Assembly (NCBI GenBank): GCA_017524615.1
Contig: JAFXVJ010000029.1
Span: 1-40,407, forward strand
DNA: 40,407 nucleotides
Direction of reading: 5' to 3'
Origin: Clostridia bacterium
GTDB lineage: Bacteria; Bacillota; Clostridia; Christensenellales; Aristaeellaceae
Positions 1 to 40,407 of this stretch are shown one piece after another. Each line of letters starts with the position of its first letter. The first letter of the stretch is position 1. The notes below the pieces were generated by a model, which worked only from the letters and a program-made list of their open reading frames with translations, had not been told where the DNA came from and made no database searches. The position numbers and the translations under genes were made by a program.

Positions 1-86
1 CCAGAAGCCCCAAACGTTCGCAATCCCAGCGTAACACGCGACGATTCCTTGGTTCTATCGATCAAGCAGCTTCGCGAGGAGTGGGT

Positions 87-135
87 CCAGGGGATCATCC
101 CCTGGCGCGGGGTTCAGGGGCCGCGAAGGCCCCTG
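87..135. repeat. Two adjacent perfect hairpins at the left edge
   Basis: CCAGGGG (87-93) pairs with CCCCTGG (99-105), and CAGGGGCC (115-122) pairs with GGCCCCTG (128-135). Neither is followed by a T-run, so they do not look like terminators. One plus-strand frame stays open from base 1 to a stop at 190-192, but it runs straight through these palindromes and shows no recognisable protein. I read it as non-coding repeat sequence, although the 3' end of a gene beginning left of the window cannot be excluded. Confidence 0.35.
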
Positions 136-210
136 CCTCGTTCTCCTGATCTTATGTCTCTCTTTGCGAATTGTGTTTTAGAACGCGAATAGCATAATAG
201 TATAAAACAA

Positions 211-259
211 GCCATCCGTGGGTGAAAGCAGGCTTTCACCCACGGATGGCTTTCTTTTT
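211..259 (-). terminator. Bidirectional intrinsic terminator after the cation exporter
   Basis: A perfect 18-bp stem (211-228 with 233-250) has a four-base loop. On the minus strand it follows the cation exporter stop codon and is succeeded by a T-rich tract (TTGTTTTAT). On the plus strand it is followed by TTTCTTTTT, so it could stop transcription from both sides. Confidence 0.8.
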
Positions 260-298
260 CGGTGGGAAGCGGATCTTTTTCCAGCGGCCGATGTCCCG

Positions 299-1201
299 TC
301 AGGCTACCGTGTCGCTGTGGCCGGGGCCTTCCGCGGGATTCACATGGATCATGATGTGCTTCACCTGAGGGAATGCTTTTTCAATATCGCTGTGCACCTC
401 TTCAGCCCGGTGATGCGCTTCCGTCAGGGTCAAATCGCCGTTCATGGCCACTTCCATTTCGATATAAATCCGATTGCCGAACTTGCGGGTACGCAGCAGG
501 TCGATTCTGTCAATGCCATCGTGAGAAAGGGTGCATTGCCGCACCGCGGCTTCCGTTTCTTCGTCGCAGCTTTCGTCTACCATCTTGTTGACGGCGTCCC
601 GGAAAATATCGTAGGCGGCCTTGGCGATCATCAGGCAGATCACCAGACTGGCGATGGGATCCAGCACCGGAACGCCCAATTGCGCCCCGCTGATGCCGAT
701 CAGCGCGCCCACGGAGGACAGCGCGTCGGAGCGGTGATGCCAGGCGTCCGCCATCAGCGCGTCGGACTGGATCTGCCGGGCCGCCTTCCGGGTGTACCAG
801 TACATGCCTTCCTTGACCGCGATGGACACCGCCGCGGCGATCAGCGCCAGGATCCCGGGCACGGGCAAGGGATGCTCGTCGGCGGACAGAATGCTCTGCA
901 CCCCTTCCCATCCGATGAACAGCCCCGTGATCAGTAGCACGCCGGCCAGCACGATGGCCGCCACGCATTCCATGCGCTCGTGGCCGTAGGGATGCTCCCG
1001 GTCCGATTCCTTGCCTGCCGCCCGCATGCCGATGATGACCACCACCGTGCTGAATACATCCGACGCGGAATGGACGGCGTCCGATACCATGGCCCCCGAA
1101 TGGGCGATCAGACCGGCGGCCAGCTTGACGACCGATAACAGCAAATTGATCACAATGGTGATTTTCGATACCCGCAGCGCCGTTTGCGTATGATTCTCCA
1201 T
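299..1201 (-). CDS. Cation diffusion facilitator (probable Ni/Co or Zn efflux)
   Basis: This 300-residue protein is a proton-coupled divalent metal exporter of the CDF family in the cytoplasmic membrane. The N-terminal 200 residues hold about six membrane segments. HxxxD metal-site motifs occur in TM2 (H44-D48) and TM5 (H155-D159), and the conserved loop HPYGHERME lies near residues 70-78. A soluble C-terminal domain of about 90 residues carries further His and acidic residues. The start was set at 1201 because GGCAGGAAAC sits just upstream; the frame stays open further 5' but would run into the riboswitch. The NiCo-type leader suggests that nickel or cobalt is the physiological substrate. 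Family assignment is firm, metal specificity is inferred. Confidence 0.93.
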   Translation of the reverse strand: MENHTQTALRVSKITIVINLLLSVVKLAAGLIAHSGAMVSDAVHSASDVFSTVVVIIGMRAAGKESDREHPYGHERMECVAAIVLAGVLLITGLFIGWEGVQSILSADEHPLPVPGILALIAAAVSIAVKEGMYWYTRKAARQIQSDALMADAWHHRSDALSSVGALIGISGAQLGVPVLDPIASLVICLMIAKAAYDIFRDAVNKMVDESCDEETEAAVRQCTLSHDGIDRIDLLRTRKFGNRIYIEMEVAMNGDLTLTEAHHRAEEVHSDIEKAFPQVKHIMIHVNPAEGPGHSDTVA

Positions 1202-1233
1202 AATGTTTCCTGCCTTTTCTGTCTGTGCCACGC

Positions 1234-1330
1234 AAAAAAACGGGGCAGAGTGATGCGCGCTGTCCCGCAGATGATGCCATGCATCCACTGCCGCCCGTGC
1301 GGCCCGGCTCCCAGAGGCCTGATCATTGAT
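1234..1330 (-). promoter_or_regulatory. NiCo riboswitch with overlapping terminator
   Basis: Read on the minus strand, the leader contains the blocks I associate with the NiCo (czcD) aptamer: CAGGC, then AGCCGGGC, a short stem, GCGGCA, GGATG, and finally CATCTGCGGGACAGC. The closing GGGACAG (1260-1266) also forms the 5' arm of a terminator whose other arm is CTGCCCCG (1241-1248), followed by seven U residues (1234-1240). Metal binding would sequester GGGACAG, prevent the terminator and allow exporter expression. The promoter places the transcript start at about 1330, right at the aptamer. The P2 hairpin looks unusually short (CTC-TGG-GAG). The assignment comes from motif recall, not a covariance-model search. 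Confidence 0.82.
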
Positions 1331-1336
1331 ACATGG

Positions 1337-1365
1337 ATTATATCCCATTCTTCAGAAAAGATCAA
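1337..1365 (-). promoter_or_regulatory. Sigma-A promoter of the cation exporter
   Basis: On the minus strand TTGATC (1360-1365) and TATAAT (1337-1342) are separated by 17 bases. The expected start, near 1330, coincides with the 5' end of the riboswitch. Confidence 0.7.
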
Positions 1366-1474
1366 CTGATTTTTGGAACGCGGCGGCGAGGCTCGCCGTG
1401 TCCTTTTCAGGCCGTATACATATTTTCCCCTTCATCGGAATAACCATGGACAGGAGCGATAGGAGGGAATGTGA

Positions 1475-3010
1475 ATGGAAATGCAGTGGATTCGTGAAAA
1501 TATGGAAACGGAGCAAATGATTGCCGCCAAGCCCACCCAGGTATCGGTGGAGGCGGAGGTGGCGCTGCCCGGCGGGCTGCGGGAGGAGGCGCGGGTCTAT
1601 TATGCCGACGCGTCCGCCGCGGTGAACGGCGGCGAACTGACGGGCAACCGTGTGACGGCGGATGGGCGGGTGACCTTTCATGTGCTCTATGCCCAGGGCG
1701 ACCTGGCCCATGTGGACGCGCTGGAAGCGTCGGCGGACTTTTCCCAGGCCCTGCCGCTGAAGGAAGAAAACACGCAGATGGCCGCCTTGCGCCTGCAGCC
1801 CCGGGCGGAGGTGCAGCACGTGAGCGCGAAGGCGTTCAACGGCCGGCTGCTGCTGCGGGCCATCCTGAACCTGACGGCGGAGGCGGCGCTGCCGCGCACG
1901 GTATCCTTCATCCGGGACGCGGCGGAGGCGCCGGAGGCCCAGAAGGCGATGCAGACCATCCGCCTGCAGCGCACGGTGGGGGAGGGGGAAAACCAGATCC
2001 TGCTGCGGGAGGAATTCCCGCTGAATGACGCGCTGCAAATCAAAAACACCCTGTATGCGACGGCGCATGCCCAGGTGGAGGACATTCTGGGCGGCGCGGA
2101 CGGACGGGCGACCGTGACCGGCACCATCACCCTGGACGCCTGCCACACCTCCGCCCTGCCCGGACGGCCCCTGGTGGCCACCCGGCATACCATCCCCTTT
2201 GAACAGGCGGTCAGCCTGAGCGGCGCATTGGGCGACGCGCTGGCGGCCAAATCCACCGTGCGGGATGTGGCGGTCCTGAGCCAGGAGGGGGAGGACGGCG
2301 GCAGGCTCATGCGCGCCGAGGTGCAGCTGTTCACGGAGCTGACCGCCGTGGAGGACGCGGAAATGACAGTGCTGCGGGATGTGTTCACCGTCGCCGGCGA
2401 CGCCGTGGAAACCCGGGTGCAGCGAGTCGTGTTCCGCAGCGGCACAATCCATGAAACGGCGGCGGAAAGCGGGAAAACGGTGATGAGCCTGCCGGAAGGA
2501 TCGCCCCGGGTGAAGACGGCGCTGCTGGGCTTTGTGCGGCCCATCATCGTGCAGGCGGAACGGCAGCGCGGCAGGCTGGCGGTGGAGGGCATACTGGATG
2601 CCGCGGTGCTCTATCAGACCGACGACAGCGACGTGCCGGTGGCCGTGCAGCAGGAGGAACCCTTTCGGGCCGTTTTTTCCATCGAGTCCGCACCGGAGGA
2701 CGCCCTGAGCCTCACGGCCGGGCAGGTGGAGGTGAACGCCGTCACCGGCGACCGGGTGGAATTCAAGTATATCCTTCATCTCAGCGTGGAGGGCGTGCGC
2801 AAGGACGCCGCCGACGTGATCGTGGATGCCGCCATGACGGAGCCGACGGAGGCGCACCGCGGTATCATGCTGTATTATGTGCAGCCCGGGGAGGACGTGT
2901 GGGATATCGCCAAGCGCTACCGGGTGCCGCTGGAGGAGCTCCGCCAGCTGAATCCCACCCTGGGCGACACCGTGGCCGTGGGCACCCCGGTGATCGCGTA
3001 TAAGCGGTAG
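1475..3010 (+). CDS. sipL: SipL-like spore coat morphogenesis protein (SPOCS + LysM)
   Basis: This 511-residue soluble protein consists mainly of beta-rich SPOCS (DUF3794) domains and ends in a LysM domain, roughly residues 463-510, beginning YYVQPGEDVWDIAKRY. That architecture and length match clostridial SipL, which binds SpoIVA and anchors the coat on the forespore surface. No signal peptide is seen, consistent with action in the mother-cell cytoplasm. AGGAGGG lies seven bases before the ATG. Other DUF3794 proteins exist in Clostridia, so SipL identity rests on the C-terminal LysM and overall size. A sporulation promoter was not clearly identified; CATATTTT near 1420-1435 is only a weak sigma-E-like -10. 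The gene stands alone, divergent from the cation exporter. Confidence 0.8.
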   Translation: MEMQWIRENMETEQMIAAKPTQVSVEAEVALPGGLREEARVYYADASAAVNGGELTGNRVTADGRVTFHVLYAQGDLAHVDALEASADFSQALPLKEENTQMAALRLQPRAEVQHVSAKAFNGRLLLRAILNLTAEAALPRTVSFIRDAAEAPEAQKAMQTIRLQRTVGEGENQILLREEFPLNDALQIKNTLYATAHAQVEDILGGADGRATVTGTITLDACHTSALPGRPLVATRHTIPFEQAVSLSGALGDALAAKSTVRDVAVLSQEGEDGGRLMRAEVQLFTELTAVEDAEMTVLRDVFTVAGDAVETRVQRVVFRSGTIHETAAESGKTVMSLPEGSPRVKTALLGFVRPIIVQAERQRGRLAVEGILDAAVLYQTDDSDVPVAVQQEEPFRAVFSIESAPEDALSLTAGQVEVNAVTGDRVEFKYILHLSVEGVRKDAADVIVDAAMTEPTEAHRGIMLYYVQPGEDVWDIAKRYRVPLEELRQLNPTLGDTVAVGTPVIAYKR

Positions 3011-3127
3011 CGTGATCCGGCTTGAGGGCTGCGCGCCGCAAACGCCGCGGTTCCTCAGAGTATCAATACAAAGAGTTTTCGCAACAACGATTCTTCACGG
3101 TAAGTCAGGAAGAAAAAAGAACATTCC

Positions 3128-3253
3128 TGTCATCTTGAGCGGAGTGGAGCGGGAGCGGAACGGAGCCGAAAGATCTGTTTGCCGTGTCAACGATCCACGC
3201 ATAGATCCCTCGGCTGCGCTTCGCCTCCCGGCTTCGCATTGCCCGGGATGACA
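3128..3253. repeat. 126-bp imperfect palindromic dispersed-type repeat
   Basis: The element begins TGTCATCTTGAGCGGAG (3128) and ends GGGATGACA (3253), so its termini are inverted copies of TGTCATC. The arms continue imperfectly inward, with AGATCT and AGATCCCTCGG around the centre. Short elements with TGTCATCCTGAGCG-like ends are common dispersed repeats in bacterial chromosomes. There is no coding capacity. It occupies part of the 476-base gap between the SipL-like gene and the SH3 protein. The rest of that gap holds only a long-range inverted repeat (AAAAAGCTC near 3299 with GAGCTTTTT near 3376). Confidence 0.6.
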
Positions 3254-3486
3254 CTGAAGAAGAGTTCGTTTCCTTGACACTCCGCGAAGAGTCAATAAAA
3301 AAGCTCGTATCGGCGGATTCGCCGCAGACGGCCACGCGCAGCGGATATCGTCTGTGGGAAGATCAGCCGGTATGAGCTTTTTGTCTTTTGGGCGGATGGT
3401 GAGGCGGCCACGGGGAGAAAGCCCCGCCATTCCCGCCCCGATATACGAGTACTGCATCCCCCATCGGTACCGATCCGCCGCCTGAA

Positions 3487-4965
3487 TCAATTCCCGCTCA
3501 AGGGAAACACGATCATTTCCTCGGCATGCAGGCCTGTATTGGCGTGAACGGGGCACACACCCAGCACGGCGGTATTGCCCGGAATGGTGGAGGACACAGT
3601 GAACACGGAAACCCAGGCGTCGCTGGCAGTCAATTGCTGCCCGGCGGACAGGGCGCTGAGGGGCGTGTTGTTGGCATAGAGGCGATAGCCGGTAATGGCG
3701 TCGGCCCCAGCGGCAGACCAGGCAAGGGGCGCTGTCACGGTAATGGCAGCCTCCACGTTAGCGCCGAATGTCACTTCTGCCGTGGCGCGGGCGGTGTATT
3801 CACCGTTTTGATAATCGCCGTTCAGGGTGCGGCGGGCGGCGCCCCGCTGGATGGCGGATGCGGGCACGAAGCCGCGGACGGGCTGGCCTGCGCCGGACAC
3901 CTCCACGTAGACCCAATCGCCCATGGTGGCCAGCCAATAGACCCCCGCTTGGCCGGCGGCCAGGGTGGACAGGGCCGTTTTGCTGTTCAGGGGGTCATCG
4001 GTCAGGAAGGTGCCAGTGGTGACGGTGGCCTCCTGGAATTCAAAGCGCAGAGGGGACACGGAGGCCGATCTGGGCAGGGCGCTCTGGGAGATATAGCCGA
4101 TGCGCATCTGGGTGGAATTGATGTTGTACTGAATCATGATATAGCCGTTTTCGGAGCCGAACACCTGGATCCAGTCATTGGTGGATACGGAGGCCTTTCC
4201 GCCCGCGCCCCGGACGTATTCCCGGCCGGGCCCGGAATAGACCTCGAATTTCTGCCCGCCGGTGAACTTGATCTTTTCGGCTTTCAGGGTGCCGGAGGGA
4301 ATGGAAGGAGGATTGCTGAGCTTGTCCCGGGCGGCCTTGAGGGTGCGGGGGAAGGCGCTGAGGCTGAAATAGCGCATGTTGGTCTCCACCACGCCGTAGG
4401 CGGTGCCGTGGACAGCGCCTTCATTCAGCCAATAGGAAATGGAATCATTGGTGACGATGGCCTCGTCCCAGACGGAATTGAACAGCACCGCCCGCACGTT
4501 CCATTGGCCGTTCTTGTTCACTTCAAAGATCAGGCAGGTGTCCGCCTGCTCCATATCCTCCTCCCTGAAATACGTGATATCCAGCACGTCGCCGAAGGTA
4601 TAGGACCCGGCGGAGGCAAATTCGATGGAGCCGGAGGCATGGGTCAGGAAGAAGGTGCCTTTGTCCTGGGGCAGGCAATTGTCTGTACGGAGCCAGTAGA
4701 TCCACTTGCCGTTTTGCTTTTCAAAGCCGTACAGCACGTTGTGGCCGCCTTTCTGGGCCACGGCGAAGGCATAGCTGCCGCCCACGGTGTTTTCAATGGC
4801 CACGAAGGCGTTGGCGCCCACGGTATAGCCGCTGAAATCGGAAGAGGAGAAGAACTGGTGGATCTCAGCGGGCAGCGCGCATTGGATGCTGGCTCCTTCG
4901 GCCAGGACGGGCAGGGCCGCCGCCGCTGTCAGCAGGATCAGCAGCAGGGAAATGATGCGTTTCAT
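3487..4965 (-). CDS. Secreted protein with two SH3-like domains
   Basis: The product (492 residues) begins with a classical signal peptide (MKRIISLLLILLTAAAALP, cleavage likely after VLAEG near residue 24) and has no later membrane segment, so it should be exported. Residues about 30-210 form a domain I do not recognise. Next come an SH3b-like domain (about 235-300, containing VYSGPGREY), a second SH3-like domain (about 310-370) and a C-terminal beta-sandwich-like region. Bacterial SH3 domains usually bind cell wall. AAAGGAGAT lies seven bases before the ATG. It sits 81 bases after an anti-sigma-like gene on the same strand, so it may be a target or third member of that unit. Specific function unknown. 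Confidence 0.75.
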   Translation of the reverse strand: MKRIISLLLILLTAAAALPVLAEGASIQCALPAEIHQFFSSSDFSGYTVGANAFVAIENTVGGSYAFAVAQKGGHNVLYGFEKQNGKWIYWLRTDNCLPQDKGTFFLTHASGSIEFASAGSYTFGDVLDITYFREEDMEQADTCLIFEVNKNGQWNVRAVLFNSVWDEAIVTNDSISYWLNEGAVHGTAYGVVETNMRYFSLSAFPRTLKAARDKLSNPPSIPSGTLKAEKIKFTGGQKFEVYSGPGREYVRGAGGKASVSTNDWIQVFGSENGYIMIQYNINSTQMRIGYISQSALPRSASVSPLRFEFQEATVTTGTFLTDDPLNSKTALSTLAAGQAGVYWLATMGDWVYVEVSGAGQPVRGFVPASAIQRGAARRTLNGDYQNGEYTARATAEVTFGANVEAAITVTAPLAWSAAGADAITGYRLYANNTPLSALSAGQQLTASDAWVSVFTVSSTIPGNTAVLGVCPVHANTGLHAEEMIVFPLSGN

Positions 4966-5046
4966 GAAAAGGATCTCCTTTCAAATTGGTTTCACCTGTT
5001 ATGACAGCGGAACGGGCGGAAATGTTTCATCCCTGACGGGATTTTT

Positions 5047-5928
5047 TTATTCTTTCAGCCGGATCACCGAATCCGCGATGGCCAGCACGTCGGCCTCCTC
5101 CCCGAACAGGGTGAGGGTGCGGCCGCCCACGTCCCAGGCCAGCATCACGCCTTCGTCGGAGGCCAGCCGGAGGACGACGGATCCGTCGGACAGTTGCGCA
5201 TAATCCCGCTGAGCCTGGCCGGGAACGGTGACGGACCGGGGCTCGTCATACTCTATGAACACCAGCTCCCGATCGTCCCGGGTATAGGCGACGGTATGCG
5301 CGCCGTCCTCCTGAATCAGCATGGACAGGGAATAGCCCCGGGGCAGGAATTGGGGGAAGTAAGCGCCGGTCCACTGGCTGGGCGCGGCAGCGGCGGGGGG
5401 CGTTTCAGTGGGCGCGGGAGATTCCGTTTCATCCACAAAAGGCGTTTCGGTGGGCAATACATGCGGAGTTTCTGATGGAATTGGAGAAGATGTGGAGAAT
5501 GATAGATCGTCTGGCGCTTCCTGCGGCGTGGAAGTGGGGGATAACGCTTCCCCGGGGGCCGGGGTGGGCGTATCGGCGGGGACCTGCGCCGGCACGGAGG
5601 ATGGAACCGGGGAATAGTACGGCGCCACGGAGGGAGAGGGGGCGGAGGCTAGCGGCGCGGGATCGGGCGGCGTGAACGGACGCAGGCCCAGATACAGCGC
5701 GCCTGCGATCAGCACCAGGCAGGCGGCGATGCGCAGCGCGGCGGCGCGGCGGCCGGAGGATGATCCGGCATACCGGGCGATGACACGGAAGGCATTCCGG
5801 CGGTGACGGGTGAACAGCGCTTCCGCTTCCTGTATCTCCGCGTCTGTCAATTGGCGCTCCAGCTGATCCGTTTCATCCTGGGCCAGCAGGGCGCAGGCCT
5901 GACGCAGCAATTCTTCCTGACGGGTCAT
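5047..5928 (-). CDS. Anti-sigma-factor-like single-pass membrane protein
   Basis: The 293-residue product has a cytoplasmic N-terminal segment of about 65 residues, one membrane helix (about 67-84), a long Pro/Ser/Thr-rich linker (about 88-185) and an extracytoplasmic C-terminal domain of about 105 residues. That domain resembles the DUF4367 type found on clostridial anti-sigma factors. The start codon overlaps the stop of the upstream sigma gene by four bases (ATGA), implying translational coupling, and GGAAAGGAGG precedes it. Gene order and topology support a partner that holds the sigma factor at the membrane until a surface signal arrives. No zinc-binding anti-sigma motif is visible, so the mechanism is inferred. 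Confidence 0.72.
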   Translation of the reverse strand: MTRQEELLRQACALLAQDETDQLERQLTDAEIQEAEALFTRHRRNAFRVIARYAGSSSGRRAAALRIAACLVLIAGALYLGLRPFTPPDPAPLASAPSPSVAPYYSPVPSSVPAQVPADTPTPAPGEALSPTSTPQEAPDDLSFSTSSPIPSETPHVLPTETPFVDETESPAPTETPPAAAAPSQWTGAYFPQFLPRGYSLSMLIQEDGAHTVAYTRDDRELVFIEYDEPRSVTVPGQAQRDYAQLSDGSVVLRLASDEGVMLAWDVGGRTLTLFGEEADVLAIADSVIRLKE

Positions 5929-6473
5929 GGCAGTTCCTCCTTTCCGCCCAGCAAGCGGGCCAGGTTTTTCCGCGCGCGGCTCAGATGCACGCGAACGGAC
6001 ACGGGCTTCAGACCCGTTTCCGCGGCGATCTCCTCATCGGTCATTTCCCGGAAATACCGCATCATCATCAGATCCTTTTCCCGGGCAGACAGGCTCCGGA
6101 TAGCGTCCCGAATGCGCTCCACCCCGGCCTGCTCCAGCAGGCGGTCGTCCACATGGCCCTGCCCGGCCAGATCCTCAATGGCCACATCGCCGTCTATCCG
6201 CTCCCGCTTTTTGCGGTTCAGCTGGGAAATGGCGGTGTGTCTAACAGTAATGACAACGTAGGAGCGCAGTTTGTTACATTCCAGCCCCCGCAAAACGGAG
6301 ATTTTTTTCGTCAGGGCGATCAGGCTGTCGCTGACGGCGTCCTCCGCCGCCTGGGGGTTCCGGGTGATCCGCAGGGCCTGGGCGTACATCAGCCGATGAT
6401 AATCCAGATAGACGCTTTCCAGAAAGCGCCGGTCATCTTCGTCATCCATCAGCAAAAAAATCAAAGGGATCAA
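5925..6473 (-). CDS. ECF-type sigma-70 family factor
   Basis: The protein (about 182 residues) has sigma region 2 (DYHRLMYAQALRI, then AAEDAVSDSLIAL) and region 4 (LSAREKDLMMMRYFREMTDE followed by a helix-turn-helix ending VRVHLSRARKNL). It lacks region 3, as ECF factors do. I chose the TTG at 6473 (MIPLIFLLMDDEDD). The promoter -10 lies at 6508-6513, which rules out starts further upstream. The only other candidate, ATG at 6485, abuts the AAAAAAGG ribosome site with no spacing, while the TTG is about 11 bases from it. It directs RNA polymerase to a regulon that may include the neighbouring secreted SH3 protein; this is inference. Confidence 0.85.
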   Translation of the reverse strand: MIPLIFLLMDDEDDRRFLESVYLDYHRLMYAQALRITRNPQAAEDAVSDSLIALTKKISVLRGLECNKLRSYVVITVRHTAISQLNRKKRERIDGDVAIEDLAGQGHVDDRLLEQAGVERIRDAIRSLSAREKDLMMMRYFREMTDEEIAAETGLKPVSVRVHLSRARKNLARLLGGKEELP

Positions 6474-6507
6474 GGCGTTTCCCATCCTTTTTTCTGTCGT
6501 TCGGTTC

Positions 6508-6536
6508 ATTATAAAAGCTGCGGCGGGAAATGTCAA
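6508..6536 (-). promoter_or_regulatory. Consensus sigma-A promoter of the sigma-factor operon
   Basis: TTGACA (6531-6536) and TATAAT (6508-6513) are separated by exactly 17 bases on the minus strand. This is a perfect housekeeping promoter rather than an obvious autoregulated ECF promoter. Confidence 0.85.
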
Positions 6537-6597
6537 ACACGGGGGGGAGGGGCACCGGACGGGGAAGAGCGCATTCCGTTTTCTGCGCGCCCATCGC

Positions 6598-6626
6598 TTT
6601 ACAGCGGAAGAAAAACATGGTATAAT
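6598..6626 (+). promoter_or_regulatory. Sigma-A promoter of trpS
   Basis: TTTACA (6598-6603) and TATAAT (6621-6626) have a 17-base spacer. The leader to the trpS start is only about 35 bases, so there is no room for a T-box. Confidence 0.8.
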
Positions 6627-6666
6627 TCATTCCGGCGGCAAAGAGATAGGAAAGGGGATCCTCTGT

Positions 6667-7674
6667 ATGGAAAACGCGGTCAACGAAAAGAGAAAAGTGG
6701 TTTTTTCGGGCATTCAGCCCTCCGGCAATATCACATTGGGGAATTATATCGGCGCCCTGCGCAATTTTACCTCCTTTGACGACGCGGACTGCCTGTATTG
6801 CCTGGCGGATCTGCACACCCTGACGGTGCGCCAGGTGCCGGCGGAGCTGCGCAAGCGCACGGCCTCGCTGGCCGCCATTTATGTGGCCTGCGGCCTGGAC
6901 CCGGACAAGAATATTATTTATTGCCAGAGCCATGTGCCCGCTCACGCGGAACTGGCCTGGATCCTGAACTGCTACACCTACATGGGCGAGTTGTCCCGCA
7001 TGACGCAGTTCAAGGATAAGAGCCAGAAGCATGCCGACAACATCAACGCCGGCCTGTTCGATTATCCGGTGCTGATGGCCTCCGATATCCTGCTGTACCA
7101 GACCGATCTGGTGCCCGTGGGCGGCGATCAGAAGCAGCACGTGGAAATCTGCCGGGACATTGCCCAGCGGTTCAACGGCCTTTACGGCGACGTGTTCACC
7201 ATTCCGGAGCCCTACATCCCCAAGGCCACGGCAAAGATCATGAGCCTGAGCGAGCCTACGAAAAAAATGAGCAAGTCCGACCCGGAGGATACCTTCATCG
7301 CCGTTCTGGACAAGCCCGAGGACATCCGTCGGAAGCTCAAGCGCGCCGTCACCGACAGCGACGGCGAAATCCGCTACGATCCGGAAAACAAGCCCGGCGT
7401 TTCCAATCTGCTCACCATCCTGAGCGTGCTCAAGAAGGAAAGCATGGAGGACACCGTTGCTTCCCTGTCCGGCCTGGGCTACGGCGCGCTGAAGGAAGCC
7501 GTGGCCGAAGCGGTGATTGCCGAATTATCGCCCATCCAGGAGCGCTATAACGCCATCATCGCCGACAAGGACGGCCTGAGCGCCATGCTGAAGCGCAATG
7601 CCGAACGGGCGGCGTACCTGGCCCAGAAGACGCTGCGGAAGGTATACAAAAAAGTGGGGCTGTATCAGGTGTAA
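6667..7674 (+). CDS. trpS: Tryptophan--tRNA ligase
   Basis: This class Ic aminoacyl-tRNA synthetase charges tRNA-Trp in the cytoplasm. At 335 residues it is of normal length. The HIGH-type signature is TLGNYIGAL (residues 23-31) following SGIQPSGNI, and the KMSKS loop is KKMSKSDPED at about 199-208. The MGELSRMTQFKDKS stretch and the C-terminal tRNA-binding helices are also typical. AGGAAAGGGG precedes the ATG. It has its own promoter, and a stem-loop with a T-run follows it, so it appears to be largely monocistronic despite same-strand genes downstream. Confidence 0.97.
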   Translation: MENAVNEKRKVVFSGIQPSGNITLGNYIGALRNFTSFDDADCLYCLADLHTLTVRQVPAELRKRTASLAAIYVACGLDPDKNIIYCQSHVPAHAELAWILNCYTYMGELSRMTQFKDKSQKHADNINAGLFDYPVLMASDILLYQTDLVPVGGDQKQHVEICRDIAQRFNGLYGDVFTIPEPYIPKATAKIMSLSEPTKKMSKSDPEDTFIAVLDKPEDIRRKLKRAVTDSDGEIRYDPENKPGVSNLLTILSVLKKESMEDTVASLSGLGYGALKEAVAEAVIAELSPIQERYNAIIADKDGLSAMLKRNAERAAYLAQKTLRKVYKKVGLYQV

Positions 7675-7689
7675 GGCGGAACGGACACA

Positions 7690-7744
7690 GCGGGAAAACG
7701 GGAGGCAGGGCGCTGCGTCCCCCGCGTGCCCGTTCGGTTTTTCC
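7690..7744 (+). terminator. Probable terminator after trpS
   Basis: AACGGG (7697-7702) pairs with CCCGTT (7729-7734), with an inner GGCA/TGCC alternative. CGG and five T residues follow (7738-7742). A second perfect hairpin (CCCGGCG/CGCCGGG) lies a little further on without a T-run. Confidence 0.45.
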
Positions 7745-7822
7745 TGCCGGCCCTTCATGCTTCCCGGCGCGCACGACGCCGGGCGGATGCTGGCTGAGAT
7801 TGTACGCAAAGGAGAGATGCCG

Positions 7823-8293
7823 ATGCTGGGCAAGCCGGAGGACGGCTGGGCGCTGTTCCAATTGGGCAGCGAAGAAACGGCTTATGATTTGAGTTATGTG
7901 ACCGATGTGGCGGTTGAATGGCTGGCCCAGGCCATCCACGGCCTGACGACCCTGGACGTGTTTTCCGTTCACGGTTACTGCGAGCCGGGGCGGATGGTGT
8001 GCACCGTCAGCTATTGGTGCTGCTATGTGATTTTTGAGGACGACGATCGGGCCCCGGGCTGCCACGGCGTCACCCAATTGCATGTGAGCATGCTGGACTT
8101 CTGCCGGATGCTGCACAGGGACATTTCGGAGAACCTGGATGACTGGGTGAATTGGAACGAAGGCGATATGGAAGCGCAGGGCGATGGGGCCGAGCAGCGG
8201 CGAAAAGCGGAGATCCGGGAAAAGCTGGATGCCCTGGCCAGGCTGATCGAGGAGAAAAAGGAAGACTTTGAGGAAGATCATTGCTTTATCTGA
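7823..8293 (+). CDS. Uncharacterised 156-residue protein
   Basis: I do not recognise this family. The product is a soluble acidic protein without signal peptide or membrane helix. The N-terminal two thirds look like an alpha/beta fold with several Cys, Trp and Tyr residues (for example VSYWCCYVIFEDDD). The C-terminal third is a charged helix (about 120-150) rich in Lys, Glu and Asp. AAAGGAG lies upstream of two close ATGs, and the second (7823) has the proper spacing. It ends 24 bases before the P1-family peptidase gene, suggesting co-transcription, but the context does not reveal a function. Confidence 0.7.
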   Translation: MLGKPEDGWALFQLGSEETAYDLSYVTDVAVEWLAQAIHGLTTLDVFSVHGYCEPGRMVCTVSYWCCYVIFEDDDRAPGCHGVTQLHVSMLDFCRMLHRDISENLDDWVNWNEGDMEAQGDGAEQRRKAEIREKLDALARLIEEKKEDFEEDHCFI

Positions 8294-8317
8294 CACAATA
8301 GCGGCGAGGTGATTGTC

Positions 8318-9271
8318 ATGCATCCATATCCCGGTGATATTACGCGGGTTCACGGCATCCGCGTGGGCCAGGCCCAGAGCGCCACGGGCAAAACGGGCGT
8401 GACGGTGGTGCTGTGCCGGAAGGAAGGAGCCACGGGCGGGGTATCCGTCCGTGGAGCGGCCCCGGGCACCCGGGAAACCGATCTTCTGCGCCCCGGCAAT
8501 CTGGTGGAAAACGTCAATGCGATCGTGCTCTCCGGCGGCAGCGCCTTTGGCCTGGACGCCGCCGGCGGCGTGATGCGGTATCTGGAGCAGATGGAATGCG
8601 GCATGGATATGGGCGTGGCCCACGTGCCCATCGTGCCGGCGGCGGTGCTCTACGATCTGGGCGTGGGGGATCCCCATATCCGGCCGGACGCGGCGATGGG
8701 CCGGGCTGCCTGCATGGCGGCCGCCAAGGGCATGCAGCAGGGCAGATTCGGCGCGGGCACAGGCGCCACGGTGGGCAAGCTGGTGCCCGGCGCAGTGCCG
8801 CAGGAAAGCGGTATCGGTTCCGCCTCCATAACATTGCCTGAGGGCGTCACCGTGGGCGCGGTGGTAGCGGTGAACGCCGTGGGTGACGTGTACCACCCCG
8901 AAACTGGCGAGGTGCTGGGCTGCGCCCACATGCCGGACGGCACCAAGGTACTGGCGGAGGGCCTGCTCTACGGCCATGCCCCCGCGCCCCAGCAGATCCG
9001 CATTCCCGCTCCCGGCAGCAACACCACCATCGGCGTGGTGGCCGTGGACTGCAAATTGACCAAGGAGCAGGTGAACCGCCTGGCGGACGTGAGCCACGAC
9101 GGCCTGGCCCGCACCATCCGCCCCGTGCACACCCAAATGGACGGCGACACCCTGTTCGCCCTGGCCACGGGCCGCACGGACGCGGAAGTGAATTTCGTGA
9201 AGCTGTGCGCCGCGGCGGCGGAGGTCACCGCCCGGGCCATCGCCAACGCCCTCTGTTTCGCAAAGCAATGA
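8318..9271 (+). CDS. P1 family (S58/DmpA-type) peptidase
   Basis: The 317-residue protein belongs to the DmpA/BapA family of N-terminal-nucleophile hydrolases, which self-cleave into two subunits and often act as aminopeptidases on small or beta-amino-acid peptides. Visible signatures are the Gly/Ser-rich stretch NAIVLSGGSAFGLDAAGG and the nucleophile region SNTTIGVVAVD, where cleavage would expose Thr at about residue 236. The terminal DGDTLFALATGRTD block is also typical. The ATG at 8318 was preferred to GTG 8309 because GAGGTGAT is ideally spaced for it. Its stop overlaps the acpS start by four bases. No signal peptide is seen, so it is cytoplasmic. Physiological substrate unknown. Confidence 0.88.
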   Translation: MHPYPGDITRVHGIRVGQAQSATGKTGVTVVLCRKEGATGGVSVRGAAPGTRETDLLRPGNLVENVNAIVLSGGSAFGLDAAGGVMRYLEQMECGMDMGVAHVPIVPAAVLYDLGVGDPHIRPDAAMGRAACMAAAKGMQQGRFGAGTGATVGKLVPGAVPQESGIGSASITLPEGVTVGAVVAVNAVGDVYHPETGEVLGCAHMPDGTKVLAEGLLYGHAPAPQQIRIPAPGSNTTIGVVAVDCKLTKEQVNRLADVSHDGLARTIRPVHTQMDGDTLFALATGRTDAEVNFVKLCAAAAEVTARAIANALCFAKQ

Positions 9272-9645
9272 TCGCGGGGGTGGGCATCGACCTGTGCGAA
9301 ATAGCGCGCATGGAAAAACTGCTGGAGGAGGAAAAATTCCTCCGGCGTTTTTTCAGTGCGGAGGAACAGGCGTATATTCTGAAAAAAGGCAAATCCGCCG
9401 CTTCATCCATGGCGGGCCTGTTCGCCGCCAAGGAAGCGCTGACGAAGGCTCTGGGCACGGGCATCGTGTCCGGCGCGCTTTCGGATATTTGCATTTTGCA
9501 CGATGAAAATGGCGCGCCGTATTATGATTTGCGCGGGACCTATGCCGGCCTGGCCCGGGAAAAGGGGATCCAAAGCCTGTTTCTCTCCATTTCCCACGAG
9601 GCCGGCATCGCGGCGGCGGTATGCGTCGCGGAAAGGAAGGATTAG
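9268..9645 (+). CDS. acpS: Holo-[acyl-carrier-protein] synthase
   Basis: AcpS transfers 4'-phosphopantetheine from CoA to apo-acyl carrier protein, activating fatty-acid synthesis. The 125-residue length is standard. The Mg/CoA-binding aspartate is in GVGIDLCEIARM (D8) and the second metal ligand is in FAAKEALTKALG (E56). The C-terminal SISHEAGIAAAVCV strand is conserved. Translation is coupled to the upstream peptidase gene by an ATGA overlap. Four bases separate it from the NAD(P)HX repair gene, a pairing often seen in Firmicutes. Confidence 0.95.
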   Translation: MIAGVGIDLCEIARMEKLLEEEKFLRRFFSAEEQAYILKKGKSAASSMAGLFAAKEALTKALGTGIVSGALSDICILHDENGAPYYDLRGTYAGLAREKGIQSLFLSISHEAGIAAAVCVAERKD

Positions 9646-9648
9646 TCC

Positions 9649-11268
9649 ATGCTGTATGACGATTCCCCCATGACCTCCTTTCCTGTATTGACCCCGGAGG
9701 ACACCCGCCGCACGGAGCAAAAGGCCTTTGCCCTGGGCGTTTCCAGCCTGCTGCTGATGGAGCACGCGGCCCTCGCCGTGGTAGACGAACTGGAAAAAGC
9801 CCTGGGGGGCGATTGCCGGCAAAAAAAGGCGCTGTTTCTCTGCGGCACGGGCAACAACGGTGGGGACGGGCTGGCCGCTGCCCGGCTGTTCCGCATGCGG
9901 GGCGGCTATCCAACAGTATGGCTGTATGGGGAACCCAAAACACGGGACGCGCAGACCAATCTGCAATGGCTGCGGTCGGTAATAAGAGAAGAACACATTC
10001 TGGATTTGTCCAGGCTCCCGGAAAATCAGCTTCCCTTTGACGGCGAAAGCCCGAGAGAACCCTTCGACGGGTATGTGGACGCGCTGCTGGGCACCGGATT
10101 CCGGGGAAGCATCGAAAGCCCGCTGCTTTCCCGTATGGTGCTGGCCCCCTACCACGATTTCCATTTGGGCATGGAGCATATGCCGCCGGTGATCGCGGCG
10201 GATATTCCCAGCGGCATCAATGGGAAAACCGGGGAAGCGCAATGGCCCTATATGCACGCCGATGTGACCGTCACCTTCAATACCCCCAAGCCCGGGCTGT
10301 ATTTAACGAAAGAGCGGGAAGCCGTTGGGAAAATTGTGGTTGCCGATATCGGCTTATGGGATATGATGCCCTGGAACAGCGACGCGCTGCTGCTGGACGA
10401 TATGGAATTGGACTGCGAAATGCTGACGCCCCGGGCCCTTCGCATGATGGAGGCAAGGCCCGTGGGCGCGCACAAGGGCGACTGCGGCCGCGTGCTGATC
10501 TATGCCGGCAGCCTTGGCATGGCTGGGGCCGCCGCCATGTGCGCCAAGGCCGCCATTGCCGCCGGGGCGGGCCTGACCACGATCGCCTGCGAAAGGGAGA
10601 TCATCCCCATTTTACAAACGCTGATCCCCAACGCCATGTGCGTGGAGATCGGGCAAGCCGTCAAAAATCCCCCCGCTTACGATGTGCTGGCCCTGGGCTG
10701 CGGGCTGGGGCAGGATGAAGGGGCATGGAAAAACATCCTGAAGCTGTGGGATCGGGAAAAGCCCTCCGTGTGGGACGCCGACGCGCTGAATCTGCTTTCA
10801 AAGCATCCCATGAAGCTGGGCAAATGGGCCGTCATCACGCCGCATCCCGGCGAAGCGGCCCGGCTGCTGGGATGGACGGCGGAGCAGATCCTGGCCGACC
10901 GGATGGAGGCCGCCCGCGCGCTGGCCGAAAAATATGACTGCGTCGCCGTGCTGAAAAGCGACGTGACGGTGATTTGCCACATGGAGGACGGCAGGACGGA
11001 ATACCGGCTGAACGCCATCGGTTCCCCGGCGCTGGCCAAGGGCGGCAGCGGCGACGCGCTCACCGGCATCCTGGCCGCCCGCCTGCATGAAACCTATCCC
11101 CTCAACGCCGCCGCCCAGGCCTGCCTGTGGCACGGCATGGCGGGCGCCGTGGGCGAAGAAAAGTACGGTCAAAGGGAATTATCCACCGATCAATTGATCG
11201 CCTGCCTGCACGACGCGGAACGGTGGGGGCGCGGGGAGCGTCCCGCCCCGGTCGGCTGGCGCGGCTGA
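9649..11268 (+). CDS. nnr: Bifunctional NAD(P)HX epimerase/dehydratase
   Basis: The product repairs hydrated NADH and NADPH. The N-terminal half (about 1-230) is the epimerase, with GTGNNGGDGLAAARLF near residue 66 and DIPSGINGKTGE near 185. The C-terminal half (about 265-539) is the ADP/ATP-dependent dehydratase of the ribokinase-like fold. It contains KGDCGRVLIYAGS near its start, an ITPHPGEAARLLG motif, and the catalytic/nucleotide-binding KGGSGDALTGI at about 464-474. At 539 residues it has the usual size of the fused bacterial form. AAGGAAGG precedes the ATG. It is the last gene before the metNIQ control region, and no T-run terminator is evident behind it. Confidence 0.95.
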   Translation: MLYDDSPMTSFPVLTPEDTRRTEQKAFALGVSSLLLMEHAALAVVDELEKALGGDCRQKKALFLCGTGNNGGDGLAAARLFRMRGGYPTVWLYGEPKTRDAQTNLQWLRSVIREEHILDLSRLPENQLPFDGESPREPFDGYVDALLGTGFRGSIESPLLSRMVLAPYHDFHLGMEHMPPVIAADIPSGINGKTGEAQWPYMHADVTVTFNTPKPGLYLTKEREAVGKIVVADIGLWDMMPWNSDALLLDDMELDCEMLTPRALRMMEARPVGAHKGDCGRVLIYAGSLGMAGAAAMCAKAAIAAGAGLTTIACEREIIPILQTLIPNAMCVEIGQAVKNPPAYDVLALGCGLGQDEGAWKNILKLWDREKPSVWDADALNLLSKHPMKLGKWAVITPHPGEAARLLGWTAEQILADRMEAARALAEKYDCVAVLKSDVTVICHMEDGRTEYRLNAIGSPALAKGGSGDALTGILAARLHETYPLNAAAQACLWHGMAGAVGEEKYGQRELSTDQLIACLHDAERWGRGERPAPVGWRG

Positions 11269-11277
11269 GCGCAAGCA

Positions 11278-11298
11278 GTTATAGAACTAATCTATAAC
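11278..11298. promoter_or_regulatory. AT-rich palindromic operator candidate
   Basis: GTTATAGA (11278-11285) and TCTATAAC (11291-11298) form a perfect inverted repeat around ACTAA. It ends 31 bases upstream of the metNIQ -35. The core TATAG-N7-CTATA resembles LysR-type sites, including the streptococcal MET-box as I remember it. No regulator gene is adjacent. It could alternatively be a weak terminator of the preceding gene, but no T-run follows. Confidence 0.4.
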
Positions 11299-11329
11299 CG
11301 GTAATACAATCTTCATACAAACTGAATGC

Positions 11330-11358
11330 TTGACAGATTGTGGGCGCTCCCCTATAAT
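11330..11358 (+). promoter_or_regulatory. Consensus sigma-A promoter of the leader-metNIQ operon
   Basis: TTGACA (11330-11335) and TATAAT (11353-11358) have a 17-base spacer. Transcription should start near 11365, about 35 bases before the leader-peptide start codon. Confidence 0.88.
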
Positions 11359-11400
11359 ATTTTCCATCAAGGGGCCGCAGGCCGGAAGGGAGGAGCCGCC

Positions 11401-11472
11401 GTGACGAAGCATGGCAAGCGAATGTCCATGCGCGGGCGTTCCTCTCCGCGTTGTTCGTGCTGCGCCGCTTGA
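11401..11472 (+). CDS. Cysteine-codon leader peptide (23 residues)
   Basis: A strong ribosome site, GGGAGGAG (11388-11395), lies five bases before a GTG that opens a 23-codon frame. Near its end it reads Arg-Cys-Ser-Cys-Cys-Ala-Ala, then TGA. The three Cys codons (TGT, TGC, TGC at 11452-11463) are clustered where a stalled ribosome would leave the downstream antiterminator strand free. The peptide is too short to be an enzyme, and its position between a perfect promoter and an intrinsic terminator points to ribosome-mediated attenuation sensing charged tRNA-Cys. The rest of the peptide is basic. Existence of the reading frame is direct; function is inferred. Confidence 0.7.
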   Translation: MTKHGKRMSMRGRSSPRCSCCAA

Positions 11473-11475
11473 CAG

Positions 11476-11526
11476 TCGCTTTTGTTTGTTAAGCCCGTCC
11501 GCCGACAAGCGAACCGGGCTTTTTTG
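11476..11526 (+). terminator. Attenuator: terminator with competing antiterminator
   Basis: AAGCCCG (11491-11497) pairs with CGGGCTT (11515-11521), followed by an unbroken T-run to 11525, giving an intrinsic terminator before metN. A competing pairing, TCGCTT (11476-11481) with AAGCGA (11507-11512), crosses the terminator helix and is therefore mutually exclusive with it. A ribosome stopped on the Cys codons would leave 11476 onward free, whereas one reaching the stop codon at 11470-11472 would cover it. A further perfect hairpin (11544-11551 with 11556-11563) precedes metN without a T-run. Confidence 0.72.
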
Positions 11527-11600
11527 CTGGAGAGGACTTCGGCCCGGGGCAGACGTGCCCCGGAAGCAAAGGCGATGCTTTGGAAAGGAATGCATGCATT

Positions 11601-12656
11601 TTGTCTGAAAAAATCGAAAAGACCGCGGGAACTGCCCCTTCGCCCGCTGCCGCGCCGCTGATCGAGATCCGCGGCCTGAAAAAAGTGTATCAGGTGCCGG
11701 GCGGCGAGGTGGTGGCCCTGAACGGCATCAACCTGTCCATCGAAAAGGGTCAAATTTACGGCATCATCGGCATGTCCGGCGCCGGAAAATCCACCCTGAT
11801 CCGCTGCCTGAACAAGCTGGACACTCCCACGGAAGGCCAGATCCTGATCGACGGCCAGGATATCCTCACCATGTCCGGCAAGCAGCTGATGGCGATGCGC
11901 CGGAAGGTGAGCATGATCTTTCAGCAGTTCAATCTGCTGATGCAGAAAACCGTGGCGCGCAACGTGCGCTATCCGCTGGAAATTGCCGGAGTGCCGGAAA
12001 AAGAGGCCAACGAGCGGGTGACGGAGCTGCTGCGGCTGGTGGAGCTGGAAGGGAAAGCGGACGCTTACCCCATACAGCTGTCCGGCGGCCAGCGCCAGCG
12101 GGTGGCCATCGCAAGGGCCCTGGCCAGCAACCCCGAGGTGCTGTTGTGCGATGAAGCCACCTCCGCCCTGGACCCCATGACCACCCAATCCATCCTGACA
12201 CTTTTACAGGATATCAACAAGCGTTTGGGCATCACCGTGGTGCTGATCACCCACGAAATGGCGGTGATCCGGCAGATCTGCAGCCGGGTGGCCATCCTGG
12301 ATGGGGGCAGCATCGCCGAGGAGGGCACGGTGGACGACGTGTTCGTGCACACCCGTTCCGCCGCGGGCAAGCGCCTGTTCGGCATCCTGCCTTCCCGGGA
12401 GGAGGACATCGTGTCCGATGTGCCCGCGCTACGCATCGTGTTTGAAGGCGGCAAGGAGGGCATGCCCATCATCGCGGGGCTGATCAAGACCTGCGGGGTG
12501 GATGTGAACATTCTGTCGGCAGACATCAAGCCCATCAACGGCCAGCCCTATGGCCAGATGCTCATCGAATCGCCGGAGAATCCGGTGGTGCGGGGCCAGG
12601 TGATCCAATACCTGACCCAGCAGGGGCTGACGGTGAAGGAGGTGGATCCGGCGTGA
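11601..12656 (+). CDS. metN: Methionine-type ABC importer ATP-binding protein
   Basis: MetN powers uptake of methionine or related sulfur amino acids by the MetNIQ system. The 351-residue product has Walker A GMSGAGKST (about 57-65), a Q-loop FQQFNLL, the signature LSGGQRQRVAIARAL, Walker B LLCDEATSALD and the switch His in LITHEM. A C-terminal NIL/ACT-like regulatory domain (about 270-350) marks the MetN subfamily and mediates substrate inhibition. No in-frame ATG is usable; I selected TTG at 11601, with AAAGGA 11 bases upstream. The gene lies behind the Cys-leader attenuator, and its stop overlaps the metI start. Confidence 0.93.
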   Translation: MSEKIEKTAGTAPSPAAAPLIEIRGLKKVYQVPGGEVVALNGINLSIEKGQIYGIIGMSGAGKSTLIRCLNKLDTPTEGQILIDGQDILTMSGKQLMAMRRKVSMIFQQFNLLMQKTVARNVRYPLEIAGVPEKEANERVTELLRLVELEGKADAYPIQLSGGQRQRVAIARALASNPEVLLCDEATSALDPMTTQSILTLLQDINKRLGITVVLITHEMAVIRQICSRVAILDGGSIAEEGTVDDVFVHTRSAAGKRLFGILPSREEDIVSDVPALRIVFEGGKEGMPIIAGLIKTCGVDVNILSADIKPINGQPYGQMLIESPENPVVRGQVIQYLTQQGLTVKEVDPA

Positions 12657-13342
12657 CGTTTGCGGAATTCTGGGCGCACTTTGCCGCGGATATCTGGCCG
12701 GAACTGGTCAAAGCGTTGGGCGAAACGCTGTATATGACCATTCCCTCCGTGATCCTGGCGTATCTGGTGGGTTTGCCCCTGGGGGTGCTGCTGGTGATTA
12801 CCCGGCGGGGCGGGGTGATGCCCAAACCCATGTTCAATGTGGTGCTGGGCGCGGTGATCAATTTCCTCAGGCCGATCCCCTTCCTGATCCTGCTGGCGCT
12901 GCTGGCGCCGGCCACCCGGGCCGTGGTGGGGGTCGCCTTTGGGGAACCCAAAGCCGTCATCTTTCCCTTGTTCATCAGCGCGTTCCCGTATGTGGCCCGC
13001 ATGACGGAGGGCAGCTTCAACGAAGTGGACGGGGGCGTGGTGGAAGCCGCGCAATCCATGGGCTCCTCGGTGATGCAGATCGTCACCAAGGTGCTGATCC
13101 CGGAGGCGACGCCCTCCCTGATCAATGGGGTGGCCATCTGCACGGTCACCATTCTGGGCTACACCACCATGGCCAGCGCCGTGGGCGGCGGCGGTCTGGG
13201 ATCGCTGGCGATCATCTACGGCCTGAACCTGCGCCGCTATGACGTGATGTATTCCGCCAGCATCCTGCTGGTGATCCTGGTGCAGATCATTACTGTGCTT
13301 GGCACCTTCCTGACAAGGAAGTCTGACCATAGAATCCGCTGA
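12653..13342 (+). CDS. metI: Methionine-type ABC importer permease
   Basis: The 229-residue inner-membrane permease of the MetNIQ importer has five or so hydrophobic segments. The cytoplasmic EAA loop (GGVVEAAQSMGSSVMQIVTK, about 120-139) contacts MetN. Conserved MetI landmarks such as FLRPIPFLILL and AFPYVARM are present. It begins with GTG overlapping the metN stop by four bases (GTGA), so translation is coupled. Length is typical for the family. Confidence 0.93.
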   Translation: MTFAEFWAHFAADIWPELVKALGETLYMTIPSVILAYLVGLPLGVLLVITRRGGVMPKPMFNVVLGAVINFLRPIPFLILLALLAPATRAVVGVAFGEPKAVIFPLFISAFPYVARMTEGSFNEVDGGVVEAAQSMGSSVMQIVTKVLIPEATPSLINGVAICTVTILGYTTMASAVGGGGLGSLAIIYGLNLRRYDVMYSASILLVILVQIITVLGTFLTRKSDHRIR

Positions 13343-13372
13343 GGCGGAGCAATTATGAAAGGAGCTTGTTCC

Positions 13373-14206
13373 ATGAAATCCAAGAAAAACCTGCTGATCG
13401 CTGTCATCCTGGTGATCGCCGTGCTGGCTGTGCTGTATTTCACCGGCGTGTTCGGCGGCAAAAAGAGCAATGAGCTGACCATCATTGCCACCCCCAATCC
13501 CCACGCGGAAATCCTGAAGCTGGTGCAGGATGATCTGGCCAAGGAAGGCTTCACCCTGAAGCTGACCACCGTCACCGACTATGTGGCGGAGAATCCCTCC
13601 ACTGCCGCGGGGGATACCATGGCCAACTTCTTCCAGCATATCCCCTACCTGGATCAGTATAACGCCACCGCTGCCGAAAAGGATCGGCTGGTGTATGTGG
13701 TGCCCACCCATTTCGAGCCCCTGGGCCTGTATGCCGGCACCAAGTCCGCTCTGGAGGACGTGGCGGAGGGCGATAAGATCGTGGTGCCCAATGATCCCAC
13801 CAACATGACCCGCGCTTTCATACTGCTGGCGGATGCCGGCCTGATCGAGCTGCCCGAAGGCACCACCCTGACCAGCACCGTCACCAAGAATGACGTCATC
13901 AATCCCAAGGGACTGGTCTTTGTGGATGTGAACGCTGAATTGGCTCCCGGCATGCGGGAGGATGCCGCCTTCGTGGTCATCAACGGCAACAACGCCTCTC
14001 TGGTGGGCCTGAACCCCAACAACGACGCCGTGTACTTTGAACAGCCCGGTTCTCAGGCCGCCGCGGCTTACGTGAACGTGTTTGCCGTAAAGCCCGAGAA
14101 TAAGGACGCCGACTTTGTCAAGGCGCTGGAAAAAGTGGTCTATACCCAGAAGGTATACGATCTGATCGTGGCCAGTGGCTTCACGCCCGTATTTGAAGTG
14201 AAGTAA
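13373..14206 (+). CDS. metQ: Methionine-type ABC importer binding protein without lipobox
   Basis: This 277-residue protein is a member of the NlpA/MetQ solute-binding family, recognisable from TIIATPNPHAEIL near residue 36, the FFQHIPYLDQYN block, and GLYAGT with the following VPNDPTNMTRA. The start at 13373 was chosen because AAAGGAG is eight bases upstream. Unlike most MetQ proteins it has no lipobox cysteine. The N-terminus is an uninterrupted hydrophobic helix (about 6-24) followed by FGGKK, so it is probably tethered by an uncleaved membrane anchor. Downstream lies a stem-loop terminator (14227-14252) that has lost its T-run next to the hairpin array. Confidence 0.92.
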   Translation: MKSKKNLLIAVILVIAVLAVLYFTGVFGGKKSNELTIIATPNPHAEILKLVQDDLAKEGFTLKLTTVTDYVAENPSTAAGDTMANFFQHIPYLDQYNATAAEKDRLVYVVPTHFEPLGLYAGTKSALEDVAEGDKIVVPNDPTNMTRAFILLADAGLIELPEGTTLTSTVTKNDVINPKGLVFVDVNAELAPGMREDAAFVVINGNNASLVGLNPNNDAVYFEQPGSQAAAAYVNVFAVKPENKDADFVKALEKVVYTQKVYDLIVASGFTPVFEVK

Positions 14207-14226
14207 TCCTGCCCTGCGTGTACGCA

Positions 14227-14615
14227 GCCGCATCCGATTTCCGGGTGCGGCTCAGGGTGTCGACAGAGTCGACACCCTGCCATCGAAAGCCAGCTGAAGC
14301 AGTCTTTCGATAACCGCCCCGCGCTACGCCCTTCGGGCAGCGCGGGTTTCGGGCGGCGATTCAAGAATCGCACGCCCTCAGCCCATCTTTGATGGGCGCT
14401 CAGGGGCATCAATTTTCTGTAAAATGGCATTTCTGGGCAGGAATGCCCAGAAACGCTCATTTTACGACCGAAAATTGATAGAGGAAGCGGTATAACCGCT
14501 CCTCGGACCGGCAAAGCCGGTCCTGCGGATTAGAATCGAAGGGCTGCGGCCCTTCGATGCATCCCAGGAGTACTTTGTCCACAATCTGTGCCGCATCCGA
14601 TTTCCGGGTGCGGCT
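14227..14615. repeat. Nine-hairpin array flanked by 26-bp direct repeats
   Basis: Identical 26-bp copies of a terminator stem occur at 14227-14252 and 14590-14615. Only the second keeps its T-run. Between them are consecutive hairpins: 14253-14279 (12-bp arms), 14282-14311, 14314-14356 (branched), 14356-14371, 14374-14406, 14408-14479 (long, three nested helices), 14481-14504, 14505-14523 and 14535-14558. Together they cover almost every base. There is no open frame of interest. The arrangement suggests insertion of a mobile hairpin element beside the metQ terminator, duplicating its stem, or a structured RNA transcribed with metNIQ. Confidence 0.75.
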
Positions 14616-14620
14616 TTTTA
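14590..14620 (+). terminator. Intact terminator between metNIQ and the second sigma gene
   Basis: GCCGCA...TGCGGC stem (14590-14614) is followed directly by TTTTT. It is identical in stem to 14227-14252 and was probably the original metQ terminator before the hairpin array intervened. Confidence 0.7.
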
Positions 14621-14680
14621 TGTATTTATGAGCCGTTTTTTCATTTCGCCCCGTCTGTATCAGTGAAAGGAGGCGGAGGC

Positions 14681-15184
14681 ATGACGGACACAGAGCGTTC
14701 CCGGGAAGTGGAGCGGCTGATGAACGCATATGGCGACGGCATCAAGCGATTTTGCGCGCTGCAGCTCAAGGATGCCTTCCTGGCGGAGGACGCCGCGCAG
14801 GACACCTTCATCAAAGCGTGGAAGGCACTGAACACATTCAGAAATGACAGCAGCGGAAAAACGTGGCTGATGCGCATCGCCGTGAACACCTGCCGGGACT
14901 ATCAGCGTACGGGATGGTTCCGGCACGTGGAACGCCGCTTCACCCCGGACGATCTTCCGGAGCCGGGACAGGAAACGGTTTTTCCGGACGGGGAAGTCTC
15001 CCGGGCCATCGCGGCTCTGCCGGGGAAACTGCGCATGGCCGTGCTGCTCAGGTATTATCAGGGCCTGTCCCTTCGGGAAACGGCGGTTGCCCTGGGGGTG
15101 TCCCTCGCCACGGCCAAGCGTCAGATCGCCAAGGCAAACGCCATGCTTCGCCAGTCATTGAAAGGGTGGTATGAGGATGAATAA
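14681..15184 (+). CDS. ECF-type sigma-70 family factor (second system)
   Basis: The 167-residue sigma factor has region 2 at about residues 20-90 (LAEDAAQDTFIKAWKAL and TWLMRIAVNTCRDYQR) and region 4 at about 105-160 (LPGKLRMAVLLRYYQGLSLR, then a helix-turn-helix ending ATAKRQIAKANAMLR). AAAGGAGGCGG precedes the ATG. It overlaps by 14 bases the next gene, which encodes a single-pass membrane protein, the usual position of an anti-sigma factor. No clear housekeeping promoter was found in the preceding hairpin-rich sequence. Confidence 0.9.
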   Translation: MTDTERSREVERLMNAYGDGIKRFCALQLKDAFLAEDAAQDTFIKAWKALNTFRNDSSGKTWLMRIAVNTCRDYQRTGWFRHVERRFTPDDLPEPGQETVFPDGEVSRAIAALPGKLRMAVLLRYYQGLSLRETAVALGVSLATAKRQIAKANAMLRQSLKGWYEDE

Positions 15185-16133
15185 GCAGGATTGGCCCCGC
15201 CGACTGGACGCCGAACTTTCATTCATCACCTGGACACAGGAAAACAAGCTGCAGGTGATGCGCGGCATTTCCCAAAAAGGAGGCATTGTTGTGAAAAGAA
15301 AGCTTTCATTGGCCTTGACCCTGGCCCTGGTGCTGCTGGCGCTGACCGCGACGGCCTATGCTGCTGGGCTGATTTTCAGTCCCCGGGTGGATACGCTGAC
15401 CCTGGCGGATCAGGCGCTGAAGGAAAAGTACGGCATCGATCAGGCCATGCTGTCGTATTTTACCAGGGACATGAAGGAATCAGGCGGCGCCACCGTGGTG
15501 ACCTACAAGGGATTTGACATCATGGAGTATCCGCTGGGTGTGTACACCGTGACCGTTAAGAACGGCAAGACCGAAGTGCAGTGGAGCCATGACGGCAAGG
15601 ACACCTCCGGCGGCCTGGACGGGGACGTGTGGGGACTGGAGCAATTGAAGGAAATCGTTGAAATCTCCAAGACGCAGCACGAGGCGAAGGCATACTTCAA
15701 TAAAGCGATGGAAGTGAATCAGCGCAATGGGATCAGCCTGGAGGCAACGGAGCTTGGCCGTCCCACAGAAACAGAGGAAGAATACAGGGCACGCCGGGAA
15801 AAGGAAGAGGATGAGATCCGGGCCCGCAAGAAATTGACCGAGGAAGAAATGAAGGAACTGGCCAGTCAGGCGGTGATGCTGACCTATCACCTGACCGAAG
15901 AACAGGCGAAAAAATTCGACCGGTATGATGAAGGAAACTGGTATCATTTCGTCCATGGATCGCCGTGCTATGACGTTTTCTTCGGCCTGTGCCAGCGGCC
16001 GGGCCCGGAGGACGATCCGGACGCCTGGCCCGAATGGACGGAGGGCGACGGGCAATACTGGGTCTCCGTCAATGTGGAAACGGGCGTGATCGAGGATATC
16101 ATCTACGATTCCGGCCTGAACGGCAACGGATAA
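15171..16133 (+). CDS. Membrane-anchored regulator paired with the sigma factor
   Basis: The 320-residue product has a short cytoplasmic N-terminus (about 1-42), one membrane helix (about 45-65, ALTLALVLLALTATAYAAG) and a large extracytoplasmic part. The latter includes a charged helical region (about 195-245) and a C-terminal segment with YWVSVNVETGVIEDIIYDSG, reminiscent of PepSY-type folds. The overlap with the sigma gene and the topology suggest an anti-sigma factor, but no standard anti-sigma domain is evident. The start is either ATG 15171 or 15177; both follow AAAGGGTGG. Function inferred from context. Confidence 0.7.
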   Translation: MRMNKQDWPRRLDAELSFITWTQENKLQVMRGISQKGGIVVKRKLSLALTLALVLLALTATAYAAGLIFSPRVDTLTLADQALKEKYGIDQAMLSYFTRDMKESGGATVVTYKGFDIMEYPLGVYTVTVKNGKTEVQWSHDGKDTSGGLDGDVWGLEQLKEIVEISKTQHEAKAYFNKAMEVNQRNGISLEATELGRPTETEEEYRARREKEEDEIRARKKLTEEEMKELASQAVMLTYHLTEEQAKKFDRYDEGNWYHFVHGSPCYDVFFGLCQRPGPEDDPDAWPEWTEGDGQYWVSVNVETGVIEDIIYDSGLNGNG

Positions 16134-16152
16134 CGGCCTTCTCATATGATGC

Positions 16153-16181
16153 GGGGCTGCTGCGCCAAGCGCAGCAGCCCC
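16153..16181 (+). terminator. Strong hairpin after the second sigma operon
   Basis: A perfect 13-bp stem (16153-16165 with 16169-16181) encloses a CAA loop, 20 bases after the stop codon. No T-run follows, so it may act as an mRNA 3'-end stabiliser rather than a complete terminator. Confidence 0.45.
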
Positions 16182-16272
16182 ATGAATAGCAGGATGAAAA
16201 GCCGCCGACGGGAAGGCGGCGGAGAACAAGCCGGTGATCCCATTATACGTAAAAAAAGTAAAAGGATCAGTC

Positions 16273-16307
16273 AAAAAAGAGGAAAACGCTGAGTGAGCGT
16301 TTTCCTC
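16273..16307 (-). terminator. Intrinsic terminator of the MATE-tex operon
   Basis: On the minus strand a 12-bp perfect stem (16296-16307 with 16279-16290) is followed by six T residues (16278-16273), a few bases after the tex stop codon. Confidence 0.85.
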
Positions 16308-16315
16308 CTTTGCCG

Positions 16316-18466
16316 TTACGCGCGTCCTTTGACCATGGTCAGGGCGATGCGCTTTTTCTTTTCGTCCACGCTGACCACCCACACCTTCACGATGTCGCCC
16401 ACCTTCACCACCTCGGAGGGGTGACGGATGAAGCGGTCCGCCATGCGGGAAATGTGCACCAGGCCGTCCTGATGCACGCCGATGTCCACAAACGCGCCGA
16501 AGTCGATCACGTTGCGCACGGTGCCGGTCAATTCCATGCCGGGCTGCAAGTCCTTCATATCCAGCACATCGGTGCGCAGCACGGGCTTGGGCAGTTCGTC
16601 GCGGGGGTCGCGGCCCGGCTTTTGCAATTCGGCCAGGATATCGTTCAGGGTGGGAACGCCGATGTTCAGCTCCCCGGCCAGCCGCTCCACGCCGTACTCC
16701 CTGGCCTTCAGGGCAATGCCGGGCAAGCCGCCGTTTTTGATTTCCCTGGCGTCAAAGCCCAGGGTGCTCAGGACGGCTTTGGCCGCGTCATAGCTTTCCG
16801 GATGCACGGCGGTGGCGTCCAGGGGGTTTTTGCTGTCCATCACCCGCAGAAATCCGGCGCACTGCTCAAAGGCCCGCGGCCCTAACTTGGGCACCTTTTT
16901 CAGCGCCGCCCGGCTGGGAATACCGTTCTCCTCCCGGTAGCTGACGATGTTTTTGGCCAGCGCCGGGCCGATGCCCGCCACATGGGACAGCAATTCAGCG
17001 GAGGCGGTGGATACCTCCACCCCTACCAGGTTCACGCACTGCTCCACCACGCCGTCCAGGGCGGCGGTCAGCTCGTTCTGCTTCAGGTCGTGCTGATACT
17101 GGCCCACACCGATGGCCTTGGGGTCGATTTTCACCAGCTCGGCCAGAGGGTCCTGCATGCGCCGGGCGATGGACACGGCGCTGCGCTGGGTCACGTCAAA
17201 ATCCGGGAACTCGGCGGCGGCCAGCTTGCTGGCGGAATACACCGACGCGCCCGCTTCGCTGACGATCACATAAGCCACGCCGGGCAATTCCGGCAGCAGG
17301 GAGGCGATGAACTGTTCGCTTTCCCGGCTGGCCGTGCCGTTGCCGATGGCGATGGCGGTGACGCCGTATTTTTTCACAAAACCCTTGATCAGCTTGGCCG
17401 ACGCCGCCTTGGCCAGTTCCTGGCCGGGCAGGGTGAAATGGCCCACGCCGGTATCCAGCACCTTGCCGTTTTCGTCGATCACCGCCAGCTTGCACCCCGT
17501 GCGGAAGCCGGGGTCCACCCCCAGGGTCACCTTGCCCTTGATGGGCGGCTGCAAAAGCAGCTGATGCAGATTTTGGGAAAACACTTTGATGGCTTGCACG
17601 TTGGCCCGGTCGGTGAGCTCGTTGCGGATCTCTCTTTCCAGGGAGGGGAACAGCAGCCGGTCCCAGGCGTCCAGGCAGGCCGCAGCCACCTGATCGGAGG
17701 CGGGGGAGCCGGGGCGGACAAAGGCGTTTTTAACTGTCAGCTCCGCTTTCCCCTCCGGCGCGATGAGCGAAACCTTCAAAAATTCTTCCCGCTCGCCCCG
17801 GTTCACGGCCAGCACCCGGTGAGATGCCATTTTGGGCACCGGCTCCCGGTAATCGTAGTACATGCTGTACACGCTGTCCTCTTCCTTGGCGGCCTTGGTT
17901 TCGATCACGCCCTCCCGCAGCAGCATTTCCCGCAATTGCTTCCGCAGGGCCGCGTCGTCACTGATCTGCTCGGCCAAAATGTCCCGGGCGCCGGAAAGGG
18001 CGGCATCCGCGTCGGGCACTTCCTTTTTCGCGTTGATATACTTTTCCGCCTCGGCGTATACGTCGCCCTTGGGCATTTGCATCAGCAGCCACAGAGCCAG
18101 GGGCTCCAGGCCCCGTTCCTTGGCCACGGTGGCCCGGGTGCGGCGTTTGGGCCGGAAGGGGCGGTAAATATCCTCCAATTCGGCCAGGGTGACGGCAGCG
18201 CGGAGGGAGGCGGTCAATTCTTCCGTCAGCACGCCCTGCTCCGCCAGCGCCTTTTCGATTTCTTCCCGACGCTTTTCCAGATTGCGCAGGTATTCCAGCC
18301 GCTCCGCCAGTTCCCTCAGCACCTGGTCATCCAGCGAGCCCGTCATTTCCTTGCGGTACCGGGCGATGAAGGGGATGGTGTTGCCTGCGTCCAGCAGATC
18401 GATCACCGCCTGCACCTGCTCTTTTCGCAGGGAAAATTCCTGCGCCAGGATCGTCACAAAATCCAT
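16316..18466 (-). CDS. tex: Tex-like transcription accessory protein
   Basis: This 716-residue protein is of the Tex/Spt6 family, a nucleic-acid-binding factor thought to act with the transcription machinery. In order it has the N-terminal helical Tex domain (LLDAGNTIPFIARYRKEMTG near residue 23), a YqgF/RNase H-like domain (LGVDPGFRTGCKLAV near 330), helix-hairpin-helix segments (LLSHVAGIGPALAKNIV near 500) and a C-terminal S1 RNA-binding domain (about 635-710, GTVRNVIDFGAFVDIGVHQDG). Length is typical. The start at 18466 has GGAGGGAG upstream; that ribosome site lies inside the last codons of the MATE gene, which ends two bases before tex begins, so the two are translationally linked. Confidence 0.96.
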   Translation of the reverse strand: MDFVTILAQEFSLRKEQVQAVIDLLDAGNTIPFIARYRKEMTGSLDDQVLRELAERLEYLRNLEKRREEIEKALAEQGVLTEELTASLRAAVTLAELEDIYRPFRPKRRTRATVAKERGLEPLALWLLMQMPKGDVYAEAEKYINAKKEVPDADAALSGARDILAEQISDDAALRKQLREMLLREGVIETKAAKEEDSVYSMYYDYREPVPKMASHRVLAVNRGEREEFLKVSLIAPEGKAELTVKNAFVRPGSPASDQVAAACLDAWDRLLFPSLEREIRNELTDRANVQAIKVFSQNLHQLLLQPPIKGKVTLGVDPGFRTGCKLAVIDENGKVLDTGVGHFTLPGQELAKAASAKLIKGFVKKYGVTAIAIGNGTASRESEQFIASLLPELPGVAYVIVSEAGASVYSASKLAAAEFPDFDVTQRSAVSIARRMQDPLAELVKIDPKAIGVGQYQHDLKQNELTAALDGVVEQCVNLVGVEVSTASAELLSHVAGIGPALAKNIVSYREENGIPSRAALKKVPKLGPRAFEQCAGFLRVMDSKNPLDATAVHPESYDAAKAVLSTLGFDAREIKNGGLPGIALKAREYGVERLAGELNIGVPTLNDILAELQKPGRDPRDELPKPVLRTDVLDMKDLQPGMELTGTVRNVIDFGAFVDIGVHQDGLVHISRMADRFIRHPSEVVKVGDIVKVWVVSVDEKKKRIALTMVKGRA

Positions 18467-18468
18467 TT

Positions 18469-19833
18469 TTACGCTCCCTCCGTTTGTATGGTTTTTCCGG
18501 ACAGCCGCTTGATTCTCCGGTAATAGGTGATCATCAGCAGCACCTCGGCCCCCAGCCAGGCGGCGGGTTCCGCGTAGTAAATGCCGTCCTGCCCCAGCCA
18601 CAGGGGCAGCAGCATGACCGCGCCCACCCGCATGGACAATTCCACCACCCCGGACAGCATGGGCGTCACCGTATCTCCCATGCCCTGGAGGGCAGAGCGG
18701 TACACATACAGCAAATACAGCACTGCCAGCGCTGCCAGCATGAACCTGAGATAGGTCTGGCCGACATTCAGCACGAGCTCCTTCTTTTCCTCGGTGGGGT
18801 CCACGAACAGGGACAGCACCGGCCGGCCGAACAGGAACAGCACGGCGGAAATGAGGACCGACGTGACCACGGACATGAATATGCTGGCGCGGATCCCGTC
18901 CCGGATCCGCCGCGGCTGTTCCGCGCCGAAGTTCTGCCCGGTATAGGCGGAAATGGCCGCGCCATAGGAAATGGCCGCCATTTCCATCAGGCCGTAGATT
19001 TTGTTGGTGGCGGTGAAGCCGGCGATGAATTCCCGGCCAAACCCATTGATCACCCGCTGCACCGCCATGCCGCCAAAGCCAATGACCAGGTTCTGGGCAG
19101 CGGTGGGGGAGCCCAGACGGATCAGCCGGCGCACGATGGGCGGATCCCAGCGCAGGTCCTTTTTATTCAGGCGCAGCAGAGGCACCCGGCGGATCATGCG
19201 CAAGCAGTACAGGGCGGATACGCTTTGGGCGATCAGCGTAGCCGCGGCGGCGCCTGCCACGCCCCACCGGAACGCGATCACAAACAGCGCGTCCAGGCAG
19301 ATATTGGTCAGGGAAGCAATGAGCATGGAGGTCAGCGGCGTTTTGGAATCGCCCACCGCCCGCAGGATGCCCGCCTGCACGTTGTACGCGGCAAAAATCG
19401 GCAAGCCGGCGAACAGAATGCGCAGATAGGTGACGGCCTGAGAATAAATGACGCCCGGCGGCGTATGCAGCACGGTGAGGACGGGGGCGACCAGGATTTG
19501 GGTCAGAGCGGCCAGAGAAAGCGCGATGACTGCCGTCAGCGTGATGGAGACCCCCACGGCCTGACGCAGCCCCGCCCCGTCCCGGGCCCCGAAGCGCTGG
19601 GAGATCAGGATGGAAAATCCCTGGGTGTAGCCCAGGAGCACGCCCATGAACAGCCAGATCAGCCAGTCCGAAGCGCCCACGGCATCCAGGGCGTCTACCC
19701 CGGCGAACCGGCCCACAAACGCCCCGTCCACAATGGTGTATAACTGCTGACAGATGTTTCCCGCCATCATGGGCAGCGCAAAGCCCATGATCAGCCTGCC
19801 CGGCTTGCCTGCCGTCATATCCGTGACCCGCAT
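18469..19833 (-). CDS. MATE family multidrug/cation antiporter
   Basis: The 454-residue integral membrane protein has about 12 hydrophobic segments and the two-fold repeat of the MATE family. Typical motifs are ALPMMAGNICQQLYTIVDGAFVG near the N-terminus, and FGGMAVQRVINGFGREFIAG followed by GAAISAYTGQNFGAEQ in the second half. MATE proteins export drugs or metabolites using Na+ or H+ gradients. The start at 19833 follows GGGGAGGAAAC. It has its own promoter 35-63 bases upstream and is co-transcribed with tex. The substrate cannot be told from sequence. Confidence 0.93.
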   Translation of the reverse strand: MRVTDMTAGKPGRLIMGFALPMMAGNICQQLYTIVDGAFVGRFAGVDALDAVGASDWLIWLFMGVLLGYTQGFSILISQRFGARDGAGLRQAVGVSITLTAVIALSLAALTQILVAPVLTVLHTPPGVIYSQAVTYLRILFAGLPIFAAYNVQAGILRAVGDSKTPLTSMLIASLTNICLDALFVIAFRWGVAGAAAATLIAQSVSALYCLRMIRRVPLLRLNKKDLRWDPPIVRRLIRLGSPTAAQNLVIGFGGMAVQRVINGFGREFIAGFTATNKIYGLMEMAAISYGAAISAYTGQNFGAEQPRRIRDGIRASIFMSVVTSVLISAVLFLFGRPVLSLFVDPTEEKKELVLNVGQTYLRFMLAALAVLYLLYVYRSALQGMGDTVTPMLSGVVELSMRVGAVMLLPLWLGQDGIYYAEPAAWLGAEVLLMITYYRRIKRLSGKTIQTEGA

Positions 19834-19867
19834 GTTTCCTCCCCGCGCAAAAAACCGCGCAAGGGCA

Positions 19868-19896
19868 ATTATACGGGATTTTGCCGCGAAACGCAA
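19868..19896 (-). promoter_or_regulatory. Sigma-A promoter of MATE-tex
   Basis: On the minus strand TTGCGT (19891-19896) and TATAAT (19868-19873) have a 17-base spacer. The resulting leader is about 30 bases, too short for a riboswitch. Confidence 0.72.
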
Positions 19897-19915
19897 GGGG
19901 CGGGAACGGCGATGC

Positions 19916-19953
19916 AAAAAAACCGCGGGAAGGACGGGGCGTCCTTCCGGCGG
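19916..19953 (-). terminator. Terminator after the MFS gene
   Basis: On the minus strand GGAAGGACG (19948-19940) pairs with CGTCCTTCC (19936-19928), extended by CCGC/GCGG, and seven T residues follow (19922-19916). It closes the metallophosphoesterase-ppk-GT-MFS unit about 100 bases after its last stop codon. Confidence 0.82.
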
Positions 19954-20053
19954 CTGCTGACGGCAGGTTTTTTTTCGCGGGAGGATAAACGGGAAAACCG
20001 TGAAAAACGCAAGGATCGGAAAATTTCCGGATCGAAACGGCTCCCGGCAGGAA

Positions 20054-21280
20054 TCAAAGCTCAGATTTTTGCTTTCTCAGCGCCGTGATGCCAACAGCCA
20101 TCAGCGCGGGAAAGATCAGCGCGGCCAGGAAGCCGGTTTTGAGTGCGGCCTGGGGCAGGGGCATGCTGTGCCAGAGGGCGTTCAGGAAGGACGCGCCGCG
20201 GCTGATGACCCCGTCGCTGACCGCGCCCACCAGGCTGGGCCCGCCGCAGCAGCCGATATCCCCGGCCAGGGCCAGGAAGGCGAACATGGCTGTGCCGCCG
20301 CCGGGGATGCGCCTGGCGGCCAGGGAAAAGGTGCCGGGCCACATCACGCCCACCGAAAAGCCGCATACGGCGCAGCTGATGAGCGACACCAACGGCCAGG
20401 GAGAGAACACCGTGACCAGGTAGCTGGCAACGCACAGCAGGCTGCTGAACAGAATGCCTTTTTCCACGGGCATCACGCCCCGGCTGAACAGCAAACGGCT
20501 CAGGCCCATGAGCAGGGCGAAGAAGCATGGCCCCAGCAGATCGCCCAGGGTTTTGCTCACCTGCAGGCCCTCTTCGGCAAACAGGCTGGTCCACTGGCTC
20601 ATGGCCTGCTCCGACGCGCCGGAACAGACCATCAGCAAAAACATCAGCCAGAACAGCGGCAGGCCGATCAGCCTGCGGATGGACAGGGGGCCGGATTCCG
20701 ACCGCAAAAGGCACAGGGGCGTTTTCGTGAACAGGATCGCGTTCCCCAGGGGCACCAACGCCCACAGCAGCGGCAGGATGTGCCAGCGGGCCGTGCCCAG
20801 CGCCAGGAAATACACCGTCGACAACAGCACGACGCCCACGTGCCCCCAGCAATAAAAAGAATGCAGCAGGCTCATTTCCCGTTCCTTATGATCGCTGGGC
20901 AGGGCCTCGATCAGCGGGCTGACCAGCACTTCCAGCAGCCCGCCGCCCACGGCGTTGAGCATCGTGGCGGTCAGCAGCCCCGCGTAGGGCGGCATCAGCC
21001 GGGGCAGCACAGATAAACCCGCCAGCCCCAGCACGCACAGCACATGGGCGCTCACCGTACACACCCGATAGCCGATCCGATCCACAAAACAGGCGGACAG
21101 CAGATCCACCGCCATCTGAATGAAAAAATTCAGGGTGATGATCAGGCTGATTTGGGTGAGCGATATGGAAAACTCCTGCTGAAAGGTGAGGAACAGCAGG
21201 GGCGAAAGGTTGTTGATGATGGCCTGGGTGATATAGCCGGTATAGCAGGCCAGGCGGGTATGGCGATAGGTGAATCGCAT
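20054..21280 (-). CDS. Major facilitator superfamily transporter
   Basis: The 408-residue product has about 12 membrane segments with MFS-style halves (SISLTQISLIITLNFFIQMA in TM2, then DRIGYRV in the TM2-3 loop). It resembles the fucose-permease-like branch of the MFS, whose members move sugars or small metabolites, but the substrate is not evident. The start was set at ATG 21280, with AAAGG ten bases upstream; an in-frame GTG at 21298 overlaps that ribosome site. It begins 27 bases after the GT-C-like gene and is the last gene of an operon that starts with the metallophosphoesterase. Confidence 0.88.
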   Translation of the reverse strand: MRFTYRHTRLACYTGYITQAIINNLSPLLFLTFQQEFSISLTQISLIITLNFFIQMAVDLLSACFVDRIGYRVCTVSAHVLCVLGLAGLSVLPRLMPPYAGLLTATMLNAVGGGLLEVLVSPLIEALPSDHKEREMSLLHSFYCWGHVGVVLLSTVYFLALGTARWHILPLLWALVPLGNAILFTKTPLCLLRSESGPLSIRRLIGLPLFWLMFLLMVCSGASEQAMSQWTSLFAEEGLQVSKTLGDLLGPCFFALLMGLSRLLFSRGVMPVEKGILFSSLLCVASYLVTVFSPWPLVSLISCAVCGFSVGVMWPGTFSLAARRIPGGGTAMFAFLALAGDIGCCGGPSLVGAVSDGVISRGASFLNALWHSMPLPQAALKTGFLAALIFPALMAVGITALRKQKSEL

Positions 21281-21307
21281 GGATGCAAAGCCTTTCACGC
21301 GGAAAAA

Positions 21308-22549
21308 TCAGATATGCACCTGGGTGACGCCCACGACAGTGAATAAAAGAATCTGAATCAGGAGGAAGATCTCCGCCGCGTGCAGCCGCTTTTTTTCCGG
21401 CGTCAGCAGCAGATAAAAGAAGGTGTAGGGCACCAGATCCACCATGTAGCGGGCGCCCAGCTGGAAGCCGCCCATGGTGCGGTGGAAAAAGAAGAAATAG
21501 CCATGGAGCAGGCAGGAGATCAGCACGGCCGCTTTTTCCCAGCGCATGCGCTTTTTGCACAGGTCCGTCACGGCCCAGATCACCATCAGCAGCAGGGTGG
21601 GACAGGCCAGGAACAGGGAATAGCCGTAGCGGCGGAACACCACGGAGCCATCCCTGATATCAAACGGAAGGCCCCACAGGAAGGTGGACAAATGCCCCTC
21701 CACATGATGGATGGAAAACTGTACGCCGCCTTGATAGGAGAATTCGGCCAGGTAGTTGTGCCCGAATTCCAGGGGATTGCCAAAGCGAACGGCGTTGTAA
21801 ATCGCCAGCCCCGCCGCAACGGCCAGCCCCAGCACCGTGCCGGGGGCCAGGCTGAGCGCCGTTTGGCCCAGGGATACGCCCGCCCGCCGATTCACGCGGA
21901 TGTACGTAATAAACAGGGGCAGGCCGTACAGCGCGTTAAAGGGACGGCAAGCCACCGACAGCGCGTAGCACAGCAGCGCGGCGGTCGGGCAGTCCAGGCA
22001 GAGCAGGCACACGGCAGCGGCGGTCAGGAAAAAGGCCAGCATCTGGGCGTGATACCACACGGCGCCGTTCAGCGTCATGGGCAGAAGCGACGAAGCGAAG
22101 CAGAAGAGGAAGGCGGACAGGGCCGCATTCATCCGCCGATACCCCACCCGGCGGAGGGTGTAAAACATGAGCACACAGGCTCCCAGGGCGTATGCCTTCA
22201 CCAGCAGGTTATCCGGCGTATTCATGCCGAACAGGAAGGTCAGCGGCCAGAGCACCACGGAGGGCAGCGGGGGAAAGGACACATACACCTGATCCCGGTA
22301 TTCCGCCAGCTCCAGAAAGCTTACCAGCCGCTCCCGCTCGGCCTGGGTGTCGGCCCGCAGGTGCGTCAGGCCCTCCCGCCATGCCATGGCCTGACGGGTG
22401 TAGGTATTATAGCCGGTTGGGCCGGCGAAGCTGGTGCCCAGCAGCAGGTGCATGACAGCCCACAGATCCACCATGGCCGCAATCAGCAGCAGCACCGTCA
22501 GCAAATCGCGGACGGCGGGCCGCCTGATCCATACGCGAAAACGATTCAT
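21308..22549 (-). CDS. Multi-pass membrane protein, GT-C glycosyltransferase-like
   Basis: The 413-residue protein has about 10-11 hydrophobic segments separated by short loops. After the first helix an external loop contains FAGPTGYNTYTRQAMAWREG and VYVSFPPLPSVVLWPLTFLF, a layout like that of dolichyl/undecaprenyl-phosphate-sugar transferases (GT39/GT83-type). Later landmarks are CRPFNALYGLPLF and FHRTMGGFQLGARYMVDLVP. These enzymes transfer sugars from lipid carriers to surface polymers or proteins. A classical DE or DD motif is not clear in the first loop, so the activity is inferred. The ATG overlaps the ppk stop by four bases, indicating coupled expression with polyphosphate kinase. Confidence 0.65.
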   Translation of the reverse strand: MNRFRVWIRRPAVRDLLTVLLLIAAMVDLWAVMHLLLGTSFAGPTGYNTYTRQAMAWREGLTHLRADTQAERERLVSFLELAEYRDQVYVSFPPLPSVVLWPLTFLFGMNTPDNLLVKAYALGACVLMFYTLRRVGYRRMNAALSAFLFCFASSLLPMTLNGAVWYHAQMLAFFLTAAAVCLLCLDCPTAALLCYALSVACRPFNALYGLPLFITYIRVNRRAGVSLGQTALSLAPGTVLGLAVAAGLAIYNAVRFGNPLEFGHNYLAEFSYQGGVQFSIHHVEGHLSTFLWGLPFDIRDGSVVFRRYGYSLFLACPTLLLMVIWAVTDLCKKRMRWEKAAVLISCLLHGYFFFFHRTMGGFQLGARYMVDLVPYTFFYLLLTPEKKRLHAAEIFLLIQILLFTVVGVTQVHI

Positions 22550-24606
22550 AGGCTCTCCTCTTCTACGGGAACGGCGATTTCCGCGGGGGCCAGGATGCGC
22601 GCCTCCTGGGAATTGAACAGAGGCTCTTCCCGCTTCACCCGGCGGTATTCTCCGCTCTTTTTCAGCGTCCAGGCTTTTACGTTGTCCCGCAGTTCATCCT
22701 GCAGGGAAGCGATGATCCGGTTTTGCAGGGCCGGGTCCTCGATGGGGAACATCAATTCCACCCGTTTGTCCAGGTTCCGGGGCATCCAATCGGCGGAGGA
22801 GAGATAAACCTCCCTTTCCCCATCGTTTTCAAATACGAAGGCCCGGGTATGCTCCAGCAGCCTGCCCACGATGGACCGTACCCGCAGATGATCCCGCCCC
22901 TTGGTTTGCAGGCAGCAGATGCCCCGCACGATCAGGTCGATTTCCACGCCGGCGTCCGCCGCTTTGTACAGCAGCTTGATCAGCTTGGGATCCACCAGCG
23001 CGTTCATTTTCGCGGTGATCCGGGCGGCGCGGCCCTCCTGGGCATGCTGGATTTCCCGCTCGATGAGCCGCTTGAATTCCTTGCGCAGGTGGGTGGGAGC
23101 GGCCACCAGCTTTTCCATGCCCGCGGCCTCCCCGTAGCCGGTGACCATGTTGAAGAAATTGCCGGCGTCCCGGCCGATGGCGTCGTCGCAGGTGAACAGG
23201 CCCATATCGGTGTACAGCCGGGCGGTGACATCGTTATAGTTGCCGGTGGCAAGGTGGACATAGCGGCGCAGGCCAGTGGGCTCCTTGCGCACCACCAGGG
23301 TGATTTTGCTGTGCGCCTTCAGCTTGGGCACGCCGTAGAATACGTGGCATCCCGCTTTTTCCAGCGCCAGGCACCAATTGATGTTGTTTTCCTCGTCGAA
23401 CCGGGCGCGCACCTCGATCAGCACCGTCACCTGCTTGCCCATCTGAGCGGCACGGGACAGCGCGGCTACGATGGGGCTTTTGCCGCTGACGCGGTACAGG
23501 GTCTGCTTGATGGCCATGACGTTGGGATCGTCCGCCGCCTCGCAGATAAAGCGCAGCACGGGGTCGAAGCTGTCGTAGGGGTGGTTCAGCAGGATATCCC
23601 CGCCCCGGATGGCGCGGAAAATGGAGCCCTCCGCCCGGAAACGGTCGTCGATGCGGGGGGTGAAAGGCGCAAAGCGCAGGGAATCGAAATCCGGCAGGGA
23701 GGAAATCTGCTTCATGAAGAAATCCAGGTTCAGCGGACCGGGCACGGAAAACACGCCCGGATCGGTCACGTCCAGATATTTCTTCAGCCGGGCAAGAAGC
23801 CTGGGATCGGCGCCTTCCGGCACTTCCAGCCGCAGCACCCGGCCCCACTTGCGCTTTTTCAGGTTCTTGCGCATTTCCACGATCAGGGCGTCGGCGTCGC
23901 TGTCGTTGTAAAGAAAATCGGTGTTCCGGGTGATGCGGAAGGGCAGGATGGCCAGGGGATGGCTTTTGCCGAACAGACGATGGGCAAACATCGCAATGAC
24001 CTGCTCCAACAGCATCCCGCGGACCTTGCCCTTGCCCATGGGCAGCAGCGTGACCCGCGGCAGAGAAGCGGGAACGGGGATCAGCGCCATGCGCGTCGCG
24101 CCCGTCCGCTCCGCGGGGGGCAGCAGCAGGGCCAAATGCAGGTGCTTGGCTGCCAGCAGGGGGAAGGGACGCCGGTCGTCAATGGCCCGGGGGGTGAGCA
24201 GGGGCTGGATCTGGCTGTCATAATAGTGGGAAAGCCATTCCCGCTGCTGACTGCTCAGCTCCTTGGCAGTCAGAAAGTGAATGCCTTCCGCCGCCAGGGC
24301 GGGCAGGTATTCTTCATTCAGCAATTGATACTGGCGCGCCACCTGCTCCCGCACAGCGGGAAAAACAGCGTCCAATTGCTCCTGAGGCGTCATGCCGGAG
24401 GGATCCTTCCGATCGTTTCCTGTGGCGACGCAGCGGGCCAGGGAGCCCACCCGCACCATGAAAAACTCGTCCAGGTTGGTGGAGCAGATGGAGAGGAATT
24501 TACCCTTTTCCAGCAGCGGATTATCCGGGTTGGCCGCTTCCTCCAGCACCCGGCGGTTGAATTGGAGCCAGCTCAGCTCCCGGTTGGTGATTTTTCCTTT
24601 ACTCAT
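22546..24606 (-). CDS. ppk1: Polyphosphate kinase 1
   Basis: PPK1 reversibly polymerises the terminal phosphate of ATP into polyphosphate. The 686-residue length and all four domains are normal. The N-terminal helical domain contains NRELSWLQFNRRVLEEA and ICSTNLDEFFMVRVGSLA. The catalytic domain has PYDSFDPVLRFICEAADDPN, the autophosphorylated histidine in KLKAHSKITLV (H432), and the second histidine in GRLLEHTRAFVFEN (H586). VYLSSADWMPRNLDKRVELM lies near the C-terminus. It sits 35 bases after the metallophosphoesterase gene and overlaps the GT-C-like gene, so it is mid-operon. Confidence 0.97.
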   Translation of the reverse strand: MSKGKITNRELSWLQFNRRVLEEAANPDNPLLEKGKFLSICSTNLDEFFMVRVGSLARCVATGNDRKDPSGMTPQEQLDAVFPAVREQVARQYQLLNEEYLPALAAEGIHFLTAKELSSQQREWLSHYYDSQIQPLLTPRAIDDRRPFPLLAAKHLHLALLLPPAERTGATRMALIPVPASLPRVTLLPMGKGKVRGMLLEQVIAMFAHRLFGKSHPLAILPFRITRNTDFLYNDSDADALIVEMRKNLKKRKWGRVLRLEVPEGADPRLLARLKKYLDVTDPGVFSVPGPLNLDFFMKQISSLPDFDSLRFAPFTPRIDDRFRAEGSIFRAIRGGDILLNHPYDSFDPVLRFICEAADDPNVMAIKQTLYRVSGKSPIVAALSRAAQMGKQVTVLIEVRARFDEENNINWCLALEKAGCHVFYGVPKLKAHSKITLVVRKEPTGLRRYVHLATGNYNDVTARLYTDMGLFTCDDAIGRDAGNFFNMVTGYGEAAGMEKLVAAPTHLRKEFKRLIEREIQHAQEGRAARITAKMNALVDPKLIKLLYKAADAGVEIDLIVRGICCLQTKGRDHLRVRSIVGRLLEHTRAFVFENDGEREVYLSSADWMPRNLDKRVELMFPIEDPALQNRIIASLQDELRDNVKAWTLKKSGEYRRVKREEPLFNSQEARILAPAEIAVPVEEESL

Positions 24607-24641
24607 GTTTCACACATCCTCAGTGGGCGGCGTGTTTCGCT

Positions 24642-25721
24642 TTATTGCGTCAGTTTGCTGGTCAGGCTCAACACGGTGACGGCGGGGGTGTTGAACAGGC
24701 GTACGCCGGGCAGCCCGATGGCTGATGAGGTGCCCAGGCCCGGGCTGATGTACTGGGACACGCCCATCACCGTGTTCAGCCCCACGACCTGCCGATCCTC
24801 CGGGAACCAGCCGTTGTTTCCCAGGCCGGAGGACAGCGGCACGCGCACCGCGCCGATGCCCGGCACCCGCCATTGGCCGCCCACGTAATGGCCCGCCAGC
24901 ACCAGCGACACGGTGCGCACGTAGCTGTCCATATCGTGGGGGGACCATTCCTGCAGGGATTGCAGGGCGGCCGGCTGCAGGGGATGATGGGTGAGCACCA
25001 CGTGCACATCCGATTCCAGTGTTTCCAGCCGGGCGGCCCGGATGCGGGACAATTGATCCAGCTGGTATTCCACCGCGGCCAGGCCCGCTTCCCGGTCGGG
25101 GGAGGGCTCCTGGGCCAGCAGCGCGTCCCGCTGGGCGGCATACGCGCTTTCGGAGGCGCTGAGATCCAGGGTGTATACCCAATCCGGGGCCAGCCATAAA
25201 TGGACACGGCCCGCCTGGATCTTCACCGGCGCGTCCAGGTAAATGCCGCCGTGGCTTTCCGCCGCCAGCACATAGGCGGCTTTGCCCTGACCGCCGTCCT
25301 TCGCGGTGTAGGCAACCGGGGCGGGATCCTCATCCCCGGGAATGAAATAGACGGGCGCTTTATCCCGGAACAGATCCAGCAGCGCCAAAAAGGCGTCTAT
25401 GCTGCCGTCCGGCCCGGTGATATCCCCGGTGACGCAGACCACGTTATAGCGGGCGTCCTGCAGCGCTGTGGCGAGGCGCTCCTGATGCGGCCCGAAAAAC
25501 AGGCCATGGAGGTCGCTGATGTGCAGGATGCGGAAATTTTCCAGGGAGGCGGGCAGGTTGGGCACCGTCACCCGCTGGGTCAGCAGGTTCACCCGGCTGT
25601 TATTGATGCTGTTCAAAACCACCGTGACCGCGATGATCACCGCCAGCAGCAGCAGCGTCAGCCCCCGGGCGGGATGCCTTTTTTTCGGCGACGCAAACAG
25701 AGGATCTTCCCTTGATTTCAT
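24642..25721 (-). CDS. Membrane-anchored metallophosphoesterase with degenerate active site
   Basis: The 359-residue protein has a cytoplasmic stub, one membrane helix (about 20-37) and an external calcineurin-like domain. Block I (DLHG, D70 and H72), block II (TGDITG, D100) and the VVLTHHP histidines (245-246) are present. However, the family's GNHD/E block reads GDED (129-132), and GHTHGGQ reads GHYVGGQ (277-283). At least two metal-binding or catalytic residues are therefore replaced. It may have altered or no phosphoesterase activity. It is first in an operon with ppk1, with its own promoter and AAAGGAG before the ATG. Related intact proteins include YkuE-type phosphodiesterases. Confidence 0.85.
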   Translation of the reverse strand: MKSREDPLFASPKKRHPARGLTLLLLAVIIAVTVVLNSINNSRVNLLTQRVTVPNLPASLENFRILHISDLHGLFFGPHQERLATALQDARYNVVCVTGDITGPDGSIDAFLALLDLFRDKAPVYFIPGDEDPAPVAYTAKDGGQGKAAYVLAAESHGGIYLDAPVKIQAGRVHLWLAPDWVYTLDLSASESAYAAQRDALLAQEPSPDREAGLAAVEYQLDQLSRIRAARLETLESDVHVVLTHHPLQPAALQSLQEWSPHDMDSYVRTVSLVLAGHYVGGQWRVPGIGAVRVPLSSGLGNNGWFPEDRQVVGLNTVMGVSQYISPGLGTSSAIGLPGVRLFNTPAVTVLSLTSKLTQ

Positions 25722-25750
25722 GGCAGACTCCTTTGGAAGGATTGACTTTC

Positions 25751-25779
25751 ATTATATATGAAAAACCTCATCTGCGCAA
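25751..25779 (-). promoter_or_regulatory. Sigma-A promoter of the metallophosphoesterase-ppk operon
   Basis: On the minus strand TTGCGC (25774-25779) and TATAAT (25751-25756) are 17 bases apart, about 30 bases before the start codon. Confidence 0.7.
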
Positions 25780-25880
25780 TGCGAAAAGCCTCCTGAAACA
25801 CAAATTTTTTACAATTTTCTTACGATTTTTTTACGAAACTACGAGAAACGGGACGGATCCAACAAAAAACGGAACAAAAT

Positions 25881-25928
25881 AAAAAACGAAAAAACCGCAG
25901 ACAGGCCGGGAGGGAACGCCTGTCTGCG
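25881..25928 (-). terminator. Terminator after the vWA-like membrane protein gene
   Basis: On the minus strand CGCAGACAGGC (25928-25918) pairs with GCCTGTCTGCG (25906-25896) and is followed by GTTTTTTCGTTTTTT. The stop codon lies 40 bases upstream. Confidence 0.88.
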
Positions 25929-25967
25929 ATTGGATATAGCTTCGGATTTTATCGACGGAAAATGGGA

Positions 25968-27263
25968 TCAGAAGCTGAAGGGATCCCCCGAAACCTGGGC
26001 CGCGCCGAAGGGATCGGCGGGGGCGGGAACGCCGGACGGGCCGTGCGCGCCCGCGCCGGGGGCGTAATTGCGCCGCATGATCACGATGCCAAGCAAACTG
26101 AAGGCCACGCCCTCCAGCACCCACTGGGGAAGGGAATCGCCCACGGGCAGCACCTTGAGCAGCAGGAACGCCACCGCGGCCAGCAGGGGAGACAGGATAA
26201 CCTGGAAACGCATCTGCCCCCGTACGGACAAAAGCAGCATCATGCCCAGACCGATCACCAGGCCTTCCAGGATCAGCATCACCCCGGTCAGCGCCGTGGC
26301 GGAGGAGGTGTCCGCCCGCAGCATATCGCCGTCGGAATGGATAAAGACGCGCAGATTGGTCAAAAGATCGTCAGCGCTGTAATTGGTCAGGATCTGGCCG
26401 CCCGAATGCACAGCCATGTATTCCATGCCCTCCTCCGGCGTTGCGGAACTCATGAAATACAGGGACATGCGGTTGTTGGCCAAGCGGATCAGATCCCGGT
26501 CCCATTCCGTTTTGGTGTAGTGTCCGTTACCGTACCGGATGCTGAAATCGCAGACGAAAATCATGCGGGTGGGGCGCTTGGTGCCGCTTTTTTCCACCCA
26601 CTCGTACGCGTTTTCATGGCCGTAGGAAACGGATTGCTTCTTCTTGCCCAGGATCAGCGCGTTGTATATTTCCTGGCGGTGTTCCTGGGTCAGCGGGGCA
26701 AAGTCGATGACGCCGTTATTGACTTGCACGCTATAATCGGATGTATCGAAAATGAACATGCCCACCTGCACCCGGCTGCCGGATTTTTCCATGATTTCGT
26801 CCACCACGCCCATGATGGCCCGATCGGTTTCCGTATTGCCCACGGCGTTATCCTCATACACCAGGAAAATCAGGTTGTCGGAGCTGTCGCCGACAAAGCC
26901 GCCGTACAGGTAAATGGCGTCGCACAGGCAGGCCACCAGGAAAGTGGCGGCAGTGGCTGCCGAGGCGATGATCACCTGGGCCCGGCGGCTGGTGGAGGGG
27001 GTCATGGCGCCCTGGGAAAACTCCATGATCAGGGCCGCCAGGAACATGGCCCCGGCGGGTATCATGAATATCAGCCCCATCAGCCACACGGAGCGGTTCT
27101 GCACATCCTTGGTCAGCACCGCCATCAAAAAGGACAGCCCGGACACCAGCACAAAGGACAGCAGCGTCAGCGCCCAATGCCAGCCGTGGGTCCCGGCGTT
27201 CGGGGCGGACTGGCGAAGGGGAGTGTCCTGATATGAAAAGGAATCATAATCATTCATGCTCAT
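25968..27263 (-). CDS. Membrane protein with von Willebrand A-like central domain
   Basis: About 431 residues, with three N-terminal membrane segments (about 27-125), a soluble middle domain (about 130-320) and further C-terminal segments (about 325-400) before a Gly/Ala/Pro-rich tail. The middle domain starts with LIFLVYEDNAVGNTETDRA and contains RMIFVCDFSIRYG, an arrangement like a vWA fold, but the DxSxS metal site is not intact. The function is unknown to me; vWA membrane proteins often work in complex assembly or stress response. AAAGGATG lies upstream of several near ATGs; I used 27263 for its nine-base spacing. It is monocistronic, divergent from radA. Confidence 0.62.
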   Translation of the reverse strand: MSMNDYDSFSYQDTPLRQSAPNAGTHGWHWALTLLSFVLVSGLSFLMAVLTKDVQNRSVWLMGLIFMIPAGAMFLAALIMEFSQGAMTPSTSRRAQVIIASAATAATFLVACLCDAIYLYGGFVGDSSDNLIFLVYEDNAVGNTETDRAIMGVVDEIMEKSGSRVQVGMFIFDTSDYSVQVNNGVIDFAPLTQEHRQEIYNALILGKKKQSVSYGHENAYEWVEKSGTKRPTRMIFVCDFSIRYGNGHYTKTEWDRDLIRLANNRMSLYFMSSATPEEGMEYMAVHSGGQILTNYSADDLLTNLRVFIHSDGDMLRADTSSATALTGVMLILEGLVIGLGMMLLLSVRGQMRFQVILSPLLAAVAFLLLKVLPVGDSLPQWVLEGVAFSLLGIVIMRRNYAPGAGAHGPSGVPAPADPFGAAQVSGDPFSF

Positions 27264-27304
27264 TGCGTTCATCCTTTCGGAGACACTGAAACTGTTTTCG
27301 GTTT

Positions 27305-27333
27305 ATTCTCCCACAATTTTGCCGATACGTCAA
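27305..27333 (-). promoter_or_regulatory. Possible promoter of the vWA-like gene
   Basis: On the minus strand TTGACG (27328-27333) is followed after 17 bases by GAGAAT (27305-27310). The -10 is weak, so this is tentative. Confidence 0.4.
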
Positions 27334-27501
27334 TAAACAATTTGCGTCCTCGGCGTTTCTGCCGGGCCATGCAGGATTTTTCCGTTTTGCGACGAACGAT
27401 TGGAAGAGGATCCGACGCATCCCGACCCTGTTTCCCATCGCCCCGGATGCGTCCCCGCGATACGATCGGGCAGGCCCGTCCTGCCGGGAAGGAACCGCGC
27501 C

Positions 27502-28884
27502 ATGGCCAAGAAGAAAACTGCTTTTCAATGCTCCGCCTGCGGGTATGAGAATCCGCGATGGATGGGGAAATGCCCGGAATGCGGGGCATGGAACACCATG
27601 GAGGAAATCATGGCCGCGCCGGAGGAGACCGCGCCCAAGGCGTATAAACAGCGGGGCGGCACGGGCGGAGAGGCCATGCCGCTGCGCAGTATCCAGGCGG
27701 ATGACCAGGTGTACACCTCCAGCGGATCGGCGGAATTGGACCGGGTGCTGGGCGGAGGCATCGTGGAGGGCGCCCTGATGCTGGTGGGCGGCGATCCGGG
27801 CATCGGCAAATCCACCCTGCTGCTGCAGGTATGCGATCATCTGTGCAGAATGGGCAAGCGGGTGCTGTATGTCAGCGGCGAGGAAAGCGCCCGGCAGATC
27901 AGACTGCGGGCCCAGCGGCTGGGCGCCCATCAAAGCGACCTGCTGGTGCTGACGGAAAACGCCATGGATCAGGTGGAGGCAAAGCTGCAGGCTGTGCAGC
28001 CGGAATTCTGCGTGATCGACTCCATCCAGACCATGTACCGGCCCGAAATGGGCAGCGCGCCCGGATCTGTCAGCCAGGTGCGGGAATGCGCCTCGATTCT
28101 GATGCGATACGCCAAAACCACAGGCTGCGCCGTGTTCCTGGTGGGCCATGTAACCAAAGAAGGCTCCCTGGCAGGCCCCCGGGTGCTGGAGCACATGGTG
28201 GATGTGGTGATGTATTTTGAAGGGGACCATACCCATGAATACCGCCTGCTCAGGGCGGTGAAGAACCGGTTCGGTTCGGTGAACGAATTGGGCATTTTCG
28301 AAATGACGGGCACGGGCATGCGGGCGGTGGAAGGCGCGTCGGAAACCCTTCTGTCCCAGCGCGCCAAGGGAGCCAGCGGCAGTTGCGTCTTCTGCGGCAT
28401 GGAGGGCAGCCGGCCCATGCTGGTGGATATCCAGGCGCTGGTGACCCAGTCCTTTTTGCAGGTGCCCCGGCGCACCGTGGACGGCATGGATTCCAGCCGG
28501 GTGATGCTGCTGCTGGCGGTGATGGAAAAGCGGGCACGGCTGAAAATGTACTGCCGGGACGCCTATATCAACGTGGCGGGCGGCCTGTCCCTCAGCGAAC
28601 CGGCGGCCGACCTGGCCTTGTGCATGGCAGTGGCTTCCTCCTATGTGGACAGGCCCGTGCCCGGCGACTGGGCGGTGATGGGGGAGGTGGGCCTGGCGGG
28701 CGAGGTGCGCTCCATTTCCCAATTGGAACGCCGCGCCATGGAATGCCGCCGCCTGGGATTTACCCATATCCTGTGCCCCCGGGACAGCGTCCGCCACGTG
28801 AAGGCCCCGGAGGGGATCATCCTGCACGGCGTGGATACGGTGGCGCAGGCCATGGCGGTGCTGGATCTGATGCCTTCTTCGTAA
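27502..28884 (+). CDS. radA: DNA repair protein RadA
   Basis: RadA is a RecA-like, DnaB-type helicase that promotes branch migration during recombinational repair. The 460-residue protein starts with a C4 zinc finger (C10, C13, C24, C27). It continues with a RecA-type ATPase core (Walker A GDPGIGKST near 97-105, Walker B-type FCVIDSIQTM near 170), the RadA-specific KNRFG motif (254-258) and a Lon-protease-like C-terminal domain (about 300-455). AAGGAA precedes the ATG at 27502; upstream in-frame codons lack support. No strong promoter was identified. DisA and clpC, frequent neighbours in Bacilli, are not seen nearby. Confidence 0.97.
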   Translation: MAKKKTAFQCSACGYENPRWMGKCPECGAWNTMEEIMAAPEETAPKAYKQRGGTGGEAMPLRSIQADDQVYTSSGSAELDRVLGGGIVEGALMLVGGDPGIGKSTLLLQVCDHLCRMGKRVLYVSGEESARQIRLRAQRLGAHQSDLLVLTENAMDQVEAKLQAVQPEFCVIDSIQTMYRPEMGSAPGSVSQVRECASILMRYAKTTGCAVFLVGHVTKEGSLAGPRVLEHMVDVVMYFEGDHTHEYRLLRAVKNRFGSVNELGIFEMTGTGMRAVEGASETLLSQRAKGASGSCVFCGMEGSRPMLVDIQALVTQSFLQVPRRTVDGMDSSRVMLLLAVMEKRARLKMYCRDAYINVAGGLSLSEPAADLALCMAVASSYVDRPVPGDWAVMGEVGLAGEVRSISQLERRAMECRRLGFTHILCPRDSVRHVKAPEGIILHGVDTVAQAMAVLDLMPSS

Positions 28885-29225
28885 CGGATGGGCGGGGATC
28901 ATCGACCGGGCCAAACCGGGCATGACACGCCCCGAATTGGTTACATATATTACGCGATTTTTACAAACGGAAGGCCGGAGCGGAAAACGGACCTGTGCCA
29001 CTTTATTTGGCATGGTCCGGATACCGGGGCCACAAGCGATGGCGGATGGGCGGACGGAACGAACGGTCCGTCAGGCTGCGGGCGCGGCCCCGTTCGTAAA
29101 TGTAAATTCAGCAATTCGAAACATTTCTGGTATAGTAATTTTTCCTGTTCCATGGTAAAATATCGGTGTGGTAGCGGTCATGCGCTGTTGGTGACCGCAT
29201 GCTGCGAAAGGAGGAATACGGTATC
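28885..29225 (+). other. 341-base non-coding stretch before the peptidoglycan-binding protein
   Basis: No gene is supported here. Just before the ribosome site of the next gene, GCGGTCA (29174-29180) and TGACCGC (29192-29198) form a seven-base inverted repeat that could be an operator or a leader hairpin. TATAGT near 29140 and TAAAAT near 29156 are possible -10 boxes, but neither has a convincing -35. Confidence 0.4.
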
Positions 29226-31226
29226 ATGTTGAAACGAGTATTTGTGTTGCTGTTGGCGCTGATTCTGGCGCTGTCGGCGTGCCAAATGGCCCTGGCAGAT
29301 CCGGATCAGCACCTGTCTCCCAACGGCAGCTATATTTATGGCTCCACCGGTGACGGCGTCAAGCAGATCCAGACGCTGCTGACCACGCTGGGCTATTATT
29401 CCGGCCCCATCGACGGAAAATATCAGACCGAGACGATGAACGCTGTGCGGTGGTTCCAGCGCAGCAACCATCTGACGGTGGACGGAGCGGTGGGCGCGAA
29501 AACCATGGCGGTGCTCACGTCTTCCGGCGCCATCGCGGCCACGGACGCCACGGCCCAGAACACCACAGCCAACGGCGGCCTGTGCCGGGGCTCCTCCGGC
29601 CAGGAAGTGCTGCAGGTGCAGACGCTGCTGGCTTCCCTGAATTACTATTCCGGGCCGCTGGACGGCCTGTATGGCAAGGCCACGGAAGAGGCCGTCAAGA
29701 AGTTCCAGCGGAACAATCGGCTGCAGGCGGACGGCATTGTGGGCACCCTGACGATGCAGAAGCTGCTCACCGGCATTCCCTGGCAGGAAGAATTCAATCA
29801 TGATCTGCTGGAGATCGAGTATCCCTTCCAGCAGCCTGCGGCAGTGGGGCAGACCCAGCTGGGAAGCTACTATAAAGGCGCGTCCGGCTCGGCCATCGCC
29901 GCCTTCCAGCAGAAGCTGAAGGACCTGGAATACTATGACGGCGAAATCGACGGCATTTTTTCCGACGAAATGGAAGCGGCGGTGAAGCTGTTCCAGAGCC
30001 GCAACGGCCTGACGGCGGATGGGATGATCGGCAAAAAGACGGTGGCCGCGCTGTATGACTCCGGCGCCATCAAGAAGACGGATCTGGTGCCTCCCTCCAC
30101 TGTGCTGGGAAGCGGCAGCCATGGCCCGTATATCCAGTATCTGCAAACCATTATGCGCGACCATTATTTCTATACCGGCAAGGTGGACGGCGTATACGGC
30201 GCCGATATGGTGGCCGCAGTGAAAAACGTGCAGGCGGCCGCCGGCCTGCTGGTGGACGGCAAAGCCGGCCCCAACACCCAGGCTGTGATCCGCGAGCTGC
30301 TCAATAACCACCTGAAGGTGGGCGACAAGGTGCTTTCCTATCCGGTGCGCACCCTGCGCCGCGGCATGCGGGGCTGGGATGTGTACATGCTCCAGCAGCG
30401 CCTGATCGCCGCCAATTACCTGACCGGGATTTATTCCAAGGGCGAATTTGACCTGGCGACGGAAAACGCCGTCAAGCTGGCCGAAAAGGTTTTCAAGATC
30501 AAGGAGGACGGTATTTTCGGCAACACCCTGCGGCGCTATCTGTGGGCCACCAATGTGGCGCAGGATGAAAACGAGCAATCCAAGTATGACGATTGGGACG
30601 AGCACGGCAACTTCATCGGCACCACCCTGCGCAAGGGCTCCCATGGCGAGGCGGTGAGCTACCTCCAGATGAAGCTCAAGGCCATCGGCTTCCTGCTGGA
30701 CGACGCGGACGGCGTGTACGGCAACAGCACGGAGAAGGCCGTACTGCAGCTGCAGAAGATGATCAATAAGCAGAAGCAGGCCACCGGCGACGATAACTTC
30801 ATCAAGGAAGACGGCATCGTAGGCCCGCAGACCTGGACCATCATCCGCGATCTGCATCTGTCCGGCTTCAAGGATCCCTATTCGCTGGATGCAAACATCC
30901 AGAACCCCACGGAAGGATCCGAACTGGTGGAGGTGACCCCGAATCAGCCCGCGATCGGCGCCATCACCCGCAAGCTGCGGCTGGGCAGCTCGGGCGAGCA
31001 GGTCAAGCGCCTGCAGCAGATGCTCATCAAGATCGGCCTGCTGCCCACCGGCGCGGACGACGGCAAGTACGGCCCCATCACCCGAGCGGCTGTGCTGCAG
31101 TTCCAGCAGAATGTCAATCTGGCGTATGGCTCCAAGGTCATCCTGGAGGATGGCGTGGTGGGCAGCCAGACGCTGTATCACCTGCAGCTGGTACTCTCCG
31201 GTCAGGAACTGCCGGGCAAGATTTGA
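29226..31226 (+). CDS. Exported protein with seven peptidoglycan-binding repeats
   Basis: The 666-residue product has an N-terminal signal (VFVLLLALILALSACQMALA). It contains a possible lipobox (LSAC, Cys at about 18) and also an ALA signal-peptidase I site, so either a lipoprotein or a secreted protein is possible. The remainder is seven PG_binding_1-type units of 70-100 residues. Each starts with an LQ-type helix, then xYYSGxxDGxYG and AVxxFQ, and closes with DGxxGxxT. Units five to seven are more divergent and longer. No enzymatic domain is attached, so a structural or scaffolding cell-wall role is inferred. AAAGGAGG precedes the ATG, and the gene is monocistronic with a terminator. Confidence 0.88.
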   Translation: MLKRVFVLLLALILALSACQMALADPDQHLSPNGSYIYGSTGDGVKQIQTLLTTLGYYSGPIDGKYQTETMNAVRWFQRSNHLTVDGAVGAKTMAVLTSSGAIAATDATAQNTTANGGLCRGSSGQEVLQVQTLLASLNYYSGPLDGLYGKATEEAVKKFQRNNRLQADGIVGTLTMQKLLTGIPWQEEFNHDLLEIEYPFQQPAAVGQTQLGSYYKGASGSAIAAFQQKLKDLEYYDGEIDGIFSDEMEAAVKLFQSRNGLTADGMIGKKTVAALYDSGAIKKTDLVPPSTVLGSGSHGPYIQYLQTIMRDHYFYTGKVDGVYGADMVAAVKNVQAAAGLLVDGKAGPNTQAVIRELLNNHLKVGDKVLSYPVRTLRRGMRGWDVYMLQQRLIAANYLTGIYSKGEFDLATENAVKLAEKVFKIKEDGIFGNTLRRYLWATNVAQDENEQSKYDDWDEHGNFIGTTLRKGSHGEAVSYLQMKLKAIGFLLDDADGVYGNSTEKAVLQLQKMINKQKQATGDDNFIKEDGIVGPQTWTIIRDLHLSGFKDPYSLDANIQNPTEGSELVEVTPNQPAIGAITRKLRLGSSGEQVKRLQQMLIKIGLLPTGADDGKYGPITRAAVLQFQQNVNLAYGSKVILEDGVVGSQTLYHLQLVLSGQELPGKI

Positions 31227-31304
31227 TGTTGAACTGAGGCGGACGGGCGATGCTTTCCGCCTGCCGATGAAAAAAACAAAGCCCGGATGATTCTCTGATC
31301 CTGT

Positions 31305-31355
31305 CCCCTGCATGACGGTGACCGCATCGCGCGTTACTGCCGTGCAGGGGTTTTT
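31305..31355 (+). terminator. Terminator after the peptidoglycan-binding protein
   Basis: CCCCTGCA (31305-31312) pairs with TGCAGGGG (31343-31350), followed by five T residues. The loop can pair further through ACGG/CCGT. Confidence 0.75.
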
Positions 31356-31388
31356 GCTGGGACGCCTCTGCATTCCGCCGCAGGCTTA

Positions 31389-31417
31389 TTGTAAAACGCC
31401 GCGGTTTGTGGTATCAT
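31389..31417 (+). promoter_or_regulatory. Sigma-A promoter of the ThrE-Spo0A-like operon
   Basis: TTGTAA (31389-31394) and TATCAT (31412-31417) are separated by 17 bases, about 40 bases before the first gene of the unit. Confidence 0.7.
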
Positions 31418-31455
31418 GCATGAGCTGAATGCTTCAAAAGAAACGGGAGAGCGGA

Positions 31456-32220
31456 ATGGACGCGATCACAACCACCCTGGACGCCGTGTGCCTGGCGTCC
31501 GAAATGATCCTGGAAAGCGGCGGGGAAACATACCGGGCCGAGGAAACGGTGGAGCGCATGTGCCAGGGCCTGCATGTGCCCCGCGTGGATGTGCTGGCGC
31601 TGCCCACCGGGCTGATGCTGACGCTGACCACCGAGGATGGGTCCAATGTGAGCCGCCTGGTGCGGGTGCGGGACAGGAGCACCAACCTGGAACGCATCGA
31701 TCAGTGCAATTCCATTTCCCGCAAGGTGGCCGCCGGGGAAATGAGCGCCCGGGAAGCGCTGGAACGGCTGAGGGAGATCCGTCGGCCGCAAAAGGAGCAC
31801 AGGCTGCTGCTGATTGGCGCCAGCGCCTTGTCGGCGGGCAGCTTTACCGTCATGCTGGGCGGTACATGGGCGGATTTTATCGTATCCTTTTTCTGTGGCA
31901 TGGTCGTGCAGCTGGTGATGCCGCCGCTGAGCAGAATGCGGGTGCCCACGCTGCTGTCCTCCCTGCTGGCCGGCGCCCTGACCACCCTGATGGCGCTGGT
32001 GGGCACACTGGCGGTGCAGGCTGTGCATGTGGAGCCCGTCATCAGCGGCGCCATCATGCCGCTGCTGCCCGGCCTGGCCACCACCAACGCCATGCGGGAT
32101 ACCATGCGGGGCGACCTGGTGTCCGGCGGGGCGAGGATCATTGAGGCCATCCTGGGGGTCATGATGCTGGCGGCCGGTATCGGCCTGATGCTGAGCATGT
32201 GGGGAGGGATCGGAGCATGA
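31456..32220 (+). CDS. Threonine/serine exporter family, large subunit (ThrE N-terminal type)
   Basis: The 254-residue protein matches the DUF1212/ThrE N-terminal half (YjjP-like). A cytoplasmic start contains AVCLASEMILESGGETYRAE and VLALPTGLMLTLTTEDG, followed by about five membrane helices beginning at residue 120. The PLLPGLATTNAMRDTMRGDL motif is highly characteristic. Together with the small second subunit it should form an exporter of threonine/serine or dicarboxylates. GGGAGAG precedes the ATG. Its stop overlaps the next start (ATGA), typical of obligate two-subunit transporters. Confidence 0.9.
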   Translation: MDAITTTLDAVCLASEMILESGGETYRAEETVERMCQGLHVPRVDVLALPTGLMLTLTTEDGSNVSRLVRVRDRSTNLERIDQCNSISRKVAAGEMSAREALERLREIRRPQKEHRLLLIGASALSAGSFTVMLGGTWADFIVSFFCGMVVQLVMPPLSRMRVPTLLSSLLAGALTTLMALVGTLAVQAVHVEPVISGAIMPLLPGLATTNAMRDTMRGDLVSGGARIIEAILGVMMLAAGIGLMLSMWGGIGA

Positions 32221-32651
32221 GCTGGTGGGTTCAGCTGATCGCCTGTTTTGTGGCGGCGGCCAGCTTTTCGGTGCTGCTGCATCAGCCTCGCAGCAGCATC
32301 CTGGTCAGTTCCCTCATTGCCGTGGCGGGATACAGCGTGTTCCTGCTGCTGAATCAAAACACCACGGCGTATTTCCTGGCTTCCCTGCTCATCGGCATTC
32401 TGTGTGAGAGCTGCGCCAGGCTGCTCAAACGCACCGCCACCCTGTTCATCACCGGCGGCATCATTCCCCTGGTGCCCGGCGTGGGCCTGTACAATACCAT
32501 GCGCCACGTGGTGGAGGGCAGCTATCACGAGGCGGTGACGGTGGGCGTGAACACCATCCTGGGGCTTTGCGCCATCGCGCTGGCCATCACCACTTCCTCG
32601 GTCATTTTCTCTGTCCTGCGCCCCAAGCAGCGCAAAAAGGGGACGGCATGA
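32217..32651 (+). CDS. Threonine/serine exporter family, small subunit (ThrE_2 type)
   Basis: This 144-residue membrane protein has about four to five helices and carries the DUF3815/ThrE_2 signature ITGGIIPLVPGVGLYNTMRH near residue 80. It is the YjjB-like partner of the preceding subunit, and the two correspond to the halves of a full-length ThrE. Start and stop overlap both neighbours by four bases, so all three genes are translationally coupled. Confidence 0.9.
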   Translation: MSWWVQLIACFVAAASFSVLLHQPRSSILVSSLIAVAGYSVFLLLNQNTTAYFLASLLIGILCESCARLLKRTATLFITGGIIPLVPGVGLYNTMRHVVEGSYHEAVTVGVNTILGLCAIALAITTSSVIFSVLRPKQRKKGTA

Positions 32652-33400
32652 AGGGGCCATATCGGCTGTTTATCGCCTCGCCCGATGCGGAGCAATGGGA
32701 GAGGCTGTTTTTTGCCGCGCCGTATTTTACCGTGCTGGGCAGCGAAAAAATAGGCGAACGGGCGGTCCGGGAGATCGGGCGGCTGTGCCCGGAGGCGGCG
32801 GTGGTGGACAGCGTGCTGGTGGGCATGGACGGGATGGAGGCCCTGCGCCGGCTGTCCCGCATGGCGTCCCCGCCCCGGGTGCTTTTTGTACTCCGGGCCG
32901 AGGCGCTTGCCATGACGGAAGTGCCTGACGTGTGCGTGCAGTACGCCTATGATCATCCGCACCTGCTGGTGACGGAGGCGCGAAAGGCTGCGGAAAGGCC
33001 GCTGCCCGCGCTGGCGCGGTCCGGACGGGAGATCCGCGAAAGGATCACGGAGGAGATGCTGGATCGGCTGGGCGTGTCCCCGCGCCTGAAAGGCCGGCGC
33101 TGCATGGGATGCGCCGTATCCGCCCTGGCCTGCGCCCCCACCCTGGCGGATTCTTGTTCCCAGCGGCTGTATCCGTATGTGGCAGCGGTGTGCGCTTCCA
33201 CGCCCCAGGCGGTGGAGCGGGCCATCCGCACCGCGGTGGAGGACACCTGGCTGCGGGGCAGCCTGACGGAAATCCAGCGGCTGTTCGGCCTGACCGTGGA
33301 CGCTGAGCGGGGCAAGCCCACCAACGCCGAATTCCTGACCCTGCTGGCCGAGCACGTGCGGCGGGAGACCCAGCGCCGCATGATGGAATTCCCTGGATAG
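32648..33400 (+). CDS. Spo0A-like regulator with degraded receiver domain
   Basis: The 250-residue protein ends in a clear Spo0A C-terminal DNA-binding domain (about 140-245): RLGVSPRLKG, then AVERAIRTAVEDTWLRG, RLFGLTV and RGKPTNAEFLTLLAEH. The N-terminal 120 residues keep the outline of a response-regulator receiver and the phospho-acceptor position (AVVDSVL, D54). They lack the acidic pair after strand 1 (ASP at 10-12) and the strand-5 lysine, so normal phosphorelay activation is doubtful. It overlaps the small exporter subunit by ATGA, an unusual partner for a Spo0A-type protein. It may be a paralogue controlling a sporulation- or nutrient-related regulon; a divergent true Spo0A cannot be excluded. 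Confidence 0.85.
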   Translation: MKGPYRLFIASPDAEQWERLFFAAPYFTVLGSEKIGERAVREIGRLCPEAAVVDSVLVGMDGMEALRRLSRMASPPRVLFVLRAEALAMTEVPDVCVQYAYDHPHLLVTEARKAAERPLPALARSGREIRERITEEMLDRLGVSPRLKGRRCMGCAVSALACAPTLADSCSQRLYPYVAAVCASTPQAVERAIRTAVEDTWLRGSLTEIQRLFGLTVDAERGKPTNAEFLTLLAEHVRRETQRRMMEFPG

Positions 33401-33430
33401 CTGTTCGGCTCCCGACTGAGCATTTTTGGG

Positions 33431-33458
33431 GCACTTTTCCCTTTCCGGCGCATACAAT
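33431..33458 (+). promoter_or_regulatory. Sigma-E-like sporulation promoter
   Basis: CATACAAT (33451-33458) equals the sigma-E -10 consensus. GCACTTT (33431-33437), 13 bases upstream, is an acceptable -35. This predicts expression in the mother cell after asymmetric division. Confidence 0.6.
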
Positions 33459-33485
33459 GAAAAGCGAAAACCAGGAAAGGGGTGC

Positions 33486-34094
33486 ATGGTCATGTCAGAT
33501 ACCAACGGGAGATGCATGTATCAGTATACTGTCAAGCGGGGCGACAGCTTCTATCTGATCGCCCACCGGCTGGGGGTCGGGCTTCGGGAGCTGCTGGAGG
33601 CCAATCCGGACATACCTCCCTCCCGGCTGACGGTGGGGGATGTGCTGTGCATTCCCGGCGCCGATGTGGAAAAACCCGCTTGCGAGAATCCCGACGACGC
33701 GCCGGGCGGCGAAACCGGCCCAACCGAGCAAAGCCCGGGCCAGGAAGAGCAGCCGGAAAACAGCGGTTACGCCTGCCCCGCCAACCGCCGGACAGTGGTG
33801 CAGGAGGGACAGACGGCCAGCGACCTGCAGCTGCGCTACAACCTCAGCTATCACACCCTGAAAGCCGCTAACAGCGACCGGGACCTGGAGCAACTGCAGG
33901 GCGGCGACGTGATCTGCGTGCCGGAGAGCAACATTGCCTGCCCGCTGCCCGCCAGCATCGTGCTGGGGGAGAACGACACCCTGGAATCGGTCGCCATGCG
34001 CTATAACGTGCCCATCGCGGAGCTGCTGCGGGTGAACCCCTGCCTGGCGCCCCGGGATTTCACCGCCGGGGCCACGGTGCGCCTGCCGGAGTAA
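33486..34094 (+). CDS. Three-LysM protein, probable spore coat component
   Basis: The 202-residue product has three LysM modules: YTVKRGDSFYLIAHRLGV (about 15-60), RTVVQEGQTASDLQLRYNL (about 103-148) and IVLGENDTLESVAMRYNV (about 160-202). An acidic Pro/Gly/Glu linker separates the first two. Seven or so cysteines are spread between modules, which would allow disulfide cross-linking. There is no signal peptide. With the sigma-E-like promoter this points to a mother-cell protein binding spore cortex or coat, comparable in role to SafA; this is inference. AAAGGGG precedes the ATG at 33486. Confidence 0.82.
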   Translation: MVMSDTNGRCMYQYTVKRGDSFYLIAHRLGVGLRELLEANPDIPPSRLTVGDVLCIPGADVEKPACENPDDAPGGETGPTEQSPGQEEQPENSGYACPANRRTVVQEGQTASDLQLRYNLSYHTLKAANSDRDLEQLQGGDVICVPESNIACPLPASIVLGENDTLESVAMRYNVPIAELLRVNPCLAPRDFTAGATVRLPE

Positions 34095-34101
34095 TCCTAA
34101 G

Positions 34102-34246
34102 CTCTGTTTAAAAAGAACAATCTTTTCGGCCCTTTTTCGCCCTGGCTGCGCTTCATTCCGGTCAACGCAGCGCTGCTGCGCCTCCCTCCATTCAGCTTTG
34201 CCAGAACAAAAAAAGGCTTGAAAATCTTGTCTCCTTTTTATCAGAG
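34102..34246. repeat. 145-bp palindromic MITE-like element
   Basis: The ends are imperfect inverted repeats: CTCTGTTTAAAAAG at the left matches CTCTGATAAAAAGG read inward from the right, and the pairing continues through CAA and TTTTC. The centre is GC-rich with GCAGCGCTGC. It carries no coding sequence and lies directly after the LysM gene, apparently separating it from the terminator at 34317. Confidence 0.6.
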
Positions 34247-34316
34247 GTTAGCATAATCCCCTAACGAAACGAAAAACGGTGATGCTGCGGACGCTCTGTC
34301 AGGTCTGATGATAAAG

Positions 34317-34357
34317 GGCCGCCGCCTCCGATTTGTCGGAGCGCGGCGGCCTTTTTT
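34317..34357 (+). terminator. Strong intrinsic terminator
   Basis: GGCCGCCGC pairs with GCGGCGGCC, with an inner CCGA/TCGG, spanning 34317-34351, followed by six T residues. It probably ends the LysM transcript across the inserted repeat, or a small RNA starting near 34260 (CATAAT at 34252-34257). Confidence 0.8.
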
Positions 34358-34704
34358 CGATTTTCGGGGAGCATGATACGCTCTGGCCGAAACGGCAACA
34401 GACACCGCTGCCCAGGCAGATGGAACAGCGGCCCGAGCCGTTGCGGGCGTCGCGCCGACGCTTCACCGTCCGTCCTTCCCATTTTTCCCCGCTTCAGCCA
34501 TGCGTGCCGCCCTCGGCGGACTACACAGCGCGGTGGAAGGGGCCGCCCTCCCGCTGGCTTTCCCCAGCGCAGTCAAGGCCGGGACTGTATTGGACGGAGG
34601 CGGAAACGTGCGCGTCGCCGTAGGAAGGAGGCACAGTGATCACCGGATCGCGCCTGATATGGAGGCGATCCATCTGCCCCTGATCGGGCTGCCGTCAATA
34701 CAAT
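34358..34704. other. About 350 bases without a recognisable gene
   Basis: Several short open frames exist on the plus strand, but none resembles a known protein or has a convincing ribosome site. CCGCTG/CAGCGG and GGATCGC/GCGATCC (34644-34672) are the only noticeable inverted repeats. Confidence 0.4.
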
Positions 34705-34797
34705 TCAGCAGGTCGGGGATATCCCATTCCTCCGCGCGGAGGAGAACAGAGGGAGGAGCAGCGCGGCGATGAGCAGCAGGATGAACATAAGTTTCAT
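34705..34797 (-). CDS. Putative 30-residue membrane peptide
   Basis: The frame begins 26 bases after the GNAT gene with ATG preceded by AAGGGGAAG at good spacing. It encodes MKLMFILLLIAALLLPLFSS plus ten polar residues. It has one hydrophobic helix and a short Arg-rich tail. Such peptides can be membrane regulators or toxins; nothing else indicates which. It is too short for compositional proof. Confidence 0.45.
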   Translation of the reverse strand: MKLMFILLLIAALLLPLFSSARRNGISPTC

Positions 34798-34822
34798 AAG
34801 ACTTCCCCTTCTGAATCGCAGT

Positions 34823-35287
34823 TCAATGCAGCTCCAATTCCAGGAAACGGCGAAAGACGGTGAAGCCCTCGGCCTCATAAAAGGCCAGGGCGTCGTTGAA
34901 CGCCCACACATCCAGTTCGATCCGGGAGAAGCCTTTTTCTTTTGCATCGGCCTTGACGAAATCCATCAGCGCTTTTCCCACGCCCCGGCGGCGGAAGCGC
35001 TCGTCCACGCAGATTTCCGCGATATGGCAGAATCGTTCGGCATAGCGGTACGGGTTTTCGGGCCGGTCGATGTAATCCACCATCACCATGCCGATGATCT
35101 GGCCGTCCTCCTCGTCCACGGCGGCATAGCCGAAGCCGCCCGCCAGGTACATATACACATGATCCCGCAGCTCCGGGCCGAAGCCGTCCTTGAAGTGCCG
35201 GGGACGGCCCGCCACGTGCAGGCCGTTCACTTCTTTCCTCAGGACGTTGATGGCCTCCGCGTCCTGGGGCACGGCGAACCGTACCAT
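34823..35287 (-). CDS. GNAT family N-acetyltransferase
   Basis: The 154-residue protein has the GNAT fold: the acetyl-CoA pyrophosphate-binding segment ERFRRRGVGKALMDF (about 97-111), preceded by strand HIAEICVD and followed by IELDVWAFNDALAFYEAEGF. Members acetylate small molecules, antibiotics or protein N-termini; the substrate is unknown here. GGAAGGAGG precedes the ATG at 35287. It is downstream of the YigZ-family gene by 112 bases on the same strand. Confidence 0.88.
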   Translation of the reverse strand: MVRFAVPQDAEAINVLRKEVNGLHVAGRPRHFKDGFGPELRDHVYMYLAGGFGYAAVDEEDGQIIGMVMVDYIDRPENPYRYAERFCHIAEICVDERFRRRGVGKALMDFVKADAKEKGFSRIELDVWAFNDALAFYEAEGFTVFRRFLELELH

Positions 35288-35399
35288 ACGGGTTTCCTCC
35301 TTCCGGTCAATAGAATTCAACCGTTACGAATATCTCCGGATACGGTTTCTCAATCATTTTCCGCACTTCTTCCCCATCCCGCCTGATTTCTTCCGGGGA

Positions 35400-36044
35400 T
35401 CATGCTTCGTTCATGTCGGGCCATGGATAGTGCAATTCGTCCAGGACCAGCCATTCGGCCTTGGCGTCGGTGAGGGCGGTGAGCTTTTGCGTCGCCGCCT
35501 CCAGATCGCGGACGCGCACAAGGACGGTCGCTTCCACCGACGCGCCGAACCGGGTGTCCTCCACCAGGACCGGCATGCTTTTCATGGCGTGGCTGACACG
35601 GTCCCACAGGGGATAGGGCACGTCCAAAAGGATGCGCTGGGATAATTGCATCCGCACCACCTGCGCGGCGTCCAGGGCGATGGCGCAGCCCTTCGTGTAA
35701 GCCCGCACCAGGCCGCCCGCGCCCAGCAGCACGCCGCCGAAATACCGCGTGACCACCACGCAGCAATTCACCACGCCCCGGGCTTTCAGTACTTCCATCA
35801 TGGGCAGGCCCGCGGTGCCGCCCGGCTCGCCATCGTCGGAATAGCGCATGATCCCCGCGTTTTCCCCGATCACGTAGGCGTAGCAGTTGTGGGTGGCGTC
35901 CTTGTGCCTGTCCCGGATTTGGCGCAGGAAAGCAAGCGCCTCCTCCTCCGTCCGGCAGGGGGAGGCATAGCCGATGAACCGGCTTTTGTTCACGGTGAAT
36001 TCGTCGTGGGCCGATTGCCCGAGGGTTTTATAGTCGCCGGGCAT
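35400..36044 (-). CDS. YigZ/IMPACT family protein
   Basis: The 214-residue protein has the UPF0029 N-terminal domain with NKSRFIGYASPC, HKDATHNCYAYVIG, and the diagnostic YSDDGEPGGTAGLPMMEVL and VVTRYFGGVLLGAGGLVRAY. It also has the C-terminal DUF1949-type ferredoxin-like domain. The family is conserved but biochemically unclear; the eukaryotic relative IMPACT modulates Gcn2-dependent translation control. AAGGAGGAAGG precedes the ATG. The reading frame continues open for another 31 codons past the TGA stop. Confidence 0.93.
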   Translation of the reverse strand: MPGDYKTLGQSAHDEFTVNKSRFIGYASPCRTEEEALAFLRQIRDRHKDATHNCYAYVIGENAGIMRYSDDGEPGGTAGLPMMEVLKARGVVNCCVVVTRYFGGVLLGAGGLVRAYTKGCAIALDAAQVVRMQLSQRILLDVPYPLWDRVSHAMKSMPVLVEDTRFGASVEATVLVRVRDLEAATQKLTALTDAKAEWLVLDELHYPWPDMNEA

Positions 36045-36096
36045 GGATGCCTTCCTCCTTGCAATAGCGGTTCATGGCCGGCCGAACGGAAAACGA

Positions 36097-36672
36097 TTAT
36101 TCCGCCGGCTCCGTGCCCAGCAGGCCCAATTCCCCGGCGTGCTCCTTCATGCCTGCGATGCAGATTTCGGCCACGGTCTGGATATCCATGCCCAGCATTT
36201 CGCAGCCCTTGAGCACCAGCGCGCGGTCGCACTTGGCGGCGAAGCGCTTGTCCTTGAATTTCTTCATAAAGCTCTTGATTTCCAGATCGGTGATGCCCCG
36301 GGGCCGCATCCGGGCCGCGGCCTGGATGATGCCGGTCAGCTCGTCCACCGTGAACAGCGATTTTTCCAGCGCCGATTCCGGCTCCACATCGCTGCAGATG
36401 CCCCAGCCGTGGGACAGGATGGCCCGCACGTCCGCTTCATCCACTCCGGCGTTCAGCAGCGGTTCCTTGGTGTGCTGCAGGTGTTCTTCCGGATATTTTT
36501 CATAATCATAATCGTGCAGGATGCCGATGGCCTGCCAGTGCTCCTCGTCCTCGCCGAAATGCTTCGCCATGGCGCCCATGGCGTAAGCTACGTTCAGGGC
36601 ATGGATCAGCAGGTGCTCTTCCGTCACCATGGTGCCGTTCAGTTCCTTGGCGCGTTCGATGGTCAGCTTCAT
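36097..36672 (-). CDS. HD-domain hydrolase
   Basis: The 191-residue protein contains an HD metal-dependent phosphohydrolase domain: an upstream His in HLLIHALNVAYAMG, the HD pair in GILHDYDYEKYPEEHLQHT (near residues 53-54), and further histidines, including HGWG near 88. HD proteins cleave phosphomonoester or phosphodiester bonds in nucleotides; the specific substrate is not apparent. GAGGGACCC precedes the ATG. It is the first of three same-strand genes (HD, YigZ, GNAT), separated by 52 and 112 bases. Confidence 0.88.
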   Translation of the reverse strand: MKLTIERAKELNGTMVTEEHLLIHALNVAYAMGAMAKHFGEDEEHWQAIGILHDYDYEKYPEEHLQHTKEPLLNAGVDEADVRAILSHGWGICSDVEPESALEKSLFTVDELTGIIQAAARMRPRGITDLEIKSFMKKFKDKRFAAKCDRALVLKGCEMLGMDIQTVAEICIAGMKEHAGELGLLGTEPAE

Positions 36673-36734
36673 ATGGGTCCCTCTTCTGTTGGTTTTGGTC
36701 CGGTCACAGCCCCGAGGGGTTTCACGCAGAGCGG

Positions 36735-36776
36735 TCCGGGGGAACCCGCTTCTGTCTAAAAGTCGGGTCCCCCGGA
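36735..36776 (-). terminator. Hairpin after tyrS, possible terminator
   Basis: TCCGGGGGAACCCG (36735-36748) pairs with CGGGTCCCCCGGA (36764-36776), ten bases beyond the tyrS stop. There is no T-run on the minus strand, so termination efficiency is uncertain. Confidence 0.45.
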
Positions 36777-36785
36777 ATCCTTCGG

Positions 36786-38009
36786 TTATTTCAGGATGAT
36801 ACGGCAGTAGTTCTTCTTGCCCTTGCGCAGCAGGATACCGTCCGCGGGGATCTTATCTTCGGTGAGGGTCAGGTCGATATCGGTCACCTTGCCGTCGTTC
36901 AGGGAGACGGCGTTCTGCTGGATCTGCTTGCGGGCGTCGCCCTTGGAGGTGCACAGGCCGCACAGGTAGAGCAGCGTGGTCAGGCGGCTGTCCTCGGCCA
37001 TCTGCGCACGGGTCCATTCAAAGGTGGGCACCTCCGCGGCCGCGCCGCCGCCGAACAGGGCCGCCGCGGCGAGCTGGGCTTTCTGGGCTTCCTCTTCGCC
37101 GTGCACCAGCTTGGTGCACTCAAAGGCCAGCACCTTTTTCGCTTCGTTGATCTGGCTGCCCTCCAGGGCGGAAAGCCGCTTCACCTCGTCCATGGGCAGG
37201 AACGTCAAAAGGCTTAAGCACTTTTCCACGTCGGAATCATCCACATTCCGCCAGTACTGGTAGAAATCGTAGGGGCTGCACAGGCCGGCGTCCAGCCACA
37301 GCGCGCCCTTTTCCGTCTTGCCCATCTTTTTGCCTTCATGGTTCATCAGCAGCTTGAAGGTGCAGGCGAAGGCGGCTTCACGCTCCTTGCGGCGGATCAG
37401 GTCGGCCCCGGCCAGCATGTTGCTCCACTGGTCGTCGCCGCCCATCTGCAGCCGGCAGTTGTATTTTTTGAACAGCTGCAGGAAATCGTAGCTCTGCATG
37501 AGCATGTAGTTGAATTCCAGGAAGGTGAGGCCGCGCTCCAGCCGCTGCTTGTAGCATTCGGCGGTGAGCATGCGGTTGACCGAGAACATGGCGCCCACGT
37601 CCCTGAGGAAATCCATGTAGCCCAGGGAACGCAGCCAGTCGGCGTTATTGACGATATGGGCCTTGCCCTCGCCGAATTCGATGAAGCGTTCCATCTGTTT
37701 TTTGATGCAGGATACGTTGTGGTCGATGGTTTCCACGGTCATCATTTTGCGCATGTCGGTTTTGCCGCTGGGGTCGCCGATCATGGCGGTGCCGCCGCCT
37801 ACCAGGGCAATCGGGATGTGGCCCGCCCGCTGCATATGGGCCATGGCGATGATCGGGATGAAATGGCCGAAATGCAGGGAGGTGGCGGTGGGATCAAAGC
37901 CCACGTAAAACACGGTGGGCTCCTTTTCCAATTGCTTGTAAAGCTCGTCCTCAAAGGTGATCTGGGCCAGGAATCCCCGCTCCCGCAGGGTGTCAAGTAC
38001 GTTTTGCAT
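36786..38009 (-). CDS. tyrS: Tyrosine--tRNA ligase
   Basis: TyrS charges tRNA-Tyr. The 407-residue protein has the HIGH-type signature HFGH (46-49) in [14 protein letters not shown], the tyrosine/tRNA-binding blocks [15 protein letters not shown] and [10 protein letters not shown], and the KMSKS-equivalent KKMGKT near residues 225-230. A C-terminal S4 RNA-binding domain (about 340-407) contains [25 protein letters not shown] precedes the ATG. It follows the aminotransferase by 103 bases with no convincing terminator or promoter between, so both are probably governed by the T-box upstream of the aminotransferase. Confidence 0.97.
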
Positions 38010-38112
38010 GGTGTTTATCCTCCTGATGGTTTTTTATGATAACGCAGCGGATCAGTCCCCGACTGAGCAGAAAAGATCAGGCTTCCGTTCCCCCCTCCGC
38101 CTTCCGGACGCA

Positions 38113-39306
38113 TCATGAGCGCATGCTGGCGGTAAATACGTCGTTGAGCTTCTCCATCCCCTGCTTGATCTGTTCCACGGAGCTCATGGAGAAATTCAGC
38201 CGGAAGGTGTTTTCGTGGCCGCCGAAGGCGTAGAAGTGGGTGCCGGGCACATAGGCCACGCCCCTGTCCACGCAGGCAGTGAGCAGCTTGCCCGCGTCCA
38301 TGCCATCGTTCAATTCGGCAAAGATGAACAGGCCGCCCTGGGGCCGGATATATCGCGCCACCCCGCCGCATTTGGCCAGCAATCCCAGCATGGTGTTCAT
38401 CTGCTCGGCGTAGCTCAGGCAAATGCGCTGCACGTGGGGCGCCAGCAGGTCGCGGCGCAGATAGGCGTCCACGATGGCCTGGTTCAGGTTGGCGGTGTGC
38501 ACGTCGCTGGATTGCTTGCCGATGGTGCATTTGCGCAGCAGCGTTTTATTGGCCGCCAGGAAGCCTACGCGCAGGCCGGGGGAGATGACCTTGGAAAAGC
38601 TGCCCATGAAGGCCACCCAGCCCTCGGTGTCAAAGGATTTGATGGCGGGCAGTTCTTCTCCCGTGTAGCGCAGATCGCGGTACGGGTCATCCTCGGCGAT
38701 GACGACGCCGTATTGAGCCGCCAGTTCGGCGATTTTCCTGCGCCGCGCCAGCGACAGGGTGCGCCCGGTGGGATTCTGGAAGGTGGGGATCACGTAGAGC
38801 ATCTTGGGATGCTCTTTTTTGAACACTTCCTCCAGTTCATCCGTCCTGATGCCGTCGTCGTCGCTGTCCACGGGCACCAATTGAGCTTGGTAGAGCCGGA
38901 TGGCCTGCATGTTGCCCAGGAATGTGGGGTTTTCCACCACGACCTTATCGCCGGGATCGATGAGGGCTTTGCACAGCAGGTCCATGGCCTGGGTGGAGCC
39001 GGTGACGGGCAGGATTTCGTCCGGGGCGCAGGTGAAGGAAAAGCGGTCCTTCAAATAGGGCGCCAGGCTTTCCCGGAGCGGGCCATACCCCTCGGTGGCC
39101 CCATACTGGAGCAGCGTTTTGCCTTTTTCCAGCAGCAATTCCCGCGCCAGTTCCGCGCAGGCTTCGTCCGGCAGGGCGGACGCGGCGGGATTGCCCCCGG
39201 CGAAGGAAATCATGCCCGGCACAGCCAGCAGCTTGAAAATCTCGCGGATGGCGCTGCCGGAAATGCCGTCAAACCGGCTGGCATAACGGATGGAATCGAT
39301 CGTCAT
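38113..39306 (-). CDS. PLP-dependent class I/II aminotransferase (aromatic or 2-aminoadipate type)
   Basis: The 397-residue enzyme is a fold-type I aminotransferase of the LysN/aromatic aminotransferase group. Visible are ISFAGGNPAASALP near the N-terminus, LLQYGATEGYGPLRE, the cofactor-contacting VIPTFQNPTGRTLS and the internal-aldimine lysine in GSFSKVISPGLRVG (K239). No MocR-type DNA-binding domain is attached. The start at 39306 follows AAAGGAGG. A T-box leader precedes it and tyrS follows, so a role in tyrosine synthesis from 4-hydroxyphenylpyruvate is likely; broad-specificity alternatives such as 2-aminoadipate or kynurenine substrates remain possible. Confidence 0.9.
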   Translation of the reverse strand: MTIDSIRYASRFDGISGSAIREIFKLLAVPGMISFAGGNPAASALPDEACAELARELLLEKGKTLLQYGATEGYGPLRESLAPYLKDRFSFTCAPDEILPVTGSTQAMDLLCKALIDPGDKVVVENPTFLGNMQAIRLYQAQLVPVDSDDDGIRTDELEEVFKKEHPKMLYVIPTFQNPTGRTLSLARRRKIAELAAQYGVVIAEDDPYRDLRYTGEELPAIKSFDTEGWVAFMGSFSKVISPGLRVGFLAANKTLLRKCTIGKQSSDVHTANLNQAIVDAYLRRDLLAPHVQRICLSYAEQMNTMLGLLAKCGGVARYIRPQGGLFIFAELNDGMDAGKLLTACVDRGVAYVPGTHFYAFGGHENTFRLNFSMSSVEQIKQGMEKLNDVFTASMRS

Positions 39307-39351
39307 AACAGATGCCTCCTTTTTCAGATGGGGAACGCGCGGCCACCCAAC

Positions 39352-39607
39352 AAAAAACCGCCTTCCTGCTGGGGAAGGCGGAGAATCGCGGTACCACTTC
39401 CGTTCGGCAGACAACCGGATGGATATCTGCCCTCGTATGCGCTGTATCCGGCGCGCCGGCGGATGCCTACGCAGGGCTGCGCCCCTTCGGATCCGGGCTC
39501 GGGGAGGTAATTCATCCTGGACTGCCGCTGTTTCCTTGCACCGCCCGGAAACTCTCTTCAATCGCGTATCAGCCGGATTACTGGGGTCCCTTCATGGCCT
39601 TGAAGGC
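39352..39607 (-). promoter_or_regulatory. T-box riboswitch leader (probably tyrosine)
   Basis: On the minus strand Stem I carries AGTA (39582-39579) opposite GAA (39513-39511), framing the specifier loop, plus AGAGAG and GGCGGTGCAAGGAAAC on the way to the apical part. The T-box proper reads AAGTGGTACCGCGA (39399-39386). A perfect terminator, CCGCCTTCC with GGAAGGCGG (39381-39358), ends in six T residues. The bases after GAA are UUACC. Depending on alignment the specifier is UUA (Leu) or UAC (Tyr). UAC leaves one base before the lower stem and fits the downstream tyrS gene, so I prefer Tyr. UGGU in the antiterminator fits discriminator A for either tRNA. Confidence 0.88.
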
Positions 39608-39637
39608 ATTATAACGGATGCGGGGGGCAAATGTCAA
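39608..39637 (-). promoter_or_regulatory. Sigma-A promoter of the T-box transcript
   Basis: On the minus strand TTGACA (39632-39637) and TATAAT (39608-39613) are 18 bases apart, just ahead of Stem I. Confidence 0.85.
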
Positions 39638-39759
39638 GCAGGAAAATGCCGGGGCGGACGAATCCCAAAAGGCCTCCGGGGGGATGGAAACGCATGAGGA
39701 GAAAGGCAGATTCAGCCGCCCACAGGGGACGACGGGACAGGGGACGCTGGTTACTGTAA

Positions 39760-40407
39760 TCAGCGCAGCGCGACGAAGGGGATGCGGTGATCCGCGGCAT
39801 ATGCTTCCGCCGCGGAACCGGCGTATCCGGATATTGTCAAATTGACACAGCCGGTGAAAGCCCGCTCACCAATGCTTGTGACGCTGTTGGGGATGGTGAC
39901 GCTGGTCAGGCCGATGCAGTAATAGAAAGCAGCATCGCCAATATTTGTGACGCCGTTACCGATGGAGACGCTGGACAGACCATAGCAGTACGCGAAAGCA
40001 TGCGTGGCAATGCTTGTGACACTGCCGGGGATGGTGACGCTGGTCAGGCCGGAGCAGCCATAGAAAGCATAATCACTAATGCTGGTAATAGATGCAGCCA
40101 GAATCACGTTGTTTTTCCCGGCGGGATATTGAAGGAGTGTGGTCAGGCTCTTGTTATACAAGGCACCTTCAAAAGCAGCAAATGCAGTATTGTTTTCTGA
40201 AACGATGATTGAAGTCAGGTTGTTGCAACTGCCGAAAGCATCCCGGCCAATGCTTGTGACGCCGTTGGGGATGGAGACGCTGGTCAGGCAGAAGCAGCCA
40301 AAGAAAGCATACTTGCCAATGCTGGTGACACCGGGCTCTATCACGATTCTGGACGGAGACATACCCCACGGCGTGGTCGTTATATATCTGCCGGTTTCAT
40401 CTTTCAC
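39760..40407 (-). CDS. BspA-like leucine-rich repeat surface protein, 5' end outside window
   Basis: At least 215 residues are encoded and the frame is open to the window edge, so the N-terminus is missing. The visible part holds about six LRR_5-type repeats of roughly 23 residues with the pattern LTSVTIPxSVTSIGxxAFxxCxx, interrupted by a degenerate unit around residues 68-100. It ends in GYAGSAAEAYAADHRIPFVAL, the usual C-terminal cap of these proteins. BspA-like proteins are surface or secreted adhesins. No anchoring motif is seen after the cap. Base composition is less GC-rich than in neighbouring genes. Confidence 0.88.
   Translation of the reverse strand: MKDETGRYITTTPWGMSPSRIVIEPGVTSIGKYAFFGCFCLTSVSIPNGVTSIGRDAFGSCNNLTSIIVSENNTAFAAFEGALYNKSLTTLLQYPAGKNNVILAASITSISDYAFYGCSGLTSVTIPGSVTSIATHAFAYCYGLSSVSIGNGVTNIGDAAFYYCIGLTSVTIPNSVTSIGERAFTGCVNLTISGYAGSAAEAYAADHRIPFVALR

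Follow-up and report, generated by a model that had tools for sequence, protein, structure and literature searches.

The leader upstream of metNIQ in the window appears to be a real attenuator, but its signal was probably misread when the sequence was first annotated. The window is the whole stretch of DNA that was analysed, 40,407 nucleotides from a Clostridia bacterium (contig JAFXVJ010000029.1). The initial annotation had placed a cysteine-responsive leader peptide in front of metNIQ; ribosome-mediated attenuation at this site is supported by the evidence given below, whereas cysteine as its signal is not. Our best explanation, which we consider probable, is transcription attenuation by a leader whose ribosome senses how well elongator tRNA-Met is charged, and the window's attenuator is most likely one of a larger set of Met-reading leader-peptide attenuators in Clostridia.

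The leader interval, 11269-11579, lies between metN and a frame (9649-11268) that reads as an NAD(P)H-hydrate repair protein. The consensus promoter, the strong ribosome site, the 23-codon frame with its Cys cluster (codons at 11452, 11458 and 11461) and the intrinsic terminator that had been described earlier were all recovered, and are listed with the other features in the table. The promoter was the only site returned by a promoter scan (mean of 0.3 in shuffled sequences). A simple terminator scan returned no terminators (shuffle mean 1.5) and, we think, missed the one at 11491-11521 because of its internal loops. The leader frame is presumably translated, and metN likely starts at the TTG at 11601. 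The internal Met codons of the frame are only two, at 11422 and 11428; both are conserved, and both had gone unmentioned in the initial annotation.

Features of the leader and of the genes behind it (window coordinates); metN, metI and metQ are named after their best NCBIfam matches, each of which scores under the curated cut-off
Feature	Position	Strand	Basis
Sigma-70-type promoter, TTGACA-17-TATAAT	11330..11358	+	12/12 consensus matches
Ribosome binding site of leader frame, AAGGGAGGAG	11386..11395	+	5/6 match to AGGAGG
Putative leader peptide frame, GTG start, 23 codons, TGA stop, encoding MTKHGKRMSMRGRSSPRCSCCAA	11401..11472	+	sequence
Helix P0, 5' strand; partner 11471-11480, one mismatch	11417..11426	+	pairing and swap test
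Core MSM, Met codons 11422-11424 and 11428-11430; proposed stall site	11422..11430	+	alignment of 30 leaders
Strand 1, 5' arm of P1 hairpin; partner 11445-11451	11430..11436	+	pairing output, positions derived by hand; swap test
Strand 2, 5' arm of antiterminator; holds the three Cys codons and the stop codon	11447..11475	+	swap test, pair list
Strand 3, 3' arm of antiterminator; overlaps 5' arm and loop of terminator	11486..11511	+	swap test, pairing
Intrinsic terminator, 11491-11497 with 11515-11521; T run 11520-11525	11491..11525	+	-13.7 kcal/mol; swap test
metN, ATP-binding subunit	11580..12656	+	TIGR02314 ABC_MetN, 348.6 bits (cut-off 499.7)
metI, permease	12653..13342	+	NF008049 MetI, 177 bits (cut-off 212)
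metQ, substrate-binding lipoprotein	13355..14206	+	NF008285 MetQ, 130.8 bits (cut-off 374)

In the proposed mechanism, when methionine is ample, the ribosome would pass the Met core, reach the stop codon and cover strand 2, upon which the terminator would form and metNIQ would be switched off. When Met-tRNA is short, the ribosome would halt on the Met codons and cover strand 1 and the core, so that P1 and P0 could not tie up strand 2; strand 2 would then be free to pair with strand 3, which would block the terminator and let metNIQ be transcribed. In leaders with no ribosome, P1 and P0 would hold strand 2 and the terminator would form. The presence of the Cys codons would follow from the need for strand 2 to pair with strand 3. 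We infer the stalling, the response to methionine and the order of folding, while conservation, the paired strands, the terminator and the gene neighbourhood were established by computation. A puzzle of this arrangement is that the leader starts with Met-tRNA yet must stall for lack of it, so the mechanism would have to distinguish the initiator pool from the elongator pool; it counts against the mechanism that methionine shortage would also slow initiation on the leader.

The leader recurs in relatives. Eighty loci were found using the MetN protein alone, and the upstream regions of 22 of them were read; the same arrangement stands before metN in 18, is absent upstream of metN in three (L037, L049 and L050), and in the remaining one (L053) the leader lies on the opposite strand. 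The initial annotation had named a short frame ending in clustered Cys codons, together with a terminator, as what should be conserved upstream of metN; the frame and terminator do recur, but the Cys cluster is inconstant, and the nucleotide core common to the relatives is ATGCGAATGNNCATG, which encodes Met-Arg-Met-x-Met; a further Met and a Cys often come next. A covariance model built from 30 leaders matched 62 of 200 genomes of the family and 19 of 50 genera (own genome counted) at E <=0.01, one of the 62 being doubtful since it rests on a single match (L171, in genome G165) that looks like chance. At the level of the order, 15 of 248 genomes matched, 10 within the family and five outside it, the latter weakly (E >=0.0027). 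The matches L165, L169, L170 and L171 look like chance, two of them (L169 and L170) lying in repetitive metal-gene-like sequence, and were dropped.

A later model search gave 79 matches, from which eight weak ones (E >=0.0044) and 10 duplicates of a place or genome in the set were removed and to which 12 leaders from the earlier loci were added, making 73. The folding set comprised 72 of these (the script did not find the start of L164), and 39 representatives at less than 80% identity were chosen, with L172 excluded for its long spacer. A score of at least 5 against AGGAGG was found in 70 of the 72 leaders, and a promoter score of at least 9/12 in all 38 of the 39 representatives that had enough upstream sequence, as against 51 of 760 mononucleotide shuffles.

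Evidence for alternative structures came from exchanging strands between representatives, which controls for composition, although the representatives are related sequences and not independent cases. In the window, strand 2 and strand 3 form 23 pairs at -23.7 kcal/mol, compared with -13.7 for the terminator, and this antiterminator (11447-11475 with 11486-11511) overlaps the terminator arm, so that the two are mutually exclusive. Native antiterminator pairings had a mean of -23.36 versus -18.46 when swapped, were better in all 39 representatives, and were equalled in 0 of 5000 permutations. The native terminator was better than expected in 38 of the 39, and signals that were weaker but present were obtained for P1 (29/39; 7 of 5000 permutations) and P0 (23/39; 0 of 5000). 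For three control pairings, 3745, 4085 and 452 of 5000 permutations were as good as the native mean; the first two of these pairings are antiterminators made by strand 1 or the Met core directly with strand 3, which showed no gain over swapped pairs and were rejected. The antiterminator proposed earlier, 11476-11481 with 11507-11512, was also given up: it amounts to only six complementary bases (-6.1 kcal/mol), and its analogue in the relatives is no better natively, being matched by 1463 of 5000 permutations. The stability of the whole-leader fold was no greater than that of shuffles (z -0.30) and is therefore uninformative, and RNAalifold found almost no structure in the family alignment, perhaps because two states compete.

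Peptide composition points to Met. At least one stall-zone Met was present in all 72 leaders and at least two in 69 (39 and 38, respectively, of the 39 representatives), counts that are partly circular because the set was gathered with a model containing Met. Of the representatives, 21 have at least two Cys residues in the last part of the peptide and 10 have none there, and six of the 72 leaders lack Cys entirely. For an unbiased count, frames led by a good ribosome site and lying no more than 650 bases upstream of metN were scored for clusters, defined as at least three of one amino acid in eight residues. Met clusters were found at 14 of 22 loci of the clade and 21 of 58 loci of other Clostridia, exceeding every other amino acid; Cys clusters were found at 6/22 and 2/58. 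On the reverse strands, Met clusters appeared at 1/22 (presumably the divergent leader of L053) and 0/58. Conservation of the Met core is nevertheless no proof of Met reading, since in the window's subgroup the core also pairs in P0.

The effect of ribosome position was modelled with two settings, one in which only RNA downstream of the ribosome folds, and one in which upstream RNA may pair too. With the first setting, a ribosome on a core codon brought the terminator below 0.5 in 40 of 72 leaders versus 71 of 720 with shuffled spacers, and a ribosome at a core Met codon did so in 38 of 72 (37 and 39 with two other footprints), while 32 of the 72 stayed at or above 0.5 at every core codon. A ribosome on the late Cys codons had this effect in 0 of 49 leaders, and on the stop codon in 0 of 72. 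With the second setting, the terminator was lost in only 8 of 72 leaders at the core (4 of 72 at a Met codon), and again in 0/49 at the late Cys codons and 0/72 at the stop. In the window, the first setting gave a terminator value of about 0.12 with Met10 in the A site and 0.71 at Met8, 0.78-0.99 at the Cys codons, 0.99 at the stop and 0.92 without a ribosome. The dip is broad, with values of 0.05-0.65 over codons 3-7 and 9-14, non-Met codons included, and the window's weak terminator was also broken in 5 of 10 shuffles. With the second setting, the value was about 0.8 at both Met codons (about 0.81 at Met10) and lowest, at 0.5, on codon 12. Within this modelling, the counts from the first setting (40/72 at the core, 0/49 at the late Cys codons) support Met reading, and the core counts from the second speak against it; equilibrium folding alone cannot settle the mechanism, in which the order of folding would matter.

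Except in one genus, the genes behind the leaders are methionine genes. The surroundings of 18 of 67 rows of covariance-model matches were opened, and a downstream test was then applied over all 73 leaders, the tested set being the 70 with at least 150 bases downstream. In 66 of these 70, a MetN-like gene lies downstream in the same orientation and no more than 1400 bases away, coming directly after the leader in 65; 34 of the 39 representatives have such a gene. At L162, metA (homoserine O-acetyltransferase; NF047918, 462.1 bits, cut-off 460.5) stands between leader and MetN-like gene. The four leaders without a MetN-like gene behind them are L163 and L155-L157. The leader of L163 precedes metY (O-acetylhomoserine sulfhydrylase; TIGR01326, 553.7 bits, cut-off 495.1), behind which is a metF-like gene (methylenetetrahydrofolate reductase-like) at 291.6 bits, just below its cut-off of 293.7. 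The proposed regulatory codons fit the pathway, with Met clusters ahead of MetN-like genes and, at two loci, of metA, metY and metF-like genes. In the one genus of L155 (2561-2688), L156 (2162-2290) and L157 (2126-2254), the leader is divergent from metN and stands before a conserved frame, which in L155 had no NCBIfam match.

These results bear on other explanations of the leader. A cysteine attenuator, in which a stall on the Cys-Ser-Cys-Cys codons frees the antiterminator, now seems very unlikely. Points for it are the three Cys codons that the window carries shortly before the stop, the frequency of Cys in the leaders (123 of the 871 residues of the 39 representatives) and the existence of cysteine attenuators elsewhere (PMC8632094). 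However, the claimed geometry turns out to be the reverse: the Cys codons are part of the antiterminator strand and none lies in the window's stall zone, so a ribosome stalled on them would cover strand 2 and termination is expected, as also modelled in 49/49 leaders, in which the terminator stayed at or above 0.5 with the ribosome on the late Cys codons under both folding settings. Furthermore, 10 of the 39 representatives do without Cys in that part of the peptide, and the downstream genes are methionine genes. Nine leaders stop early, and in eight of them (L124, L188, L144, L184, L167, L040, L005 and L003, drawn from two genome groups) the stretch UUUGUGYUGC is kept behind the stop, so that its bases are retained there without being read as Cys; it is not kept in the ninth, L048. 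The exact stretch occurs in only 23 of 63 late-stop leaders, and elsewhere, including the window, strand 2 varies in step with strand 3. A cluster of codons in a leader may therefore serve base pairing instead of sensing. With the cysteine signal unsupported, the further step to an importer of cysteine or cystine-related substrates falls as well. A dual sensor, in which the codon after the Met cluster is often Cys and a stall on either would open the antiterminator, is an unlikely reading of the window, where Arg takes the place following the Met cluster and the stall zone is free of Cys; moreover, a UGC at that place may also serve P1 pairing. In its favor, the stall zone includes Cys in 26 of the 39 representatives, and the Met-Cys dipeptide occurs in 27 of the 39 where 16.8 would be expected, as well as in 19 of 20 leaders from other families (L063-L111) where 9.2 would be. 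Given this over-representation, a Met/Cys sensor is possible in relatives.

We give little credence to arrest by the nascent chain, in which the peptide (Met-Arg-Met, with Arg as CGA) would halt the ribosome by responding to a small molecule (for example, methionine or S-adenosylmethionine) and not to tRNA charging. The Arg codon is CGA in 57 of 72 leaders, a constancy beyond what conservation of the residue would by itself require, but CGA is also part of helix P0, the peptides of other families share mainly their richness in Met, and long Met runs fit the counting of codons better. It is also most improbable that the site is an ordinary terminator or read-through junction with a short frame arising by chance and no regulation. 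Short frames with good ribosome sites do arise randomly (8 and 15 on the reverse strands of the 22 and 58 loci), but the window's frame has its own promoter, the leader model matches in 62 of 200 genomes, and the alternative helices covary; recurrence of the whole leader in relatives indicates more than chance. Reading of tRNA-Met charging remains our preferred explanation.

In Firmicutes, regulation of methionine genes is usually attributed to SAM riboswitches, Met T-boxes and protein regulators, and SAM riboswitch and T-box leaders control met genes by premature termination. The present leader would resemble the latter two in placing methionine genes under premature termination and differs in that neither the SAM riboswitch (RF00162) nor the T-box (RF00230) gave a match at the leader site, where Rfam returned two matches far under their gathering scores. 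Elsewhere in the same genome a single SAM riboswitch match stands ahead of a frame reading as metK (L239 451-1686, G000 contig 15), and there are 15 T-box matches at E <=0.001, one of them above the cut-off; the usual devices are therefore present nearby and absent at the leader site. In an Rfam search of 20 other loci, L075 has a SAM riboswitch shortly before metN.

Amino-acid attenuators of the trp, his, leu and thr operons follow a four-strand scheme. The classical examples (PMC1262725, PMC2965389) share with our leader a Shine-Dalgarno-led frame with codons of the pathway, a 1:2 hairpin, a 2:3 antiterminator and a 3:4 terminator; here, in contrast, the codon is Met, the host belongs to a Clostridia lineage, and an ABC importer lies downstream. 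The cysS attenuator uORFC-8-2 of Rhodobacterales (PMC8632094) is alike in its upstream frame, two stems and terminal U run, but its tandem Cys codons are taken as the sensor, whereas those of the window lie within the antiterminator strand. In Mycobacterium and Propionibacterium, cys operons have Cys-run leaders that likewise carry Cys codons near the stop (PMC1262725); no conserved terminator hairpin is reported for them, in contrast to the intrinsic terminator and methionine genes of the window, and the same paper reports no conserved RNA structure ahead of the methionine operons of Actinobacteria. A Leu-rich attenuator peptide of Staphylococcus aureus is named in the title of another paper (PMC5794164). 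Among openly licensed full texts, we found no paper on a methionine-reading leader peptide of this kind.

Met-rich frames upstream of metN were found in 21 of the 58 further Clostridia loci, among them those of Agathobaculum massiliense (MLALRMSMCMMCGFARFSAIQP), [Clostridium] clostridioforme (MNQLRAMQMNMDMMNSMYMMMCCVSAWAKN) and [Clostridium] citroniae, and since these three records bear the names of cultured species the idea is testable. A terminator-like hairpin stands behind 20 of the 21; L061, with no T run behind its frame, is doubtful and was dropped, and the other 20 were analysed further. The terminator fell below 0.5 at some codon in only four of these 20 (L068, L077, L094 and L097). 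A pattern of the Agathobaculum type was found in 11 of 81 genomes of its family, all 11 by reading before a MetN-like frame, and one of the clostridioforme type in 10 of 200 genomes of its own family, five before a MetN-like frame and five chance by their context. We suggest only tentatively that there is a Clostridia class of sulfur-amino-acid leader attenuators, in which Met codons, often followed by Cys, would act as a combined Met/Cys sensor before metNIQ and some methionine biosynthesis operons, beside SAM riboswitches, T-boxes and protein regulators. In Herbinix hemicellulosilytica (L068), the leader frame upstream of metN carries Met-Cys repeats (MCNMCDMCGMCNMYDM).

Two other regulatory RNAs were matched in the window, both on the minus strand. 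A NiCo riboswitch at 1258-1334 (RF02683; 40.3 bits, gathering score 37) precedes the bulk of a frame (299-1348) reading as a cation efflux protein. A T-box match at 39371-39604, which at 71.7 bits falls short of its gathering score of 93 (E 1.4e-15), overlaps the start of a frame (38113-39561) that reads as an aminotransferase.
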